This document shows positions 1-64,000 of a stretch of DNA of 64,000 bases, piece after piece; position 1 is the first letter of the stretch; each line of letters starts with the position of its first letter. A program made the translations under genes and the position numbers. The stretch is from NCBI RefSeq assembly GCF_014084105.1, contig NZ_CP048289.1, positions 186,001 through 250,000 of the forward strand. Reading direction: 5' to 3'. The stretch is from Streptacidiphilus sp. P02-A3a (lineage in GTDB: Bacteria > Actinomycetota > Actinomycetes > Streptomycetales > Streptomycetaceae). Under the pieces are notes generated by a model. It was not told the origin of the DNA and made no database searches. It was given only the letters and a program-made list of their open reading frames with translations.

Positions 1-498
1 CGGGCCGCCGCGCTGCTGGATGACGTGGGTCAGCTCGTGGGCGAGGGTGTGCTTGTCCGCTCCGCCGTCGCCGATGACCACGTGCGAGCCGGAGGTGAAG
101 GCCCGAGCGCCGATCTCCGCGGCCGAGTCCCGGGCCGTGGCCCCGGTGTGCAGGCGGACGTCCGAGAAGTCCGCGCCCAGGCGGGACTCCATCTCGTTCC
201 GCAGCGGTTCGGCCAGCGGCTGTCCGGAGCCGCGCAGCACCTCGTGCACGGCGGAGCGCTGGACCGGGGCCCCGGGCTCCGGCTGGTGTCCGCAGCCCGC
301 GCCGTGCTCGTGCCGGGCCTGCTCCAGCATCCGGGACACGGCGGCGTTGCCGATGCGGCGCTGGAGCGCGAGCACGGCCTCCGGGGAGGGGTGGTCCGCG
401 AGCAGCGCGGCCGGTTCGGGTGTGCGGGCGGCGGTCGGTTTCGCCTCGGCGCGGGACTGCTGTTCCTGGGCTGCCCTGCCGTGGTCCTGAGCGCGCAT
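1..498 (-). CDS. DUF4157 (eCIS core domain) protein, 3' end outside window
   Basis: The frame is open from ATG 498 to the window edge (166 codons, no stop), so the C-terminus is missing. The first ~60 residues are polar and Gln/Ala-rich and include ALQRRIGNAAVSRML. The DUF4157 domain follows, with the family's SDVRLHTG stretch and, close to the window edge, HTLAHELTHVIQQ. HELTH is a zincin-like HExxH motif. DUF4157 proteins are often encoded with extracellular contractile injection systems and other large secreted toxins. Whether this is a full toxin or a short stand-alone protein depends on sequence before base 1. Assignment to the family rests on the motif and is firm; the role is inferred. 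Confidence 0.85.
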   Translation of the reverse strand, partial: MRAQDHGRAAQEQQSRAEAKPTAARTPEPAALLADHPSPEAVLALQRRIGNAAVSRMLEQARHEHGAGCGHQPEPGAPVQRSAVHEVLRGSGQPLAEPLRNEMESRLGADFSDVRLHTGATARDSAAEIGARAFTSGSHVVIGDGGADKHTLAHELTHVIQQRGGP

Positions 499-1045
499 GG
501 TGGCAAATCCTTCCAGGGACGTCGCCGACATCACGTCTATCTGTACGCGTACGGAGCGGCCCCGGGAAGAGGGCGGGGGTGCAGCATTCGCTGCCCGATC
601 GGGCAACTGAGGAAGCGTTAAAGATCATGCTCTGTAGGTTTTCTGACGATCAGTGAGGTGAGGCCGGTGGCGCTCTCGCAGGTGGCGGGTGAACGGCACG
701 CGGGCAGAGTGGTGTGCAGTGTGTGAGGTTGACGCGAGACGTGCGCGCGCACGCCCTGGGCGCGCGATCCGGTCGGGTCGCGCGCCCCAGGGCTGCTGCG
801 TTCGGGTCCAGTCAGGGGGCCGAACGGGGGGAATCGGGAGGTAAACCCGTGTCGTCGCGGACTTTGGCGCGGCCGGTGGCCCCAGCTTCGATGTCACGCT
901 TACGGGGGAAAAAGTCACCCAGGGATGGATATTTGTCGATTCGCTGAGCAGTCTTGCGGTGCGACGTCGCGATCCGGACGGACCGCATCTGGCCAGATGC
1001 GACCGCCCAACTCAGCGTTCGACTTCCACCACCACGGAGGAATCC
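499..1045. other. intergenic region, no gene seen
   Basis: About 550 bases between the divergent DUF4157 gene and the small secreted protein gene. Open frames here have no convincing start or ribosome binding site. The one clear structure is an 18-bp palindrome at 984-1001. Confidence 0.5.
984..1001. promoter_or_regulatory. 18-bp perfect palindrome, possible operator
   Basis: CGCATCTGGCCAGATGCG is identical to its own reverse complement. It lies 44 bases upstream of the ATG at 1046, where a promoter or operator would sit. The regulator is unknown. Confidence 0.45.
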
Positions 1046-1345
1046 ATGTCTCGCATCCGCCTTGCCTTTGCCGCCGCCCCCATCGCAGCCGCCATGATCC
1101 TGCTCGGCGCCGGCGCGGCCTCCGCCGACAGTGGCTCTTTCGCCAGCAACCACTCCAACGGGAGCGTCGTCTCCGACAGCGGCACCGGCAACCTGTCGGG
1201 ATGGGTGGACGGCAACTCCAACTGGACGCAGCAGACCGCGACCGGCCCGGGTGCGACCAACGCCAACAACACGCTGGGCGTGAAGGACAATTCGGGCAAT
1301 GTGTATTCCAACCAGTCGAACTCGAACGTCCGCATCTACTTCTGA
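1046..1345 (+). CDS. small secreted Asn/Ser/Gly-rich protein
   Basis: 99 residues. GGAGG at 1036-1040 places the start at ATG 1046 rather than the longer open frame. A Sec signal peptide (basic SRIR, then a hydrophobic Ala/Leu core) ends at about ASA-DS near residue 27. The mature protein has no Cys and is rich in Asn, Ser, Gly and Thr, with NSNWTQQTAT, GATNANNT and NQSNSN, and it ends in an aromatic Phe. The low-complexity Asn/Gln pattern resembles surface or fibre-forming proteins, but it lacks chaplin and rodlin signatures and I do not recognise the family. A strong hairpin follows it at 1424-1464. Confidence 0.7.
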   Translation: MSRIRLAFAAAPIAAAMILLGAGAASADSGSFASNHSNGSVVSDSGTGNLSGWVDGNSNWTQQTATGPGATNANNTLGVKDNSGNVYSNQSNSNVRIYF

Positions 1346-1423
1346 TCCGGTCCGCCCCCGCTGACGGCTGGGCCGCAGCGTAGGGCGCACGGTATGCACG
1401 CGGCCTGCCGCCGCAGTTGACTG

Positions 1424-1464
1424 GCGTCAGCCCCGGGATCGGTTCCACATCCCGGGGCTGACGC
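1424..1464 (+). terminator. 16-bp perfect hairpin
   Basis: GCGTCAGCCCCGGGAT pairs perfectly with 1449-1464 across a 9-base loop. There is no T-tract, as is common for Streptomyces terminators. It separates the small secreted gene from the hydratase/aldolase cassette. Confidence 0.65.
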
Positions 1465-1509
1465 ATGTTCAGGGAGCTGAGTCGGCAAGGCCCTTGACGT
1501 CTCTCACTG

Positions 1510-1528
1510 ATCTGACGCACAGTCAGAT
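1510..1528. promoter_or_regulatory. palindromic operator upstream of hydratase-aldolase cassette
   Basis: ATCTGAC-GCACA-GTCAGAT is a perfect 7+5+7 inverted repeat ending 2 bases before the GTG start at 1531. TTGACG at 1494-1499 could be a -35 element. A repressor bound here would block transcription and also cover the start codon region. The geometry suits a TetR-type regulator of acyl-CoA metabolism; none is encoded next to it. Confidence 0.6.
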
Positions 1529-1530
1529 TT

Positions 1531-2934
1531 GTGACGGAGCCGACGGCAGCAGACGGGGAGCGGGCGTTCCAGGGGTACGCGGGGCAGCCCGCGGCCGCCG
1601 GAGGGCGGGCACTGGACCCGGTCAACGCGCCCATGATCCGGCACTGGTGCGAGGCCATGGGCGACACCGGACCTGCCTACCGCGGCCCCGGCGCGGTCGC
1701 CCCGCCCGCGATGCTCCAGGTCTGGACGATGGCCGGACTGGGCGCGGCCGGACAGTCCCGCAGTGGTCCGTACGAGGACCTGCTGGCCGGACTCGACGCC
1801 GTCGGCTGTACCTCGGTGGTCGCCACCGACTGCGAGCAGCGGTACCTGCGCCCGCTGCGGGTCGGCGAGCGGGTGCTGTTCGACGCGGTGATCGAGTCGG
1901 TCTCCGCGGCGAAGCGCACCGCGCTCGGCACCGGTCACTTCGTCACCACCAGAACGGATCTGCGCGCCTACGACGAGGCCAGGGGCCAGCAGCCGGAGGA
2001 GGCCACGCCCGTCGCCACCCACCGCTTCCGGATCCTGAAGTACCGCCCGGGCGCGCGGGACGACCAGCACCCCCGGCCGCCCGGGCGGGCACCGGGGCGG
2101 CGTCCGCGTCCGGTGGTCAACCGCGACAACGCGGCCTTCTGGGAGGGCGTCGCCGCAGGCGAGTTGCGGTTCCAGCAGTGCGACGACTGCGGGACGCCGC
2201 GCTTCCCCTGGCTGCCCGGGTGCAACCACTGCGGTTCCGCGCGCTGGACGGCGCGGGCGGCCGGTGGCGCCGGGACGGTCTACTCCTCGGTGGTGGTCCA
2301 CCATCCGCTGCCCGCCGCCTTCGACCGGCCGTACGCGGTGGCCCTGGTCGAACTCGCCGAAGGGGTACGCGTCGTCAGCAACGTCGTCGGCATCGAACCG
2401 GGCGAGGTGCGGATCGGGATGCCGGTGCGCCTGTCCTTCGAACGCTGCGACGAGGAGCTGACGCTGCCGCTGTTCCGCCCCGACCGGCCCGGGGACGCGG
2501 TGCTGCTCCCGGAACTGCGGGTGCCGGTCACCCGCACCCTGATCGTCGCGGGTGCGATCGCCACCCGCGACTTCCAGGACGTCCACCACGACGCCGAACT
2601 GGCCCGGGCCAAGGGCTCGCCGGACATCTTCATGAACATCCTCACCAGCAACGGCCTGGTCGGACGCTATGTCACCGACTGGGTGGGGCCGGGGGCGGTG
2701 CTCGACGGCATCGCGATCCGGCTCGGCGTCCCGGCCTACCCGGGGGACGAGCTGCGGTTCACCGGCCAGCTGCTGACGGGCGGCGGTCAGCCGACGGATG
2801 ACAGCGGACAGATGACGGTATCTGTCATCGGTCGGACAGATCGCGGCAACCACGTGACCGCCACCGTCACCGTCACCTGCACGCCGACCCGTGCGGCCCG
2901 AGGCGCCGGTGCGGCCCGAGGAGCCCGCTCATGA
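1531..2934 (+). CDS. fused MaoC-like/DUF35/MaoC enoyl-CoA hydratase (ChsH2-ChsH1 type)
   Basis: 467 residues, GTG start just after the palindrome and no clear Shine-Dalgarno, so it is possibly leaderless. Three domains in order: an N-terminal hot-dog MaoC-like half (about 1-170); a DUF35 module (about 205-325) with a rubredoxin-like zinc ribbon CDDC...CNHC near 216-235 followed by an OB fold; and a second hot-dog (about 335-455) carrying the Asp/His hydratase signature in DFQDVHHDAELARAKG. In mycobacteria ChsH1 and ChsH2 are separate subunits that hydrate a steroid side-chain enoyl-CoA, and the DUF35 domain docks the aldolase Ltp2. Here both are one polypeptide. The ATGA overlap with the next gene means translational coupling. 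The acyl-CoA substrate is not shown by sequence; a steroid or branched acyl-CoA is inferred. Confidence 0.82.
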   Translation: MTEPTAADGERAFQGYAGQPAAAGGRALDPVNAPMIRHWCEAMGDTGPAYRGPGAVAPPAMLQVWTMAGLGAAGQSRSGPYEDLLAGLDAVGCTSVVATDCEQRYLRPLRVGERVLFDAVIESVSAAKRTALGTGHFVTTRTDLRAYDEARGQQPEEATPVATHRFRILKYRPGARDDQHPRPPGRAPGRRPRPVVNRDNAAFWEGVAAGELRFQQCDDCGTPRFPWLPGCNHCGSARWTARAAGGAGTVYSSVVVHHPLPAAFDRPYAVALVELAEGVRVVSNVVGIEPGEVRIGMPVRLSFERCDEELTLPLFRPDRPGDAVLLPELRVPVTRTLIVAGAIATRDFQDVHHDAELARAKGSPDIFMNILTSNGLVGRYVTDWVGPGAVLDGIAIRLGVPAYPGDELRFTGQLLTGGGQPTDDSGQMTVSVIGRTDRGNHVTATVTVTCTPTRAARGAGAARGARS

Positions 2935-4115
2935 GCCTGCACCGCGCCGACGCCCTCGGCGGCCGGGCCGCCATCGCCGGGATCGGCGCCACCGAGTTCT
3001 CCAAGGACTCCGGCCGCAGTGAGCTGACGCTCGCGGTCGAGGCCGTCCGCGCCGCGCTGGACGACGCCGGGCTCCGTCCACAGGATGTGGACGGACTCGT
3101 CACCTTCACCATGGACACCAACCCGGAGATCACCGTCGCCCAGGCCGCCGGTATCGGTGAGCTGGGCTTCTTCTCCCGGGTCCACTACGGCGGCGGCGCC
3201 GCCTGCGCCACCGTGCAGCAGGCCGCGATGGCCGTGGCGACCGGCGTCGCCGAGGTCGTCGTCTGCTACCGCGCCTTCAACGAGCGCTCCGGCCACCGCT
3301 TCGGCTCCGGCCTGGCCGACCGCCGACCCTCCGCCGAGGGCGTGGCGATGGGCTGGACGATGCCGTACGGGCTGCTCACCCCCGCGTCCTGGGTGGCCCT
3401 GATCGCCCAGCGCTACCTGCACACCTACCGGCTCACCCCGGACGCCTTCGGACCGGTCGCGGTCGCCGACCGCCGTCACGCCGCCCGTAACCCGGCCGCG
3501 TACTTCTACCAGCGGCCGATCGCCCTGGCCGAACACCACGCGTCCCGGTGGATCGTCGAGCCGCTGCGGCTGCTCGACTGCTGCCAGGAGACCGACGGCG
3601 GCCAGGCGCTGGTGGTCACCAGCGTCGAGCGGGCCCGCGACCTGCGCCGCCCACCGGCCGTGATCGCCGCCGCCGCCCAGGGCGCGGGCCGCGCCCAGGA
3701 GGCGATGACCAGCTTCTACCGCGACGAGCTGACCGGCCTGCCGGAGGTGGGCGTGGTCGCCCGCCAGCTGTGGCGTACCAGCGGGCTGACCCCGGCCGAC
3801 ATCGACACCGCCGTGCTCTACGACCACTTCACCCCCTTCGTCCTGATGCAGCTGGAGGAGTTCGGCTTCTGCGGCCCGGGCGAGGCGGCCGACTTCGCCG
3901 CCGACGGCGGCCTGGAACTCGGTGGCCGACTGCCGGTGAACACCCACGGCGGCCAGCTCGGCGAGGCCTACCTGCACGGGATGAACGGCATCGCCGAGGG
4001 CGTCCGGCAGCTGCGCGGCGACTCCGCCAACCAGCTGCCGGACCCGAGGAACGTGCTGGTCACCGCCGGTACCGGCGTGCCCACCTCGGGACTGCTGCTG
4101 AGCGCCGACCGCTGA
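2931..4115 (+). CDS. Ltp2-type thiolase-fold aldolase (lipid-transfer protein family)
   Basis: 394 residues, starting at the ATG that overlaps the upstream stop (ATGA). It has the thiolase fold of the SCP-x/Ltp family, with N-terminal AIAGIGATEFSK and C-terminal LPVNTHGGQLGEAYLHG. Instead of the thiolase Cys pair it carries YDHFT near residue 297, the Tyr region used by Ltp2 for retro-aldol cleavage. Coupling to a DUF35-containing hydratase is the arrangement known for ChsH2-Ltp2, where hydratase and aldolase form one complex that shortens a side chain. The expected reaction is cleavage of a beta-hydroxyacyl-CoA to a ketone plus a short acyl-CoA. No other steroid-ring genes lie nearby, so the natural substrate is open. 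Confidence 0.8.
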   Translation: MSLHRADALGGRAAIAGIGATEFSKDSGRSELTLAVEAVRAALDDAGLRPQDVDGLVTFTMDTNPEITVAQAAGIGELGFFSRVHYGGGAACATVQQAAMAVATGVAEVVVCYRAFNERSGHRFGSGLADRRPSAEGVAMGWTMPYGLLTPASWVALIAQRYLHTYRLTPDAFGPVAVADRRHAARNPAAYFYQRPIALAEHHASRWIVEPLRLLDCCQETDGGQALVVTSVERARDLRRPPAVIAAAAQGAGRAQEAMTSFYRDELTGLPEVGVVARQLWRTSGLTPADIDTAVLYDHFTPFVLMQLEEFGFCGPGEAADFAADGGLELGGRLPVNTHGGQLGEAYLHGMNGIAEGVRQLRGDSANQLPDPRNVLVTAGTGVPTSGLLLSADR

Positions 4116-4186
4116 GCCGACCGGTGCGCCGACCGGTGCGCCGACCGCTGAGCCGACCCCCGCGCCGAGCCCCGCGCCGACCGCTG
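4101..4186 (+). repeat. imperfect 12-bp tandem repeat
   Basis: About seven units of the type GCGCCGACCGCT / GAGCCGACCGGT run from the last codons of the aldolase gene into the intergenic space. They are probably replication-slippage repeats; no coding role is seen beyond the stop at 4115. Confidence 0.6.
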
Positions 4187-4236
4187 CCGGGATATTCGGT
4201 TGAGGCCGCCCCGGGCGCGGAGCAGGATGGCATGCC

Positions 4237-5277
4237 ATGACCTCTCCCCGCAGCTCGGCTGTCGACGAATACCACTGGCGTCCGATCACCGCCGCCGACC
4301 TGGATGCCTGGGTGGCGTTATTCGCCGCCGTCGAGGCCGTGGACCAGGAAGGGGAGCACGTCAGCGTGGAGCAGCTGGCCGAGTACCTGGATGATCCCCA
4401 CATGGACTTCCCCCGGGGCACCGTGGCCGTGTTCGACAGTGCGGGCCTGATGGTCGCCTACTGCGGGCTGATGGCCCGCAGTTCGGCGGACCCGGAGCAC
4501 CGGATCTGGCTGCAGGGCGCGGTGCATCCGGAGCACCGGGGCCGGGGGCTCGGCGGTGAACTGCTGAACTGGGCGAAGCGGGCGTCGGTACCGTTCCACG
4601 AGCAGCGCTTTCCGGGAAGGCCGATGAGCCTGTTCGCCCACTGCGCGGTCAAACTTCCGGCAGCGCTGGCGATGTTCGAACGTCATGGTTACCGGCAGAC
4701 GCGCTGGTTCAACGGCATGGAGCTGGACCTGGCGAAGGACCTCGCGGAGGGTCTGCCGCAGGCCGGGCGTCCGGACGGTGTGGTCTTCGTCCCGTTCGGC
4801 CCGGAGCGCTCGGCGGACGCGCTGCGGGTGCGCAACGACTCCTTCCGGGACCACTGGGGGTCGACCGAGACCAGCCAGGAGGCCTGGACGCACCGGTTGA
4901 CGTCCGCCGTCTTCCGGCCCGAGTTCACCTACCTGGCCTACGAGCAGGTCGGCGGGGCGCTCGGGGAGCCGCTGGCGCTGGTGCTCGCCGAGGAGTACGA
5001 GGCGCGCCAACGGGCCACCGGCAGGCGCGACCTGTACATCGCGCTGGTCGGCACCCGCCGTGGTGCGCGCGGACGGGGCCTGGCCACCGCGCTGCTGACC
5101 GAGATCCTGCGGCGGGCCCGCGCCGAGGGCTTCGACACCGCCTCGCTCGGTGTGGACTCCGACTCGCCCACCGGCTCCACCCGGGTGTACGCCCGGCTGG
5201 GCTTCCGGGTGACCGACACCACGGTCGCGCAGCTGCTTCCGGTGATCACCGGCACCGGGGAAGCCGAGACCAGTTGA
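4237..5277 (+). CDS. tandem GNAT acetyltransferase with a TTA codon
   Basis: 346 residues with two GNAT folds, about 14-165 and 185-340. Each has a motif A acetyl-CoA loop: VHPEHRGRGLGGELL in the first and GARGRGLATALL in the second. The second half is the better conserved and probably the catalytic one. The acceptor cannot be deduced. Leu28 is encoded by TTA (4318-4320), the rarest codon in Streptomyces, read only by the bldA tRNA. This suggests translation limited to late growth or development. No strong Shine-Dalgarno precedes ATG 4237. The gene appears to stand alone. Confidence 0.8.
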   Translation: MTSPRSSAVDEYHWRPITAADLDAWVALFAAVEAVDQEGEHVSVEQLAEYLDDPHMDFPRGTVAVFDSAGLMVAYCGLMARSSADPEHRIWLQGAVHPEHRGRGLGGELLNWAKRASVPFHEQRFPGRPMSLFAHCAVKLPAALAMFERHGYRQTRWFNGMELDLAKDLAEGLPQAGRPDGVVFVPFGPERSADALRVRNDSFRDHWGSTETSQEAWTHRLTSAVFRPEFTYLAYEQVGGALGEPLALVLAEEYEARQRATGRRDLYIALVGTRRGARGRGLATALLTEILRRARAEGFDTASLGVDSDSPTGSTRVYARLGFRVTDTTVAQLLPVITGTGEAETS

Positions 5278-5362
5278 CGTTCTGTGGCCAATTCGGCTAC
5301 CGGCCGTCATGAATTGGGCGTGGCTCATCATTTCAAATGGGTCATTAAGCCCATGATGGCAT

Positions 5363-6568
5363 GTGCCTACTCCACGCAGAGCAGTCGCTGCCGCCACCTC
5401 GCTGATCATCACCCTCGCCTGCCTCGCCGCCGGCTCGGACCCCGCCACGGCCGTACAGCCGATGGCGCCGCCGCCGGGCGAGGCGCCGCCGACCGTCCGG
5501 GCGATGCCGGTGCTGGAGGGGTTCCAGGCCCTGTCGGTCCGTCAGAACCCGTGGCTCGGGCGGGTTCCACGGAAGTCGGCCACACCGAGGAAGCCCTGGC
5601 ATTCGAATAGTGCTCGCACCTCGCACGCTGATCGGACGGCTCACAGCCCGAAGACCACGAACAGTGCTCATGGTGCGAACAGTGCGAAGATCGTGAATGC
5701 CGGGAAGGCGACGAAAGCCACGAAGGCGCTGCGGGTGCCGAATACCTCGAAGGCTCGGAAGAACCCCAAGAAGCCGAAGACGGCGACCCCGCCACCGGCC
5801 GCGCCCGCGCCGCAGGTCTTCACCGGCCAGGCCTTCGACACCTGCACCGCGCCCAGCCTGAACGCGCTCCAGGCCTGGTGGCACAGCTCGCCGTACGGCG
5901 CGGTCGGGATCTACATCGGTGGCCGGAACCGCGCCTGCGCCCAGCCCCGGCTCAACGCCGACTGGGTCCGCTCCGCGACCGGACTCGGCTGGGGGCTGCT
6001 GCCGCTGTACGTCGGCTCCCAAGCGCCGTGCCTGGCGCCCGGCATGTCCTCCGCCCGGATCGACCCGCGCCACGCGATCACCCTCGGCACCAGCGAGGGC
6101 CAGGACGCCGCCCGCGCCGCCACCGCCCTCGGGCTCGCCCCCAGCAGCCCGCTGTACCTGGACATGGAGGCGTACGACCGCGACGGCGCCCGGTGCAGCC
6201 TCGCCGTGCTCCAGTACACGGCCGCCTGGTCCCAGGCGGTCCGGGTGGCCGGGTACCTGTCCGGCTTCTACAGCAGCGCCGACGCGGGCATCGCCGACCT
6301 GGCCGCCGCCGCGCTGCACCGCTCGGCCCAGGCCTCCGCGCTGCCGGACGTGATCTGGTACGCCCGCTGGGACTCCCGCGCGGTCACCGACGGCTACCGG
6401 GCGCTGGCCCCTGGCGAGTGGGCCGACCACCGCCGGGTACACCAGTACCAGGGCAACGCGACCGAGCGGCACGGCGGGGTGACCCTGTGCATCGACCGGA
6501 ACGCGGTCGACGCGCCGGTGGCGGTACTGCCGCCGCCCGCCGCCGGAATCGGTGCCGCCCGCCGCTGA
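5363..6568 (+). CDS. secreted DUF1906 (glycoside-hydrolase-like) protein
   Basis: 401 residues from GTG 5363, with a signal peptide (PTPRRAVAAATSLIITLACL, cleavage near ATA). A linker (about 60-150) is rich in Lys, Asn, Ser and Ala, with AT-richer codons than its neighbours, and ends in a Pro-rich run. The DUF1906 TIM-barrel follows (about 155-390): GQAFDTCTAPSL, GIYIGGRN, LYLDMEAYD and a C-terminal YQGN...IDRNAVD. The family resembles peptidoglycan-acting GH25-type hydrolases and includes Mycobacterium Rv2525c. LDMEAYD would be the acidic active-site strand. The basic linker may hold the protein on the anionic wall. The substrate is unproven. Confidence 0.8.
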   Translation: MPTPRRAVAAATSLIITLACLAAGSDPATAVQPMAPPPGEAPPTVRAMPVLEGFQALSVRQNPWLGRVPRKSATPRKPWHSNSARTSHADRTAHSPKTTNSAHGANSAKIVNAGKATKATKALRVPNTSKARKNPKKPKTATPPPAAPAPQVFTGQAFDTCTAPSLNALQAWWHSSPYGAVGIYIGGRNRACAQPRLNADWVRSATGLGWGLLPLYVGSQAPCLAPGMSSARIDPRHAITLGTSEGQDAARAATALGLAPSSPLYLDMEAYDRDGARCSLAVLQYTAAWSQAVRVAGYLSGFYSSADAGIADLAAAALHRSAQASALPDVIWYARWDSRAVTDGYRALAPGEWADHRRVHQYQGNATERHGGVTLCIDRNAVDAPVAVLPPPAAGIGAARR

Positions 6569-6715
6569 CGCCACACCCGGCCGATCCGCAATGTGGGGCG
6601 ATCAACCTGGTCAGAGTGCTGACACAGACGGGCAAAGGAGACAGAATCTTCAGTCAGTCGTATTGCTACCCGGCAGTAGGCAGACCGTCGGACCGCCCGT
6701 CCTAGGAGGATCCAG

Positions 6716-8380
6716 GTGCTTAGCACGATGCAGGACGTCCCGCTCACCGTGGCCCGGATACTGGAGCACGGCGCGACCGTTCACGGCGCATCCACCGTGG
6801 CTACCTGGAACGGTGAGCGTGCTGTCTCGCGCACCTTCGCGGAGATCGGCGCCCGCGCCGCGCAGCTCGCGCACGCGCTGCGCGACGAGCTCGGCGTCAC
6901 CGGGGACCAGCGCGTCGCCACCCTGATGTGGAACAACACCGAGCACCAGGAGGCCTACCTGGCCATCCCCTCCATGGGCGCGGTGCTGCACACGCTCAAC
7001 CTGCGGCTGCCCGGGTCGCAGCTGGGGTTCATCATCAACCACGCCGCCGACCACGTGATCATCGCCAACGGCAGCGTGCTGCCGCTGCTCGCGCCGCTGC
7101 TGCCGCAGCTGAACCCGACGCTGCGGCACATCGTGGTCTCCGGACCCGGCGACCGCTCGCTGCTGGACGCCTTCCCCGGCACCGTCCACGAGTACGAGGA
7201 GCTGATCGCCGACCGGCCGACCAGCTTCCCCTTCCCGACCGACCTGGACGAGCGCAGCGCCGCCGCGCTCTGCTACACCTCCGGCACCACCGGCGACCCC
7301 AAGGGCGTGCTGTACAGCCACCGCTCGGTCTACCTGCACTGCCTCCAGGTGATCTCGGCGGAGAGCTTCAGCTTCACCACCAAGGAGAAGGCGCTGCCGG
7401 TGGTCCCGATGTTCCACGTCAACGCCTGGGGCATCCCGCACGCCGCGTTCATGGTCGGCACCTCGCTGCTGATGCCCGACCGGTTCCTCCAGCCGAAGCC
7501 GCTGGCGCAGATGATCACCGCCGAACGGCCGACCTTCAGCGCCGCCGTCCCCACCATCTGGACCGGCCTGCTGGACGAGCTGGACAGCGGCACCGGCGGC
7601 TACGACACCTCGTCGCTCACCCGCGTGGTGATCGGCGGCTCCGCGTGTCCGCCCGCGCTGATGACCGCGTTCCGGGACCGCTACGGCATCGAGGTGATCC
7701 ACGCCTGGGGCATGACCGAGACCTCGCCGCTGGGCAGCGTCGCCCACCCGCCGACCGGGCTCACCCCCGAGCAGGAATGGCCCTACCGGCTGACCCAGGG
7801 CCGCTTCCCGGCGTCCGTGCAGGCCAGGGTGATCGGCCCGGACGGCACCGCGATGCCGCACGACGGCGTCGCCGAGGGCGAGATCGAGGTCCGCGGCCCG
7901 TGGATCGCCGCGGCCTACTACGGCGGCGCGGGCAACGAGCCCGACGCGGGCGACGGCAAGTTCAGCGAGGACGGCTGGCTGCGCACCGGCGACGTCGGCA
8001 CGATCAGCGCGGACGGCTACCTGACCCTGACCGACCGGGCCAAGGACGTGATCAAGTCGGGCGGCGAGTGGATCTCCTCGGTCGCCCTGGAGAACGAGCT
8101 GATGGCGCACCCGGACGTGGCGGAGGCCGCCGTGGTCGCCGTCCCGGACGAGAAGTGGGGCGAGCGCCCCCTGGCCACCGTGGTGCTGCGCCCCGGCGCG
8201 CACACGGACGTCGCCCAGCTGCGCGAGTTCCTGGGCCAACGGGTGGCGTCCTGGCAGCTGCCGGAGCGCTGGGCGGTGATCGAGTCGGTGCCGAAGACCT
8301 CGGTCGGCAAGTTCGACAAGAAGGTCATCCGCGCCTCCTACGCGGACGGCGCCCTCGACGTCACCAGGATCACCAAGTAA
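6716..8380 (+). CDS. long-chain fatty acyl-CoA synthetase
   Basis: 554 residues; AGGAGGA at 6704-6710 fixes the GTG start at 6716. It is a class I adenylate-forming enzyme: P-loop YTSGTTGDPKG near 187, HAWGMTETSPLG (A5), GWLRTGDVG (A7) and the catalytic lysine motif SVGKFDKK near 528. All core residues are present, so it should convert a medium- or long-chain fatty acid to the acyl-CoA with ATP. It is transcribed alone; the gene behind it is convergent. Chain-length preference cannot be read from the sequence. Confidence 0.9.
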   Translation: MLSTMQDVPLTVARILEHGATVHGASTVATWNGERAVSRTFAEIGARAAQLAHALRDELGVTGDQRVATLMWNNTEHQEAYLAIPSMGAVLHTLNLRLPGSQLGFIINHAADHVIIANGSVLPLLAPLLPQLNPTLRHIVVSGPGDRSLLDAFPGTVHEYEELIADRPTSFPFPTDLDERSAAALCYTSGTTGDPKGVLYSHRSVYLHCLQVISAESFSFTTKEKALPVVPMFHVNAWGIPHAAFMVGTSLLMPDRFLQPKPLAQMITAERPTFSAAVPTIWTGLLDELDSGTGGYDTSSLTRVVIGGSACPPALMTAFRDRYGIEVIHAWGMTETSPLGSVAHPPTGLTPEQEWPYRLTQGRFPASVQARVIGPDGTAMPHDGVAEGEIEVRGPWIAAAYYGGAGNEPDAGDGKFSEDGWLRTGDVGTISADGYLTLTDRAKDVIKSGGEWISSVALENELMAHPDVAEAAVVAVPDEKWGERPLATVVLRPGAHTDVAQLREFLGQRVASWQLPERWAVIESVPKTSVGKFDKKVIRASYADGALDVTRITK

Positions 8381-8402
8381 CCACACCCGCCGACGGGCGG
8401 CA

Positions 8403-8432
8403 CCGGGCGGCGGCGGGTCCGCCGTCGCCCGG
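8403..8432. terminator. bidirectional hairpin between convergent genes
   Basis: CCGGGCGGCGGCGG pairs with the sequence at 8419-8432 with one G/T wobble. It lies between the acyl-CoA synthetase and the PAS protein stops. Confidence 0.55.
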
Positions 8433-8449
8433 CAGCTGCCCGCCAGCGG

Positions 8450-11400
8450 TCAGTTGCCCAGGGCGCCGATCTTGCCCAGGAGGTCCACGATCCGGGCCTG
8501 TACCTCGCCGCTGGTGGAGCGCTCCGCGAGGAACAGCACGGTCTCGCCCGAGCGCAGGCCGTGCAGCTGCTCGGGGCCGTCGACCGAGGTGTAGACCACC
8601 AGCGGGGTCCGGTGCAGCCGGTCGTTGCCGCGCAGCCAGTCCACGATGCCCACCCGGCGGCGGCGGATCAGCATCAGATCCATCACCACCAGGTTCGGCT
8701 GGACGCTGCCCGCCTTCTCCACCGCGTCGTTCTCGCTGGTCGCGTGGACCACGTGCATGCCGCGCCGCTCCAGCGTCGCGGTGAACGCCGCCGCCACGTC
8801 CGGGTCCTGCTCGACCAGCAGCACCCGGGGCGCGTGCCGCTCACTGTCGCGCGGGGCCAGCGCCCGCAGCAGCACCGCCGGGTCCGCGCCGTACGCCGCC
8901 TCCGGCGTGGCCTGCCCCAGACCGGCGGTCACCAGTACCGGGACGCCGCCCTCCCCGGCCGCGGTACGCAGCGACTGGAGCGCGGTACGGGTGATCGGGC
9001 CGGTCAGCGGGTCGACGAAGAGCGCCGCCGGGGAGCCCGGCACCTGCGCCTCCACCTCCTCCCGGGAGCGGACGATCACCGGGTTGTAGCCCCGGTCCTG
9101 GAGCGCCTGGCGGGTCGACGGGTCCGGCTCCGGCCACACCAGCAGCCGCCGCGGACGGCCGTCGGGCAGCGGCGAGATCATCGTCGGGTAGTCGCCCTCG
9201 CCGATGAACTCCGGGTGCTGCTCGCCGCCCGTCGCCTGCCGCGGTCCGGCCGCCTCCCGTGGTCCCGGACCCTCCTGCGTGGCCCGGGGGCCGGGCAGGG
9301 CCGTGCCGGACGGCGGGGTGGCCGTCCCGACGGCGGCCGGTAGCGCGCGCGCGGCCGGGCCGAGCGCCTGGGCCAGGCCCATCACGCCGCTGCCGTTGCT
9401 GCCGTTGCTCGGCACCGGCACGCTGACCCCGGGCCCGAAACGACCGCCGAAGGGCTCCGCCGAACGCGACTGCGGCACGGTGGGCCCGGCCGGAACCGGC
9501 TCCAACTCGGCCGGGCCGATCGCGATCGGCCCCTGCCGGGCGGGCTGCTGCTGACCGTACTGCTCCCGCTGCTGTGCCTGTTGTGCCTGCTGTGCCTGCT
9601 GCTCCCGCTGCGAGCGCTCGTCGCCGCCGCGCGGACGGGCGGGCTCGATCGCGATCGGGCCGCTCCGCTCGCCCGCACCGGCGGACCCGCCGCCCGTGCT
9701 GTGCTGGCTGTCCTCGGCCGGAGGGATGGCAAGCCGTCGCCGCCGACCACTCGGTGACGGGCCGTCGACAGGTACCGGCGGGGCGTCGATCCGACTGCCG
9801 GCGGGCGGCAGCGCGTGCTCCAGGCCCGGGTACACCGGGCCGCCGATGAGCCCCGGGAAGCCGTTGGTGCCGGTACCGGGCCGCTGCACCGCGTGCGGGT
9901 CGGGACGCGCGTCCTTCGACAGCTGCACCCCGAACTGCTGCGCCTGCTCGAACTGCTGCGCCTGCTCGGCGAACTGCTGCGCCTGCTCGGCCTCGCGCGC
10001 CTCCTGGGCCTCCTGCCGGGCCTCCATCACCGCTCGCGGCGGCCGGACGACCTCGGGCGCGGGCAGCGCCCGCCGCCGCCGCGACCGGTCGATCCCCTCG
10101 GCCGGAGCCCCGGTCGGTCCGGCGGCGGCGGACCCCTCGGTCCCGCCCTCGGCCGCCGCTTCAGCCGACGTACCCGCCGACCCGGACGGACCCGAACCCG
10201 ACGCCGGACCCGCACCCGAATCCGACCCCGACGCCGAACCCGACCCCGCGCCCGCCGCCTGGCCGTCCCCGGCCCGGTCCCGTTCGGCGTCCATCCCCGG
10301 CAGCTCCGGCAGCAGCGAGGTGTCCGTCTCCTTCGCCCGGTCCGCCTCCCGCGCGGCGGCAGCGGCCCGCTCGGCGGCCTCCCGCGCGGTCGCCGGGTCC
10401 AGCGGCAGCTCCACCACGTACGTCCGGCCCTGCTTGCCCGGCAGCTCGTGCGCCTGGAGCACGCCGCCGTGCCGCTCCACCATGCCCCGCGCCATCGGCA
10501 GGTGCACCGGGCTGCCGCCCGCGCTCGGCCCGCGCACCTCGATCCGCGCCACCGACCCGCGCTGCGCCGCAGCTATCATCACCGTCGGCTCCGCCGCGGG
10601 CGTCCCGGCCAGCCCGGAGGCCACGCCGACCGCCATCCCGTACAGGCCCCCCTTGCCCGGCTGCGCCTCGTCCGGGGTGACCGTGGCCACGTCCGCGATC
10701 AGATGCCCCAGCGCCTGCGCCAGCCGCTCCTGGTCCGCGATCACCTCGACCTCGGACGGGTGCACCGCGAACCGCACCCGGTCCTCGCCGATCAGCTCCG
10801 TCGCCGCCGCGACCGCCCGGTGCACGACCTTGTCCAGGCCCACCGGCTGCCGCTCCAGCTGCTCCTTACCGGCGTCCAGCGCGGCGTCGAAGCGCTGGTA
10901 CGCCAGTACGCCCTCGACCAGCCGGGTGGTCTGCGAGCACTCGGCGGCCAGCCGCCGCAGCACCCAGTTCGCCTCCGGCCACAGCTGCCCGGCCGGGTCG
11001 GCCGCCAACCGGCCCAGGGTGTCCTGCAACCGGGACAGCGGCGCTTGCAGCTCGCCCTCCAGCAGCGCGGTCAGTTGCTCGTTGCGGGCCGCCAGGGCCA
11101 GGTACGCGGTGCGGTCGGTGAACGTCACGACCGCCCCGACCAGCTGGTCCCCGTCCCGTACCGGCGCGGTGGACAGCTCCGCGCTGACCGGACGCCCGTC
11201 CTTGCGCCACAGCGTCGCCGAGCGCACCCGGTGCTTGCGCCCGGAGGCGAGCGTGTCGGCCAGCGGCGACTCCTCGGGCGGCAGCAGCGTGCCGTCCGCA
11301 CGGGAGTGCAGCACCAGCGGCAGCAGCTCCTGCCCGCCGAGTTCGCTCGCCCGGAAACCCAGGATGTGCGCGGCGGCCGGGTTGACCAGCACCACCTTGC

Positions 11401-11980
11401 CTTCCATGTCCACGCCGACCACGCCCTCGGCGGCGGCGCGCAGGATCATCTCGGTCTGCTTGTGCTGGCGGCGCAGCTCCGCCTCGACCTCAAGCCGCGC
11501 GGACAGGTCGCGGACCACGATCAGCAGCAGCTCGCGGTCTGACTGCGACGCGGAGGGCCGCCCGGAGCCGCCGTAGCCGTAGCGCGACACGCCGCCGTAG
11601 GAGTCGTACGAGGAGGAACTGCCGCGGAAGCCGTCCCGGCCCTCCGCCTCGTCCTCGAACTCGTTCCCGGCGACCTCGACCGGGAAGGAGGTCCCGTCGG
11701 TCCGGCGGGCGGTCATCCGGACCGGCTTGGTGTCGTCGTCCACCGCGTTCTCGGGGGAACGGGGGCGCATCGAGCCGGGGATCCGGCTGGGATCGAACTC
11801 CGGCAGCAGGTCGAGCACGCCCATGCCGACCAACGACGTGCCTGGAGCCTGGAGGCTGCGCACGGCGGCGGCGTTCGCGTCCACGACGGTGCCGTTGCTG
11901 TTCACCAGCAGCAATGCGTCCGGAAGGGCGTCGAGTATCGCTGCGAGGCGAGCAGTGCCTCGGGTCGGCCTGCTGCTCAC
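8450..11980 (-). CDS. PAS-PAS hybrid sensor protein with degenerate kinase core and C-terminal receiver
   Basis: 1,176 residues from GTG 11980, which has GGAGG 10 bases upstream; a TTG at 12070 would add 30 low-complexity residues. Order: PAS domain (about 10-190, with a Ser/Tyr/Gly-rich insert), PAS (about 205-300), dimerisation helices (about 300-370), ATPase-like fold (about 385-545), a long disordered region rich in Ala, Gly, Pro, Glu and Gln (about 545-930), a pseudo-receiver (about 940-1040) and a receiver (about 1050-1165). The phospho-acceptor motif SHELRTPL reads EGELQAPL, so the His is absent. The ATPase domain lacks the N-box Asn and the glycine boxes. The receiver keeps VVMDLM (Asp near 1100) but has LAERS where the conserved Lys should be. 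It is most likely a signalling scaffold rather than an active kinase. No transmembrane segment, so cytoplasmic. Confidence 0.8.
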   Translation of the reverse strand: MSSRPTRGTARLAAILDALPDALLLVNSNGTVVDANAAAVRSLQAPGTSLVGMGVLDLLPEFDPSRIPGSMRPRSPENAVDDDTKPVRMTARRTDGTSFPVEVAGNEFEDEAEGRDGFRGSSSSYDSYGGVSRYGYGGSGRPSASQSDRELLLIVVRDLSARLEVEAELRRQHKQTEMILRAAAEGVVGVDMEGKVVLVNPAAAHILGFRASELGGQELLPLVLHSRADGTLLPPEESPLADTLASGRKHRVRSATLWRKDGRPVSAELSTAPVRDGDQLVGAVVTFTDRTAYLALAARNEQLTALLEGELQAPLSRLQDTLGRLAADPAGQLWPEANWVLRRLAAECSQTTRLVEGVLAYQRFDAALDAGKEQLERQPVGLDKVVHRAVAAATELIGEDRVRFAVHPSEVEVIADQERLAQALGHLIADVATVTPDEAQPGKGGLYGMAVGVASGLAGTPAAEPTVMIAAAQRGSVARIEVRGPSAGGSPVHLPMARGMVERHGGVLQAHELPGKQGRTYVVELPLDPATAREAAERAAAAAREADRAKETDTSLLPELPGMDAERDRAGDGQAAGAGSGSASGSDSGAGPASGSGPSGSAGTSAEAAAEGGTEGSAAAGPTGAPAEGIDRSRRRRALPAPEVVRPPRAVMEARQEAQEAREAEQAQQFAEQAQQFEQAQQFGVQLSKDARPDPHAVQRPGTGTNGFPGLIGGPVYPGLEHALPPAGSRIDAPPVPVDGPSPSGRRRRLAIPPAEDSQHSTGGGSAGAGERSGPIAIEPARPRGGDERSQREQQAQQAQQAQQREQYGQQQPARQGPIAIGPAELEPVPAGPTVPQSRSAEPFGGRFGPGVSVPVPSNGSNGSGVMGLAQALGPAARALPAAVGTATPPSGTALPGPRATQEGPGPREAAGPRQATGGEQHPEFIGEGDYPTMISPLPDGRPRRLLVWPEPDPSTRQALQDRGYNPVIVRSREEVEAQVPGSPAALFVDPLTGPITRTALQSLRTAAGEGGVPVLVTAGLGQATPEAAYGADPAVLLRALAPRDSERHAPRVLLVEQDPDVAAAFTATLERRGMHVVHATSENDAVEKAGSVQPNLVVMDLMLIRRRRVGIVDWLRGNDRLHRTPLVVYTSVDGPEQLHGLRSGETVLFLAERSTSGEVQARIVDLLGKIGALGN

Positions 11981-12204
11981 GACGAGCCGTCCTCCCTTGC
12001 TGACTACGCTGCCGCAGCCGCCGGAACCTGCCACTGCGCCGGCGGGCTTCCCCCCGGGCGCGCCAGACAAGCACTATCCCATTGTTTTTGCCAGTCCGGC
12101 GACCCGCCTAGTAACGTAGTTACCGGTTAGCCGCAGCCCGCAGGACTGTGGCATCATCCATGCAAGCGGTCGCGAGCGCCACTCGGTGCGCGCGGTCGAT
12201 GCAG

Positions 12205-12295
12205 GGAGGCTTCGCCTAGTCCGGTCTATGGCGCCGCACTGCTAATGCGGTTTGGGCCTTCAAGCCCATCGAGGGTTCAAATCCCTCAGCCTCCG
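12205..12295 (+). tRNA. tRNA-Ser(GCT)
   Basis: Acceptor arm GGAGGCT pairs with AGCCTCC. The anticodon loop ACTGCTAAT gives GCT, and a T-arm GGTTCAAATCC and the long variable arm typical of tRNA-Ser are present. CCA is not encoded. It reads AGC/AGU codons. Confidence 0.95.
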
Positions 12296-12300
12296 CTCGT

Positions 12301-12334
12301 ACAGGGACTCCTCGCTCCGGCGAGGGGTCCCTGT
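12301..12334 (+). terminator. hairpin after tRNA-Ser(GCT)
   Basis: ACAGGGACTCCTCGC pairs with 12320-12334 across a TCCG tetraloop, with one G/T wobble. Confidence 0.7.
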
Positions 12335-12460
12335 CCTGCTTTCGGGGCATCAGGGCTCACTGTCGCTTTTCGGGGTATCGGCAACCGTACGGCGGGCGTT
12401 CGCGTCGGTTTCTGCGGACGGGCTGAACCAAGGCACCGCACACGGCAAGGAGTGAAGTCG

Positions 12461-13735
12461 TTGACACGCACAGGTGAATCCGCCCGGCAGGACCAGACCG
12501 GTTCCCCTCGGGGTCGGCGACGGCGCTCCCGTGCGGCCACCGGCGCGGCGGCGGCCCTGGTTGCCCTGCTGCTGGCCGGTACCGCCGCCTGCTCCTCCTC
12601 CGGCCACGCGGCCGGCGGTTCCGCCTCCGGTGGCTCCTCCGCCTCCTCCGGCGGCGCCGCGGCGGCCACCATCTCGGTGACCCTGGCCAAGGACTCGGCC
12701 GGGAACGTCATCCCCGACCAGCCGGTGAAGATCGCGGTGCGGGGCGGCACCCTCGGCTCGGTCACCGTCGCCGACTCCAAGGGCGACCCGGTCCCCGGCA
12801 CCCTCGACGCCACCGCCGGTACCTGGACCCCGAGCACCCCCTTCGCCGTCGGCGTCGCCTACACGCTGAGCGCCAGCGCCACCGCGACCGGCCAGACCGG
12901 CAAACCCACCACCGACCAGGTCCCGTTCACGGTGGAGACGCCGGGCAGCTCCAGCAGCATGCTGCTGGACTCGATCACCCCGGAGAAGGGCGCGGTGGTC
13001 GGCGTCGCGATGCCGGTCTCCGTCGTCTTCTCCAACCCGGTGGCCGACTCCGCCCGGGCCGTGGTGGAGAAGCAGCTGAAGGTCACCACCAGTGTCCCGG
13101 TCACCGGCGCCTGGCACTGGTTCAGCAGCACCCGGGTCGACTGGCGGCCGGAGAGCTACTGGAAGTCCGGCACCCAGGTCACGGTCGACGCCGACCTCGA
13201 CGGTGTCAGCAACGGCAACGGGCGCATCGGGATACACGACTACGAGCACAAGTTCACCATCGGCAGCGACATCGAGGCCGTGGTGGACGCCCCCGCGCAC
13301 ACCATGAAGGTCACCGAGAACGGCCGACTGCTGCGCACCCTGGACGTGGACACCGGTGGCGCGGGCTTCCAGACCTGGGGCGGCACCATGGCGGTGATCG
13401 ACAAGGAGTCCGAGGTGGAGATGACCTCGTGCAGCGTCGGCATCCAGTGCAACCCGAACGGGCCGAACTACTACGACCTGAAGCTCCCCTTCGACGTCCA
13501 CCTGACCTTCTCCGGCACCTACGTGCACTACTCGTCCGGCGACCAGGACCCGGGCGACAGCAGCTCGCACGGCTGCGTCCACCTCTCCAAGCCCGACGCC
13601 GCGTGGTTCTACGGCATCGTCCAGGAGGGTGACCCGGTGACCGTCAACGGCGTCCCGAAGAACGCCGACCCCGACAACGGCTACGCCGACTTCAACCTCA
13701 CCTGGTCCCAGTGGACCGCCCCCCAGTCCAGCTGA
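12461..13735 (+). CDS. L,D-transpeptidase lipoprotein (Ig-like + YkuD)
   Basis: 424 residues from TTG 12461, with AGGAG at 12448-12452. The signal peptide ends in a lipobox LLLAGTAAC, then a Ser/Gly-rich tether. Two Ig-like regions (about 70-290) precede the YkuD catalytic domain (about 290-410), which has the active-site SSHGCVHLS with the Cys near residue 370. L,D-transpeptidases cross-link meso-DAP to LL-DAP residues (3-3 links) or attach proteins to peptidoglycan. The layout matches mycobacterial Ldt enzymes. The protein is anchored outside the membrane. It lies alone between two tRNA genes. Confidence 0.92.
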   Translation: MTRTGESARQDQTGSPRGRRRRSRAATGAAAALVALLLAGTAACSSSGHAAGGSASGGSSASSGGAAAATISVTLAKDSAGNVIPDQPVKIAVRGGTLGSVTVADSKGDPVPGTLDATAGTWTPSTPFAVGVAYTLSASATATGQTGKPTTDQVPFTVETPGSSSSMLLDSITPEKGAVVGVAMPVSVVFSNPVADSARAVVEKQLKVTTSVPVTGAWHWFSSTRVDWRPESYWKSGTQVTVDADLDGVSNGNGRIGIHDYEHKFTIGSDIEAVVDAPAHTMKVTENGRLLRTLDVDTGGAGFQTWGGTMAVIDKESEVEMTSCSVGIQCNPNGPNYYDLKLPFDVHLTFSGTYVHYSSGDQDPGDSSSHGCVHLSKPDAAWFYGIVQEGDPVTVNGVPKNADPDNGYADFNLTWSQWTAPQSS

Positions 13736-13846
13736 CCCGCAGGTCAGCGCGCCGGTAAACCCGATTTCACCCCGGGCCGGTGCTCGTGTAATGTAGTTCT
13801 CGCAAGGCAGCGAGGCGAACAAAAACCGCCGAGCCACCAAGCGAAA

Positions 13847-13919
13847 GCGCTCATAGCTCAACGGATAGAGCACTTGACTACGGATCAAGAGGTTGCAGGT
13901 TCGAATCCTGCTGAGCGCA
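13847..13919 (+). tRNA. tRNA-Arg(ACG)
   Basis: 73 nt: acceptor GCGCTCA/TGAGCGC, D-arm AGCTCAACGGATAGAGC, anticodon stem-loop CTTGACTACGGATCAAG (ACG) and T-arm GCAGGTTCGAATCCTGC. CCA is not encoded. Its 3' 42 bases recur at 16241-16282, marking this gene as an integration site. Confidence 0.95.
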
Positions 13920-13920
13920 C
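13879..13920 (+). repeat. att-like repeat, proximal copy (3' end of tRNA-Arg)
   Basis: 42 bases, from the anticodon to just past the tRNA 3' end, match 16241-16282 at 39 of 42 positions in the same orientation. The three differences are all transitions. Duplicated tRNA 3' ends are the footprint of tyrosine-integrase elements. Confidence 0.75.
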
Positions 13921-13929
13921 CGCAGGACA

Positions 13930-13961
13930 GAGGCCCTTTACCGGAAACGGTGAAGGGCCTC
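13930..13961 (+). terminator. hairpin with GAAA loop after tRNA-Arg
   Basis: A 14-bp stem (one G/U pair), starting GAGGCCCTTTACCG, closes on a GNRA-type GAAA tetraloop. It terminates the tRNA transcript. Confidence 0.75.
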
Positions 13962-13991
13962 TGGCGTTGTCTGACGGCAGCGCTGACGGCA
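13955..13991 (+). repeat. direct repeat and TGACGGCA arm-type repeats, left set
   Basis: GGGCCTCTGGCGTTGT is followed by two TGACGGCA units (13972-13979, 13984-13991) 12 bases apart. The block recurs at 14969-14992, and a related TGACGGCA pair with the same 12-base period lies at 14897-14916. They look like integrase arm sites or remnants of repeated insertion. Confidence 0.5.
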
Positions 13992-14177
13992 ACGGCCTGC
14001 TGGGTCTCCGTCAGACGGCGGCCAACGTTGCGGCTGCCATTCTCCGCCCTGCGCCGGCTCGGCGGCAGGGTTCAGCGCGGAGCAGGACGGCGCCACGCTG
14101 GGGCAGTGCTTCACTGCCGCCCCGCTGTCAGGGGCCCCGCTACAGTGAAGCGGCAGGGAACAGGTGGGGAGGGCAGC

Positions 14178-14840
14178 ATGTCGACCAACGCGGTCGATGG
14201 ATCTGGAGAAGGCATCCCGGATCGGTTGACCTGGGACGAGCTCGAACGGTTGCCCGATGAGATCGCCGAGGCGATCGAGCTGTGGGACGGAAGGGTCACC
14301 TGGCTGCGGCGGCCTCCGCATGAGCATCAGCAGGTCAGTGCACTTATGTGGAGCGCACTGACTTCCAGTGCCAAGCAGAGGGCAACTGATCCGAAGGACG
14401 ACGGCAAGAGGCCATGCTGGCAGGTCAGCATGGAGACAAATGTGTTCTTCTCCATGGACAAGAACAGCTTCCTCGCTCCGGACTTCCTGGTGCGCCGCTG
14501 CCTGGAGCGGGGGGCCGATACCTTCGCGGCTGATGTCTCACTGGTCGGCGAGGTGCTGTCGCGCTCCGATACGCCCTCGCGCCGCGAGTGGAAGATGACT
14601 CAGTACGCCGAGGCCGGTATTCCCTGGTACTGGGAGGTCGACCTCGACTCGGGCAACACCTGGGACGTCACCGCTGTGCGTGCTTACGAGCTGGCTCTCA
14701 TCCAGACTGACGGCCTCAAGGTCAAGCCACTCCGTTCGGCGATGTACGCACTGGTCGGGGAGTGGAGTGCGGGCGATGTGGGGATCGATTTTCCCGAGCC
14801 GTTCCGCATTGGCATCTCCTGGGATGATCTGGCCCTCTGA
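14178..14840 (+). CDS. Uma2 family (DUF820) putative endonuclease, copy A
   Basis: 220 residues; GGGGAGGG at 14166-14173 sets ATG 14178. It has the PD-(D/E)xK nuclease-like fold of the family: APDFLV near 102, GEVLSRSD near 124, EWKM near 139, then YAEAGIPWYWEVD. Copy B lies 160 bp downstream in the opposite orientation and shares long blocks (WDELERLPDEIA, ETNVFF, VLSRSDTPSRR). Uma2 proteins are abundant in filamentous actinomycetes and cyanobacteria; function is unproven. It sits inside the tRNA-Arg bounded segment. Confidence 0.82.
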   Translation: MSTNAVDGSGEGIPDRLTWDELERLPDEIAEAIELWDGRVTWLRRPPHEHQQVSALMWSALTSSAKQRATDPKDDGKRPCWQVSMETNVFFSMDKNSFLAPDFLVRRCLERGADTFAADVSLVGEVLSRSDTPSRREWKMTQYAEAGIPWYWEVDLDSGNTWDVTAVRAYELALIQTDGLKVKPLRSAMYALVGEWSAGDVGIDFPEPFRIGISWDDLAL

Positions 14841-14896
14841 GCCGCCCGCAGGCCCCTGGCGAGGGTCGGCCAAGCCCGCCCGCCCCTCCGCGGCGA

Positions 14897-14992
14897 TGAC
14901 GGCAGTCCTTACGGCAACGAGGGCATACGGAGCCAACCCGGAACGATCACCGGCGGCCATCGCGGCCAGGGCCTCTGGCGTTGTTGACGGCA
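14897..14992 (+). repeat. TGACGGCA repeats and distal copy of direct repeat
   Basis: TGACGGCA at 14897 and TTACGGCA at 14909 are 12 bases apart. GGGCCTCTGGCGTTGT recurs at 14969-14984, followed by TGACGGCA at 14985. This copies the block directly after tRNA-Arg and brackets Uma2 copy A. Confidence 0.5.
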
Positions 14993-15000
14993 AGGGCTGC

Positions 15001-15666
15001 TCAGGGAGCGAGGTCGTCCCAAGCGATGCGGATGTCGAAGGGGTGGGGGAAGACGATGTCGCCGTCGGCGGGGCGCCAGATGTCGACGAGTGCGTAGGAG
15101 ACGGAACGCAGCGGCCTGACCGTGGCTGCCGGGTCGGCCATCGAACGTGTGACGCGCCCGTAGGCCAGTACCGCTGCGACGGCGGTCTTGTCGGGGCTCA
15201 GCTCGACCTCCCAGTACCAGGGGATCCCGGCCCTGGCGTACCGCTCCATCTTCCAGTCGCGTCGGCTGGGAGTGTCCGACCTGGACAGCACCTCACCGAT
15301 GAGGACCACGTCCTCGGCCCGGGTGTACTCGTCGAGCGGTCGGCACCTGCAGATGAGGAAGTCGGGTGTGAGGAAGCTGGACTGGTCGGCGGTGAAGAAC
15401 ACGTTGGTCTCCACGTCCACCTCCCAGCAGTGCTTTGCACAGGGCGCACCGGCAGCACCCATGGCCACGCGTGCGCTCGCCTCCATCGCGTTTCGTACGC
15501 GGACCATGAATCGCTGGTGGGATTTGGCGGGGCGCCGCATCCAGACGGGCCTGCCGTCCCAGAGCTCGATGTCCCGGGCGATCTCCTCAGGGAGTTCAGC
15601 CAGCTCGTCCCAGTTCATGAACTCGGGGAGGTCGAACCCCGATGGCCCTGGCACGGTTGCCGACAT
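15001..15666 (-). CDS. Uma2 family (DUF820) putative endonuclease, copy B
   Basis: 221 residues from ATG 15666, with GGAGG five bases upstream (15672-15676); the open frame extends further 5' without a better start. Motifs match copy A: TPDFLI, IGEVLSRSD, DWKMERYARAGIPWYWEVE, ending in IAWDDLAP against ISWDDLAL in copy A. The two copies are paralogues facing each other, so their 3' ends converge on a 160-bp repeat-containing gap. It may be cargo of the decayed element between the tRNA-Arg repeats. Confidence 0.82.
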   Translation of the reverse strand: MSATVPGPSGFDLPEFMNWDELAELPEEIARDIELWDGRPVWMRRPAKSHQRFMVRVRNAMEASARVAMGAAGAPCAKHCWEVDVETNVFFTADQSSFLTPDFLICRCRPLDEYTRAEDVVLIGEVLSRSDTPSRRDWKMERYARAGIPWYWEVELSPDKTAVAAVLAYGRVTRSMADPAATVRPLRSVSYALVDIWRPADGDIVFPHPFDIRIAWDDLAP

Positions 15667-15754
15667 GGCGTCCTCCGTCTGCTGCGTTGCGCTTCCGTCC
15701 AAGGTAGCCGAGCGCGGGGTGCCGGGCTGCGACGTGATCACTGGTTCTTGACCG

Positions 15755-16225
15755 TCAGTAGCTGCGTTCCTGGAACGGCCGCTTGTCGGTGGGCTTCGGC
15801 GGGCACAGCACCCGGGCGGTCTCGCTCACGTCGGCATCGCGCAGCAGCCCCGCCAGGTGGTCCGGGGACCAGCGGCGGGCCGGGGCCACCGAGTGGTCGA
15901 AGGGCTGCCAGGGGGTCGCGGGGTCGTCGGTGGCGAAGCAGCTGAGCAGCAGTGGGGCGCCGGGAGCCAGGATCCGGGCGAACTCCGCGAGCACGGTCGG
16001 GAGCTCCTGCGGGGGGGGATGGATGATGGAGGACCGCGAGAGCACCCCGCCCAGCGCCCCGTCCGCGATGTCCAGCGCGGCCATCGAGCCCAGCTCGAAC
16101 CGCACTCCCGGGTGGGCCTGCTGAGCCAGCCTGATCATGGCGGGTGACGCGTCGACACCGAAGGCGCGCAGTCCCAACCGCCCTAGATGAGCCGTGACAT
16201 GCCCGGGCCCGCAGCCCCAGGTCAA
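15755..16225 (-). pseudogene. class I SAM methyltransferase, 5'-truncated at tRNA-Arg repeat
   Basis: The frame begins at the SAM-binding motif I (TWGCGPGHVTAHL) and continues through FGVDASPAMIRLA and a C-terminal half ending QERSY, about 156 residues. The ~40-60 residues that normally precede motif I are missing. Upstream in this frame a TGA falls inside the partial tRNA-Arg at 16241-16282, leaving TTG 16225 as the only start, with no ribosome binding site. The gene was therefore cut where the element joins the tRNA fragment, and it is probably not functional. The substrate is unknown. Confidence 0.75.
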
Positions 16226-16240
16226 GGCGGTGCCCGAAGC

Positions 16241-16282
16241 TACGGGTCAAGAGGTCGCAGGTTCGAGTCCTGCTGAGCGCAC
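16241..16282 (+). repeat. att-like repeat, distal copy (partial tRNA-Arg 3' end)
   Basis: It matches 13879-13920 at 39/42. The 5' half of a tRNA is absent upstream, so this is not a functional tRNA. A T-tailed hairpin follows at once, as expected of the original downstream flank of the tRNA gene. Confidence 0.75.
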
Positions 16283-16292
16283 AGTACGAAGG

Positions 16293-16331
16293 CCCCCGGG
16301 CCTGGAGGTTGACTCCAGGGGCGGGGGTTTT
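16293..16331 (+). terminator. Rho-independent terminator after partial tRNA-Arg
   Basis: CCCCCG/CGGGGG and CCTGGAG/CTCCAGG stems with a GTTGA loop and a small internal mismatch, followed by TTTT. Confidence 0.7.
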
Positions 16332-16405
16332 CTCGTTGGCCAGTTGGGCACCCCGTAGCCGAACGCCGGGAACTGCTCCGGCCCGAGCCGGGGATCGATG
16401 ACGCC

Positions 16406-17041
16406 ATGGACGCGCGGACGCGGCACTCCGAGGACGAGGACGACGGCGAGGACGACGGCGAGACGGCGCTGCGGAGCGGGCGGGAACTGCTCGCGGACGG
16501 TGACCGGGACGCGGCCGAGGGACGCTTCGAGGAGGCGTTCGGGCTCGGCGCGGCCGGTGCGCCCTGGCGGATCGCGCATGTGTACCTCGACGCGGGTGAT
16601 GCCCGCACCGCCGCCTGGATGCGGCGGGCAGCGGCCTCGCTGAGCCGGCCCGGGGGCATCACCGTCGACGCCGACACCCTGCCGATCACCACCGGACGCG
16701 TCGAGGACTTCGAGTACCCGGAGGGCCAGGTCTGGTGTGTCGCCGTCACCGACTGCGACCCGCTCGCCGCCGCCACCGCGCTCAGGGCCGCCGAACCCGC
16801 ACTGGGCCAGGCCACGGAGGACGGCCGGGTGCCGTCCGCGGAGGAGATCGCGTCGGCGCCCTACTACGCGAACCGGGTCTGGATCGACGAGGCGGCGCTG
16901 ACGGTCGGTCTGGACGCCAAGGACGCCGCCATGCCGATGCTGGCACGCGTGGTCCTGACCGTCCTCGTCGAGGAACTGCGACGCGCCGGGGTCACCCGGG
17001 CCCGCCTGTACACCCCCGCCGGTGCCCGCCCCCGGCCCTGA
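16406..17041 (+). CDS. hypothetical protein
   Basis: 211 residues from ATG 16406. An acidic N-terminus (EDEDDGEDDGE) is followed by a possible TPR-like helical pair (GRELLADGDRDAAEGRF, AHVYLDAGDARTAAWM) and a more globular C-terminal half containing WCVAVTDCDPLAAATALR and LTVGLDAKDAAMPMLARVVLTVLVEEL. Codon bias is typical of the genome, so it should be real. I do not recognise the family. It is followed directly by a Nudix remnant. Confidence 0.55.
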   Translation: MDARTRHSEDEDDGEDDGETALRSGRELLADGDRDAAEGRFEEAFGLGAAGAPWRIAHVYLDAGDARTAAWMRRAAASLSRPGGITVDADTLPITTGRVEDFEYPEGQVWCVAVTDCDPLAAATALRAAEPALGQATEDGRVPSAEEIASAPYYANRVWIDEAALTVGLDAKDAAMPMLARVVLTVLVEELRRAGVTRARLYTPAGARPRP

Positions 17042-17042
17042 C

Positions 17043-17185
17043 CCCGGCAGGGCCGACGGCGAGTCGGTGCTCGCCGGTGCCATCCGTGGAGCCCGCGAGG
17101 AGGTGGGCGTCAGCCTGAGGGAGAGCGACCTCGCATTCGTCCACGTCGCTCACCACCGCAACCGCGAGCCGCACACGTGCCCGGG
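17043..17185 (+). pseudogene. Nudix hydrolase remnant
   Basis: About 48 codons read PGRADGESVLAGAIRGAREE followed by VGVSLRESDLAFVHVAHHRN, a Nudix box with the first Glu of REuxEE replaced by Gly. The 5' part and the C-terminal strands of a Nudix fold (~130 residues) are missing, and the open frame then runs antisense into the SDR gene. It is a gene fragment. Confidence 0.6.
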
Positions 17186-17218
17186 AGCCCGCCGCTGGAC
17201 ACTCTCGCGGAGGGCGGC

Positions 17219-17992
17219 TCATAGCCCGGAGCCGCCTGTCGCGTCGATCACGCGGCCGGTCACCCAGCGTGCGTCGTCGGAGGCGAGGAAGCCCACGATG
17301 TCAGCCACGTCCTCCGGCTGCCCGACTCGACCCAGTGCGGCCAGCGACGCCGCGTGGGCTTCGGCCTGCGGATTGCCGCGCAGCCAGCTGGCGTTGACGT
17401 CCGTGTCGATGATGCCGGGCGCCACCGAGTTCACCGTGATGCCTCGGGGACCCAGCTCCTTGGCGAGGTTGAGGGTGAAGGTGTCGAGTGCGCCCTTGGT
17501 GGCGCTGTAGGCGATGATCTCCGGCATGGCGAGGCGAGCCGCGCCGCTGGAGATGTTGATGATCCGCCCACCGTCGCGCAGCCGCGAGAGCCCTTGCTGC
17601 ACGATGAAGAACGGTGCGCGGACATTCACCGCGAAGACCTCGTCGAAGGCGTCCTCGGTCAGCGACGCCAGATCGGAGCTGCGACCGATACCGGCGTTGT
17701 TGACGATGATGTCGACGCCTCCGCCCGGCGAGTACTGGGCGATACGGGTGTCGAAGGCGGCCCACAGGGAGGCCGCGTCACCGTGCCGTCCCAGCTCCGC
17801 GTGCAGGGCGAAGGCCCGGCCGCCGTCCTCGCGGATGCGTTCGACGACCTCGTTGGCCGCCGACTCGTCGCGGGCGTAGCCGACGGCGACGGTGGCGCCG
17901 TCCCGGCCCAGACGGTGCGCGATGGCCCGACCGATGCCCCGGCCGGCACCGGTGACCAGGGCGATCTTTCCCTCACGTGTGCTTCTTCCCAT
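17219..17992 (-). CDS. SDR family oxidoreductase
   Basis: 257 residues from ATG 17992, preceded by GGGAGGGG. A classical short-chain dehydrogenase: cofactor loop TGAGRGIG near residue 13, VNNAGIG, catalytic Ser in NISSGAA and YSATK, and C-terminal TGRVIDATGGSGL. The residues after beta-2 (VGYARDESAANEV) fit NADP(H) use, as in 3-oxoacyl-ACP reductase (FabG)-like enzymes. It is divergent from a TetR regulator with an inverted repeat in the shared promoter, so it is probably that regulator's target. The substrate is unknown. Confidence 0.88.
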   Translation of the reverse strand: MGRSTREGKIALVTGAGRGIGRAIAHRLGRDGATVAVGYARDESAANEVVERIREDGGRAFALHAELGRHGDAASLWAAFDTRIAQYSPGGGVDIIVNNAGIGRSSDLASLTEDAFDEVFAVNVRAPFFIVQQGLSRLRDGGRIINISSGAARLAMPEIIAYSATKGALDTFTLNLAKELGPRGITVNSVAPGIIDTDVNASWLRGNPQAEAHAASLAALGRVGQPEDVADIVGFLASDDARWVTGRVIDATGGSGL

Positions 17993-18022
17993 GGCTGTTG
18001 ACCCCTCCCGTATTTGTTGGCT

Positions 18023-18063
18023 GATCACTCAACTATGAAGCTAGCACGCTTTCTTGAGCGGTC
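18023..18063. promoter_or_regulatory. inverted repeat in SDR/TetR divergent promoter
   Basis: GATCACTCAA (18023-18032) is mirrored by TTGAGCGGTC (18054-18063), 8 of 10 positions matching, with a 21-base AT-richer spacer. It probably binds the adjacent TetR protein. Confidence 0.5.
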
Positions 18064-18079
18064 ACTCTAAAATGGAGGG

Positions 18080-18697
18080 ATGACTGAGACACCAGCGAGG
18101 CGAGGGCGGCCGAGGACGTTCGACCGCGCCGTGGCACTGACCACCGCCACCCGACTGTTCTGGGAGCGCGGCTACGGAGCCACCTCCGTGGGCGAGCTGA
18201 CCGAGGCGATGGGCATCAGGCCCGGCAGCCTGTACGCGGCCTTCGGCGACAAGAGGTCTCTGTTCGAGGAGGTGGTGCGCGACTACGGGCGCTCGCCCGT
18301 GGGCGCCTTCGTCGGCATCGCCCTTGAGGAGGAAGCCACCGCCCACGGTGCCTTCGTGCGCATCCTGCGTGAGGCGGCCGTCACCTATTCCGACCCCACC
18401 CACCCGGCGGGCTGCCTGACGATCAGCGCGGCCACCAACGTCACCCCGCAGGACGCCGAGGTGGCGGCCTTCCTGCGCGACCTGCGCAACGCGAACCTGG
18501 CGGCTTTCGAAGCCCGCCTGCGGAGCGCGCAACGGGACGGCGAGCTCTCCGGCGCAGCCAACCCCCGGGCGCTGGCGGCGTACTTCGCCGCGGTCATCCA
18601 GGGCATGTCCCAGCGCGCCCGCGACGGGGCCGCAGCGGACGAGCTGACCGAAACCGCCGAACTGGCCCTGGTCGCCTGGCCCGGCGCACGCCCCTGA
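18080..18697 (+). CDS. TetR family regulator
   Basis: 205 residues. The N-terminal helix-turn-helix (RGRPRTFDRAVALTTATRLF, then GATSVGELTEAMGIRPGSLY) is typical of the AcrR/TetR fold, with YAAFGDKRSLF after the recognition helix. The C-terminal ligand domain has HPAGCLTISAATN. GGAGGG abuts the ATG with almost no spacer, an unusually close Shine-Dalgarno. It is divergent from the SDR gene, which it probably represses together with itself. Confidence 0.88.
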   Translation: MTETPARRGRPRTFDRAVALTTATRLFWERGYGATSVGELTEAMGIRPGSLYAAFGDKRSLFEEVVRDYGRSPVGAFVGIALEEEATAHGAFVRILREAAVTYSDPTHPAGCLTISAATNVTPQDAEVAAFLRDLRNANLAAFEARLRSAQRDGELSGAANPRALAAYFAAVIQGMSQRARDGAAADELTETAELALVAWPGARP

Positions 18698-18891
18698 TCG
18701 GGGCCCGGTCCGCGCTCGTGGGCAGCGGGCCGATGAGTTTCCGGTCGGGGAAATTCGTGTGGAACCGGTGGGCGGGGAGTGACGTCTCCTTGATTGCACA
18801 GCGCGGGCACAGCCGCGCGGGGCGTTTGGCCGGGGGGATTGTCTGACCGGCGGCGCATTCGTGTACATCTGATCAAGTGAGGGGTTCTGCC

Positions 18892-19290
18892 ATGCGTTTC
18901 TCCGCTCGTTTCACCCGTATCGCCACCGCGGGCGCCCTGGCCGTCGGGCTCGGCCTGGGCACGGCCGGGATGGCCGCCGCCGCGGTCCCCACCGCGAGCG
19001 TCCAGCGGGCCGCCGTGCACGCCTCCATCAGCGCGCACGCCAACCACTCGTCCGTGGGCGCGTGGCAGCAGGTGGTCATCTCCGGCAGCACCGCGCACCT
19101 CAAGGCCGGTACCCGGCTGACGCTTCAGCAGCTGCACGGCCGCAGCTGGGTCTCGCTCCCGGCCGTCACCACGGTCACCCGCAGCGGCGCCTTCTCGATC
19201 CGTGCCGAGCTGGGCCTGAAGGGCGCCGAGCAGCTGCGCCTCGTCGGCGGCGGTGCCGTCTCCAACACCCTCACGGTGACGGTGCGCTGA
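18892..19290 (+). CDS. small secreted protein with Ig-like fold
   Basis: 132 residues; GAGGGG precedes ATG 18892 by 7 bases. The signal peptide runs to about AAAAVPTA (residue 35). The mature part is beta-rich with alternating hydrophobics: GAWQQVVISGSTAHLKAGT, LTLQQLHGRSWVSL, TVTRSGAFSIRAEL and NTLTVTVR. This resembles a single bacterial Ig-like domain of the kind found in cell-surface or exported proteins of actinomycetes. No catalytic residues are apparent. Confidence 0.72.
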   Translation: MRFSARFTRIATAGALAVGLGLGTAGMAAAAVPTASVQRAAVHASISAHANHSSVGAWQQVVISGSTAHLKAGTRLTLQQLHGRSWVSLPAVTTVTRSGAFSIRAELGLKGAEQLRLVGGGAVSNTLTVTVR

Positions 19291-19525
19291 ACCGGTGCGG
19301 AGACAGTTCCCGCGGTTCTTTCCGCTCCGGGGCGCCAGTGGGGAAAGGCAGTGGGGATATCCGCTGGAATGGGTCCGGCGTGGTTCGGTGCGATGCGCAC
19401 GGTGCCAGGTCGGGCCCATTTCCCATGGGCGCGGAAAGAGCGGACGGCCGCCCGCGGAATGCCTTTTCCGTGCCTCGTGGTGATGTACTGTCAGGTCGGC
19501 GGCGCGGCAGGCGGTGGAGGGTGAT

Positions 19526-20221
19526 GTGGGCGGGGTCGGTCCGGGGGGAGGGCGGTGGGTCTGGTACGCCGCCTACGGGTCGAATATGTGTGCGGCGCGG
19601 ATGGCCTGCTATGTGCGCGGTGGGCGGCCGGTGGGTGGGGCGCGGGTGTATCCGGGGTGCCGGGACCGGCGGTTGCCGGAGCGGGCGGTGGGGGTGGTGC
19701 TGCCCGGGCGGCTGTACTTCGCCGGGGAGTCGGCGGTGTGGGGCGGGGGCATGGGGTTCTACGACCCGCTCGACGCTGGGTGGATGCCGGCCCGGGCGTA
19801 CCTGGTGACGGTGTCGCAGTTCGCCGACATCGCCGCCCAGGAGATGCACCGGGAGACGGGGCCCGAGCCGGGGCCCGAGACGGAGCCCGAGACGGGGCTC
19901 GATCTGCGGGCGGTACTCGCCGAGGGGCGGGCGGTGCTGGGGCCGGGGCGGTACGAGACCCTGGTCAGCCCGGGCACGCTGGCGGGGCGGCCGGTGCTGA
20001 CCTTCACCGCGTCCGGGCGCAGCGCCGGGGCCGCGCTCGCCCGCCCCTCCGCCGGGTACCTGCGGCAGCTGGCGGCGGGACTGGGGGAGGGGCAGGGCTG
20101 GGACGTGGACCGGGCCGCCGGGTACCTGGCGTCCCGGCCGGGCGCGCGCGGCGCCTGGACGGCGGCGGAGCTCGCCGCCGCCCTCCAGGGGGACGCGGGC
20201 GGCGACGGGCTCGGCTGGTGA
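19526..20221 (+). CDS. gamma-glutamylcyclotransferase-like protein
   Basis: 231 residues from GTG 19526 (GGAGGG upstream); GTG 19514 is possible. The N-terminus VWYAAYGSNM is the substrate-loop signature of the GGCT/BtrG-like fold, followed by PERAVGVVLPGRLYFAGES and MGFYDP. Some databases label homologues histone deacetylase; nothing in this sequence supports that. An acidic repeat of EPGPE/TEPETG type occurs near 115-125. The exact reaction is unknown. Confidence 0.65.
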   Translation: MGGVGPGGGRWVWYAAYGSNMCAARMACYVRGGRPVGGARVYPGCRDRRLPERAVGVVLPGRLYFAGESAVWGGGMGFYDPLDAGWMPARAYLVTVSQFADIAAQEMHRETGPEPGPETEPETGLDLRAVLAEGRAVLGPGRYETLVSPGTLAGRPVLTFTASGRSAGAALARPSAGYLRQLAAGLGEGQGWDVDRAAGYLASRPGARGAWTAAELAAALQGDAGGDGLGW

Positions 20222-20245
20222 CGTGGAGCCGCGGCGGGACGGGGG

Positions 20246-20680
20246 TCAGGCGGGGGGCGGGGGCGGGTCCTCCAGGCCGTCGATGGTCAGGTCGGACAGT
20301 TCCACCTGGTACCAGACCTGGGTGTGCTGGCCGCCGGCCCAGTTCTCGGTGAGGATCACCGTGGTGTGCCCGGCGCCGCTGCCGCCGTACTGCGTCGACC
20401 AGCTGACCGGCGTGTTCTGCGCCCGGAAGACCGGGTCGGCGTTGTGGGTCTGCTGGTACTGGTCCAGCTGCTGGTTGAGCTGGGCGGTCAGGAACTCATT
20501 GCGGACGTCGACCGGGGTCTGGTCCTGGTTCTGGCCGTTCACGGCGGTCAGGTACTGGCTGAAGAACGCGTCGACCTGAAGCTGGCCCCGGCTCGGCGGG
20601 TCGGCCTGCGCGGGGGTGGCGTAGAGGCCGCTGAGGGCGAGGAAGGAGACCGCGGCGATGGCGGTTCGTGTACGCAACAT
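20246..20680 (-). CDS. small secreted protein, SnoaL/NTF2-like in character
   Basis: 144 residues from ATG 20680. Signal peptide (RTRTAIAAVSFLALSGLYA, cleavage after AQA). The mature part begins with helix-forming LQVDAFFSQYLTAVNGQNQ and continues into beta strands (TTVILTENW, VWYQVELSDLTIDGL), ending in a PPPPPA tail. Size and pattern suggest an extracytoplasmic cone-shaped NTF2-like fold, but identity is weak. It is convergent with the cyclotransferase-like gene. Confidence 0.6.
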   Translation of the reverse strand: MLRTRTAIAAVSFLALSGLYATPAQADPPSRGQLQVDAFFSQYLTAVNGQNQDQTPVDVRNEFLTAQLNQQLDQYQQTHNADPVFRAQNTPVSWSTQYGGSGAGHTTVILTENWAGGQHTQVWYQVELSDLTIDGLEDPPPPPA

Positions 20681-20778
20681 GGGCCCAGTCTGTCCCGCTC
20701 CGGTGACGATCCGTGGCAGGCTCGCCACGCTCGGTGCGGCTGCGGTATTCGGTGGGGGTCGAGAAGAGTGTGAGCTAC

Positions 20779-20803
20779 AGTTACTTGCTGGGAACAAGCA
20801 ACT
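20779..20803. promoter_or_regulatory. inverted repeat upstream of MarR gene
   Basis: AGTTACTTG (20779-20787) and CAAGCAACT (20795-20803) match at 8 of 9 positions around a 7-base centre, about 20 bases before the MarR start. It is a typical position for MarR autoregulation. Confidence 0.55.
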
Positions 20804-20823
20804 GAGTAGAGGGGGTCGCGGCG

Positions 20824-21375
20824 ATGTCCGAGCCGGAGCCCGCAGGGCCCGCCGAAGCACCGGCGGAGGCGGTGGAGGCCGCGGTCGCGGCCACCGCCAT
20901 GGGTGACGAGATGACGCGGTTCATCCGGCTGGTCAACGCGACCAAGCACCGGTTGCGGGACGTCCCGGGCGGCGGCGACCGGATCCTGCTCGGGCGGCTG
21001 GTGCACGAGGGCCCGCGCCGGGCCACCGACCTGGCCGCCGAGACCTTCCTCGACCTCTCGACGGTCAGCCGCCAGGTCAAGTGCCTGATCGACCGGGGCC
21101 TGGTCGAGCGCAGGCCCGATCCGGAGGACCGCCGGGGCGCCCTGCTGTCGGCCACCGACGCCGGGGCCGAGGCGTACCAGCACCACCGGAGCCAGCGCAA
21201 CGAGCACCTGGCCCGGATCTTCGACGCCTGGCCGCCGGAGGACCGCCACCAGCTGGTCCGACTGTTCGGGCGCTTCAACGACGACCTGGCAGAGCACTAC
21301 CACCAGCTGTTCGACGGGCATCCGGGGGCCATCCCCTCGTCGGCGGCAGCTGCACAGCAAGGAGACGACGAGTGA
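20824..21375 (+). CDS. MarR family regulator
   Basis: 183 residues. An Ala/Glu-rich N-terminal stretch precedes the winged helix (about 55-150): ATDLAAETFLDLSTVSRQVKCL is the helix-turn-helix and RRPDPEDRRGALLSATDAG the wing. GAGGGGG precedes ATG 20824. The stop overlaps the GTG start of the exporter gene, so the two are co-translated. The regulator probably responds to a drug or aromatic compound that the exporter removes. Confidence 0.88.
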   Translation: MSEPEPAGPAEAPAEAVEAAVAATAMGDEMTRFIRLVNATKHRLRDVPGGGDRILLGRLVHEGPRRATDLAAETFLDLSTVSRQVKCLIDRGLVERRPDPEDRRGALLSATDAGAEAYQHHRSQRNEHLARIFDAWPPEDRHQLVRLFGRFNDDLAEHYHQLFDGHPGAIPSSAAAAQQGDDE

Positions 21376-23096
21376 GCGGCACGTCCACGGCACCACCCAT
21401 ATCAACCTCTGCCGGTTTGAGCCACCGGCAGATCCTGACCATCCTCAGCGGCCTGATGATGGGTATGTTCCTGGCCTCGCTCGACCAGACCATCGTCAGT
21501 ACCGCGATCCGCACCATCTCCGACGACCTGCACGGGCTGAGCGAGCAGGCCTGGGCGACGACCGCCTACCTGATCACCTCGACCATCTCGACGCCGCTCT
21601 ACGGCAAGCTGTCCGACCTCTACGGACGCAAGCCCTTCTTCCTCGCGGCGATCACCATCTTCATCACCGGCTCGGCCGCCTGCACCTTCTCCACCTCGAT
21701 GATCGAGCTGGCCGCGTTCCGCGCGTTCCAGGGCATCGGCGCCGGTGGGCTGATGTCGCTGGCGCTGGCGATCATCGGTGACATCGTGCCGCCGCGCGAG
21801 CGGGCCAAGTACCAGGGCTACATCCTCGCGGTGTTCGCCACCTCCAGCGTCCTCGGGCCGCTCGTCGGCGGCTTCCTGGCCGGGCAGAACACCATCCTCG
21901 GCATCGCCGGCTGGCGCTGGGTGTTCCTGGTGAACGTCCCGATCGGCGTCGTCGCGCTGTTCGTCGTGGCCAAGGTGCTGAACGTGCCGCACAACCGCCG
22001 CGAGCACCGGATCGACTGGTGGGGCGCGGTCACCATCGCCGTCGGCGTGGTCCCGCTGTTGCTGGTGGCCGAGCAGGGTCAGAGCTGGGGTTGGACCTCG
22101 CTCCGGTCACTGGCCTGCTTCGCGATCGGCATCATCGGGGTGATCGCCTGGATCCTGATCGAGCGGCGGATGGGCGACGACGCGCTGATCCCGATGCGGC
22201 TGTTCGGCAACAAGGTCTTCAGCCGCACCAGCCTGCTGTCGGTGCTGGTCGGCGCGGGCATGTTCGGCGGGATGCTGATGATCCCGCAGTACCTGCAGAT
22301 CGTGAAGGGCGCCAGCCCGACCAAGTCGGGGCTGCTGATGCTGCCGCTGATGCTCGGCATGATGACGGCGTCGATCGCCACCGGGCAGCTGATCGCCCGC
22401 ACCGGACGCTACAAGATCTTCCCGATGATCGGCACCGCGCTGATGACGATCGCCATGGTGCTGTTCCAGCTGGAGGTCCAGTGGAACACGCCGCTGCTGG
22501 AGACCATGGCGTACATGCTGCTGCTCGGCGTCGGACTGGGCTTCACCATGCAGACGCTGACGCTGGCGGTGCAGAACGCCGTCCCGGCGCGGGACATGGG
22601 CGTGGCCACGGCCTCGGCCACCTTCTTCCGGCAGCTGGGCGCGACCGCCGGTACCGCGATCTTCCTGTCGGTGCTGTTCAGCAACGTCGGCAGCAAGATC
22701 CAGTCGGCGTTCACCAGCGCCGCGAAGACCCCCGCGTTCCAGGCGGCGGTGCACGACCCGAGCGTGATGGCGAACCCGGCCAACCAGCCGGTGGTGGAGA
22801 TGCTGAAGCACCCGGGCGCGAGCGGCGGCGGCTCGACGGCGGTGCTCAACGACTCGTCCTTCATCCAGAAGCTGACCGGCGTCTTCGCGGATCCGTTCAA
22901 GCAGGGCTTCGCGGACTCCATGCACACGGTCTTCATGCTCGGCGGGATCGTCACCGCCGTGGCCTTCGTCCTGGTGTTCTTCATCAAGGAGGTGCCGCTG
23001 CGCAAGGTCTCGGCGATGCAGGCCCGGGCGCAGGACGCGGCGGCCAAGGAGGAGCGGGTCGAGGCCGCGTGGGTTCCGGAGGAGCCCAGTATCTGA
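21372..23096 (+). CDS. MDR-type MFS exporter (DHA2, EmrB/QacA family)
   Basis: 574 residues from GTG 21372, overlapping the MarR stop by 4 bases. About 14 transmembrane helices. Motifs include LDQTIVSTAIRTI (motif D1), GKLSDLYGRKP (motif A) and an antiporter motif C-like VLGPLVGGFLAG. The long loop between the last two helices (about 440-520) is typical of DHA2 members. It should export toxic small molecules in exchange for protons. Control by the coupled MarR is likely. Confidence 0.92.
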   Translation: MSGTSTAPPISTSAGLSHRQILTILSGLMMGMFLASLDQTIVSTAIRTISDDLHGLSEQAWATTAYLITSTISTPLYGKLSDLYGRKPFFLAAITIFITGSAACTFSTSMIELAAFRAFQGIGAGGLMSLALAIIGDIVPPRERAKYQGYILAVFATSSVLGPLVGGFLAGQNTILGIAGWRWVFLVNVPIGVVALFVVAKVLNVPHNRREHRIDWWGAVTIAVGVVPLLLVAEQGQSWGWTSLRSLACFAIGIIGVIAWILIERRMGDDALIPMRLFGNKVFSRTSLLSVLVGAGMFGGMLMIPQYLQIVKGASPTKSGLLMLPLMLGMMTASIATGQLIARTGRYKIFPMIGTALMTIAMVLFQLEVQWNTPLLETMAYMLLLGVGLGFTMQTLTLAVQNAVPARDMGVATASATFFRQLGATAGTAIFLSVLFSNVGSKIQSAFTSAAKTPAFQAAVHDPSVMANPANQPVVEMLKHPGASGGGSTAVLNDSSFIQKLTGVFADPFKQGFADSMHTVFMLGGIVTAVAFVLVFFIKEVPLRKVSAMQARAQDAAAKEERVEAAWVPEEPSI

Positions 23097-23125
23097 GAGA
23101 CCCGGATTCCGGATTCGAACACCAA

Positions 23126-23158
23126 CCAATGGCCCTGCACCCCCAGCAGGGCCATTGG
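23126..23158 (+). terminator. 13-bp perfect hairpin after exporter gene
   Basis: CCAATGGCCCTGC pairs with 23146-23158 across a 7-base loop. No T-tract. Confidence 0.65.
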
Positions 23159-23229
23159 CATGTTCGAACGCGGTGCTGGGATGGTGTTGCCGCGCCGGTC
23201 CGGGCGCTTGAGAGTCTGGAGAGAACATC

Positions 23230-23664
23230 GTGAAAGGTTTCCGCAGTTTCCTGCTGCGTGGGAACGTCGTCGACCTCGCCGTCGGTATCGTCGTCGGTGC
23301 GGCCTTCACTGCCGTCGTCAACGGCTTCGTCAAGGACTTCCTGACCCCGATCATCGGGCTGCTCGGCGGGGGCACGAGCAACTTCAGCACCGGCTCCTTC
23401 AAGGTCCATGGCCAGACCTTCAACTACGGCGACTTCATCGGCGACGCGATCAGTTTCGTCATGGTCGCCGCCGTGGTCTACTTCTGCGTGGTGCTGCCGA
23501 TCAACACCCTGCACGCGCGCTTCATGCCGAAGCAGGAGCCGCTGGCCAGCACCAAGGACTGCCCCGAGTGCCTGAGCGAGGTGCCGATCGCGGCCACCCG
23601 CTGCGCCTTCTGCACGGTGGAGCTGGCGCCCCGGCAGGGCGTGCCGCAGCAGGTCGGTTCCTGA
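23230..23664 (+). CDS. mscL: large-conductance mechanosensitive channel with zinc-ribbon tail
   Basis: 144 residues from GTG 23230. MscL core: FRSFLLRGNVVDLAVGIVVGAAF (TM1, gate), an extracellular loop and SFVMVAAVVYFCVVLPIN (TM2). The C-terminal cytoplasmic tail carries two CxxC pairs (CPEC...CAFC), which would bind zinc, replacing the usual plain helix. The channel opens at high membrane tension to release solutes on osmotic downshock. The zinc-ribbon tail may be a redox or metal sensor or an assembly clamp. Confidence 0.92.
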   Translation: MKGFRSFLLRGNVVDLAVGIVVGAAFTAVVNGFVKDFLTPIIGLLGGGTSNFSTGSFKVHGQTFNYGDFIGDAISFVMVAAVVYFCVVLPINTLHARFMPKQEPLASTKDCPECLSEVPIAATRCAFCTVELAPRQGVPQQVGS

Positions 23665-23665
23665 A

Positions 23666-23740
23666 GTCAGCCGGTCAGCGGTCAGCCGGTCAGCCGGTCA
23701 ATGAGTCAGCCGGTCAGCCAGCCAGCCGGTCAGCCGGTCA
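23666..23740 (+). repeat. imperfect TCAGCCGG tandem repeat
   Basis: About nine copies of an 8-base unit (GTCAGCCG) between the MscL and kinase-like gene stops. They show slippage-type variation. Confidence 0.6.
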
Positions 23741-24370
23741 GTCGACGACCAGTGCCGGGCGGCGCGGGTCGTCGGCGCGGACGACCAGGTCGGCGGCCTC
23801 GGCTGGGCGGGCCTCGTCCTGGTAGCGGGCGAAGGCGGGCAGCGTCCACTGCTGCTCGGCGGGGGTCCGCCGGGCCAGCGCGGCCGGGCTGAGGTGCAGG
23901 TGGACGGTCAGGTCCAGCGGGAACCAGCGGCCGAGCAGCAGCGGCCCGTCCAGCACCAGGACCCCGCCGGGCGGCAGCGCCACCGGCGCGGTCCGCAGCG
24001 CGCGGTCCGCCCGCGCGTCCCGGAGCGCGGGCAGGACCAGGCCGCTGCCGCCGGGCTCCAGCGGGTCGAAGACCTCGCGGAACAGGGCATTGGCGTCCAG
24101 CCAGCCGTCGTAGTAGGCGTCCGGGTCCTGGTGGCCGTACTCCAGCCGCAGCGAGGCGGGGCGCAGGAACGAGTCCGCGCTGATCCGCAGCGCTGGGCGG
24201 CCGAGCAGGCGCAGCCGCTCGGCCACGGCGTCGGCGAGCTCCGCTGGGTGCGCGGCGGGGGCGCCGTCCACGGCCAGCCGCAGTCGTCCGCCCTCGGGCG
24301 CGGGCAGCCGGGCGGCCCGCTCGGTGACGGTGTCGGCAAGCGCCTCGAAGCTGAGCGGGCGGACCTGCAC
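23738..24370 (-). CDS. uridine kinase-like protein lacking the P-loop
   Basis: 210 residues. The overall pattern follows the uridine kinase/NK family: an initial strand LRLAVDGAP, RISADSFLRPASL, a tyrosine-rich DPDAYYDGWLD, VLVLDGPLLLGRWF and a C-terminal lid region TPAEQQWTLPAFARYQDE. The Walker A GxxxxGK(S/T) that should follow AVDG is replaced by APAAHPAELAD, without Gly-Lys-Ser/Thr. ATP-dependent phosphorylation is therefore doubtful. It may bind nucleosides without catalysis or use a different phosphoryl chemistry. Confidence 0.65.
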   Translation of the reverse strand: MQVRPLSFEALADTVTERAARLPAPEGGRLRLAVDGAPAAHPAELADAVAERLRLLGRPALRISADSFLRPASLRLEYGHQDPDAYYDGWLDANALFREVFDPLEPGGSGLVLPALRDARADRALRTAPVALPPGGVLVLDGPLLLGRWFPLDLTVHLHLSPAALARRTPAEQQWTLPAFARYQDEARPAEAADLVVRADDPRRPALVVD

Positions 24371-24590
24371 GGGCGGGGCTCCTGGTTGCTGACGTCCGGC
24401 CCCGGCCGGGGCGCGCGCCGGGCGGCTGCTCGGCGGCGACGGGCGGGGGCCGGACCTCGGGACGGGCGGTGACGGGGACGCTCAGGATGCCAGGACCCTG
24501 AGGGTCCGGACAGCCCGGTCACCCGCCGAGACGTCGGCCGACCGGGCGAAGCGGGGCGGCGGCCGACCGGGCGAAGCGGGCCGCCGGGCG

Positions 24591-25544
24591 TCAGGCGGAG
24601 GCGGCGGTGAGCTGGGCCAGCTCGGCGTCGGTGAGCTTCAGCTCGGCCAGGGCGACCAGGGCCGGCAGCTGCTCGACGGTACGGGCGCTGGCGATCGGCG
24701 CGGCGACCGTCGGCTGGGCGGCCAGCCAGGCCAGGGCCACGGTGGCGACCTCGGCGTCGTGGTTCGCGGCGACGCTGTCCAGGGCCTCCAGCACCTTGAG
24801 TCCGCGCTCGGTCTCCAGGTGCTTGCCCGCGCCCTGGGCCCGGGGGCTGTCCACGGCCGGGCCGCCCGGCCGGTACTTGCCGGTGAGGAAGCCCGCCGCC
24901 AGTCCGTAGTAGGGGACGGCGGACAGCCCGAAGCGGGTGGCCACCTCGGCCAGTTCACCCTCGTAGGTGTCCCGGGAGACCAGGTTGTACTGCGGTTGCA
25001 GCGCGACGTACGCGGCCAGCCCCTCGCGCTGGGCGAACTCCAGCGAGGCGGTCAGCCGGGCCGGGGAGATGTTGGACGCGGCGACCTGGCGCACCTTGCC
25101 CGCGCGGACCAGTGCGTCCAGCGCGGTGACGATCTCCTCGACCGGCGTGCTCTCGTCGTCGAAGTGGGTGTAGAGCAGGTCGATCCGGTCGGTGCCGAGG
25201 CGGCGCAGCGACTCCTCGGTGGCGGCGGCGATGGTGGCCGCCTTCAGGCCCTTGTACTCGGGGTGCGCGCCGACCTTGGTGGCGACCACCACGGCGTCGC
25301 GGTTGCCGCGCGCGGCGAGCCACCGGCCGAGGACGGTCTCCGACTCACCGCCCTTGTTGCCCGGCGCCCAGGCGGAGTAGACGTCGGCGGTGTCGACGAA
25401 GTTGCCGCCGGCCGCCGTGAAGGCGTCGAGCACGGTGAAGGAGGTGGCCTCGTCGGCGGTCCAGCCGAAGACGTTGCCGCCGAGGGCGAGCGGGAAGACG
25501 GTGAGGTCGCTGGAGCCCAGGCGGGACTCGGGGGAGGAGGTCAT
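24591..25544 (-). CDS. aldo/keto reductase
   Basis: 317 residues from ATG 25544. A (beta/alpha)8 NADPH-dependent oxidoreductase: RLGSSDLTVFPLALGGNVFG, FVDTADVYSAW with catalytic Asp/Tyr, RDAVVVATKVG with the Lys, and DLLYTHFDDE with the His. The C-terminal cofactor region APIASARTVEQL is typical. It reduces aldehydes or sugars; the substrate is unknown. It is divergent from the glucarate operon, so a role in sugar-acid metabolism is possible. Confidence 0.9.
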   Translation of the reverse strand: MTSSPESRLGSSDLTVFPLALGGNVFGWTADEATSFTVLDAFTAAGGNFVDTADVYSAWAPGNKGGESETVLGRWLAARGNRDAVVVATKVGAHPEYKGLKAATIAAATEESLRRLGTDRIDLLYTHFDDESTPVEEIVTALDALVRAGKVRQVAASNISPARLTASLEFAQREGLAAYVALQPQYNLVSRDTYEGELAEVATRFGLSAVPYYGLAAGFLTGKYRPGGPAVDSPRAQGAGKHLETERGLKVLEALDSVAANHDAEVATVALAWLAAQPTVAAPIASARTVEQLPALVALAELKLTDAELAQLTAASA

Positions 25545-25620
25545 GATCCAGACCAACAGCGGAGGGCGGGGAGGTATTTCCGGCGCGGCCGGGGAGGGGG
25601 GTCTCCCCTGATCAGCAAAG

Positions 25621-25655
25621 GTTCAGTACAGTGAATCGTATTCACGAACATGAAC
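25621..25655. promoter_or_regulatory. two-tier dyad operator upstream of glucarate operon
   Basis: GTGAAT-CGT-ATTCAC (25631-25645) is a perfect inverted repeat. A second pair of arms, GTTCA (25621-25625) and TGAAC (25651-25655), shares exactly the same centre (25638). It lies 30 bases upstream of the kdgD start and probably binds a GntR- or IclR-type regulator of sugar-acid use; no such gene is adjacent. Confidence 0.6.
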
Positions 25656-25684
25656 GCGCTGGATGCCCCATCCTGAGGAGTCCC

Positions 25685-26608
25685 ATGGATCTGCAAGCCG
25701 CCCTGGTCCCGCCGCTCTCCTTCCCGCTCACCCCCTTCACCGAGGACGACCGGGTCGACGCCGAGGTCCTGTCCGCCCACGTCGACCAGCAGGTCGCCGC
25801 CGGCACCGCCGCCGTCTTCATCGCCTGCGGCACCGGTGAGTTCACCGCCCTCAGCCGCGAGGAGTACCGGCAGGTCGTCAGCACGGCGGTGAAGACCGTC
25901 GCCGGACGGATCCCGGTCTTCGCCGGGGTCGGCGGCGGACCCGCCACCGCCCGCGAGTACCTGGCCGACGCCACCGCCGCCGGGGCCGACGGCGTCCTGC
26001 TGCTGCCGCCCTACCTGGTGACCTCCACCCCCGAGGGGATCCTCGGGCACATCCGGTACGCGGTCCGCGACAGCGAGCTCCCGGTGATCGTCTACCAGCG
26101 CGCCAACGCCCGGCTCAGCCCGGCCACCGCGCTGGCGCTGCTCGACCTGCCGCAGGTGGTCGGCCTCAAGGACGGCCTCGGCGACGTCGAGCAGATGCAG
26201 CGGATCGTCGCCACCGTCCGCACCAGCGGCCACCCGCGCGCCGCCGAGTTCGCCTTCCTGAACGGCCTGCCGACCGCCGAACTGTCCGCCCGCGCCTACC
26301 GGGCCATCGGCATCGCCAGCTACTCCTCCGCGGTGCACTCCTTCGCCCCCGACCTCGCCCACGCCTTCGCCCGGGCGCTGGACACCGGCGACGACGCCCT
26401 GGCCGACGCCCTGCTCGCGGCCTTCCTGCTGCCGCTCGCCGACCTGCGCGACCAGGTCCCCGGCTACGCCGTGGCGCTGGTCAAGGCCGCCGCCCGGCTG
26501 GAGGGGCTGCCGGTCGGCCCGGTGCGCCCGCCGCTGGTGGAACCGTCGCCGGAGCACGTCGAGCGGCTGGCCCGGATCATCGCCGCGGGCCGGGCGGTAC
26601 TGGCGTGA
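25685..26608 (+). CDS. kdgD: 5-dehydro-4-deoxyglucarate dehydratase
   Basis: 307 residues from ATG 25685 (GAGGAG upstream). A DHDPS/NAL-superfamily TIM barrel: LSFPLTPFTEDDRVD, CGTGEFTALSREEY, VYQRANARLS and the Schiff-base lysine in VGLKDGLGD near residue 163. It converts 5-keto-4-deoxyglucarate to 2,5-dioxopentanoate with loss of water and CO2. It overlaps gudD by 4 bases, which fixes the pathway as D-glucarate breakdown. Confidence 0.9.
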   Translation: MDLQAALVPPLSFPLTPFTEDDRVDAEVLSAHVDQQVAAGTAAVFIACGTGEFTALSREEYRQVVSTAVKTVAGRIPVFAGVGGGPATAREYLADATAAGADGVLLLPPYLVTSTPEGILGHIRYAVRDSELPVIVYQRANARLSPATALALLDLPQVVGLKDGLGDVEQMQRIVATVRTSGHPRAAEFAFLNGLPTAELSARAYRAIGIASYSSAVHSFAPDLAHAFARALDTGDDALADALLAAFLLPLADLRDQVPGYAVALVKAAARLEGLPVGPVRPPLVEPSPEHVERLARIIAAGRAVLA

Positions 26609-27867
26609 GGATCCAGCGGATCACCGTCACCCCGGTCGCCTTCCACGACCCGGCCCTGCTCAACGCCGTCGGCGTGCACGAGCCCTACGCCCTGCGCAGC
26701 GTCATCCAGCTGCACTGCGACGACGGCGTCGTCGGCCTCGGCGAGTCCTACGGCGACGACGCCTTCCTGGCCCTGCTGGACGCCGCCGCCCGGGCGATCA
26801 CCGGGATGGACGTGTTCCACCTCGGCCGGATCCAGCAGGCGGTGGCGGCGGCCGTGGGCGGCGGCGCCTTCGCCGACAGCCACGGCCTGACCGGCGGCAG
26901 CTCGCACAGCAAGACCGTGCTGTCGGTGTTCGCCGCGTTCGAGGTCGCCTGCCTGGACGCCCAGGGCAAGGCCGTCGGCCGCCCGGTCGCCGACCTGCTC
27001 GGCGGCGCGGTCCGGGAGCGGGTCCCGTTCTCCGCCTACCTGTTCTACAAGTGGGCCGGGCACCCGGGCGCGGCCGAGGACTCCTGGGGCGCGGCGCTGG
27101 ACCCGGACGGCATCGTCCGGCAGGCCCGCCGGATGATCGACGAGTACGGCTTCGGCGCGGTCAAGCTCAAGGGCGGGGTGTTCCCCCCGGAGCAGGAGAT
27201 CGAGGCGGTCCGCGCGCTGCGCGCGGCCTTCCCCGAGCTGCCGTTGCGGCTCGACCCCAACGCCGCCTGGAGCGTCCCCACCGCGATCAAGGTCGCCGAG
27301 CAGCTGGACGGCGTGCTGGAGTACCTGGAGGACCCGGTCGCCGGGATCACCCCGATGGCGGAGGTGGCCCGGGAGGCGGCGATGCCGCTGGCGACCAACA
27401 TGTGCGTGGTCGCGCCCGAGCACCTGGACCCGGCGGTACGGCAGCGGGCGATCGGCGTGCTGCTGTCGGACCACCACTACTGGGGTGGGCTGCGTCACAC
27501 CCAGGAGCTCTCCGGGCTGTGCGCGGACTTCGGCGTGGGACTGTCCATGCACTCCAACAGCCACCTCGGGATCAGCCTGGCCGCCATGGTGCAGGTCGCC
27601 GCGGCGACCCCGCACCTCAGCTACGCCTGCGACACCCACTGGCCGTGGAAGCGCGCCGACGAGGACGTCATCGTCCCCGGCGCGCTGCGGTTCAGCGGGG
27701 GTGCGGTGCCGCTGCCGGACGCCCCCGGGCTCGGCGTGGAGCTCGACCCGGACGGCCTCGCCCGGCTGCACGAGCTGTACCTCGGCTGCGGGCAGCGCCG
27801 CCGGGACGACACCGCGTACATGCGGAGCATCGAGCCCGGTTTCCAGCCGAAGCCGCCGGGCTGGTGA
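26605..27867 (+). CDS. gudD: D-glucarate dehydratase (enolase superfamily)
   Basis: 420 residues, GTG start overlapping the kdgD stop. Mandelate-racemase-type enolase fold: capping domain with GVHEPYALRSVIQ, KxK motif in GAVKLKGGVF, metal ligands in RLDPNAAWS, EYLEDPVAG and ATNMCVV, and the catalytic His in SMHSNSHLGIS. It dehydrates D-glucarate to 5-keto-4-deoxyglucarate, the KdgD substrate. All key residues are present. Confidence 0.92.
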   Translation: MRIQRITVTPVAFHDPALLNAVGVHEPYALRSVIQLHCDDGVVGLGESYGDDAFLALLDAAARAITGMDVFHLGRIQQAVAAAVGGGAFADSHGLTGGSSHSKTVLSVFAAFEVACLDAQGKAVGRPVADLLGGAVRERVPFSAYLFYKWAGHPGAAEDSWGAALDPDGIVRQARRMIDEYGFGAVKLKGGVFPPEQEIEAVRALRAAFPELPLRLDPNAAWSVPTAIKVAEQLDGVLEYLEDPVAGITPMAEVAREAAMPLATNMCVVAPEHLDPAVRQRAIGVLLSDHHYWGGLRHTQELSGLCADFGVGLSMHSNSHLGISLAAMVQVAAATPHLSYACDTHWPWKRADEDVIVPGALRFSGGAVPLPDAPGLGVELDPDGLARLHELYLGCGQRRRDDTAYMRSIEPGFQPKPPGW

Positions 27868-27959
27868 ACGGCTCCGCGCAGCCCGATGGCCACACTGGTA
27901 CAGGACTGCGACACGAGGGCGTGACTACGGTGCGTCCGCATTGGCTAGAGTCCTCTGCC

Positions 27960-28151
27960 ATGGCCGACTACCAGAACACCCCCGTAGAGGACACCGCCGC
28001 GAGCACGCAGATGTTCCGTGCATTCGTCGACGAGCCCCAGCCCAAGCCCGCCACCGCCCCCAGCGAGGGCAGCCGCACCGGCTTGATCGCCCTCGGTGTG
28101 ATCATCGCCCTCGTGGTCATCGCCGGTGTGGTCTACCTCGCGGTCAAGTAA
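27960..28151 (+). CDS. small single-pass membrane protein
   Basis: 63 residues from ATG 27960. A polar N-terminus (ADYQNTPVEDTAASTQMF, then a Pro/Lys-rich stretch) precedes one C-terminal transmembrane helix, LIALGVIIALVVIAGVVYLA, and VK at the end: a tail-anchored layout. Function unknown. The open frame running through from upstream is a shadow of gudD. Confidence 0.6.
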   Translation: MADYQNTPVEDTAASTQMFRAFVDEPQPKPATAPSEGSRTGLIALGVIIALVVIAGVVYLAVK

Positions 28152-28414
28152 CCGCGACCGTCCCCGATCCCCCCTCGCACCTACCTCCCCCCGCACCCCC
28201 CGCGCCCGCGCGCGCAGCGGTCCCGTGACCGGTCGTCGCCCCCCGACGGCCGGTGGCGGGACCGCGCCCGTTCCCGGCCCTCGCTCCTCGCCCGCCGCTC
28301 GGGACACGCCGCTCCGACCCCCGCTGCTTAGACTTGGCCGGGCACGGCTCGGGACGCCGGACAGCAGCTCGACACCCGGTTCGGATCCGGTTCGAGCGAG
28401 GGAGAGGACCTGAT

Positions 28415-29317
28415 GTGAGCGAGTCGCAGACCATCGACGACCAGACTCGGGAGCCGGCCCGCAGCCTCGGCCTTCACGGCGCCGCCAACGCCCGTGACCT
28501 GGGGGGATACCGCACCGTCGACGGCCGGACGGTACGCGCCGGGGTGGCCCTGCGCGGCGACGCGCTGCACCGGCTGACCGATGACGACCTGGCGGTCGTC
28601 GCCGACCTGGGGATCCGCCAGGTGGTCGACCTGCGCGGGCTGAACGAGGTCCAGGAGAACGGCAGCGACCGGCTGCCCGGCCTGACCCCGGCCGAGATCG
28701 CCCGGGTCGAACTCAGCGACGGCGTGACCAGCATCGGCTCGGGCCCGATCCGGCTGGTGCACCTGCCGGTCTACTCCGCCGAGCACGACATCTACGTCGA
28801 TCTGCGGGACGTCCTCGCGGGCCAGGACCCGGCGGCGCAGCACGCGCTGCTCGGGGACGGCGGCGGCGAGCGGATCATGTCGGAGATGTACCGCTGGTTC
28901 GTGACCGACCCGGTGATCCGCTCCCGCTTCGCGGAAACGGTTCGGCTGCTGGCCGATCCGGACGGGACGCCGCTGCTGTTCCACTGCACGGCGGGCAAGG
29001 ACCGCACCGGCTGGGCGGCGGCGATCGTGCTGACCGCGCTGGGGGTGGACCGGGACACGGTCTACCGGGACTACCTGCTGACCAACGAGCGCTCCGCGAG
29101 CACCATCGAGCGGATCATGGAGATGTTCACCAGGCGCCGGGTGCTGGAGGACCCGTCCCTGATGATCCCGGTGATCCGGGCCGAGGCCGGGTACCTGGAC
29201 GCGGCCTTCGCGGCGGTGGCGGAGGGCTGGGCCGACTTCGACGACTTCCTCGCCGAGGGCCTGGGCCTGGACGCCGGGACGCTGGCGTCGCTGCGCCGGA
29301 ACCTGCTGACCGACTGA
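28415..29317 (+). CDS. tyrosine/lipid protein phosphatase (PtpB-like DSP family)
   Basis: 300 residues from GTG 28415, with GGGAGAGG upstream. It has the N-terminal NARDLGGYRTVDGRTVR typical of the family and the CX5R active site HCTAGKDRTGW near residue 190; the acid loop is less clear. Family members (M. tuberculosis PtpB, Listeria LipA) remove phosphate from Tyr, Ser/Thr or phosphoinositides. No signal peptide, so cytoplasmic. It is followed by simple repeats, not a clear terminator. Confidence 0.88.
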   Translation: MSESQTIDDQTREPARSLGLHGAANARDLGGYRTVDGRTVRAGVALRGDALHRLTDDDLAVVADLGIRQVVDLRGLNEVQENGSDRLPGLTPAEIARVELSDGVTSIGSGPIRLVHLPVYSAEHDIYVDLRDVLAGQDPAAQHALLGDGGGERIMSEMYRWFVTDPVIRSRFAETVRLLADPDGTPLLFHCTAGKDRTGWAAAIVLTALGVDRDTVYRDYLLTNERSASTIERIMEMFTRRRVLEDPSLMIPVIRAEAGYLDAAFAAVAEGWADFDDFLAEGLGLDAGTLASLRRNLLTD

Positions 29318-29413
29318 CCGGCTGACCGACCGACTGACCGGCTGACCGACTGACCGGCTTCCCGGTCGCGGGAGGGGGTTCGGGTTCCGGTTCGGGTTCG
29401 GGTTCGGGTTCGG
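29308..29413. repeat. CTGACCGA and GGTTCG simple repeats
   Basis: Two adjacent arrays lie between convergent genes. CTGACCGA/GCTGACCG units (29308-29358) include the phosphatase stop, and about six GGTTCG units run from 29378 to 29413. Confidence 0.6.
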
Positions 29414-29456
29414 TGGAGGCTGCGGGGCGGTGACCGGATCCGCCCCGCGCGGCGGG

Positions 29457-30371
29457 TCACGCTTCGGCGATCAGCCCCTCCCTGAGCGTGGCCAGGGTCC
29501 GGGTGAGCAGCCGGGAGACGTGCATCTGCGAGATCCCGATCTCCTCGCCGATCTGCGACTGCGTCATGTTGCCGAAGAACCGGAGCATGATGATCCGCCG
29601 CTCCCGTGCCGGGAGCCGGGCCAGCAGCGGCTTCAGCGACTCGCGGTACTCGACGCCCTCCATGGCGGCGTCCTCGTAGCCGAGCCGTTCGGCGAGCGGC
29701 CCCTCGCCGTCCTCGTCGGTGGGCGCGGTGTCCAGCGAGCTGGCGGTGTAGGCGTTGCCGACGGCCAGGCCCTCGACCACGTCCTCCTCGCTGACGCCGA
29801 GGGCGGCGGCCAGTTCGGCGACGGTCGGCGAGCGGTCGAGCCGCTGGGCGAGCTCGTCCCCGGCCCGGGTGAGCGAGAGCCGCAGCTCCTGGAGCCGCCG
29901 CGGGACCCGCACCGACCAGCTGGTGTCCCGGAAGAAGCGCTTGATCTCGCCGATGATGGTGGGCATCGCGAAGGTCGGGAACTCGACCCCGCGCTCGCTG
30001 TCGAACCGGTCGATGGCCTTGATCAGGCCGATGGTGCCGACCTGGACGATGTCCTCCATCGGCTCGTTGCGGCTGCGGAAGCGGGCGGCGGCGTAGCGCA
30101 CCAGCGGCAGGTTGAGCTCGATCAGGGTGTCCCGGACGTAGGTGTAGTCGCGGGACTCGGGGGTCAGCGTGGCGAAGCGCTGGAACAGCGAGCGGGACAG
30201 CGTGCGGGTGTCCAGCCCGTCCCGCTCGGTGCCGATGACGGGCCCCGCCGTCTCGATCGGTCCGGCTGTCTCGATCGGTCCGGCCGTCTCGATCGGCGCG
30301 ATCACCGTGACCGGCTCGGCCGGTGCGAGCGTCGCCGCCTCGACGAGCTGCGGCAGAACGATGACGGGCAC
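29457..30371 (-). CDS. SigB/SigF-family RNA polymerase sigma factor (SigN-like)
   Basis: 304 residues from GTG 30371. The N-terminal extension holds three ETAGPI copies. Region 2 (about 85-155) contains [36 protein letters not shown], given here in part; region 3 covers RRLQELRLSLTRAGDELAQ, and region 4 has the recognition helix [20 protein letters not shown]. These belong to the stress/development sigma group of Streptomyces. Its nearest paralogue lies directly upstream in the same direction. From memory of S. coelicolor gene order, this pair corresponds to sigN and sigF (spore-associated). No anti-sigma factor is encoded here. Confidence 0.88.
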   Translation of the reverse strand: MPVIVLPQLVEAATLAPAEPVTVIAPIETAGPIETAGPIETAGPVIGTERDGLDTRTLSRSLFQRFATLTPESRDYTYVRDTLIELNLPLVRYAAARFRSRNEPMEDIVQVGTIGLIKAIDRFDSERGVEFPTFAMPTIIGEIKRFFRDTSWSVRVPRRLQELRLSLTRAGDELAQRLDRSPTVAELAAALGVSEEDVVEGLAVGNAYTASSLDTAPTDEDGEGPLAERLGYEDAAMEGVEYRESLKPLLARLPARERRIIMLRFFGNMTQSQIGEEIGISQMHVSRLLTRTLATLREGLIAEA

Positions 30372-30660
30372 CGCCGCCCCCGGCCCGGCCGCCCGGGGGC
30401 AGGCAGGACCGACGCGTTGGAGTGAAGCTCAGGGCTGTCCAGGTTGACGGACACGCTACCCCCTCGGGTCTGCACAACTGTCGAAGAGTCGACAAGACGA
30501 CGACTCGATGTACCTCCACTGGGATACCGGCACAGCATCCACTGCAAACCCGAACAGGACCAGATGTCACGCGGCGGTAACGTGCCGAGGTGCCTGGTTT
30601 GGCAAGAAAGCTGACCCGAAATCAGCGCGTTCGAGGCCTCGTCGCGAGGGGCGGACGGGC

Positions 30661-31494
30661 CTAGGCCTCCCAGGAGTTGCTGTTGCGCAGGCGGGTGAAG
30701 ATCCTGGCCAGCAGGCGGGATACGTGCATTTGCGACATTCCGAGCTCGGTGCTGATCTGCGACTGCGTCAGGTTGCCGAAGAAGCGCAGCATCACGATCT
30801 GCCGCTCCCGTTCGGGCAGCTGGACGAGGAGATGACGCACCATGTCCCGATGCTCCACATGGGTGAGGGTGGCGTCCTCGTAGCCGAGCCGGTCCAGCAG
30901 CGCCAGGCCGCCGTCGTGCTCCTGCGCCGCCTCCAGCGAGGTGGCGTTGTAGGCCCGCCCGGCGTCCAGGCAGGCCCGGACGTCCTCCTCGGGGATCCGC
31001 AGGTTGGCGGCGATCTCGGGGACCTTGGGCATCCGGCCGTGAGCGACCGTCAGGTCCTCCATGGCCGCGCTGACCTGGACCCACAGCTCCTGCAACCGCC
31101 GGGGCACGTGCATGGTGCGGACGTTGTCCCGGAAGTAGCGCTTGATCTCGCCGAGGATGGTCGGCAGCGCGTACGTGGGGAACTGCACGCCCCGGGTGGG
31201 GTCGAACCGGTCGATGGCGTTGATCAGGCCGATCGTGCCGACCTGGATGACGTCCTCCATCGGCTCGCTGCGGCCCCGGAAACGGGCGGCGGCGTAGCGC
31301 ACCAGGGGGAGGTTGACCTCGATCAGCGCGGCGCGGACGCGGTCGCGCTCGGGGGCGTCGGCGGGGAGCTCGGCCAGGCGTTCGAAGAGGACGCGGGTGA
31401 GGGTCCGTACGTCCACCCGTGACTGGTCGACGGGGGTGGGGGGCGCGGGTGCGTCACCCTCGTCCTTTGCACTCCCCATTGCCTGCACCGACAC
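30661..31494 (-). CDS. SigB/SigF-family RNA polymerase sigma factor (SigF-like)
   Basis: 277 residues from GTG 31494, which has GAGGGG upstream; ATG 31560 would add 22 residues but has no ribosome binding site. Regions 2, 3 and 4 are intact: [39 protein letters not shown] and [20 protein letters not shown]. It is close to the downstream sigma gene, so the two come from duplication. The S. coelicolor homologue is thought to be the late-sporulation factor sigF. The 289-bp gap before the second gene suggests separate promoters. Confidence 0.88.
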
Positions 31495-31716
31495 GCCACC
31501 CCTCGCGAGCTCCGTGAGGCGCACCGCCTGCCCCAGTCCACCATCCGGCAAACCGGTCATAGCATCACAAGACGCATGCTATCCGGGCAAGCACCGCATA
31601 TGGGTGTGTTGATGGAATCGGGGCAGCGGGGTGAATCCGCGCCGCCGTACGGCTGAGGTGCGACTCCGGCCGGATTGGACACCCGGCGGGCGGGCCGTTC
31701 GAGCCGTTCGGATCGG

Positions 31717-32010
31717 TCAGACCGGGATGTCGGCGATGACCCAGGTCGCGAAGGCCTTCCAGTGGGCGACGCCCTCCTGGTGCGCGGGGTGGGTCAGGTA
31801 CGACTGGAGCGAGGCGGCGTCGTCCACCAGGCTGTTGATGGCGAAGTCGTAGGCGATGTCCCGCTCGGTCACGTTCCAGCCGCACTCCCACTCGCGCAGC
31901 TGCGGGATCTTGGTGCCCAGGTCAGCGAAGATCGTCGCCCCGGCGACGGCGCGCGGGTCGTCCTTGGTGACGCCCTCGTTCAGTTTGAACAGGACCAGGT
32001 GGCGGATCAT
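31717..32010 (-). CDS. Dabb family (stress-responsive A/B barrel) protein
   Basis: 97 residues. MIRHLVLFKLNEGV begins a ferredoxin-like dimeric barrel; WNVTERDIAYDFAINSLVDD and YLTHPAHQEGVAHWK (with the conserved HP..H) complete it. Relatives act as small dimeric enzymes or stress proteins. Function here unknown; it lies upstream of the sigma pair. Confidence 0.85.
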   Translation of the reverse strand: MIRHLVLFKLNEGVTKDDPRAVAGATIFADLGTKIPQLREWECGWNVTERDIAYDFAINSLVDDAASLQSYLTHPAHQEGVAHWKAFATWVIADIPV

Positions 32011-32063
32011 CGCGGGGCTCCTCGGAGGGTGCTCGGGTCGGGTCGATCAAGGACCCCCCGAGA

Positions 32064-32228
32064 TTACTTCACCAGGTTGGTCATGAAGGTGCCCACTGCC
32101 TTGGCCGCATTGGAGATTCCGGTGAACCCGACCTGTACCAGACTGGCTGCGCGCACCGGAGAAGCGATGATCGTATAGAGAACAAAGATGACCAGTATGT
32201 ACATGACCATCTTCTTGGCCTGCCCCAT
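32064..32228 (-). CDS. small membrane protein
   Basis: 54 residues from ATG 32228, with GAGG 5 bases upstream. One transmembrane helix (MVMYILVIFVLYTIIASPV) near the N-terminus, then an amphipathic helix (LVQVGFTGISNAAKAVGTF). The open frame continues upstream without a better start. Short proteins of this kind recur in Streptomyces; function unknown. Confidence 0.6.
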   Translation of the reverse strand: MGQAKKMVMYILVIFVLYTIIASPVRAASLVQVGFTGISNAAKAVGTFMTNLVK

Positions 32229-32340
32229 GGCCTCGCCCGCCTCCCTGCGGCACTCCCCGCGCCGCCCCGATGGCGGAAGCCTAGCGCCGTACGCTCGGCG
32301 GATGGCCGGCAATGGTCGTCGACTGTCGCCTCCACCGGTC

Positions 32341-32663
32341 CGATCGGACAGATAACGACAGCGTTAGTACATAAGGACGAAGGTCCCTTGTGGAGGGGCC
32401 CTATGCCGGATGCGGGACATCTGTTCGTGTAGCAGAGTTGGTGGTGTACCGAGCGGGTCTGGCAGGAACCTCTCGGTGCGAGGGATCCGGAGCCCCCGCT
32501 GTGGGACCGGTAGCCGCGACTTCCCCCCGACGCGGCGGCCGGTTGTGGGGCTCCGACGGGGGGCGGCTCGTCCCCCCGGAGCCGCCCCCTTTCCCGGCGG
32601 GCAGGGCCGAGGCCGTGCCCGCTCTCCTCGTTTCCGGGGGGACGTCAGTCCTTCCGGGGGACG
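32341..32663. other. intergenic region with terminator-like hairpin
   Basis: No gene seen. GGGGGCGGCTC (32559-32569) pairs perfectly with 32579-32589, followed by TTT. A near-exact 15-base direct repeat around GGGGGACGTCAGT occurs twice at about 32637-32668. Confidence 0.5.
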
Positions 32664-32903
32664 TCAGTACGAGGCGAGCAGCAGCAGTCCGCCGACGAAG
32701 ACACCCAGGAACAGCCCCGAGGCCAGCAGCACGCCCCCGGCGACGACCAGCGACTCCTGCCACCGGCGCGGCCCCTGGTAGCGGTCCGGCTCGCGCGGCG
32801 CGGACTGCCCGGCGACGGCCGGGCCCGGGCTCCAGGCGGCGCCCCGGTGCGCGTGCCAGAAGCGGCGCAGCAGCCCGAGCCTGACCGGTCGGCCGGTGAT
32901 CAC
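32664..32903 (-). CDS. small membrane protein
   Basis: 79 residues from GTG 32903. The basic N-terminal half (LGLLRRFWHAHRGAAW, DRYQGPRRWQESL) precedes one C-terminal transmembrane helix, VVAGGVLLASGLFLGVFVGG. The frame runs far upstream antisense to the FAD gene, so the start is uncertain. It is divergent from the oxidoreductase gene. Function unknown. Confidence 0.5.
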   Translation of the reverse strand: MITGRPVRLGLLRRFWHAHRGAAWSPGPAVAGQSAPREPDRYQGPRRWQESLVVAGGVLLASGLFLGVFVGGLLLLASY

Positions 32904-33146
32904 GCGATCGCCGGCGGCCCGGGCCGGTCGCGGCGGATTCGACCGGGCGGATGCAGCGGGGGTGTTCGCCGGGTCGAATACGGGACACCGGTGCCCCGTC
33001 GCCGCGCGGATTCCGGCCAGCTTGGGAGATGTGCTGATCAGCCGCCGATCCCGCTGTCTACGGTGAGCCCATGGGCCCGGGGAGCCCGCTGGATCGCAGC
33101 GCCGCCGCTCCCGGGCATCGCGCCCTGGCACCCGGAGGACATCACC

Positions 33147-34544
33147 ATGACCCGAGCGGCGACCTGGGACAGCGCCCTGGTGCTTGGCGGCGGCTACGCG
33201 GGCATGCTCGCCGCGCGGGTGCTGTCCGGACACGTCCGCCGGGTGACGGTCCTGGAGCAGGACACCTCGCCCGGTGCGGCGGCGCGACCCGGCGTCCCGC
33301 AGGCGCACCATCCGCACGCGCTGCTGGCCCGCGGCGCCGAGCAGCTGGAGGAGTTCTTCCCCGGCATCAGGGCCGAACTGCGGTCCCGGGGCTGCCCGGT
33401 GGGGGACTTCGCCGAGGCCGGGCGGATCCTGTTCCCGACCGGCTGGGCGCCGCGGCAGCCGGTCGGGGTCGAGGTGCAGCTGGTCGCGCGCACCGTCCTG
33501 GAGCAGGCGATACGGGAGCGGGTGACCGCGCTGGACGCGGTCACGGTACGGGACGGCGTGCGGGTCGAACGCCTGCTGCTGCGCGACGAGGGGGAGGGCG
33601 TCGGCGTCGTGGTGCGCCCGCGCGGGCCGGACGGCGAGGGCGGCGCCGGTGCCGCCGAAACGATCCTGCGTGCCGACCTGGTGGTGGACGCCACCGGCCG
33701 TGGCAGCAGGCTGCCGCGCTGGCTCACCGACGCGGGCCACCGGCTCCCCGAGAGCCTGGTGGTGGACGCGAAGGCCAGCTACGCCTCCCGGCTGTACACC
33801 CTCAAGGAGGACCCGGAACGCGACTGGAACTCCAGCTACCAGCCCACCATGGCCCCCTCGGTGCCGCGTGGCGCCGTCGCCGTGCGGATCGGCCCCACCG
33901 AGTGGCTGCTCGGCCTGCTCGGCGCGGCCGGGAACACCCCGCCCGACGACGACGAGGGGTTCCGCGCCTACGCCGCCGCCCTGCGCAACCCCGACTTCCT
34001 GCGGATCATCGACGAGGGCGAACCCGTCGGGCCCGTCCACCGCACCCACACCACCGCCAACCGCTGGCACCGCTACCACCGGGTCCGGGACTGGCCGGAT
34101 CGGCTGATCGCGCTGGGTGACTCCGTCTGCGCCTTCAACCCCGTCTACGGCCAGGGCATGACCGTGGCCGCGCTGCAGAGCCGACTGCTGGACAGCAGGC
34201 TCACCCGCCGCGCCGCGAGCGGCCGACTGGACGGCCTGGGCCCGGCGTTCCAGCGCGGGGCAGCCGCCCTGGTCCGCGGCCCCTGGCTGCTCAGCACCGC
34301 CACCGACCGCGCCTGGCAGGACACCGCGATACCGCTGACCAGCCGCATCGCCACCGGCTACCTCGCCGCCCTGACCGCCCGCCTGCCGCACCACCCCGGC
34401 CTGTACCGGCGCTTCGTCCGGACCCTGCAGATGCTGGACAGCCCGGCCTCCCTCGCCTCCCCGGCCGCCCTGGCCCAGCTCGCCTCGATCCCCTCCGTCG
34501 CCCGGCACCAGGCCGCCTGTTCCTGCCCCGCCGCGCACCCCTGA
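33147..34544 (+). CDS. FAD-dependent oxidoreductase (halogenase/epoxidase-like)
   Basis: 465 residues from ATG 33147, with GGAGG at 33134-33138. Rossmann FAD site ALVLGGGYAGMLAARVL near the start, DATGRGSRLPRWL in the middle, and the group motif ALGDSVCAFNPVYGQGMTVA near 330. This pattern occurs in squalene-epoxidase-like and 2-polyprenyl-6-methoxyphenol hydroxylase-like proteins. A C-terminal CSCPAAHP tail has two Cys. Substrate unknown. Confidence 0.85.
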   Translation: MTRAATWDSALVLGGGYAGMLAARVLSGHVRRVTVLEQDTSPGAAARPGVPQAHHPHALLARGAEQLEEFFPGIRAELRSRGCPVGDFAEAGRILFPTGWAPRQPVGVEVQLVARTVLEQAIRERVTALDAVTVRDGVRVERLLLRDEGEGVGVVVRPRGPDGEGGAGAAETILRADLVVDATGRGSRLPRWLTDAGHRLPESLVVDAKASYASRLYTLKEDPERDWNSSYQPTMAPSVPRGAVAVRIGPTEWLLGLLGAAGNTPPDDDEGFRAYAAALRNPDFLRIIDEGEPVGPVHRTHTTANRWHRYHRVRDWPDRLIALGDSVCAFNPVYGQGMTVAALQSRLLDSRLTRRAASGRLDGLGPAFQRGAAALVRGPWLLSTATDRAWQDTAIPLTSRIATGYLAALTARLPHHPGLYRRFVRTLQMLDSPASLASPAALAQLASIPSVARHQAACSCPAAHP

Positions 34545-34844
34545 GCGGGACTCACAGCTTCGAGCGGTAGCGTGGTTCCCGAGCCCACCGGTGGGGGCGC
34601 CGAGGCAGTGGATTCGGCCGCTGACCTGTCGACTTCCCCTGCCTTGACGGAGCGTCAGTACGCAGGCGACCGAATGGATCCGGGGTGCAACTGATCCCCG
34701 TCCGCGTGCGTCTGAAGTCGAGGCAAGCGGTGTGCGCTGGGTCGCCGGGTGCGACGGACGGTGGGCTCCGCGGTGTCGGGGCCTCGCGCGGCCCCATGCC
34801 CGCATGCCACCGGAGCAGCGCTGACGAACAGGGAGTAGATCACC

Positions 34845-36941
34845 ATGCCCCGCCCACATATGTCCGCCGCCGCGTCAGTGATGCGCAGGGGCGTCCGCTC
34901 CAAGGCCGCTATGTCGGTGAGCCTGCTGGGCGCGAGCGTGCTGGCCGGCGCGCTGGTGGCGTCCCTGTGCATTCCCGCCGTCGGCGCCGTCGGTCTGGGC
35001 GCCAAGGCCGCGGCGGACGACTTCAACTCGGTCCCGGACAACCTGGTCCTGCCGACGCTGGCGCAGGAGTCCACCATCTACGACTCCGCCGGGAACGTCA
35101 TCGCCCGGTTCTACCCGCAGGACCGCGTCTCCGAGCCGCTCAGCAAGATCGCGCCGATGATGCAGAACGCGCTGATCGACATCGAGGACCACCGGTTCTA
35201 CCAGCACGGTGCGATCGACCTGGAGGGCACGCTGCGGGCGCTGCTGAAGAACTCCAGCTCCGGGGACGTCTCCCAGGGCGGATCGACGCTGACCCAGCAG
35301 TACGTCAAGAACGTCTTCATCAACGACGCGGGCGACTCCAACTCGACCGGGTTCGCGCAGGCCACCCGGCAGACCGTGGGCCGCAAGATCCAGGAGCTGC
35401 GGTACGCGATCAAGCTGGAGGAGACGCTGTCCAAGCAGCAGATCCTGGACGACTACCTCAACATCACCTACTTCGGTGAACAGGCGTACGGGGTCCAGGC
35501 GGCGGCCGAGCTGTACTTCAGCGTCCCCGCCAGCAAGCTGACCATCCCCCAGGCGGCCATGCTGGCCGGTCTGGAGCAGTCCCCGTCGGCCTACGACCCG
35601 ATCCACAATCCGGCGAACGCGATCATCCGCCGCAACCAGGTGCTCGCCGCGATGGCCACCTACGGCACCATCACCGCGGTCCAGGCGAAGGCCGCCGAGG
35701 CGAGCCCGCTCGACCTGAAGGTGACCTACCCGCAGGCCGGCTGCATCACCGCGGACAAGGGCGAGGGCTTCTTCTGCGACTACGTCGCCCAGCAGATCCT
35801 GGACGACCCGGCCTTCGGGGCGACGGCGGCGGACCGGCAGCAGCTGTGGAACACCGGCGGCCTGAAGATCCACACCACCCTCGACCCCAAGGACCAGGCG
35901 GCCACCAACAAGGCGATCGCCGACCACACGAACCCGGCCGACTCCACGGTCGCGGTCTCGGCGATGGTCCAGCCCGGCACCGGGAACATCCTGGCGATGG
36001 CGCAGAGCCGTCCGTACGGCACCGGGTCCAACCAGACCGAGATCAACTACAACGCCACCGCGGTCCAGGACGGCGGCGAGGGATTCCAGACCGGCTCGGT
36101 CTTCAAGGCGATCACCGCCGCGACGGCGCTGTCCCAGGGCATCCCGCTGAGCTACAAGATCAACGCGGTCGCCACCGGCCCCTACCCGCGGATGACCAAC
36201 TGCTCCGGGGAGGTGCAGCCCGAGGTGGGCGGCGACATGAACGACACCCCGGTCCCCTACGGTGAGATCACCATGGTCCAGGCCATGGCCGCCTCGGTGA
36301 ACACCTACTTCGTGCCGCTGGAGGCGCAGGTCGGCCTCTGCAACGTGGTGCACATGGCCCAGGCCTTCGGCCTCGGCTACCAGGCCGCGCCGGACTCCAA
36401 GTCCCCGAACGGGCTGGCCCCGATCATGCAGGTGCAGTCACTGACCCTGGGCGTCAACGACTACACCCCGCTGCAGATGGCCAACGTCTACGCGACCTTC
36501 GCCGACCAGGGCCGGTACTGCGACACCACCGCGATCACCTCGGTCACCAACGCCTCGGGCAAGAGCCTCGCGGTCCCGTCCGCCGACTGCCACCAGGTGG
36601 TCACCCCGTCGGTGGCGGCCGGGGTCAACACGCTGCTCCACTCCGTGGTCTCGGACGCCGGCGGCACCGGCGCCCCGGACGCCATCAACTGGTCCGACGC
36701 GGGCAAGACCGGCACCACCAACGACGACGACCAGGCCTGGTTCGACGGCTACACCAGCCAGATCGCCGACGCGACCATGATGACCAACCCGAACTACCCC
36801 AGCGACTCCCTCGACGGGGTCGACATCGACGGCACCACCTACCAGCACGCCTACGGCTACCTGCTCCCGGGCCCGATCTGGAAGGAAGCCATGACCGGCG
36901 CGATGTCCGGCCTCCCGAACGAGCCCCTGAACTTCGGCTAG
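34845..36941 (+). CDS. class A penicillin-binding protein
   Basis: 698 residues; GGGAG precedes ATG 34845. A short cytoplasmic tail and one membrane anchor (MSVSLLGASVLAGALVASLC). The GT51 glycosyltransferase domain has IEDHRFYQHGAIDLEG and GGSTLTQQYVKN; the transpeptidase domain has SxxK in TGSVFKAIT, SVN and KTGT (SDAGKTGTTNDD). It polymerises and cross-links peptidoglycan. No PASTA domains. It stands alone, with a 300-bp leader and a hairpin after the stop. Confidence 0.93.
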   Translation: MPRPHMSAAASVMRRGVRSKAAMSVSLLGASVLAGALVASLCIPAVGAVGLGAKAAADDFNSVPDNLVLPTLAQESTIYDSAGNVIARFYPQDRVSEPLSKIAPMMQNALIDIEDHRFYQHGAIDLEGTLRALLKNSSSGDVSQGGSTLTQQYVKNVFINDAGDSNSTGFAQATRQTVGRKIQELRYAIKLEETLSKQQILDDYLNITYFGEQAYGVQAAAELYFSVPASKLTIPQAAMLAGLEQSPSAYDPIHNPANAIIRRNQVLAAMATYGTITAVQAKAAEASPLDLKVTYPQAGCITADKGEGFFCDYVAQQILDDPAFGATAADRQQLWNTGGLKIHTTLDPKDQAATNKAIADHTNPADSTVAVSAMVQPGTGNILAMAQSRPYGTGSNQTEINYNATAVQDGGEGFQTGSVFKAITAATALSQGIPLSYKINAVATGPYPRMTNCSGEVQPEVGGDMNDTPVPYGEITMVQAMAASVNTYFVPLEAQVGLCNVVHMAQAFGLGYQAAPDSKSPNGLAPIMQVQSLTLGVNDYTPLQMANVYATFADQGRYCDTTAITSVTNASGKSLAVPSADCHQVVTPSVAAGVNTLLHSVVSDAGGTGAPDAINWSDAGKTGTTNDDDQAWFDGYTSQIADATMMTNPNYPSDSLDGVDIDGTTYQHAYGYLLPGPIWKEAMTGAMSGLPNEPLNFG

Positions 36942-36963
36942 CCCACCCCCCCGAGCCCACCAC

Positions 36964-36994
36964 CGAGGCCCCGACCACCCCGGCCGGGGCCTCG
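36964..36994. terminator. hairpin between PBP and fic genes
   Basis: CGAGGCCCCG pairs perfectly with 36985-36994 across an 11-base loop. It serves two convergent genes. Confidence 0.6.
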
Positions 36995-37032
36995 CCCCTT
37001 CCCCGCCGCTCGGCCGAGCGAGGACGGATCGG

Positions 37033-37872
37033 TCAGCCGACCAGGACTCGCAGGGCCTCATCGTTGATGAACACTCGGTCGTAGCTTCCCTCGCCGTACT
37101 GGCGGAGCAGGCCCAGGGCGACGAGCTTGCTCACGGCGTTACTGACGGTCTGGTAGGTCACGCCGTACCTCTTGGCAGCCCATGTGATGGTGAGCATGGG
37201 ATACCCGATCAGGCCCTCGGCGATGCGCAGGGTGACGCCGGTGGCGCTGACTTCGAAGAGCTGATCCCGGTACTCGCGTCGCCGTGACTCAAGCCACGGT
37301 GACAGGGCGACGACAGGGTGGGTCAGCTCTCCGGCGCGCATCAGCTGGAGCAGCATCACCAGCCTGCCCAGGCGGCCGTTACCGTCATTGAAGGGGTGCA
37401 GGGTCTCGAACTGGTAGTGCCCCACAGCGATACGCGTCATCAGGTGCATCTCGGGGCCCGCCTGGTTGATCCAGCCCTCCCAGTCGAGAAGCCCGTCCCT
37501 GAGCCGATGGCCGTGTGGGCAGGGGACGAAGCGGGCGTCCTCGACATTGGCGGTCCTGACGCCGATGAAGGCGTCCGTGGTTCGTACCTGCCCGGCCTGG
37601 GTGGTGTGGCTGGAGGTTCCGCTTACGAGGATGCCCTGCAGGTACTCCAGCAGGGCAACTGTGACAGGTCGGTCGTTGATCGCCGTCGTCGCGATTTCCG
37701 CGATCCGGACGTAGTTGCGGACCTCTGCCACGTCGGAGCTGATATCGGATGCGTCCTCGAAGTCGGCTTTGAGGACGTCCTCCATCCCCACACAGGTGCC
37801 CTCGATCGCCGAGGTGCTGCGCGCTTCCACCAGGAACGCGTGAGGCCCCGACCGTTCCCGGTCGGGGCCCAT
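37033..37872 (-). CDS. Fic family protein, 5'-truncated at tRNA-Ser repeat
   Basis: About 279 residues if started at ATG 37872, the first start outside the repeat, which lies inside a terminator hairpin. The Fic core is intact: catalytic HPFNDGNGRLGR (HxFxxGNGRxxR) and the inhibitory motif TSAIEGT of (S/T)xxxE(G/N) type. The C-terminal winged helix reads ITWAAKRYGVTYQTVSNAV. The ~60 residues of the Fic_N region that normally precede the inhibitory helix are replaced by tRNA-Ser sequence. Fic enzymes transfer AMP to Ser, Thr or Tyr of targets. It is probably a pseudogene, possibly still making a shortened protein. The intact inhibitory motif would keep it off. Confidence 0.75.
   Translation of the reverse strand: MGPDRERSGPHAFLVEARSTSAIEGTCVGMEDVLKADFEDASDISSDVAEVRNYVRIAEIATTAINDRPVTVALLEYLQGILVSGTSSHTTQAGQVRTTDAFIGVRTANVEDARFVPCPHGHRLRDGLLDWEGWINQAGPEMHLMTRIAVGHYQFETLHPFNDGNGRLGRLVMLLQLMRAGELTHPVVALSPWLESRRREYRDQLFEVSATGVTLRIAEGLIGYPMLTITWAAKRYGVTYQTVSNAVSKLVALGLLRQYGEGSYDRVFINDEALRVLVG
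37844..37869 (-). terminator. hairpin after partial tRNA-Ser
   Basis: GGCCCCGACCG pairs perfectly with 37859-37869 across TTCC. It sits between the tRNA fragment and fic, so it probably ended the ancestral tRNA transcript. Confidence 0.6.
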
Positions 37873-37876
37873 CGTC

Positions 37877-37945
37877 GTCCTGCTCAGAGCGGTAGCGGTG
37901 GGATTCGAACCCACGGTGAAGTTGCCCCCACACACGCTTTCGAGG
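37877..37945 (-). repeat. att-like repeat, distal copy (3' half of tRNA-Ser(CGA))
   Basis: 69 bases identical to 39684-39752 in the same orientation, 1,807 bp apart. The copy includes the anticodon, variable arm, T-arm and 3' acceptor of tRNA-Ser plus about 13 flanking bases. The 5' tRNA half is absent here, so it is an attachment-site footprint and not a tRNA gene. Confidence 0.9.
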
Positions 37946-38068
37946 TCTGCACCTGGGCTCCAGGGGCAATTCGGCATGATCCACAGCTGCTCATTTCGGT
38001 TCATCACCGCAGGTCGGGCGCGTGCAGGTCAGTGTCGAGGCTGTAGGCGGACCAGCGCGAACCAGGGC

Positions 38069-38091
38069 GGATGAGACTACGGATGAGACTA
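38069..38091. repeat. GGATGAGACTA repeat pair, distal end of islet
   Basis: GGATGAGACTA at 38069-38079 and 38081-38091 (12-base period). The same motif pair recurs near the other end of the islet at 39618-39638. Placement and spacing suit integrase arm-type sites. Confidence 0.55.
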
Positions 38092-38331
38092 GGATCCCCG
38101 ATCATCCGTTGCTGGGTGTCCCTGGGGAGGGCAGAGTCGTCGGGCGTGTCCCTGTCGGCTGCAGTGCCTTCCGTACCGCGCCTCTGAAGACGGCCGGGGC
38201 GGATCGGCGCAGGAGAGGGTTCGGGAAATCATCAAAGTGAGATTGGTGATTTGTTTGGAGATTTGACTGCGACACCGCCCGTGACCTCGGTGCCCACGTC
38301 GGCAACCTGGCGGAGGCCGTGCGGGTGACCA

Positions 38332-38376
38332 CCACGTATCGGAGTGCGGGTGGGTCGCCCGCGCTCCGATACGTGG
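38332..38376. other. long hairpin inside islet
   Basis: CCACGTATCGGAG pairs perfectly with 38364-38376, and an inner GCGGG/CCCGC stem extends it. It lies 55 bases upstream of the RHH gene. It could be a terminator, an operator or a recombination-related structure. Confidence 0.55.
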
Positions 38377-38430
38377 AGGAGCTGATGCACCTTGAGGTAC
38401 TTGGGTACCGTCCTCTGTGAAGGTGTACCG

Positions 38431-38709
38431 ATGACGACTGCAGCACCGAAGACTCCTCGGCAGTCCCCGCTGAAAGTGGATCCGGAAACCGACAAGTTGA
38501 TCAGCCAGGGCGCGCACTTTCTAGGCCTGACCAAGAAGGACCTGGTGGCCGACGCCGTACGGGTCTACCTGGAACAGCGGTGCGAGGACCTGAGGGTCGG
38601 CATGGCTGAAGCACTGCAGGTGATCGACGGCTCGGTCAAGTCGGACATCATGCTGCTGACCGGCCTGACTGCAGAGGAGATAGACGCAGTCGGCGGGATC
38701 GACGAGTAA
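38431..38709 (+). CDS. ribbon-helix-helix-like small protein
   Basis: 92 residues from ATG 38431. SPLKVDPETDKLISQGAHFL starts a strand-helix-helix unit, and LGLTKKDLVADAVRVYLEQR is the second helix typical of RHH antitoxin or regulator folds. The tail is acidic (EEIDAVGGIDE). No toxin gene follows on the same strand. It is an orphan antitoxin or a regulator of the islet. Confidence 0.65.
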   Translation: MTTAAPKTPRQSPLKVDPETDKLISQGAHFLGLTKKDLVADAVRVYLEQRCEDLRVGMAEALQVIDGSVKSDIMLLTGLTAEEIDAVGGIDE

Positions 38710-38765
38710 CAAAGAAGCCAGATACACCTGCCCGCCCCACCATCTGCGGATCATTGGTGCATCGG

Positions 38766-39071
38766 TCAAGCGGCTTCGCCGATGGTGATGTTGAGCGGCT
38801 GCCCGAGTGCGGTGGCGATGCGCAGCAGGGTGCGCGTGGAGGGGAGAGTGAGGCTGTTCTCAAGGCGAGCTATGGCCGGCTGGGTCATCCCAGCCCGGCG
38901 TGCGAGCTCGGACTGGGACCAGCCCAGTTCGGTGCGGCGCTGGTAGATGGAGCGGCCGAGTTCGATGGCCAGGCCGGTTTCGTCGTAGACCTGCTGGGCC
39001 TGGGGGCCGAGATCCGTGTCCGCGCCGGTGAGCTCCTTGGCACGATGCGTCTTCCAACTGGCGTGGTTCAT
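38766..39071 (-). CDS. XRE/HigA-type antitoxin
   Basis: 101 residues from ATG 39071; GGAGG lies 4 bases upstream. A helix-turn-helix of Cro/C1 type: IYQRRTELGWSQSELARRAG, then MTQPAIARLENSLTLPSTRT. Its ATG overlaps the toxin stop (ATGA), giving the toxin-first order of HigBA modules. It probably represses its own promoter. The partner toxin is frameshifted, so the antitoxin may persist alone. Confidence 0.82.
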   Translation of the reverse strand: MNHASWKTHRAKELTGADTDLGPQAQQVYDETGLAIELGRSIYQRRTELGWSQSELARRAGMTQPAIARLENSLTLPSTRTLLRIATALGQPLNITIGEAA

Positions 39072-39446
39072 AGGTCCTCCTCTTTTACGGCGCGGTCGTA
39101 GATCTCGTGGCTCTGTGCCGGCTGATGTCGGAGCTCGCACTCCTGTTGTGCCCTGTGGGCGCGGTCCACCTCGGCGCTCTCGCGCATGCGGGTCTTGTGG
39201 AGCACCGTCAGGAAGACAATCCGCCGTCCTGGGGCGAGCCAGTAGGTGATGCGTTGCTCATTGCAGGGAGAAGCGCAACTCGCGGACCTTGCCGCCCAGA
39301 TGTCGGGTCTGAGGCTCGCCGAGGGTCTCCGCGTGATCAGCCAGGTAGTCGGACAGTTTCATCACGCGCAGGTAGTCATCGGCCGGCAGCGAATGCAGCC
39401 ACACCCGTACCTCGACTTCGACTTCAATCTCGTAGCGCCCGCCCAT
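39068..39446 (-). pseudogene. HigB/RelE-type toxin, frameshifted
   Basis: The first part (MGGRYEIEVEVEVRVWLHSL to KVRELRFSLQ) ends in TGA. In the +1 frame, directly after, EQRITYWLAPGRRIVFLTVL and HKTRMRESAEVDRAHRA complete the toxin, ending at the antitoxin start. In intact relatives LRF..L is followed by xxxRITYW in one frame, so one extra base or a small deletion lies near 39263. The toxin would be an mRNA interferase. Programmed +1 shifting at CAA-TGA-G is possible but there is no strong stimulator. Confidence 0.75.
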
Positions 39447-39617
39447 AGCAAAAATCATATACCTATGTTGCTGCGATGCGCTTGTGCCGCTTGACCCGAA
39501 GATCGCACGCCCGCCCCCGAAGCGTGTTCCTTGGCCGCTGAGTGAGCCGCCTTACGGTGTCTCACCAGCCGTTACTCAGCGCTCGGCGGCCTCGGCGTCC
39601 AAGCCTTCAGCGTTTGT

Positions 39618-39638
39618 GGTGAGACTAAGGATGAGACT
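39618..39638. repeat. GGATGAGACTA-type repeat pair, proximal end of islet
   Basis: GGTGAGACTA (39618-39627) and GGATGAGACT (39629-39638) lie 46 bases inside the proximal att repeat and match the pair at 38069-38091. Confidence 0.55.
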
Positions 39639-39646
39639 GGAACGGC

Positions 39647-39680
39647 CGAAGCCCCGCCGGGTGGACTCGGCGGGGCTTCG
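39647..39680. terminator. 13-bp perfect hairpin after tRNA-Ser(CGA)
   Basis: CGAAGCCCCGCCG pairs with 39668-39680 across 8 bases. It lies just 3' of the tRNA, on the islet side. Confidence 0.65.
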
Positions 39681-39683
39681 TTT

Positions 39684-39752
39684 GTCCTGCTCAGAGCGGT
39701 AGCGGTGGGATTCGAACCCACGGTGAAGTTGCCCCCACACACGCTTTCGAGG
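39684..39752 (-). repeat. att-like repeat, proximal copy (within tRNA-Ser(CGA))
   Basis: Exact 69-base match to 37877-37945. Identity stops two bases past the anticodon toward the tRNA 5' half, the usual crossover limit of tRNA-targeting tyrosine integrases. Confidence 0.9.
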
Positions 39753-39783
39753 CGTGCTCCTTTGGCCGCTCGGACACGCTACC
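39697..39783 (-). tRNA. tRNA-Ser(CGA)
   Basis: 87 nt: acceptor GGTAGCG/CGCTACC, anticodon loop with CGA (reads UCG), a long variable arm and T-arm GGGTTCGAATCCC. CCA is not encoded. It is the attachment target of the islet. Confidence 0.95.
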
Positions 39784-39816
39784 GTGGGACAGCCTACCGG
39801 ATGCCGGGCAGTGGTC

Positions 39817-40317
39817 CTAAACGGATTCCGGTGGGGGCGTGGTGGGGGTGCGGTGGGGGTCGAAGAAGGCGCGCAGGGCGGCGGCGCAGGTGTCGGCGAG
39901 GACGCCGGAGACGACCTGGGGGCGGTGGTTGAGGCGGCGGTCGCGGACCACGTCCCAGAGCGAGCCGGCCGCGCCCGCCTTGTCGTCCAGGGCGCCGTAG
40001 ACCACGCGGTCCAGCCGGGACAGCACGATCGCGCCCGCGCACATGGTGCAGGGCTCCAGGGTGACCACGAGGGTGCAGCCGGTCAGCCGCCACTCGCCGA
40101 GGGCCCGGGCCGCCTCGCGGATGGCCTGGACCTCGGCGTGGGCGGTCGGGTCGCCGACGGCCTCGCGCTCGTTGTGGCCCCGGCCGAGGACCGCCCCGTC
40201 CGGGCCCAGCACCACCGCGCCGACGGGGACGTCCCCGGTCGGCAGGGCGTGCCGGGCCTCGGCCAGGGCCAGCCGCATGGCCGGGGCCCACTTGTCGCGG
40301 ATGGGATCGGTGCGCAT
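39817..40317 (-). CDS. tadA: tRNA adenosine-34 deaminase
   Basis: 166 residues from ATG 40317; ATG 40335 would add six. Zinc deaminase motifs HAEVQAI and PCTMCAGAI are intact, with GDVPVGAVV and RGHNERE before them. It converts A34 to inosine in tRNA-Arg(ACG), whose gene is also in this window (13847). The gene for its associated protein lies just upstream in the same direction. Confidence 0.93.
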   Translation of the reverse strand: MRTDPIRDKWAPAMRLALAEARHALPTGDVPVGAVVLGPDGAVLGRGHNEREAVGDPTAHAEVQAIREAARALGEWRLTGCTLVVTLEPCTMCAGAIVLSRLDRVVYGALDDKAGAAGSLWDVVRDRRLNHRPQVVSGVLADTCAAALRAFFDPHRTPTTPPPESV

Positions 40318-40349
40318 CGGACCAGTGTCCAGCACCGCCGCCGACCGGC

Positions 40350-40892
40350 CTAGCGGACGGCTTCCAGGACCTCGCCGCAGCCCAGGGCGTCGGCGATCTC
40401 GGTCAGGGCGTCACCGGGCACCGCGCCCTCGACGCTCATGTCCATCAGTTCCTTGGCGCCGACGCCGAATTCGATCAGCAGCCCGGCGTCACCCAGAGGG
40501 CCGTTCGGCACGCCGTCGACGTTGTCGACGGCGGCGTCCTCATCGTCCTCGTCCTCCTCGGCGTCCTCGTCGAGTTCCGCCACCAGGTCGTCCAGGTCCT
40601 CGTCGGACCCGCGGCCGAGCAGTTCGTCGGTGAGGATGATCTCCCCGTAGGCACTGCGGGAGGCGGCGGAGGCGTCGGAGACGAAGATCCGGGGGTCTTC
40701 CTCACCGTCCACTCGGACGACGGCGAACCAGACGTCCTCCTGTTCGATGAAGACCAGGACCGTGTCTTCGTCCGTCGCCGCCTCCCGCGCCAGATCGGCG
40801 AGGTCAGTGAGGGTTTCAACATCATCAAGCTCGGTCTCGCTCACGTCCCACCCGTCCTCGGTGCGAGCGAGCAATGCAGCGAAGTACGCCAC
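40350..40892 (-). CDS. tRNA adenosine deaminase-associated protein
   Basis: 180 residues. It begins MAYFAALLARTEDGWDVSE and has a mixed alpha/beta N-terminal half (VLVFIEQEDVWFAVVRVDGE), a very acidic central stretch (AELDEDAEEDEDDEDAA) and a helical C-terminus ending GCGEVLEAVR. The family is conserved next to tadA in Streptomyces and named for that; the mechanism is unknown. It lies 32 bases upstream of tadA, so is probably co-transcribed. Confidence 0.85.
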   Translation of the reverse strand: MAYFAALLARTEDGWDVSETELDDVETLTDLADLAREAATDEDTVLVFIEQEDVWFAVVRVDGEEDPRIFVSDASAASRSAYGEIILTDELLGRGSDEDLDDLVAELDEDAEEDEDDEDAAVDNVDGVPNGPLGDAGLLIEFGVGAKELMDMSVEGAVPGDALTEIADALGCGEVLEAVR

Positions 40893-41056
40893 CAGCGACT
40901 CTCCCAGGGGTCTTGTGCGGCTAGGCCACGCCCGTCGTATCGGGGTGCCCGTGCGAACGCCCCATCGGCATCGTGACAGAAAGCAGTGCCCTGCGGGGAG
41001 TGTTCGGCAGCGCGTCTTGCCTGGTCGTGTCGTGAAGCGGGGGTGGTGTGGGCAAC

Positions 41057-41308
41057 TCAGGCCCGGAAGGTGCGCATTAGTACGGCCTGTCTCATCCGTG
41101 CGGCTTTGGTCCGACGGGGGCGTACGCGGGCCCGCAGCTCCCGGGCCTCGGCGAGTTCCCGCAGGAACGCGTCCCGGCGGCGGCGGCGTTCGAGGGCCGT
41201 CTCCACCCGCGGCCGGGGGTCACCGGCGGGTCGGCCCTCGCGGGCCCGGGTTCCGGCGGCCGACTGGGCCTCCCGGGTTGTGCCCTCGCCTTTCCGCTGG
41301 TCGCTCAT
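41057..41308 (-). CDS. small basic protein
   Basis: 83 residues from ATG 41308, with GGAGGAGGAG upstream. The whole protein is charged and helical (TALERRRRRDAFLRELAEAR, ELRARVRPRRTKAARMRQAV) with no hydrophobic core, so it is probably an RNA- or DNA-binding peptide or is disordered. Family not recognised. Confidence 0.5.
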   Translation of the reverse strand: MSDQRKGEGTTREAQSAAGTRAREGRPAGDPRPRVETALERRRRRDAFLRELAEARELRARVRPRRTKAARMRQAVLMRTFRA

Positions 41309-41491
41309 GCGCTGCTCCTCCTCCGGGCGAGGCGTTCCCCGCCCACGGCGTCGCGTTCCCCTGTCCCGTTCCCCTCCGGACCGCTTTGACACCGTCCGGG
41401 CAAAGATCCGGTGCGGATCACTCCGGTTTCCCGGGATTTCCGCAGGGGGCAGCGTGTCGAAGCTCACTCCTGCTCGGTTACTGTCGGGTCC

Positions 41492-42130
41492 ATGCGGATT
41501 CATGTCCTGGACCACCCCCTGGTGGCGCACAAGCTCTCCACGCTGCGTGACGAGCGCACCGACTCACCCACCTTCCGCCGGCTCGCGGACGAGCTGGTGA
41601 CGCTGCTCGCGTACGAGGCGACCCGGGACGTCCGGACCGAGCAGGTGGAGATCACCACCCCGGTCGCGGTCACCACCGGGGTCCGGCTCAGCTATCCGCG
41701 TCCGCTGGTGGTGCCGATCCTGCGGGCCGGGCTCGGCATGCTCGACGGGATGACCCGGCTGCTGCCGACCGCGGAGGTCGGCTTCCTCGGCATGGTGCGC
41801 AACGAGGAGACGCTGGAGGCGTCCACCTACGCCACCCGGATGCCGGACGACCTGTCCGGCCGTCAGGTGTACGTGCTGGACCCGATGCTGGCCACCGGCG
41901 GCACCCTGGTCGCGGCGATCCGGCTGCTGATCGAGCGGGGCGCGGACGACGTCACCGCGATCTGCCTGCTGGCCGCGCCCGAGGGCCTGAAGGTGCTGGA
42001 GCGGGAACTCGGCGGGCTGCCGGTCACCCTGGTCACCGCGGCGGTGGACGACCACCTCAACGAGAACGGCTACATCGTCCCCGGGCTCGGCGACGCGGGC
42101 GACCGGCTGTACGGCACGGTCGGGGACTGA
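41492..42130 (+). CDS. upp: uracil phosphoribosyltransferase
   Basis: 212 residues from ATG 41492. Type I PRTase: N-terminal hood [20 protein letters not shown], flexible loop, PRPP loop [11 protein letters not shown] near 128-138 and uracil-binding [14 protein letters not shown] at the end. It salvages uracil to UMP using PRPP. It stands alone, followed by a hairpin. Confidence 0.95.
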
Positions 42131-42172
42131 CCCGGCCGGGCCCCGGCCGCGCGCGGGCGGGGCCCCGCCGGG
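42131..42172. terminator. hairpin between upp and LytR_C genes
   Basis: CCCGGCCGGGCCCCG pairs with 42158-42172 with one mismatch, between two convergent stops. Confidence 0.6.
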
Positions 42173-42173
42173 C

Positions 42174-42911
42174 TCAGCAGTGGGCCGAGGCGGACGGGGC
42201 CGGTCCGGCGGCCAGGGCCAGTGCCTGGGCGGCCTGGTCCGGGGTGGCCAGCGCGGTGAAGCCGTTCCCGAGCACCAGGTCCACCGAGGCGTCCTTGCGC
42301 TGGTCGGTGGCCGGGACGGCGCCCGCCACCTCGGACCGCAGCACCGTCACCGCCTTCGTCCCGGCGGCCCCGCCGGTGATCCGGGCGGTGCCGGTGACCT
42401 TGTCCTGGAGCTGGGCCGGGGCGTTGCCGACGGTGCCGATGGTGAAGCCGCGCTGCTTCAGCAGGGCGGCGGTGCGCCCGGCCAGACCGGCCTTGTCGGT
42501 CGCGTTGTAGACGTTGACCGTGATCCCCTTGGCCGCCGCCGCGCCCGGCGGTGCCGCGGCGCCGGAGGCCCCGGCCGAGGCCGATCCCGAGGGCGGTCCC
42601 GAGACGGCGCCGGAAGCGCGGCCGACCGCCGCGCCCGGCGTGCCGGGCGGCGCGACCAGGCTGTCGGCCGAGCCCGGGTCCGGCAGCCGCGCCGACAGGG
42701 CACGGACGCAGGCCGTGGCCGCCGTGGCGTGCTTGCCGCCGCCGAAGACGTCGACCAACTGCACCGTGCCCCAGGTGAGCACGGAGAGCGTCAGTACGCC
42801 GGCGATCGCGATCAGTACGTGGCGACGCCGCTGGTGCGGGCGCCGCAGCCGGGGATAGGCAGTGCCCGTGATCCGGTACTGCTTTCCCTTGAGGCCTGGA
42901 GGAGTCAACAT
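42174..42911 (-). CDS. membrane-anchored LytR C-terminal domain protein
   Basis: 245 residues from ATG 42911 (GTG 42917 possible). A basic cytoplasmic tail (RLRRPHQRRRHV), one membrane helix (VLIAIAGVLTLSVLTWGTV), an Ala/Gly/Pro/Ser linker and a LytR_C domain (about 125-230) with ITVNVYNATDKAGLAGRTA and ADLVLGNGF-like SVDLVLGNGF. LytR_C domains occur alone or with LCP ligases that attach glycopolymers to peptidoglycan. This protein lacks the LCP catalytic domain, so it is probably an accessory or wall-binding factor. Confidence 0.85.
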   Translation of the reverse strand: MLTPPGLKGKQYRITGTAYPRLRRPHQRRRHVLIAIAGVLTLSVLTWGTVQLVDVFGGGKHATAATACVRALSARLPDPGSADSLVAPPGTPGAAVGRASGAVSGPPSGSASAGASGAAAPPGAAAAKGITVNVYNATDKAGLAGRTAALLKQRGFTIGTVGNAPAQLQDKVTGTARITGGAAGTKAVTVLRSEVAGAVPATDQRKDASVDLVLGNGFTALATPDQAAQALALAAGPAPSASAHC

Positions 42912-43066
42912 GCTCACCGCGAAGTGCCCCTTTGCGCCGGGCTGTCAGTGCTTGGGTACGGAGCGACTGCTTCTGCGGCCAGACTAATGCCGAAACCGGA
43001 CGATGCGTACTTAAAGGATCATCATCTGGGCTATTCGGACACCCGAAAGGGTGTCAGCGGAAGCGA

Positions 43067-43363
43067 TCAGTCCATCTCCAGCACGCGCGCGTGCAGCACC
43101 TGACGCTGTTGCAGCGCCGCGCGGACGGCGCGGTGCAGGCCGTCCTCCAGGTAGAGGTCGCCCTTCCACTTCACCACGTGGGCGAAGAGGTCCCCGTAGA
43201 AGGTGGAGTCCTCGGCGAGCAGGGTTTCCAGGTCGAGCTGGCCCTTGGTGGTGACGAGCTGGTCCAGGCGCACGGGACGGGGCGCCACGTCCGCCCACTG
43301 GCGGGTGCTGACCCGGCCGTGATCCGGGTAGGGCCGAGCGTTACCAATACGCTTGAAGATCAC
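43067..43363 (-). CDS. VapB-family antitoxin-like protein
   Basis: 98 residues starting MIFKRIGNARPYPDHGRVST. The rest (LDLETLLAEDSTFYGDLFAH, LYLEDGLHRAVRAALQQRQV, LHARVLEMD) is highly conserved among Streptomyces as I recall it, and is labelled VapB-type in databases. No VapC PIN-domain toxin is adjacent, so an antitoxin role is doubtful; the ParB-like LHRAVRA helix suggests another housekeeping role. Confidence 0.7.
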   Translation of the reverse strand: MIFKRIGNARPYPDHGRVSTRQWADVAPRPVRLDQLVTTKGQLDLETLLAEDSTFYGDLFAHVVKWKGDLYLEDGLHRAVRAALQQRQVLHARVLEMD

Positions 43364-43560
43364 ACGGAAAGCCTACCGTTCCCCGGGGGTCGGGCGCAGC
43401 AAGGTCGTCCGGGTACGTCCGGACGTACGTCGCTGACCTGCACTTTTCGGGCGGTCCCAGCGGGCCCGGGGGCCGGATCACCCGACGGGGACGGTTCCGC
43501 GCCCGGCGTGCGCCGTCGCGTCCGCGCCGGGTGTGCCCTTCGAGCGCGGGCGGGCGAGCG

Positions 43561-43570
43561 GGGGGGGGGC
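43561..43570 (+). repeat. G-tract of about ten bases
   Basis: A run of consecutive G just downstream of the TIM-barrel gene stop. It is a mononucleotide run prone to slippage and read error; no coding consequence is seen. Confidence 0.5.
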
Positions 43571-43578
43571 GGCCGGGG

Positions 43579-44760
43579 TCAGCGCGCGGTCGCCGACGCG
43601 GTCAGGGCGGCGCCGACGCGGTCCATGGAGGACAGCCGCATCAGCCCGTAGTTGTAGAACTCGACCTCGGGCACCCCGAGCCCGGCCAGCAGTTGGACCT
43701 TCGCGGCCAGGTTCTCCGGGCCGTCGCAGTCCTTGGCCATCGGCCGCAGGATCACCGCCAGCGCGTCCGGGGCCACGCCGTGCAGGGCGTAGCCGGCGAC
43801 CTTCTCGCGTACCGCCTCCGGGGTGGCCGCGTAGCCCAGGGTCTCGATCCGCGGGACGACCTTGGCCAGCGCCGGGAGGTCGACGCCGGAGAGCCAGCCC
43901 TTGCCGGGGCCGTCGTCGTCCATGAAGGTCAGCCGCATGCCGTGGGCCTCGGCGGTGGCGGCGGCCTCGGCGGCGAGGGAGGTGACGGTGGTGGTGGAGG
44001 CGTCGAGGTAGGCGGCGAGCGCGCCGTCGGCGATGGCGTCCAGCTCGGCGGGCTCGTCGGCGGCCCGCTCGTCCGCGAGTCGGCGGCGGATCTCGGCCCG
44101 GACCACCCGCCGCACCTCCTCGGCGGGGACGCCGGCCCGGTCGGCGTGGGCGACGCAGTGCTCGCAGAAGCAGATCCCGAGCAGCGCCTCGGCGACCGGG
44201 CCCAGCTGCTCGAAGTAGCGCTCGTGGTGGAAGCCGTGCCGCAGGCCGTGGAAGTGCAGCGACTCGGCCCGGATGGCGTCGACGCCGTAGCGGGCGTGCT
44301 CGGCCACCAGCGCGGTGGTGTACTCGCGGACGTCGGGGTTGGCCGGGCAGAGCTCGGTGAGGTGCCGGTCGCCGAAGGCGTTGGCGGGGGCGCAGTCCGG
44401 GTGCTCGAAGCCGAGCCGGTCGTTGTGCAGGAAGACCGTCCAGGCGTGCAGCTTCAGCCCGCGCCGCCGGGTCTCGGCCGCGGCCTCGGCGAAGGGGTCG
44501 CGGTCGCCGAGGGCGGTGGACGCCTTCGGGCGCAGCCGCAGGCCGCTCCAGTGGGCCTCGTCCGGCTGGAAGTAGGCGGCGCCGGGCTCCAGGTAGCGGA
44601 CGGCGTGCAGCGGGTTGTGCGGGAAGACGTCGCGCGCCTGGTGGTAGACCGAGGCGAGGGTGACCCCGCCGACCCTGGCCCGGTCGGTGAGGTTGCCGAA
44701 GAAGTGGTCGGCGCCCTCGTCGAGCAGGTCGGTGGCGAAGGCGAGAACGGACGACTCCAC
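43579..44760 (-). CDS. predicted TIM-barrel (glycosyl-hydrolase-like) protein
   Basis: 393 residues. Strand/helix alternation and phrases such as SVYHQARDVFPHNP, KLHAWTVFLHNDRLGFEHPD, LCPANPDVREYTTALVAEHA, YGVDAIRAESLHFHG and MRLTFMDDDGPGKGW fit a TIM barrel like those of GHL10/GH-like deacetylase or glycosidase proteins. GICFCEHCVAHA near 195 is a Cys cluster that could bind metal. No signal peptide. Reaction unknown. Confidence 0.6.
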   Translation of the reverse strand: MESSVLAFATDLLDEGADHFFGNLTDRARVGGVTLASVYHQARDVFPHNPLHAVRYLEPGAAYFQPDEAHWSGLRLRPKASTALGDRDPFAEAAAETRRRGLKLHAWTVFLHNDRLGFEHPDCAPANAFGDRHLTELCPANPDVREYTTALVAEHARYGVDAIRAESLHFHGLRHGFHHERYFEQLGPVAEALLGICFCEHCVAHADRAGVPAEEVRRVVRAEIRRRLADERAADEPAELDAIADGALAAYLDASTTTVTSLAAEAAATAEAHGMRLTFMDDDGPGKGWLSGVDLPALAKVVPRIETLGYAATPEAVREKVAGYALHGVAPDALAVILRPMAKDCDGPENLAAKVQLLAGLGVPEVEFYNYGLMRLSSMDRVGAALTASATAR

Positions 44761-44857
44761 GGGTACTCCGGCAGGTCAGGGGTGGCGCGGCACGGGTGCG
44801 CCGGCGCTGCCAGCCTAACCAGGTGCTCCGACTTTGGTATAGACCTGGTGGGGTGAG

Positions 44858-45832
44858 TCAGATCCAGTCCTTGCGCCGGAAGGACCAGTACAGGAGCAGC
44901 GAGAGGACGACCATCAGCGCGGTGGAGGTGTAGAAGCCGCCGTGCGCGGCGAAGCCGGGGAAGGGCACGTTCTGGCCGTAGAAGCCGGTGACGGCGGTGG
45001 GCACGGCGATGATCGAGGCCCAGCTGGTGACCTTCTTCATGATCAGGTTCATCCGGTTGCCCTGGACCGTGAGGTGGGTCTCCATCACCGAGGTGACCAG
45101 GTCGCGCAGGGACTCGGTCCACTCGGTGGCGCGCAGCACGTGGTCGTAGACGTCCTGGTAGTACGGCAGCAGCGGGTCGCTGACCACGTGCAGGTCGCGG
45201 CGGAGCAGCGAGTTGACGACCTCGCGCATCGGCAGCACCACCCGGCGCAGCCGGACCAGGTTCTTCCGCAGTTCGTAGGTGCGGCGCTGCACGGTCTGGC
45301 TGTTGGCGTGGCTCTCGTCGAAGAGCAGCTCCTCCAGCTCCTCGATCCGCTCGTCCAGCTCCTGGACGGCGGTGAAGTGCCCGTCCACCAGGTAGTCGAG
45401 CAGGCCGTGCAGCAGGAAGCCCACGCCCTGCTTGGCGAGGTCGGGGCTGGCGTCCCAGCGCTCGACCACCGGGTCCATGGTGAAGCGCTCGTCGTTGCGG
45501 ATGGTGATCAGCGCGTTGGGGGTGATGAAGACCGAGAGCTCGCGGGTGTCCAGGGTGCCGCTGTCCTGGTCCACGGAGACGGCGTAGGCGCTCATGAACA
45601 GGTGGTCGCGGTAGCGGTCGAGCTTGGGGCGCTGGCGCTCGTGCCCGGCGTCCTCGATCGCGAGCTCGTGCAGGCCGAACTCCTCGTGGATCATGGCGAG
45701 GTCGTCCGGGGTGGGGGAGCACAGGTCGAGCCAGACGGTGAGGTCGGGTTCGCAGACATAACTGGATATGTCCTGCACCGGGAAGTTCTCCTGGGCCAGG
45801 GTGCCGTCGCGGTAGAGCCGGGTTCTCGCCAT
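44858..45832 (-). CDS. corA: CorA-family divalent metal transporter with GQN signature
   Basis: 324 residues from ATG 45832. A soluble alpha/beta N-terminal domain, long helices (about 140-260, ELDERIEELEELLFDESHAN) and two C-terminal membrane helices. The selectivity signature, normally YGMN, reads FYGQNVPFPG, and the C-terminus is basic (SFRRKDWI). CorA pentamers carry Mg, Co or, in Zn-exporting relatives, other metals. The Met to Gln change sits at the pore mouth and may alter ion choice. Confidence 0.88.
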   Translation of the reverse strand: MARTRLYRDGTLAQENFPVQDISSYVCEPDLTVWLDLCSPTPDDLAMIHEEFGLHELAIEDAGHERQRPKLDRYRDHLFMSAYAVSVDQDSGTLDTRELSVFITPNALITIRNDERFTMDPVVERWDASPDLAKQGVGFLLHGLLDYLVDGHFTAVQELDERIEELEELLFDESHANSQTVQRRTYELRKNLVRLRRVVLPMREVVNSLLRRDLHVVSDPLLPYYQDVYDHVLRATEWTESLRDLVTSVMETHLTVQGNRMNLIMKKVTSWASIIAVPTAVTGFYGQNVPFPGFAAHGGFYTSTALMVVLSLLLYWSFRRKDWI

Positions 45833-46017
45833 GCGGGTCAGGGTAGCCACGGGGTCCGGCGGCTCCGCCGAGGGGGGTCGGGTCAAGCGGAATGCCTCAT
45901 TCGGGCGATGCGGCGGTCACGTTTGCCCGGTGTTCACCGGCCGTCCCCGTGGCGAGCGCCGAGTCTTCGCCCGTGGCTGTGACCCTTCGGGCGATTCCCA
46001 GGCCCCAGGAGGCAGCA
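45833..46017. promoter_or_regulatory. divergent promoter region corA / phosphatase
   Basis: 185 bases between two divergent starts. AGGAGG at 46007-46012 serves the phosphatase; no clear operator is visible. Confidence 0.4.
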
Positions 46018-47613
46018 GTGTCGTCAGTTCCCTCTCGCAGAAGCGTTCTTCGTGGCGCGGCGACGGCGGGTGTCGCCGCCGCTGTCCCGCTGTCGCCGCT
46101 GTCTCCGCTGTTCTGGGCGCAGCCCGCGCAGGCGGACACTCCCGGGCCGGAGCAGATCCACCTCCAGTACGGCGACCGTCCGTCCGAGCAGATGACCGTG
46201 TCCTGGGCCACCGCCGCGACCGTGCGGCGGCCCCGGGTGCGCATCGGCACCCCCGACGGCGGTCTCGGCCGCACCGTCGGGGCCGAGACGCTGACCTACG
46301 TGGACGGCCTGAACCAGGTCGAGACCTACACCCACCACGCCCGGGTGAGCGGGCTGCGGCCGAACACCGACTACGTGTACGAGGTCAGCCACGACGGCGC
46401 GGCCCCGGTGCTCGGCACCTTCCGCACCGCGCCCGGCGAGGAGCGCACCGCCTTCCGCTTCACCAGCTTCGGCGACCTGAGCACCGGCGACACCGCCTTC
46501 GCCAAGTCCTCCGTCAACGCGCAGACGGCGGTGCGCCAGATCGAGCAGTTCGACCCGGTGTTCCACCTGCTCAACGGCGACCTGGCGTACGCCAACGTCA
46601 ACACCGCCCAGCAGCCGCAGTGCTGGGACGCCTTCATGAACAACATGCAGGTCTCGGCGGCGAAGCGGCCGTGGATGCCGGCGCCGGGCAACCACGAGGT
46701 GGAGGCGGGCGGCGGCGAGCTCGGCTACAACTCGTACCACACCCGGTTCCAGCTGCCGGGCAACGGCAGCCGCGACTACAGCGGCAACTGGTACAGCTTC
46801 CAGGTGGGTTCGGTGCTGTGCGTCTCCATCGACGGCAATGACATCGCGGTCGAGGACGACTCCAGCCTGGACCCGGCCACCGGCCAGTCCATCTACATCA
46901 ACGGCTACAGCCACGGCGCGCAGCTCGCCTGGCTGGAGAAGACGCTGAAGCGGGCCCGGGCCGGACGCTCGGTGGACTGGATCGTGGTGTCGATGCACCA
47001 GTTCGCGATGTCCTCCTCGTCCACCAGCCACGGCGGCGACATGGGCATCCGGGAGCTGCTGCTGCCGCTGTTCGACACGTACTCGGTGGACCTGGTGCTG
47101 GCCGGGCACGACCACGACTACGAGCGGACCCACCCGGTGCGCGGCACCGACCCGGGCAGCCTGCTGCGGCCGACGGTGGTGGACGACAACCTGACCGAGA
47201 TCGACAGCTCCAAGGGCACCGTCCACATGATCCTCGGCGGCGGCGGCACCTCCTCGTTCGACGACGTCTACCTGCCGGACGGCACCGACGGCATCCCGAC
47301 CGCGTTCGTGCGCACCCAGCGGCTGACCTTCAAGGCCAACCCGGACGCGACCGAGGTGGCCACCTGGTCGGCGGTGCGCGACCCGAACACGGCCTACCCG
47401 TACGGCTTCGCGGTGTTCGACGTGGACCCGGGCGTGCTGCCCGGCGGGCGGACCACCATCAAGGTGAGCTTCTTCCACACGCCGGTCGCCACGGCGGCGG
47501 TGCCCTTCCCGGCGGCGGTGCTGTTCGACACCTTCACCCTGCACCGGCAGCGCAGCGACGGCTGGGGCACCGGCCACCAGCACGACCTCGCGGGCGCGGG
47601 CGCCAAGGCCTGA
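46018..47613 (+). CDS. Tat-exported purple acid phosphatase-like metallophosphoesterase
   Basis: 531 residues from GTG 46018 (AGGAGG five bases upstream). Twin-arginine signal SRRSVLRGAATAGVAAA. A fibronectin-III-like N-domain (about 45-135, PSEQMTVSWATA, VSGLRPNTDYVYEV) precedes the calcineurin-like catalytic domain: FGDLS, LNGDLAYAN, PGNHE, VSMHQF and AGHDHDYERTH supply the dinuclear metal ligands. An extracytoplasmic phosphatase, probably for phosphate scavenging, so PhoP control is plausible but no PHO box was identified. A 14-bp hairpin ends the gene. Confidence 0.92.
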   Translation: MSSVPSRRSVLRGAATAGVAAAVPLSPLSPLFWAQPAQADTPGPEQIHLQYGDRPSEQMTVSWATAATVRRPRVRIGTPDGGLGRTVGAETLTYVDGLNQVETYTHHARVSGLRPNTDYVYEVSHDGAAPVLGTFRTAPGEERTAFRFTSFGDLSTGDTAFAKSSVNAQTAVRQIEQFDPVFHLLNGDLAYANVNTAQQPQCWDAFMNNMQVSAAKRPWMPAPGNHEVEAGGGELGYNSYHTRFQLPGNGSRDYSGNWYSFQVGSVLCVSIDGNDIAVEDDSSLDPATGQSIYINGYSHGAQLAWLEKTLKRARAGRSVDWIVVSMHQFAMSSSSTSHGGDMGIRELLLPLFDTYSVDLVLAGHDHDYERTHPVRGTDPGSLLRPTVVDDNLTEIDSSKGTVHMILGGGGTSSFDDVYLPDGTDGIPTAFVRTQRLTFKANPDATEVATWSAVRDPNTAYPYGFAVFDVDPGVLPGGRTTIKVSFFHTPVATAAVPFPAAVLFDTFTLHRQRSDGWGTGHQHDLAGAGAKA

Positions 47614-47631
47614 CCGTTCGAGGACCACGGA

Positions 47632-47664
47632 GAGCCGCCGCACTGCGACACAGTGCGGCGGCTC
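47632..47664 (+). terminator. 14-bp perfect hairpin after phosphatase gene
   Basis: GAGCCGCCGCACTG pairs with 47651-47664 across CGACA, followed by TT. Confidence 0.75.
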
Positions 47665-47694
47665 TTGACGTAGGGGCGCAGTGGATGGCAATTT

Positions 47695-47708
47695 AAGTTA
47701 GTCAACTT
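47695..47708. promoter_or_regulatory. AAGTT-AGTC-AACTT palindrome, ROK operator candidate
   Basis: Perfect 5+4+5 inverted repeat in an AT-rich patch 20 bases upstream of the ROK gene start, where autoregulation is expected. Confidence 0.5.
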
Positions 47709-47728
47709 TACGAACCAATGAGAACGGC

Positions 47729-48958
47729 GTGTCGATGGTGGAGCAGGTCGCCCGGCAGCTCAACCTGCGCACGGTCATGGACCAGTTCGTGGCCGCGGGC
47801 AGGATCAGCAGGGCCGAGATCGCCAGGCGCAGCGGCCTGTCCAAGCAGACCGTCTCGGAGATCGTGGCCGAACTGGAGGCGGCGGGCTGGATCCGCCGGA
47901 CCGGGGGCACCGTGATGTCCGGCGCGGGCGGGCGCTCGGCCGCGCTGTACGAGGTGGATCCGACGGCGGGGGCGATCGTCGGGGTGGACCTCGGCGGGAC
48001 CAAGATCAGCGCCGCGCTGGGGGACGTCGGCGGCAGCGTCCGGCGGGAGCTGACCGTGCCCACCGACCCGCGCGGCGGGCGGGCGGTGATCGCGCAGATC
48101 GTCGGCCTGGCCCGGGACCTGGCCGCCGCCGAGGGGCTGGACCCGGCGCGGATCCGGGTGCTGGCGCTGGGCAGCCCGGGCGCGCTCGACCGGCAGACCG
48201 GGGTGATGGCCTTCGCGCCGAACATCCCCTCCTTCGGCGACCTCGACGTCGCCCGGGAGATCGCCGCCGAGCTGGGCGCCGAGGTCGTGGTCGACAACGA
48301 CGTGAACATCGCCGCCCTGGGCGAGCACTGGGCCGGGCACGGCCGGGGCCGCTCGGAGTTCGTCTTCGTCTCGGTCGGCACCGGCATCGGCATGGGCGTG
48401 GTCTCCGACGGGGTGCTGCGCACCGGGGCCACCGGCGCGGCCGGGGAGATCGCCTACCTGCCGCTGGGCACCGACCCGTTCGACCCGGCGAACCAGGTCA
48501 GAGGGGCGCTGGAGGAGGCGGCCGGGGGCGAGGGACTGGCCCGCCGCTACGCGGGCGGCGCCGCCCGCGCGGCCGGACGCCACGGCGTCCCGGAGATCTT
48601 CGCCGCCGCCGCCTCGGGCGACCAGGACGCCCGGGCGGTGCTCGACCAGGAGGCCCGGCTGCTGGCGCTGGCGATCTGCGCGGTCGCGGCGGTGCTCGAC
48701 CCGGAGCTGGTGGTACTCGGCGGCGGCATCGGCTCCCGGCCGGAGATGCTGGAGCCGGTGCGCGGCTGGCTGGCCCGGCTGATGCCGCGTCCGGTACCGG
48801 TGCTGACCAGCGAGCTCGGCCCCCGGGCCGGGCTGCTCGGGGCGGTCGCGGTGGCACTGCGCACCGCCCACCGGTCGCTGTTCCCGGCGCCGACGGCGGC
48901 CGAACCGGTCGCCGTCCCCGCGCCCACGCTCGCCCAGCCGGTCGGTGAACTGGTCTAG
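47729..48958 (+). CDS. ROK family transcriptional regulator
   Basis: 409 residues from GTG 47729. An N-terminal winged helix (ISRAEIARRSGLSKQTVSEI) is fused to a sugar-kinase-fold ROK domain: IVGVDLGGTKISAAL, DNDVNIAALGEHWAG, SVGTGIGMGVVSDG and LDPELVVLGGGI. The ROK cysteine zinc site (CxCxxxGC) seen in many members is absent; the region reads AYLPLGTDP. It probably represses a sugar-uptake locus and is relieved by a sugar or sugar phosphate. No sugar transporter is next to it. Confidence 0.88.
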   Translation: MSMVEQVARQLNLRTVMDQFVAAGRISRAEIARRSGLSKQTVSEIVAELEAAGWIRRTGGTVMSGAGGRSAALYEVDPTAGAIVGVDLGGTKISAALGDVGGSVRRELTVPTDPRGGRAVIAQIVGLARDLAAAEGLDPARIRVLALGSPGALDRQTGVMAFAPNIPSFGDLDVAREIAAELGAEVVVDNDVNIAALGEHWAGHGRGRSEFVFVSVGTGIGMGVVSDGVLRTGATGAAGEIAYLPLGTDPFDPANQVRGALEEAAGGEGLARRYAGGAARAAGRHGVPEIFAAAASGDQDARAVLDQEARLLALAICAVAAVLDPELVVLGGGIGSRPEMLEPVRGWLARLMPRPVPVLTSELGPRAGLLGAVAVALRTAHRSLFPAPTAAEPVAVPAPTLAQPVGELV

Positions 48959-48989
48959 GGCCGGTCCAGCTGGGGCGGGCTCCCGAACC

Positions 48990-49021
48990 GGGGCCGCCGG
49001 GTCCGCACACCCGGCGGCCCC
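48990..49021 (+). terminator. 13-bp perfect hairpin after ROK gene
   Basis: GGGGCCGCCGGGT pairs with 49009-49021 across six bases. Confidence 0.7.
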
Positions 49022-49110
49022 TCGGGCTGTCCGGGCCCGGTTGTGGCCCAGGTCTGTCCCAGAGCGGGTGAGCCGCTGTGAACCGGCCCCGGGACTGGTA
49101 GGCATGGGGT

Positions 49111-49719
49111 ATGCGTTTCGACACCGTACCGATGCCGCCGTCCGTCCAGGAGCGGCCCCGCGACCAGCGCGGATACCCCGTCCCGGCGATCACTCCCTGG
49201 CAGGGGGAGGACCCGCAGTTCGCCCTCACCGACTACGGGCGCAGCGCGGACTGCGCGCGGAACCGGCTGTGCTCGGTCTGCGGGACGCCGATGCCCGCCG
49301 GTCCGGTGTGGCGGGTGGTCGGCGGGACCGAGAGCGCCGGGATAGCCGAGGCGCTGGCGGCGGGCCGCTCCTACCGCAACCTGGCGCCGACGCTGGAGGG
49401 GCCCGGGCACCGGGCGTGCATGCTGTACGCGTCGATGGTCTGCCCGTACCTGGCCCGGCCGAACGCCCGCCGGGGCACCTCGGCGGAGCGGCCGGACGAG
49501 CTGACCGCGCACGTGGTCCGGGGCGCGGTGCGCGGTACCACCGGCGCGGTGGTGGGCTTCGCCGACTTCGAGTACGCGGTCACCGCGAGCCAGGTGCTGT
49601 TCCGCTTCCTGAACCTGGTCGAGTACCTGCCGCACGAGGTCTCCGACAGCCACCTGGACGAGCTGCGGGCCGAGCTCGCCGCCCGGCCCGCGACTCGCGG
49701 GCAGGATCAGCCCCGGTAG
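49111..49719 (+). CDS. hypothetical Cys-containing protein
   Basis: 202 residues from ATG 49111. CARNRLCSVCGTPMP and a later GHRACMLYASMVCPYLARPN provide Cys/His residues that could bind zinc. The C-terminal half (FADFEYAVTASQVLFRFLNL) is more hydrophobic. I have seen the pattern in actinobacterial proteins of unknown function. Its 3' end overlaps that of the convergent lipoprotein gene by 13 bases. Confidence 0.65.
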   Translation: MRFDTVPMPPSVQERPRDQRGYPVPAITPWQGEDPQFALTDYGRSADCARNRLCSVCGTPMPAGPVWRVVGGTESAGIAEALAAGRSYRNLAPTLEGPGHRACMLYASMVCPYLARPNARRGTSAERPDELTAHVVRGAVRGTTGAVVGFADFEYAVTASQVLFRFLNLVEYLPHEVSDSHLDELRAELAARPATRGQDQPR

Positions 49720-50774
49720 GCCGGCAGCCCGGTGGAGGGGGCGACGAGCACCGGCGCGCCGGTGCCGTCGGCGGCCAGGGTGACGATGCCGGCCGGGGTG
49801 CGGGCGGCGATGGTCCGGCCGTCGGGCGACCAGGCGGGCTCGGTGTAGTCGGTGTCGGCGGTCGGGGTGAGGTCCTTCGGGGCCGGGTGCTGGGCCTGGA
49901 GCGACAGCTCGAACAGGTGGTCGTGGCCGGCGACGGAGCGGACGAAGACGATCTCGCTCTCGTCGGGCGCCAGCGCCGGCTCCGAGCCCGGCGTCTGCGG
50001 GCTGCCCATCTGCCGCAGGAAGTCGTCGCGGAGGTAGACCTCGCCGGTACCGGTGTTGGTGTAGACGGCGGTGCCGTGGACGCCGCCGGTGTTCGGCCAG
50101 GTGTTGCCGGTCTGCGGGAGCGGCGGGACGCCCGAGCCGAAGTCGGCGTTGAGCGTGATCGGGGCCGGTGTGCCGCCGGTTGCCGGTACCGCCACCAGTC
50201 GGGAGACGCCGTTCACCGAGTCGGCGAAGATGATGTTGTCCTTGGCCGGGAGCTGGTCCCGGCTGTCGTAGGGCATGACCTGCCAGGCGGGGTGGGACCA
50301 GACCTGGTCGCCGGGGTTGTGGGCGACCACGGTCCGGCCGCTGCCGTCGGGGTCGGCCACCACCAGGTTCCCGGAGCCGTCGATGAAGGCGGCCCTCGTC
50401 CCGGCCGGGTTCCAGGACAGGTCACGGACGACCGTGCCGAAGTCCACCCGGGTGCCGTTCATCACCACGTAGTCGGTGCCGTCGGAGATGGTCAGCCCGC
50501 TGCCGCCGGTGCCGTTCGGCACCGGCGCCGCGCCGCCGCCGGTCGCGGACGCCGACGGCCGCGCGCTCGGCGCGGCCGAGCCGGAGGCGGCGGGGGGGTT
50601 CGCGCCGGACGGGGACGACGGCGGCGCCGACGCCGGGACCGTCGCGGCCGCCGACGAGGACACCGGAGCCGGGGTGGTCGGGCCGCAGCCGGTCAGCAGC
50701 AGCGTGGCGCCGGTGGTGACGGCGGCGGCCAGGGCGATGGCGGAGGCGGTGCTTCTGCGCTTGCGGGTGGACAT
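49707..50774 (-). CDS. PD40/TolB-like beta-propeller lipoprotein
   Basis: 355 residues from ATG 50774. Lipoprotein signal peptide ending LLLTGCGP, a Ser/Ala/Pro-rich spacer to about 90, then a propeller with PD40-type blades: RDLSWNPAGTRAAFIDGSGN, WSPDGRTIAARTPAGIVTLA, SEPALAPDESEIVFVRSVAG. A paralogue without lipobox is encoded at 56745-57671 and shares GHDHL, DLTP, DYTEP and ARTPxGIVTLAA. It is an extracellular ligand-binding or scaffold protein; ligand unknown. Confidence 0.8.
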   Translation of the reverse strand: MSTRKRRSTASAIALAAAVTTGATLLLTGCGPTTPAPVSSSAAATVPASAPPSSPSGANPPAASGSAAPSARPSASATGGGAAPVPNGTGGSGLTISDGTDYVVMNGTRVDFGTVVRDLSWNPAGTRAAFIDGSGNLVVADPDGSGRTVVAHNPGDQVWSHPAWQVMPYDSRDQLPAKDNIIFADSVNGVSRLVAVPATGGTPAPITLNADFGSGVPPLPQTGNTWPNTGGVHGTAVYTNTGTGEVYLRDDFLRQMGSPQTPGSEPALAPDESEIVFVRSVAGHDHLFELSLQAQHPAPKDLTPTADTDYTEPAWSPDGRTIAARTPAGIVTLAADGTGAPVLVAPSTGLPAYRG

Positions 50775-50990
50775 CTCGGTTTCCCCCTGAGGCTCGGACG
50801 TGGGCCTGGGGACCGCGATCCGATCGCGGTCCCGTCCCGCAGTGACCGCCTCGGCGTCCACGGGCCTTCGGCCCGCCCGGACCTGTCGCCGCCCGCTGCG
50901 TTGGGGGAAGCGTGGCACCGCCAGGTCGTCGTACGGTCCTGGCGGTGTCACAGCCGGGAAACAGCTTCCGGGAGCGGGCCCGGGCGGCCG

Positions 50991-52151
50991 CTACTCGATC
51001 TCGATCGGACCGCCGTCGCGCCGCCGCCGCTCGCCGTTGTCGCCCCGGCCGGACTGGGAGCCGCCGCCCTGGGGTGTGCCCAGGTTGGCGCGGACCGAGT
51101 CCAGGATGGTCAGGCCCTGGCTGACCAGGCCGGCGGCGATCTCGCTGAGGCCGTCGGCGCCGTTGAGGACGTTGACGTTGGCTCCGGCCAGGCCGTTGGC
51201 GGCCTCCTTGACGATCAGCGGGAGCTGGTCGATCAGCATCCGGTCCAGTGCCACCCGGTCGTAGGAGGCGGCGGCCTCGGCCTGGATCTTCATCCGGTTG
51301 GCCTCGGCGGTGGCCAGTACCCGGATCCGCTCGGCCTCGGCCTCGGCGGGCTTCACGATCTCGGCGACCAGCTGCTGCTGGCGCAGCTCGGCCGCGCGCT
51401 GGGCCAGCTCGGTCTGCGCCAGCAGCACCTCCTGCTGCGCCTGGGCCTGCGCCAGCGGCCCGGCCTGGGCGGCCTCGGCCTGGGCCCGCTCCACCTCGGC
51501 CGAGTACTGCGCCCGCACCACGGCGGTCTGCCGCTGGTACTCGGCCTGGTTCCGCTCGGCGGACTGCTGCGCCTCGGCCGACTGCTGGGTGGCCAGGGCC
51601 TGGGCGATCTGGGCCTGGCGCTGGATGGCGGCCTTGTGCGGGGCGGCCATGGCGGCGATGTAGCCGGTCTGGCCGTCGTCGATGGACTGGATCTGCAGCG
51701 AGTCCACGGTCAGGCCGATGGTGGCCATCTCGGTCTTGGAGGTCTCCAGCACCTCGGTGGCCAGCTTCTGCCGCTCGGTGACGATCTCCTCGACCGTCAT
51801 CGAGCCGATGATGGAGCGCAGGTGACCGGCGAAGATCCGGCCGGTCAGCACCGACATCTGGTCCTGGTCGGAGAGGAAGCGCTGACCCGCGTTGACGATG
51901 CTCTCGGTGTCGTTGCCGACCTTGAACGCGATCACCGCGCGCACGGTCAGCGCGATGCCCTGCTTGGTGACGCAGGTCTCGTCGACCTCGGCCTCGCACA
52001 TGGCCAGGGTCAGGAAGCGGGTCTTGCGGAAGATCGGTAGTACGAACGCGCCGTGGCCGGTCACCACCCGGAACGGTGCCGACCCCATCCCGCGTCGGCT
52101 GCCCGAGATCAGCATGGCCTCGTCGGGGGCGGGAACCCGGTAACCGAACAT
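50991..52151 (-). CDS. flotillin-like SPFH domain protein
   Basis: 386 residues from ATG 52151. The SPFH domain (about 20-190) includes GAFVLPIFRKTRFLTLAM and FLSDQDQMSVLTGRIFAGHL. A long coiled coil (about 190-300) is rich in Gln, Ala and Glu (QAEYQRQTAVVRAQYSAEVE), with a flotillin C-domain and an acidic/basic tail. Flotillins organise ordered membrane patches. No membrane helix, so attachment is peripheral. The small gene 12 bases upstream is probably its NfeD-type partner. Confidence 0.9.
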   Translation of the reverse strand: MFGYRVPAPDEAMLISGSRRGMGSAPFRVVTGHGAFVLPIFRKTRFLTLAMCEAEVDETCVTKQGIALTVRAVIAFKVGNDTESIVNAGQRFLSDQDQMSVLTGRIFAGHLRSIIGSMTVEEIVTERQKLATEVLETSKTEMATIGLTVDSLQIQSIDDGQTGYIAAMAAPHKAAIQRQAQIAQALATQQSAEAQQSAERNQAEYQRQTAVVRAQYSAEVERAQAEAAQAGPLAQAQAQQEVLLAQTELAQRAAELRQQQLVAEIVKPAEAEAERIRVLATAEANRMKIQAEAAASYDRVALDRMLIDQLPLIVKEAANGLAGANVNVLNGADGLSEIAAGLVSQGLTILDSVRANLGTPQGGGSQSGRGDNGERRRRDGGPIEIE

Positions 52152-52163
52152 CCTTTTGTCTCC

Positions 52164-52436
52164 TCAGTCGTCGTCGCCGGGATCGCCGGTCAACGCGTTC
52201 AACGGATCAGCCCACTCGATGACATCGACCTGGCGGCTGCCCCGGGACTCGATCACCAGTACCGGCGCGCCCTTGGCAAGGGGCTCGGGGGACCAGGCGA
52301 GGAAGGTCTCCGTACCGCCGCGGACGTGCACCAGGACCTCGCCGGGCCCTGCGGTTCCCCGGGTGCCGACGAGCAGCACACCGGTACGGCCGACCACTTG
52401 TTCGTCCGGGGCCATCAGTGGCCGCCCCCATTCCAT
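52164..52436 (-). CDS. small OB-fold NfeD-like partner of flotillin
   Basis: 90 residues from ATG 52436. VGRTGVLLVGTRGTAGPGEVLVHVRGG, quoted in part (VGRTGVLLVGTRG), followed by APVLVIESRGSRQVDVIEW is the beta-barrel pattern of NfeD C-terminal domains; the membrane helices of full NfeD are absent. The operon with flotillin matches the known NfeD-flotillin pairing. AGGAG in the gap serves the flotillin start. Confidence 0.75.
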   Translation of the reverse strand: MEWGRPLMAPDEQVVGRTGVLLVGTRGTAGPGEVLVHVRGGTETFLAWSPEPLAKGAPVLVIESRGSRQVDVIEWADPLNALTGDPGDDD

Positions 52437-52876
52437 CCGGTCCTGGGCTCCAGACCCTAGCGCTACCCGGTCCCCGGGCCCATCCCTGGGGAGCGGTGGA
52501 GTGGATCGCGGTGCCGGACGCGGGCGCGCCGCGGGCGCCGGACCGGGTGACCGCCGGCGCTCCGACCTGCCGCCGTCTCAGGTTAGCCAGCGTCAGCTGC
52601 CGCCGCCCGGGAGCCACGTCCGTCAGGGCGGCGGTCATCCGGGCGGCGGTCCATCCGGGTGGTTGCGGGGCGGGCGCGGGCGGGCGGCGGGCGCGCAAGT
52701 CCCCGGGCGGGGGTGCTGTCCCCCCGTTCAGGGGTGTCCATTCGGGCCCGAGTGGGCGACTATCACATCATCGGTCTCCCTGGCGTGGGCTGAAGTGTTT
52801 CTGACGGAGGGGTACATCTGGCCCGCTCATGGGGGAACGGTCAAGAGGACCCGCCTGACATCGTCTGAGGAGTTCC
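52437..52876. other. intergenic region, no gene seen
   Basis: About 440 bases between divergent genes. No supported ORF. It should contain the promoters of the flotillin operon and the protease. Confidence 0.45.
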
Positions 52877-54247
52877 ATGGAACGCCGCACCGCCCGCAAC
52901 CGCGCCACCAGGTCCGCCGCCGCGCTCACCGCCGGTGCCGCCGCGCTGCTGGTCTCCGCCGGGGCCGCCCCGGCCGGGAGCGGCACGGCCGCCGTCGCCG
53001 CGCCGCCGGTCCAGGTGGTCCCCGCCTCGATCGGGCAGACCTTGATATCCGGGATGAGTGCGCCGATCCCGACCTCGGCCTGCCTGACCAAGATCAAGGT
53101 GCGCTGCTACTCGCCGCTCCAGTACCAGACCGCGTACGACCTCGACCCGCTCTACCGCGCCGGGATCACCGGCAAGGGCCGGACCATCGTGCTGGTGGAC
53201 TCCTACGGTTCGCCGACCATCCAGCACGACCTGAACGTGTTCGACCGGACCTGGGGCCTGCCCGGGACCAGCGTCGACGTGGTCACGTGGGGCAAGCTCC
53301 CGGCCTGGAACCCCAAGGACAGCAACCAGACCGGCTGGGCCGGGGAGACCACCCTCGACGTCGAGTACGCGCACGCGATCGCCCCCGGCGCCCGGATCGT
53401 GCTGGTCGAGACCGCGGTGAACGAGAACGAGGGCACCAGCGGCCTGCCGCAGATGATGGACGCCGAGAAGTACCTGATCGACCACGGGGTCGGCGACGTC
53501 ATCTCGCAGAGCTTCGGCGCGACCGAGAACACCTTCCCCGGGTTCGGCAAGAACGGCACCCCCTCGCTGACCTCGCTGCGCTACGCCTTCACCGACGCCC
53601 AGCGCAAGGGCGTCACCGTGCTCGGCGCGGCCGGGGACGTCGGTGCCGCCAGTGAGACCACCGCCGGGGGCCTGTACAAGTACCCGGCCAACTCCTGGCC
53701 GTCCACCGACCCGCTGGTCACCTCCGTCGGCGGCACCGAGCTGACGCTGAACAACGCGGGCGCGCGCACCGCGCCGGACACCACCTGGAACGACGGCTAC
53801 GGCGCGGGCGGCGGCGGCTGGTCCTACGTCTTCTCCCGTCCGGCCTACCAGAACGGCGTGGCCGGAAAGGTCGGCACGCACCGCGGCACCCCCGACATCA
53901 GCATGAGCGCGGCGGTCAACGGCGGCGCCTGGGTGTACTCCTCGTACCTGCCCAACCAGGGCTGGGGGGTCGTCGGCGGCACCAGCGAGGCGGCGCCGCT
54001 GTTCTCCGGCATCGTCGCGCTGGCCGACCAGAAGGCGGGCCACCGGCTCGGCCTGATCAACCCGGAGCTGTACGGCCTGGCCGAGAGCGACGCGGCCGGG
54101 AACGGCATCGTCGACGTGACCACCGGCAACAACAGCTACGGCGGGGTCAAGGGGAACCAGGCCGGGCCCGGCTACGACCTGGCCACCGGCTGGGGCACCG
54201 TGAACGGCGCACTCTTCGTGGACTCGCTGGCGGCGCACTCGCGCTGA
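52877..54247 (+). CDS. secreted sedolisin-type (S53) serine protease
   Basis: 456 residues from ATG 52877 (GAGGAG upstream). Signal peptide to about residue 40. Catalytic Glu157 and Asp161 in WAGETTLDVEYAH (ExxxD) and Ser370 in GGTSEAAPLFSG, with SQSFGATE before. The last part has the Ca-site-like NGIVDVTTGNNSYG and GPGYDLATGWGTVNG. Sedolisins are acid-active carboxyl-serine proteases made with a propeptide; here the prodomain is short or absent. Extracellular; a hairpin follows the gene. Confidence 0.9.
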   Translation: MERRTARNRATRSAAALTAGAAALLVSAGAAPAGSGTAAVAAPPVQVVPASIGQTLISGMSAPIPTSACLTKIKVRCYSPLQYQTAYDLDPLYRAGITGKGRTIVLVDSYGSPTIQHDLNVFDRTWGLPGTSVDVVTWGKLPAWNPKDSNQTGWAGETTLDVEYAHAIAPGARIVLVETAVNENEGTSGLPQMMDAEKYLIDHGVGDVISQSFGATENTFPGFGKNGTPSLTSLRYAFTDAQRKGVTVLGAAGDVGAASETTAGGLYKYPANSWPSTDPLVTSVGGTELTLNNAGARTAPDTTWNDGYGAGGGGWSYVFSRPAYQNGVAGKVGTHRGTPDISMSAAVNGGAWVYSSYLPNQGWGVVGGTSEAAPLFSGIVALADQKAGHRLGLINPELYGLAESDAAGNGIVDVTTGNNSYGGVKGNQAGPGYDLATGWGTVNGALFVDSLAAHSR

Positions 54248-54292
54248 CCCGCTCGCTCGGACCGGTCCGAAGCACCAGGCCCACGGCACGAC

Positions 54293-54324
54293 GTGCCCCG
54301 GAACGCCGCCGCGTTCCGGGGCAC
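54293..54324 (+). terminator. 14-bp perfect hairpin after protease gene
   Basis: GTGCCCCGGAACGC pairs with 54311-54324 across four bases. Confidence 0.7.
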
Positions 54325-54497
54325 CGCGCGTTTCCGGCCGCCGTGCCTTCCGGCCGGTGGGGCGGTCCCGGTCGGCCGAACGGCCGAGGGCGGATCGTTT
54401 CGGCTTGCCCGTTCGGGTGAGCGGGCGTGTCCCCCCGCCGCTGCCCGGGGACAGCTCCCGGCGTCGGGTCCGTCCCCAAGCAGAAGGAATGTCCCCC

Positions 54498-54842
54498 ATG
54501 CGTCTCCGCAGCACCGTCGCCGCCGCCCTCGCCGCCGCCGCTCTCGTGCTCACCCTGCCCACCTCGGCCGAGGCGGCGGGCGGCCACTTCACCTACGTCT
54601 TCCACGACCGGTCGGGCGGCCTGCGGGTCGGCGAGCTCGTCGACCCGCCGAGCCGGGAGTGCCTGACCCTGCCGGAGGCCCGGGACGAGTACGCGCCGCC
54701 CGCCGACAGCCCGCGGAACTACACCGACGCGACCGCCGTGGTCTTCACCGGGGTCGACTGCACCGGTGACTACTTCAGCCTGCGCCCCTTCGGCGGCTAC
54801 GGCTCCGAGCGGCTGAAGCTGCGCTCGGTGCTGTTCTCCTGA
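54498..54842 (+). CDS. small secreted protein
   Basis: 114 residues; ATG 54498 is favoured over ATG 54489 because AAGGA abuts the latter. Signal peptide to AEAAGG. The mature part (HFTYVFHDRSGGLRVGELVD, ATAVVFTGVDCTGDYFSLRP) has two Cys that could form one disulphide and resembles crystallin-like or inhibitor-like beta proteins. Function unknown. It follows the protease, so an inhibitor role is a guess only. Confidence 0.6.
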   Translation: MRLRSTVAAALAAAALVLTLPTSAEAAGGHFTYVFHDRSGGLRVGELVDPPSRECLTLPEARDEYAPPADSPRNYTDATAVVFTGVDCTGDYFSLRPFGGYGSERLKLRSVLFS

Positions 54843-55082
54843 GCCTGGCCGTCCGGGCCGTGCTCCGGAGCCGGGCCGCCCGGGAGGCCGGTCCGGCCGC
54901 CGGATTCCGCTGAGCGTCCGTCAGGCGGCGTCCCGATCCGCGTCGGTACGCCGCCGCTCCGCCCCGGCCTCGGACGATTCGCAGGCCGGGCCGGTGCGGG
55001 CGGCGGCCGGGCCCCGCCTCGGGGGCGCTGACCTCGGACGCCGCCCGCCCGCCGATTTCGATGGTTCCCCTTGACAGCGCAA

Positions 55083-55119
55083 ATTGGCCTAGGCCAATAT
55101 CCGATTGGTCTGGACCAAC
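55083..55119. promoter_or_regulatory. two dre-like (DasR) operators in tandem
   Basis: ATTGGCCTAGGCCAAT (55083-55098, perfect palindrome) and ATTGGTCTGGACCAAC (55104-55119) both fit the DasR consensus ACTGGTCTAGACCACT. Their centres are 21 bp apart, two helical turns. They lie 48-84 bases before the hexosaminidase start. Confidence 0.8.
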
Positions 55120-55166
55120 AGCCCAGGTAGCGGTTTGCGCGTAGGCACTATCGGAAGGCCCGGTTG

Positions 55167-56684
55167 ATGTTGTCTAGTACGCCCAGTCAGGAGCTGCGAC
55201 GACTCGCGCTCTCCCTGGTGCAGCCCGGCTTTGTCGGCACCCAGGCACCTGAGTGGGTACTGCGGCGGATCAGCGAGGGCCTCGGGGCCGTCGTGCTGTT
55301 CTCGCGCAACATCGCCACCCCGGCCCAGGTCGCCCGGCTCACCGCACAGCTCCGCGCCGAGAACCCCAACCTGATCATCGCCATCGACGAGGAGGCCGGG
55401 GACGTCACCCGGATCGAGTCCTGGACCGGCTCGACCCGCCCCGGCAACTTCGCCCTCGGCACCGTCGACGACGTCGAGCTGACCGAGTCGGTCGCCCGCG
55501 ACCTGGGCCGGGAGCTGCACGCCGCCGGGGTCAGCCTCAACTACGCGCCCAGCGCCGACGTGAACTCCAACCCGCGGAACCCGGTGATCGGCGTCCGCTC
55601 CTTCGGCGCCAGCACCGACCTGGTCTCCCGCCACTCCGCCGCCTGGATCCGGGGCCTCCAGTCGGCCGGGGTCGCCGCCTGCGCCAAGCACTTCCCCGGC
55701 CACGGCGACACGGCCGTCGACTCGCACCACGGGCTGCCCAGCTACAACGCCAGCGTCGAGGAGATAGCCGCCCAGGCACTGCCGCCGTTCCGGGCCGCGC
55801 TGGACGCGGGCGTGCGCGCGGTGATGAGCGGCCACCTGCTGGTCCCCGCCTACGACCCGGTGAACCCGGCCACCATGAGCCGCCGGATCCTGGTCGACCT
55901 GCTGCGCACCGAGCTCGGCTTCGACGGCCTGGTGGTCACCGACGGCATCGAGATGGGCGCGGTCACCAACCTGTACGGGATCGACGGCGCCACCGTCCGG
56001 GCGGTCGTCGGCGGCGCGGACGCGATCTGCGTCGGCGGCGAGAGCGCCGACGAGGGCACCGTCGACCTGCTGATCAACGCCCTGGTGGACGCGGTCGCCA
56101 CGGGTGAGCTGAGCGAGGAGCGGCTGGCCGACGCCGCCGCCCGGGTCAGCGCCTTCGCCGACTGGTCCACCGCCCGCGCGGCGGCGGTCCCGACCGACCG
56201 GATCAGCGGCGACATAGGCTTCGTGGCCGCGCGCCGGGCGATCCGGATGACCGAGGCCGCCCAGGGAGCGCTCCCGCTGAAGGCCGCGCCGCACGTGGTC
56301 GAGCTGGTGCCGACGATGAACCTGGCGATCAGCAAGGAGACGCCCTGGGGCGTGGCCACTCCGCTGCGGGAGCGGCTGCCCGGAACCACCTTCGTCCGGG
56401 TGCAGCGGGACGACCTGGAGCCGCAGAGCCCGGTGCTGGACGACCTGGGGCTGGCCCCGGCGGCCGGTCGCCCGCTGGTGGTCGTGGTCCGCGACGCCGC
56501 CCGGCACGACTGGATGGCCGAGGCGCTGGCGCAGCTGCTGCGGGCCCGTCCGGACGCGGTGGTGGTGGAGATGGGCCTGCCCGGCGCCCTGGACGCGGAG
56601 GTGCTGCAGATCGCCACCCACGGTGCCACCATCGCCTCGGGGGTGGCCGCCGCCGAACTGCTGGTCGGCACCGGTCGGGTCTGA
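55167..56684 (+). CDS. GH3 beta-N-acetylhexosaminidase
   Basis: 505 residues from ATG 55167 (GGAAGG upstream). NagZ-type GH3 barrel: AIDEEAGDVTRIE, KHFPGHGDTAVDSHHGLP containing the catalytic Asp/His dyad loop, and the nucleophile in VVTDGIEMGAV. A C-terminal alpha/beta domain (about 370-505) is also present. It releases N-acetylglucosamine from muropeptides or chitin-derived oligosaccharides in the cytoplasm (no signal peptide). Two dre-like sites upstream indicate control by DasR, the GlcNAc regulator. Confidence 0.9.
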   Translation: MLSSTPSQELRRLALSLVQPGFVGTQAPEWVLRRISEGLGAVVLFSRNIATPAQVARLTAQLRAENPNLIIAIDEEAGDVTRIESWTGSTRPGNFALGTVDDVELTESVARDLGRELHAAGVSLNYAPSADVNSNPRNPVIGVRSFGASTDLVSRHSAAWIRGLQSAGVAACAKHFPGHGDTAVDSHHGLPSYNASVEEIAAQALPPFRAALDAGVRAVMSGHLLVPAYDPVNPATMSRRILVDLLRTELGFDGLVVTDGIEMGAVTNLYGIDGATVRAVVGGADAICVGGESADEGTVDLLINALVDAVATGELSEERLADAAARVSAFADWSTARAAAVPTDRISGDIGFVAARRAIRMTEAAQGALPLKAAPHVVELVPTMNLAISKETPWGVATPLRERLPGTTFVRVQRDDLEPQSPVLDDLGLAPAAGRPLVVVVRDAARHDWMAEALAQLLRARPDAVVVEMGLPGALDAEVLQIATHGATIASGVAAAELLVGTGRV

Positions 56685-56699
56685 TCCGGGTCGAACGGA

Positions 56700-56734
56700 C
56701 GAGGGGCGGTACCGGATCCCGGTACCGCCCCTCG
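56700..56734. terminator. 16-bp perfect hairpin between convergent genes
   Basis: CGAGGGGCGGTACCGG pairs with 56719-56734 across ATC. Confidence 0.75.
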
Positions 56735-56744
56735 CGTCGGTCGG

Positions 56745-57671
56745 TCAGGCGCGCCAGGCGGGGAGGCCGACGGTGGTGGTGGACCGGACCGGCTGGCCGG
56801 AGCCGTTGGCCGCGAGGGTGACGATGCCGGTCGGGGTGCGCGCGGCGATGGTGCTGCCGTCGGTCGACCAGGTGGGCTCGGTGTAGTCGGTGGTGGCGTG
56901 CGGGGTCAGGTCCTTGACCGTGCCGGTCACCACGTTCTCGACCAGGAGGTGGTCGTGCCCGGCGACCGAGCGGACGAAGACCACGTCTTCCACGTCGGCC
57001 ACCGGCGACAGCGAGGGCTCGGAGCCGCGGGCGAGCGTCCCGCCCTGCTGCCGGGTGTAGTCGTCGCGGAAGTAGACGTAGCCGTTGGTGTTCTCGTAGA
57101 CGGCGGTGCCGAAGGTCCCGGCGCTGTTCGCCCAGGAGTTGCCGGTCATCGGCGGCGCGACGGTGTCGTCGCCCGACTCGCTGCCCAGCGGCAGCAGCTG
57201 CGGCTTGCCGTGGTGGGCGGTGGCGGACACGTAGTCCAGCTGGTCCACGCCCTTGGCGTCGACCGTGAAGATGATGTTGTCACGGCTGGGGATCCCGTCC
57301 GTCGAGTTCCCGTGCACGACCTCGAAGGTCGGGTGGGACCAGGTCTGCCGACCGGGGTTCACCGCGACGACCACCCGTCCGCTGCCGTTCGGGTTGGCGG
57401 TGACCAGGTTGCCCGAACCGTCGATGAACACGGCCTTGCTGCCGTCGGGGGACCAGGCGAGGTCCCGGACGGTGACGCCGAAGTTCACCCAGTGGCCGTT
57501 GATCAGCACCGAGTGGCTGCCGTTGCTGACGGTCAGTTCGCCGTGCGCGGCGGCGACCGGGGTGGCCGGGACGGCCGCGACGGCGGCACCGGCGGAGCCG
57601 ATCAGGGCGACGCCGCTGATGGCGGCGGAGACGACGAGGGCGGCGGCGCCGGTACGGAGACGGTTCAGCAT
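56745..57671 (-). CDS. secreted PD40/TolB-like beta-propeller protein
   Basis: 308 residues from ATG 57671. Sec signal peptide (LNRLRTGAAALVVSAAISGV, cleavage near AVA). The propeller begins at HGELTVSNGSHSVLINGHWV; blades include VRDLAWSPDGSKAVFIDGSG and STIAARTPTGIVTLAANGSG. About half of its motifs are identical to the lipoprotein at 49707-50774, but the lipobox and the long spacer are missing, so this copy would be released. It may bind the same ligand. Confidence 0.8.
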   Translation of the reverse strand: MLNRLRTGAAALVVSAAISGVALIGSAGAAVAAVPATPVAAAHGELTVSNGSHSVLINGHWVNFGVTVRDLAWSPDGSKAVFIDGSGNLVTANPNGSGRVVVAVNPGRQTWSHPTFEVVHGNSTDGIPSRDNIIFTVDAKGVDQLDYVSATAHHGKPQLLPLGSESGDDTVAPPMTGNSWANSAGTFGTAVYENTNGYVYFRDDYTRQQGGTLARGSEPSLSPVADVEDVVFVRSVAGHDHLLVENVVTGTVKDLTPHATTDYTEPTWSTDGSTIAARTPTGIVTLAANGSGQPVRSTTTVGLPAWRA

Positions 57672-57921
57672 GTCGGTTTTCCCCCAGGGACGTTGGTCGA
57701 GGACCTTGGTCGGGCAGTGGTCGGCGCCCGCACGCTGTGCCAGCCGCGTCGGTGCGATGAGAGAAGCCTGTCAGCCGTGAGTCGCTGAACTGTCCGGCCC
57801 GTGTCACAGCTGGGCAACACGCGACGCCGGGCGCTGGTCGGGCCGGTGACCGCACAGCTGACCGGTGGGTGGCGCGCGCGGCTGCGGGGCGCACGCTCCC
57901 CGGTGCGGCACAGTGGTGCGC

Positions 57922-59310
57922 ATGAGCTGGTTCGACGCCCCCGGGTACTGGCTCGGCCGCCTGCTGCTGCAACGGACGCTGGCCGGGGTGTACCTGTTCG
58001 GGTTCCTCGCCGCGGCCCGCCAGTGCCGGGCGCTGATCGGCGAGCACGGGCTGCTGCCGGTGCCCCGGTACCTCGCGCACTCGACCGCGCGGGAGAGCCC
58101 GTCGCTGTTCCGGCTGCACTACTCGGACCGCTTCCTCGCCGCCGTGGCCTGGACCGGGGTGGCCCTGGCCGCCGCTGCCGCCGCCGGGCTGACGGACGCG
58201 CTGCCGCTCGGCGGCGGCATGCTGGTCTGGCTGCTGCTGTGGGCGCTGTACCTGTCCATCGTCAACGTCGGCCAGACCTGGTACGGGTTCGGTTGGGAGT
58301 CGCTGCTGCTGGAGACCGGCGCGCTGGCGGTGTTCCTGGGCAACGGGCGGGTCGCGCCGCCGTGGCCGGTGCTGCTGCTGGTCCGCTGGCTGCTGATCCG
58401 GGTGGAGGTGGGGGCCGGGCTGATCAAGCTGCGCGGGGACCGCTGCTGGCGGGATCTGACCTGCCTGTACTACCACCACGAGACCCAGCCGATGCCGGGC
58501 CCGTTCAGCTGGTGGTTCCACCGGCTGCCGGCCCCGCTGCACCGGGTCGAGGCCGCCGCCAACCACGTGGTGCAGCTGGGCGCGCCGATCGCGGTGCTGC
58601 TGCCGCAGCCGGTGCCGACGGTCGCGGCCGGACTGATCGTGCTGACCCAGCTGTGGCTGGTCTGCTCGGGCAACTTCGCCTGGCTGAACTGGCTGACCAT
58701 CACCCTGGCGCTGGGCGCGGTCAGCGGCGGCGGCAGCCGGGCCTACCCGGCCACCCCGGTCTGGTTCCAGGTCTGCGTGCTCGGCTACACCGCGCTGGTG
58801 CTGGCGCTCAGCTACCGGCCCGCGCGGAACCTGCTGTCGCGCCGTCAGGTGATGAACCGCTCCTTCGACCCGCTCCACCTGGTCAACAGCTACGGCGCGT
58901 TCGGCAGCGTGACCAGGCTCCGGCACGAGGTGGTGATCGAGGGCAGCGCCGACGGACTGACCTGGCTGGCCTACGAGTTCAAGGGCAAGCCGGGGGATCC
59001 GCGGCGCCGGCCGCGGCAGTGGGCGCCGTACCACCTGCGGCTGGACTGGCTGATGTGGTTCGCCGCGCTCAACCCCGGCTACGCGCGCCCGTGGCTGGGC
59101 GCGCTGCTGCGCAAACTGCTGGACGGCGACCGGGACACGCTGCGGCTGCTGCGCGGCAACCCCTTCGCCGACCGGCCGCCGGAGCGGATCCGGGCGGTGC
59201 TCTACCGCTACCGGTTCACCACCGGGGCGGAGCGGCGGGCCGGTGGCGCCTGGTGGCATCGGGAACGGGTCGGTGAGTACCACCGGACACTGTCCCGGTC
59301 ACATCGTTAG
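57922..59310 (+). CDS. lipase maturation factor-like membrane protein
   Basis: 462 residues from ATG 57922. About eight hydrophobic segments (GVYLFGFLAAARQC, LVWLLLWALYLSIVNVGQTW, VLLLVRWLLIRVEVGAGLIK). The LMF1-like signatures GLIKLRGDRCWRDLTCLYYH and QPMPGPFSWWFH are present, and the C-terminal soluble domain has RLDWLMWFAALNPGYA. In animals LMF1 folds lipases in the ER; bacterial homologues are of unknown role. No lipase gene is adjacent. Confidence 0.85.
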   Translation: MSWFDAPGYWLGRLLLQRTLAGVYLFGFLAAARQCRALIGEHGLLPVPRYLAHSTARESPSLFRLHYSDRFLAAVAWTGVALAAAAAAGLTDALPLGGGMLVWLLLWALYLSIVNVGQTWYGFGWESLLLETGALAVFLGNGRVAPPWPVLLLVRWLLIRVEVGAGLIKLRGDRCWRDLTCLYYHHETQPMPGPFSWWFHRLPAPLHRVEAAANHVVQLGAPIAVLLPQPVPTVAAGLIVLTQLWLVCSGNFAWLNWLTITLALGAVSGGGSRAYPATPVWFQVCVLGYTALVLALSYRPARNLLSRRQVMNRSFDPLHLVNSYGAFGSVTRLRHEVVIEGSADGLTWLAYEFKGKPGDPRRRPRQWAPYHLRLDWLMWFAALNPGYARPWLGALLRKLLDGDRDTLRLLRGNPFADRPPERIRAVLYRYRFTTGAERRAGGAWWHRERVGEYHRTLSRSHR

Positions 59311-59413
59311 CGGAGGAAACGATGGTTAACGAGACCGAAGCGTTTGTTTCATCTAGTCTCTTCGGTGGGGAACATAGAAGCTGTGCCTGCGGGTACGGGG
59401 TCTAGCCACCCAA

Positions 59414-59429
59414 CAAACATACAGGTTTG
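59414..59429. promoter_or_regulatory. ARE-like palindrome upstream of GBL-receptor gene
   Basis: CAAAC-ATACAG-GTTTG is a 5+6+5 inverted repeat 38 bases before the ATG at 59467, with the same geometry as the site at 60856. It suits autoregulation by a ScbR/ArpA-type protein. Confidence 0.5.
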
Positions 59430-59466
59430 GCTGTTTCTGCCGAAGCGAACAGATGGAGGTCCCCTG

Positions 59467-60090
59467 ATGGCGCGACAGGAGCGGGCCGAGAAGACACGGC
59501 AGACGATCATCGAGGCGGCGGCCGAGGTCTTCGACCAGCACGGGTTCGCCGGGGCCAGTGTCTCCGAGATCCTGGCCAGGGCCGGGGTGACCAAGGGAGC
59601 GCTCTATTTCCACTTTCCGTCCAAGGAGGCCATCGCCGAGGAGATCGAGGGCTCGGAGGTGGCCGCGCTGACCGCGCTCAGCAACGCCTCCGGTCCGTTT
59701 CTCCAGGCGATCATCGACCTCTCGCACACCATGGCGCAGGCGCTGCGGGACAGTCCGATCGTCCGGGCGAGCATCAGACTGTCGATCGAGAGCTCCTTCT
59801 CCGAGCCGTCACCGGGGCCCTACCTGGCCTCGATCGAACTGGTCCGGATCCTGCTGCTGCGGGCCCAGGGCGAGGGAACGGTCAGGCTGGACCTGGACGT
59901 CGACGCGGCGGCGCGGTTCATCATCAGCTCCTTCGCCGGGACCCAGATCGTCTCCCAGGTCTTCACCGGGCGCCGGGATCTGGAGCAACGGCTGGTCGAG
60001 CTCTGGGAGTTCCTGCTGCCCGGGCTCGCTGTTCCGGGCGCCACCCGGGACCTGCGGCTGTCCGCGCCGCAGCCGGTCGACGTAGGGTGA
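59467..60090 (+). CDS. gamma-butyrolactone receptor-type TetR regulator
   Basis: 207 residues from ATG 59467 (GGAGG upstream). MARQERAEKTRQTIIEAAAE and GASVSEILARAGVTKGALYFHF form the DNA-binding head in the ScbR/ArpA style, and FPSKEAIAEEI follows. The C-terminal pocket is shorter in obvious Trp residues than classical receptors. GBL receptors repress antibiotic and morphological genes until an autoregulator binds. No AfsA-like synthase is in the window, so the ligand source is elsewhere or this is an orphan receptor. Confidence 0.85.
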   Translation: MARQERAEKTRQTIIEAAAEVFDQHGFAGASVSEILARAGVTKGALYFHFPSKEAIAEEIEGSEVAALTALSNASGPFLQAIIDLSHTMAQALRDSPIVRASIRLSIESSFSEPSPGPYLASIELVRILLLRAQGEGTVRLDLDVDAAARFIISSFAGTQIVSQVFTGRRDLEQRLVELWEFLLPGLAVPGATRDLRLSAPQPVDVG

Positions 60091-60211
60091 TCTGGGCCCG
60101 ATCGTTTCCCGGGCCTGGGTGAAACCACAAAACAGCACGATCAGTTTGCTCCACTTGACCCCCTCCGGGCGGGCCGGGGGGAAACGGGCTGCTCGTACAG
60201 GGAGAACTGTC

Positions 60212-60853
60212 ATGCCCATGCAGAAGCGGGCGGAGTGCACCAGGCAGCGGCTGATCCAGGCGGCGGCGGAGCTCATCGACGGCGGCGCGGACGCCCTCGG
60301 CGGCGTCGACCCGCTGCCCGGGATGGAGCTGATCAGCAGGACGGCGGGGGTCTCCAAGGGTGCGCTGTACTACCACTTCAGATCCAAGGAGGAGTTGCTG
60401 GAGGCGGTCGGGGCGGAGGCGCGCGAGGTGCTCTCGACACTGGTGGCGAGGCACTCCCGGGCCGACGCGGCGGAGGCCGGACTGCGGGCGGTGATCGGCC
60501 TGGGCGCGGCGGTGGCCCGGCGGTTGGACCACGATCCGGTCTGCCGGGCCGGGATCCGGCTGAGCTGCGCGGCGCTGCGGCTGCCGCCGGGGGAGGCCTA
60601 CGCGGACTGGATGGAACCGGTGGAGGCGCTGCTCGCGGCGGCCGCCGAGCAGGGCGAGCTGCGGGCCGGCGTGCACCCCCGGGAGGCCGCCTCCTCACTG
60701 CTGGTACTGGCGCTCGGCGGGCTGGCGCTGTGCGAGAGCAACCCCGGCCGGTCCCGGGCCGACACCGTCTCCCAACTGTGGACGATGGTCCTGCCGATGC
60801 TGGCCGCCCCGGAGCTCGCGGATGCGCTGGGGCGCAACACCGAGTTCATTTGA
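60212..60853 (+). CDS. TetR regulator, GBL-receptor paralogue
   Basis: 213 residues from ATG 60212 (GGGAG upstream). MPMQKRAECTRQRLIQAAAEL and GMELISRTAGVSKGALYYHFRS form the head; a Gly/Asp-rich insert (GGADALGGVDPLP) occurs before the helix-turn-helix, where relatives are compact. Tandem with the GBL-receptor-type gene at 59467. It ends just before the promoter palindrome of the PaaK-like gene, which one of the two regulators probably controls. Confidence 0.8.
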   Translation: MPMQKRAECTRQRLIQAAAELIDGGADALGGVDPLPGMELISRTAGVSKGALYYHFRSKEELLEAVGAEAREVLSTLVARHSRADAAEAGLRAVIGLGAAVARRLDHDPVCRAGIRLSCAALRLPPGEAYADWMEPVEALLAAAAEQGELRAGVHPREAASSLLVLALGGLALCESNPGRSRADTVSQLWTMVLPMLAAPELADALGRNTEFI

Positions 60854-60878
60854 CAAACCGTCCGGTCGGTTCTTCAAT
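60850..60878 (+). promoter_or_regulatory. promoter with palindromic operator filling the spacer
   Basis: TTGACA (60850-60855) and TTCAAT (60873-60878) are separated by 17 bases. The spacer starts with the palindrome AACCG-TCCGGT-CGGTT (60856-60871), whose AACCG/CGGTT arms resemble ARE boxes. A bound TetR protein would exclude polymerase directly. It drives the gene starting at 60945. Confidence 0.65.
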
Positions 60879-60944
60879 CGAGTCGGACGGAATGTGCAAT
60901 GCATTGGCAGACCCCCGCCGGGGTCCGGTGGAAGGACGCATCGC

Positions 60945-62150
60945 ATGACCTTGCAGCACGTCGATCATCCGGGCGTCGCCACGCGCCCGACCGGCCCGGA
61001 GCTTCGGGCGCTGCTGGACCGGGCCGCCGGATTTCCCGAACTCGCCGAGAAGTACCGGACGTCGACCGAGGACGGGGGGCCGCTCGGGATCGACGGGCTG
61101 CCCCCGCTGTCCAGTGAGGAACTGCGCGGGGCGGTCTGGGGCGGCATCCGCAGCGGACTCACCCGCGACCGCGGCTCGGTCCTCTACCTCGGCGGGGGCA
61201 CCGCGGAGCGCCCCTCGGCCACGCTGGTACCGGCCGACCTGTTCGCCGCCGACATCCTGCGCGACTGGCAGCCGCTCGGACCGCGGGACACGCTGCTCAA
61301 CCTGTCCCGGGGAACCCGGCTCTGGCCGGCCCACGACCTGTGCAACTCGCTCGCCGCGCTCAGCGGTTCGTCCAGCATCCCGTACGGCAGCCCGGAGGGC
61401 GGCGACCTGGCGCGGTGGGTGGACTTCTTCGGTCAGTGCGGCGCCAACGCGCTCGCGGCGGACACCCCGACCATCCGGGAGCTGCTTCGCTATTGCCAGG
61501 TGACGGGCCGTCGGCTCGAATGGCTGCGCACCCTGCTGTGGTTCGGCACCGGACTGGACGGCACCATCGCCGAGTTGATCGCGGAGGTGATCCCGCGGGC
61601 CCAGGTCTGGGGCCTGTACGGCTCGGTGGAGTCCTGGGCGGTGGCCGGGAACGGCCCCGACTGCGGCCGGAACGTGTTCCACCCGATGCGGCACCAGTAC
61701 CTGGAGGTGCTGGACGGCGAGCTGCTGGTGAGCACCCTGCACGAGCGGGCGATCACCCCGCTGCTGCGCTACCGCACCGGCGACACCGCGGAGTTCGCCA
61801 CCTGCCCGTGCGGCTCGCCGACCCCGGCGGTGCGGCTGCTGGGGCGGCTCGACGACGTCCTCAGCTTCCGCGGCGCCCGGTTCAGCCGGTCCGAACTGGC
61901 CGAGCTGGCGATGTCGGTGGAGGAGGTGCGGCACGCCGACGTGGCGGTGCTGGACGCGGGGCTGCCGACCGAGCGGCTGCGGCTGCGGGTCAGCCTGCGC
62001 GACGGGCTGCTGGCGGACCGCTACCAGGTGGAATGGATCAAAGAGTGCGTACTGGGCCGCCATCTGACGCTGAGTCGGGTACTGGACGAGGCGCAGGACT
62101 CGGTGGAGGTGGTCACCGCGGACGGGATCAGGCAGCCCGCGGCGGCCTGA
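60945..62150 (+). CDS. PaaK-like adenylate-forming protein
   Basis: 401 residues from ATG 60945. The phenylacetate-CoA ligase-type fold is recognisable: an N-terminal loop YLGGGTAERPSATLV in place of the usual Ser/Thr/Gly-rich P-loop, WGLYGSVESW (A5), LLRYRTGDTAEFATCPCG (A7 plus Cys pair), and GRLDDVLSFRGARFSRSEL (A8). The C-terminal lysine motif (A10) is missing; the protein ends VTADGIRQPAAA. It may load an acid onto a carrier or CoA inefficiently, or only adenylate. The operator-like site in its promoter suggests secondary-metabolite control. Confidence 0.78.
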   Translation: MTLQHVDHPGVATRPTGPELRALLDRAAGFPELAEKYRTSTEDGGPLGIDGLPPLSSEELRGAVWGGIRSGLTRDRGSVLYLGGGTAERPSATLVPADLFAADILRDWQPLGPRDTLLNLSRGTRLWPAHDLCNSLAALSGSSSIPYGSPEGGDLARWVDFFGQCGANALAADTPTIRELLRYCQVTGRRLEWLRTLLWFGTGLDGTIAELIAEVIPRAQVWGLYGSVESWAVAGNGPDCGRNVFHPMRHQYLEVLDGELLVSTLHERAITPLLRYRTGDTAEFATCPCGSPTPAVRLLGRLDDVLSFRGARFSRSELAELAMSVEEVRHADVAVLDAGLPTERLRLRVSLRDGLLADRYQVEWIKECVLGRHLTLSRVLDEAQDSVEVVTADGIRQPAAA

Positions 62151-62171
62151 CCCCGCGCGCGGCACCCGACC

Positions 62172-62223
62172 ACCGCCCGCCGACCGGGCCGCCGGAGTGG
62201 CGGCGCCTTGGTCGGCGGGCGGT
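62172..62223. terminator. 14-bp perfect stem between convergent genes
   Basis: ACCGCCCGCCGACC pairs with 62210-62223; the long loop holds a further small stem. Confidence 0.6.
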
Positions 62224-62265
62224 TCGCCGTCGCCACCGGGGACCCGGTGCGAGCGGCGCCGCGGG

Positions 62266-63474
62266 TCAGGCCCGGGCCACCCGGCCGGCCCTGGCTTCGG
62301 CGGCCACGGCGGCGGCGACGGCCGGGGCCACCCGCGGGTCGAAGGGGCTGGGGATGATCAGGTCGGCCGAGAGCTCGTCGTCACCGACGATCCCGGCGAT
62401 GGCCGACGCGGCGGCCAGCTTCATCCCCTCGGTGATGGTGCGGGCGCGGACGTCCAGCGCGCCCCGGAACACGCCGGGGAAGGCCAGCACGTTGTTGATC
62501 TGGTTGGGGAAGTCGCTGCGTCCGGTGGCGACCACGGCGGCGTACCGGCGGGCGGCCGTGGGATGGATCTCCGGGGTCGGGTTCGACAGCGCGAAGACGA
62601 TCGACCCGGTCGCCATCGAGGCGATCGCCTCCTCGGCCACGGTCGCGCCGGACAGGCCGATGAAGACGTCCGCGCCGCGCAGCGCGCTCTCGGTGGAGCC
62701 GCGCAGGCCGCTCCGGTTGGTGTCGGCGGCCAGCGCCTCCTTCACCGGGTTGAGCCCGGCGCGGCCCGGGTGGAGCAGGCCCTTGCTGTCGGAGACCGCG
62801 ATGTCGCCGATCCCGGCCTGCTCCAGGATCCGGGTCACCGCCACCCCGGAGGCGCCCGCCCCGGCCACCACCGCCCGCAGCGACGACAGCGGACGTCCGG
62901 TCAGCCGGGCGGCGTTGCGCAGCGCGGCCAGCACCACGATCGCGGTCCCGTGCTGGTCGTCGTGGAAGACCGGGATGTCCAGCAGCGCCCGCAGCCGGTC
63001 CTCGATCTCGAAGCAGCGCGGCGCGCTGATGTCCTCCAGGTTGATCCCGCCGAAGCTCGGCGCGAGCTGCCGCACGGTCTCCACCAGCGCGTCGGTGTCG
63101 GTGCTGTCCAGGCAGATCGGCACCGCGTCCACCCCGGCGAACTCCTTGAACAGCAGCGCCTTGCCCTCCATCACCGGCATCGCGGCGGCCGGGCCGATGT
63201 CGCCGAGGCCGAGCACGGCGGTGCCGTCGGAGACCACGGCCACGGTGTTGCCGCTCCAGGTGTACTGGTGGGCGAGCTCCGGCCGGTCGGCGATGGCGGA
63301 GCAGACCCGGGCCACGCCCGGGGTGTACGCCAGTGCCAGGTCGGCGGCGTCACGCAGCGGGACGGTGGAGCGGACCTCCAGCTTGCCGCCGCGGTGCAGC
63401 GCGAAGACCGGTTCGACGAAGGGGACGGCGGGTGTCTGCGGCGGGGCGAGTTGCGGCTCGGTGAGCTCGGTCAT
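62266..63474 (-). CDS. NAD(P)-dependent malic enzyme
   Basis: 402 residues from ATG 63474. Malic-enzyme motifs: YTPGVARVC near 50, SDGTAVLGLGDIGPAAAMPV, PICLDSTDTDALVETV, FHDDQHGTAIVVLAALRNAA with metal-binding Asp residues, and the Rossmann stretch VVAGAGASGVAVTRILEQAG. The short form lacks the phosphotransacetylase domain. It converts malate to pyruvate and CO2 and yields NAD(P)H. Its ATG overlaps the monooxygenase stop, so the two are co-translated. Confidence 0.92.
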   Translation of the reverse strand: MTELTEPQLAPPQTPAVPFVEPVFALHRGGKLEVRSTVPLRDAADLALAYTPGVARVCSAIADRPELAHQYTWSGNTVAVVSDGTAVLGLGDIGPAAAMPVMEGKALLFKEFAGVDAVPICLDSTDTDALVETVRQLAPSFGGINLEDISAPRCFEIEDRLRALLDIPVFHDDQHGTAIVVLAALRNAARLTGRPLSSLRAVVAGAGASGVAVTRILEQAGIGDIAVSDSKGLLHPGRAGLNPVKEALAADTNRSGLRGSTESALRGADVFIGLSGATVAEEAIASMATGSIVFALSNPTPEIHPTAARRYAAVVATGRSDFPNQINNVLAFPGVFRGALDVRARTITEGMKLAAASAIAGIVGDDELSADLIIPSPFDPRVAPAVAAAVAAEARAGRVARA

Positions 63475-64000
63475 TTGGCTTCTCCTGCGGGGGCGGTGAG
63501 GGTGTACGCGGGCATCGGGCCGAGTGCGGTGACGAGTTCGGTCTCCAGCCGGTCCAGGTCGCCGGAGTGTCCGTGGGCGGCGATGTGGCCGTCCGGGCGG
63601 ACCAGGTAGTACCCGGCCCGGCCGCAGCCGGTGTGCCGCAGTGCCAGGCCGTGCGCGGCCCGTTCCACCCGGACCTGCGGGCGGCGGGCGGCCAGGTGCT
63701 CGGCCTGGGTGGTCCACTCCTGGTCGCCGGGACCGGGGGTGAGCAGGACGGTCCAGCTCAGCGGGTCCGCCTCGGGACCGGCCAGGCCGTGGTGCAGCGC
63801 CAGCGCGCGCGGCAGCACCGCGCCGGGCCGCAGGCCGCCGGGCAGCTGGCCGCGGACCCGGCAGGCCGGGAGGCCGCCGGGCAGCTGGCTGGGCCGCTGC
63901 GCGGGGTAGGCCAGTCGTCGTCCGGCCATCACCGGACCGTAGAGCCGGGACAGGCCGGAGCGGTCGGCCAGGGTGAACGCGGCGTCCCTGGCACGGACCT
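63471..64000 (-). CDS. FAD-dependent aromatic monooxygenase, 5' part outside window
   Basis: The C-terminal ~176 codons of a frame open at the right edge. VRARDAAFTLADRSGLSRLY, LAYPAQRPSQLPGG and RPGAVLPR, then a thioredoxin-like tail with SWTVLLTPG, ALRHTGCGRAGYYLVRPDGHIAAHG, quoted in part (GYYLVRPDGHIAAHG), typical of PheA/TfdB/RdmE-type hydroxylases. Such enzymes hydroxylate phenols or polyketides. Coupling to malic enzyme suggests it needs NADPH. N-terminal FAD motifs are outside the window. Confidence 0.82.
   Translation of the reverse strand, partial: VRARDAAFTLADRSGLSRLYGPVMAGRRLAYPAQRPSQLPGGLPACRVRGQLPGGLRPGAVLPRALALHHGLAGPEADPLSWTVLLTPGPGDQEWTTQAEHLAARRPQVRVERAAHGLALRHTGCGRAGYYLVRPDGHIAAHGHSGDLDRLETELVTALGPMPAYTLTAPAGEAK

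Follow-up and report, generated by a model that had tools for sequence, protein, structure and literature searches.

Elements that have lost their integration and transfer genes and keep both attachment sites, attL and attR, are defined as CIMEs (PMC5704250). One actinomycete example is TR1 of Streptomyces scabiei, a 20-kb CIME at the aviX1 site that carries a biosynthetic cluster (PMC8369830, citing Zhang and Loria 2017). In Dehalococcoides, 15 genomic islands at the ssrA gene are without an integration module (PMC3146451). AICEs, such as pSAM2 and those of Frankia, use a tyrosine integrase, occupy the 3′ ends of tRNA genes and form tandem insertions (PMC3218068); that article yielded no mention of tRNASer or of arm sites. 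In a Streptomyces population, an accretion site holds a remnant bounded by direct repeats beside functional AICEs, and cis-mobilisation of the remnant by its neighbor has been proposed (PMC9513070).

The islet described here spans positions 37877-39752 of the window, the whole stretch of 64,000 nucleotides (186,001-250,000 of the contig) that was analyzed in Streptacidiphilus sp. P02-A3a (genome G000). It belongs to a known kind, since it is CIME-like. Like the elements of PMC5704250, it keeps attL and attR at the 3′ end of a tRNA gene, as exact cores with the motif spacing of a full element, and integration and transfer genes are absent among the islet ORFs tested. In the genomes G038 and G043, units of this type stand in tandem with a full element, an arrangement also known for CIMEs (PMC5704250). 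Unlike the CIMEs described there, however, the islet measures only 1.8 kb, holds a broken TA pair and a partnerless RHH gene, and has no adjacent full element that we could see. As for CIME origin by deletion from an ICE or IME, the islet has arm motifs in common with an integrase-bearing element of a congener (Streptacidiphilus sp. 4-A2, genome G007), and no remnant of that element's genes was found in it. It resembles TR1, whose transfer requires a tandem element, in being of the actinomycete CIME type, but it is far from 20 kb in size and sits at a tRNA gene rather than at aviX1, with no biosynthetic cluster (PMC8369830). The locus recalls the Dehalococcoides islands in that units with or without a recombinase are stacked at one RNA gene and bounded by copies of the gene end, whereas those islands use the tmRNA gene, 20-bp repeats and reductive dehalogenase cargo (PMC3146451). 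A tyrosine integrase, the 3′ end of tRNA genes and tandem insertions are shared with AICEs (PMC3218068), yet the integration, replication and transfer genes (int, rep, tra) of that class were not found in the islet, nor was the integrase that an IME would carry. Finally, direct repeats bound the islet as they do the Streptomyces remnant, although the other elements and cargo are different and no functional neighbor was seen (PMC9513070).

The features of the islet and its borders are as follows (window positions).

37033-37872, minus strand: Fic-family gene left of the islet and outside it, 5′ end missing (Pfam Fic, 54.3 bits)
37843-37870, minus strand: terminator-like hairpin A (-30.7 kcal/mol, z -4.96)
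37877-37945, minus strand: attL core, exact copy of the 3′ part of tRNA-Ser(CGA)
37946-38096, no strand: left arm, common to both G003 islets and weaker in the G007 element
38072-38090, plus strand: arm motif TGAGACTACGGATGAGACT, on the islet side of the left core at a distance of 127 bp
38227-38272, no strand: 46-bp piece near the left end of the islet, 93.5% identical to G003 islet 1
38329-38379, no strand: strong hairpin upstream of the RHH gene (-46.9 kcal/mol, z -8.2)
38431-38709, plus strand: RHH-like gene (Rv0623-type match of 18.5 bits, below the cut-off of 28.3)
38766-39068, minus strand: HigA-like XRE antitoxin gene, frame open (HTH_3, 55.3 bits)
39068-39458, minus strand: HigB/Gp49-type toxin gene in two frames (domain scan and homologous loci)
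39617-39682, no strand: right arm, with arm motif 39620-39638 and hairpin B 39647-39680 (-32.8 kcal/mol, z -4.4)
39684-39752, minus strand: attR core, within the intact tRNA gene
39696-39783, minus strand: tRNA-Ser(CGA), complete (tRNA call and Rfam)

An earlier sequence-only reading of the window had reported an exact 69-bp repeat with the 3′ half of tRNA-Ser(CGA) as its second copy, which direct reading of the sequence confirms: 37877-37945 equals 39684-39752 with no mismatch, and ungapped extension gives 78 nt at 96% identity. The right copy belongs to an intact tRNA gene (Rfam tRNA, 53.2 bits), of which it covers the 3′ part, starting in the anticodon loop and ending 12 bp past the tRNA. 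The two cores are 1,807 bp apart, with 1,738 bp of DNA between them. The exact match does not date the event. The tRNA hardly varies within the genus, but no selection is known to act on the left copy, which can drift, as has the left core of islet 1 in the congener G003 (95.7% identity). The left copy is thus young, or converted, or renewed by recombination. That the repeat is an assembly error would be compatible with there being a single assembly only, but the inner and outer flanks differ between the two copies, both copies lie within one 9.33-Mb contig, and core-bounded units occur at the same tRNA in two congeners. We consider such an error extremely improbable.

As for the cargo, ORF and domain scans bear out the sequence-only reading, according to which the islet holds an RHH gene and a HigBA remnant and is devoid of an integrase. 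Its genes are one of RHH-like type, one for an XRE antitoxin and one of HigB type that is divided between two frames; no integrase domain was found in the four islet ORFs scanned, one of them twice. Both HigB pieces are present in 15 of 16 homologous loci compared (L058 is further broken), and they form one frame in all 15, so the HigB gene of the window is broken. Relatives of the RHH gene in congeners are accompanied by a gene of 252 to 258 aa in four of six loci read; this partner is in pieces at a fifth locus and was not picked by the gene caller at the sixth. The islet RHH gene lacks this partner gene seen in its relatives. The arrangement at L032, L033, L035 and L037 is a possible undescribed pair, the longer gene giving no match in Pfam, NCBIfam or PADLOC (one member scanned). 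The RHH relatives (G001, G011, G013, and others) lie elsewhere in their genomes and match in the gene region only, so that a common origin with the locus was rejected. That the hairpin upstream of the RHH gene belongs to a genus repeat family was likewise rejected. Its stem sequence is found nowhere else in G000 at up to two mismatches, its own two arms apart; otherwise there are four matches, each with two mismatches, in four genomes, and a reversed-pattern control gave six. In G003 islet 1, the counterpart of the 46-bp piece is located close to the right end (L063:16563-16607). Outside the islet, the Fic gene is matched by Fic_N from profile position 33 only and by the SoFic model from position 58 of 361, and this truncation (approximately the first 57 SoFic positions) falls at the border between hairpin A and the left core. 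Hairpin A is the version that also stands beside the core in G001 and G003 and, in the case of the G007 element, outside it.

The ends of the islet go beyond a copied stretch of the tRNA gene. On the inner side of each core stands a tandem motif, TGAGACTNNNGATGAGACT, at a distance of 127 bp from the left core and 46 bp from the right one. This inner motif is not a chance occurrence, since two matches at up to three mismatches compare with none in 100 shuffles. A search of 14 genus genomes at up to one mismatch gives four matches, one at each end of the islet and one at each end of the G007 element (the reversed-pattern control gave one match, in G000), and the motif occurs nowhere else in the host genome. 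The exact motif has 25 matches in 21 of 394 family genomes, with no match listed for the reversed control. A tRNA-Ser(CGA) or (GGA) core lies within 200 bp of 24 of the 25 exact sites (20 of 21 when those of the window and of G007 are excluded), a match to the G007-type integrase, often partial, lies within 1.5 kb of 18, and an intact tRNA-Ser was called at nine. Because of its spacing, its association with tRNA-Ser cores and the nearby integrase matches, the motif is very likely the arm-type site of the integrase. The left arm is found in four copies in three of the 394 genomes, the window included: it is 77% (133 bp) and 71% (136 bp) identical in the two G003 islets and 68% in the G007 element. 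The three genus islets share this arm up to near bp 133 and differ in cargo. The right arm is 87.9% identical to that of the G007 element over 66 bp; Rfam antisense-RNA matches in the region of hairpin B, which at 26.9 and 25.3 bits stay under the gathering threshold, were dismissed as hairpin look-alikes.

The sequence-only reading had also proposed a search for a related full element with an integrase, and such an element exists in Streptacidiphilus sp. 4-A2. It is 41.8 kb long, occupies the same tRNA-Ser(CGA), carries the motif at both ends at core distances identical to those of the islet (127 and 46 bp), and encodes a 425-aa tyrosine integrase near the tRNA. It may be of the AICE class. 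Integrases 64-75% identical to this one are encoded at seven Streptomyces loci, with tRNA-Ser(GGA) in six of the seven stretches and no tRNA in the seventh. At five named loci (70-75% identity), the motif with zero or one mismatch precedes by 34-49 bp the tRNA-Ser(GGA) core, which for this spacing was taken to comprise the tRNA end and a further 15 bp. At a sixth locus, in Streptomyces aurantiacus (L104), the two 71-bp cores are identical, and the motif is found inside both ends, without a mismatch at the right and with one at the left. A third copy with one mismatch is seen inside the S. aurantiacus element (L104:4089) with no tRNA core alongside, an observation that counts against the integrase-placed insertion that we favor below. 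The end structure also bears on whether the 69-bp repeat could be a plain duplication of the tRNA end through homologous or illegitimate recombination, with no integrase involved. Such copying could yield a 69-bp duplicate, but it would not account for arm motifs within both ends spaced as in an integrase-bearing element, nor for the presence of two unlike hairpins, A on the far side and B next to the tRNA. We regard it as very improbable and set it aside on motif spacing, as we do assembly error on the differing flanks, the single contig and the congener units.

If the islet is an insertion, relatives with a single core should show its flanks joined, a comparison suggested by the sequence-only reading. 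This is what was found in G001, where the joined flanks are unbroken over 201 bp (93.5% identity), and in the single-core congeners G002, G004, G006, G008, and G009 (180-187 bp, 90.9-91.8%); for each of these genomes, the alignment to the occupied right end is shorter and begins only within the hairpin. In G013 and G007, the occupied form matches better than the joined form, and in G005, G010, G011, and G012 the comparison does not discriminate. The best match of all to the joined flanks, in G003 (95.9% over 193 bp), was rejected as an empty site since it is the right end of islet 2. Half-motifs stand beside hairpin A and the tRNA in some single-core congeners, G001 among them, so that some of these sites may be relics of attR instead of virgin targets. 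The islet itself was seen at this locus in none of 13 congeners (best three matches per genome), where the matches consist of arm pieces in G003 and G007 and of the hairpin in G013; the case of a repeat and genes fixed in all relatives, which would have spoken against the sequence-only reading, is thus not what we see. In G013 (L074:19091-19238), hairpin B and two eroded higA pieces (39 bp at 85% and 52 bp at 81%) lie beside tRNA-Ser(CGA), with neither arm motif nor second core by the hairpin, and these pieces make it likely that this tRNA once held a related insert. On a larger scale, genes up to 32,312 are syntenic and none of 32,847-37,872 is matched in 11 of 17 relatives compared (E up to 1e-20), and the variable segment 32312-39696 between the syntenic block and the tRNA is likely an integration hotspot.

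Together, the identical cores, the equal motif spacing, the finding of no integrase gene inside, the contiguous flanks in single-core relatives and the broken toxin gene are best explained by site-specific integration, the layout recognized by the sequence-only reading and now supported by the joined flanks and the matching full element. It is highly probable, in our view, that 37877-39752 is an insert with no detected integrase, bounded by cores and motifs, that was likely placed by a tyrosine integrase of the 4-A2 type from another element. A G007-type integrase supplied in this way would recombine the tRNA-end core of the unit with the chromosomal core, and the insertion would leave the tRNA intact and give it a new downstream hairpin. 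The islet would then be a very small cis-mobilizable (CIME-like) passenger. Against this reading count the absence of a second core at this tRNA in 11 of 13 congeners and the left arm, only 68% alike between the islet and the G007 element. The G013 site, with its hairpin B and its better fit to the occupied form, the half-motifs by hairpin A in G001 and others, and the G003 match to the joined flanks that proved to be an islet end also speak against it.

A narrower form of this reading is that the islet is a decayed remnant, a G007-type element that underwent internal deletion, kept or acquired a TA pair, and is now fixed and inert with its cores gene-converted. The broken HigB, the RHH gene without the partner known from relatives, the truncated Fic gene adjoining, the remains of higA beside this tRNA in G013 and the 46-bp piece in common with G003 islet 1 all fit such decay. 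On the other hand, a tblastn comparison of the islet with the ORFs predicted in the 42-kb G007 element, integrase included, gave a single HTH-type match (41% over 66 residues); the motif spacing is kept to the base; and core conversion alone would leave the arms unconserved. We hold decay to be a real possibility, albeit not the one on which we would settle. Two terms of the sequence-only reading need qualification. "Lost its recombinase" is right about a recombinase-less layout, but the loss itself is only one possibility, since no integrase remnant was found in the islet, which may never have carried an integrase; "ghost islet" suits the cargo, with its broken HigB and partnerless RHH gene, and not the ends, which are conserved.

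The islet is one of several bounded units at this tRNA. A second core near tRNA-Ser(CGA) on the same contig was found in 8 of 61 genomes, which together hold 14 bounded units. We left out partial cores on contigs other than that of the tRNA (G020, G033, and G039; G046 C50 and G040 C66), because their linkage to the tRNA cannot be judged, as well as weak matches that resemble other tRNA genes by span or are at least 96 kb away (e.g., G028 and G045). Four units (G007, G014, G038, and G043; 16.2 to 50.7 kb) have an integrase. The other ten (1.8 to 7.3 kb) have none detected: one each in G000, G023, and G046, two each in G003 and G043, and three in G038. No Phage_integrase was found inside these ten among the matches listed, and the main G003 ORFs were scanned too. 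Six of the ten carry toxin, TA or defense genes. The contents of the units other than the window islet are as follows.

G003 islet 1, 7.1 kb: ABC transporter and two-component genes
G003 islet 2, 1.9 kb: AbiEi/AbiEii pair
G043 units: T7SS-signal Rhs protein; T7SS-signal protein with an RNase A-type C-terminus by a CdiI immunity gene (Pfam)
G046 unit: T7SS-signal Rhs protein (Pfam)
G038 units: L,D-transpeptidase; cell-wall-binding protein (Pfam)
G038, further: Rhs-like gene and transposase-like ORF (reading and DNA match only)
G023 unit: dehydrogenase, TetR regulator, and transposase and glycosyltransferase fragments

The two G003 islets are in tandem at the tRNA (L063:9797-18853). They hold half-copies of the arm motif, which counts against the placed-insert reading; the full tandem motif is absent left of both islets and right of islet 2, and has two mismatches right of islet 1. 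Six integrase-less units are found in G038, G043, and G046 (L090-L095), stacked beyond an integrase-bearing element in G038 and G043. Their arm-like repeats differ in sequence from those of the islet, which suggests that another integrase lineage likely handles them.

These units bear on a second narrower form of the placed-insert reading, in which the islet was born small, as arms plus one cargo system that moved wholly in trans and never had an integrase. This would explain why the left arm is constant and the cargo differs between the window islet and G003 islets 1 and 2, and why ten of 14 units at the tRNA, all ten of at most 7.3 kb, have no detected integrase. Moreover, AbiE-like DNA of G003 islet 2 is present in 20 other family genomes, with the listed matches within islet positions 217-1744, outside the common arms. 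The AbiE islet was considered as a unit present elsewhere and rejected, since 21 of 394 genomes match, G003 included (E up to 1e-30, best two per genome), and among the matches listed the arms are reached only in G003. Against a small origin, no unit was found to recur in identical form at a second place, and stacking beside an integrase-bearing element is equally expected of decayed elements. A small origin is conceivable, although we think it rather unlikely.

If a 4-A2-type integrase placed the islet, the present host seems poorly equipped to move it. The closest host integrases to that of G007 are at most 62% identical to it. One of these is located at tRNA-Ser(GGA), with no motif within four mismatches in the surrounding 1.8 kb. 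Since the host integrases are this distant, the recognized target is tRNA-Ser(GGA) and the genome has no other arm motif at up to one mismatch, we predict that the unit stays immobile in this host as long as no cognate element enters it. A motif-like site with four mismatches was seen near the other 62% integrase (L109), and it counts against the placed-insert reading. Elsewhere in the host (G000:C1 4554789-4933964), three integrase pairs are mirrored exactly, with coordinate sums all equal to 9,488,753. The pairs mark an inverted repeat that extends for at least about 189 kb on either side of 4.744 Mb and may represent chromosome ends that have been joined, or else an artifact of assembly.

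While the islet itself falls into an established class, the collection of small units with toxin and defense genes at a single tRNA could go beyond what is known. No precedent for the islet or for a tRNA-Ser cassette array was found among the best-ranked literature matches listed. It is conceivable, if doubtful, that the tRNA-Ser genes of Streptomycetales anchor a cassette system. In it, small integrase-less units, each bringing one toxin, TA, defense or transporter system between tRNA-end cores with their arm sites, would be exchanged in trans by whichever tRNA-Ser integrases pass through. To such a system would belong the window islet, both G003 islets (AbiE and ABC transporter), and the islets with Rhs/CdiA-type toxins in Catenulisporaceae-type genomes. 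This reading likens the swapping of tRNA-Ser units to the shuffling of integron gene cassettes, a likeness in outline only (cargo between recombination sites).

For Streptacidiphilus sp. P02-A3a, the islet represents a minimal CIME-like unit made of cores, arms and one TA remnant. Since a full element with the same motif and spacing exists in a congener, mobilization in trans or in cis is directly testable. If the cassette reading were true, the ends of tRNA-Ser genes in these actinomycetes would be a site of toxin and defense gene shuffling that integrase searches miss.
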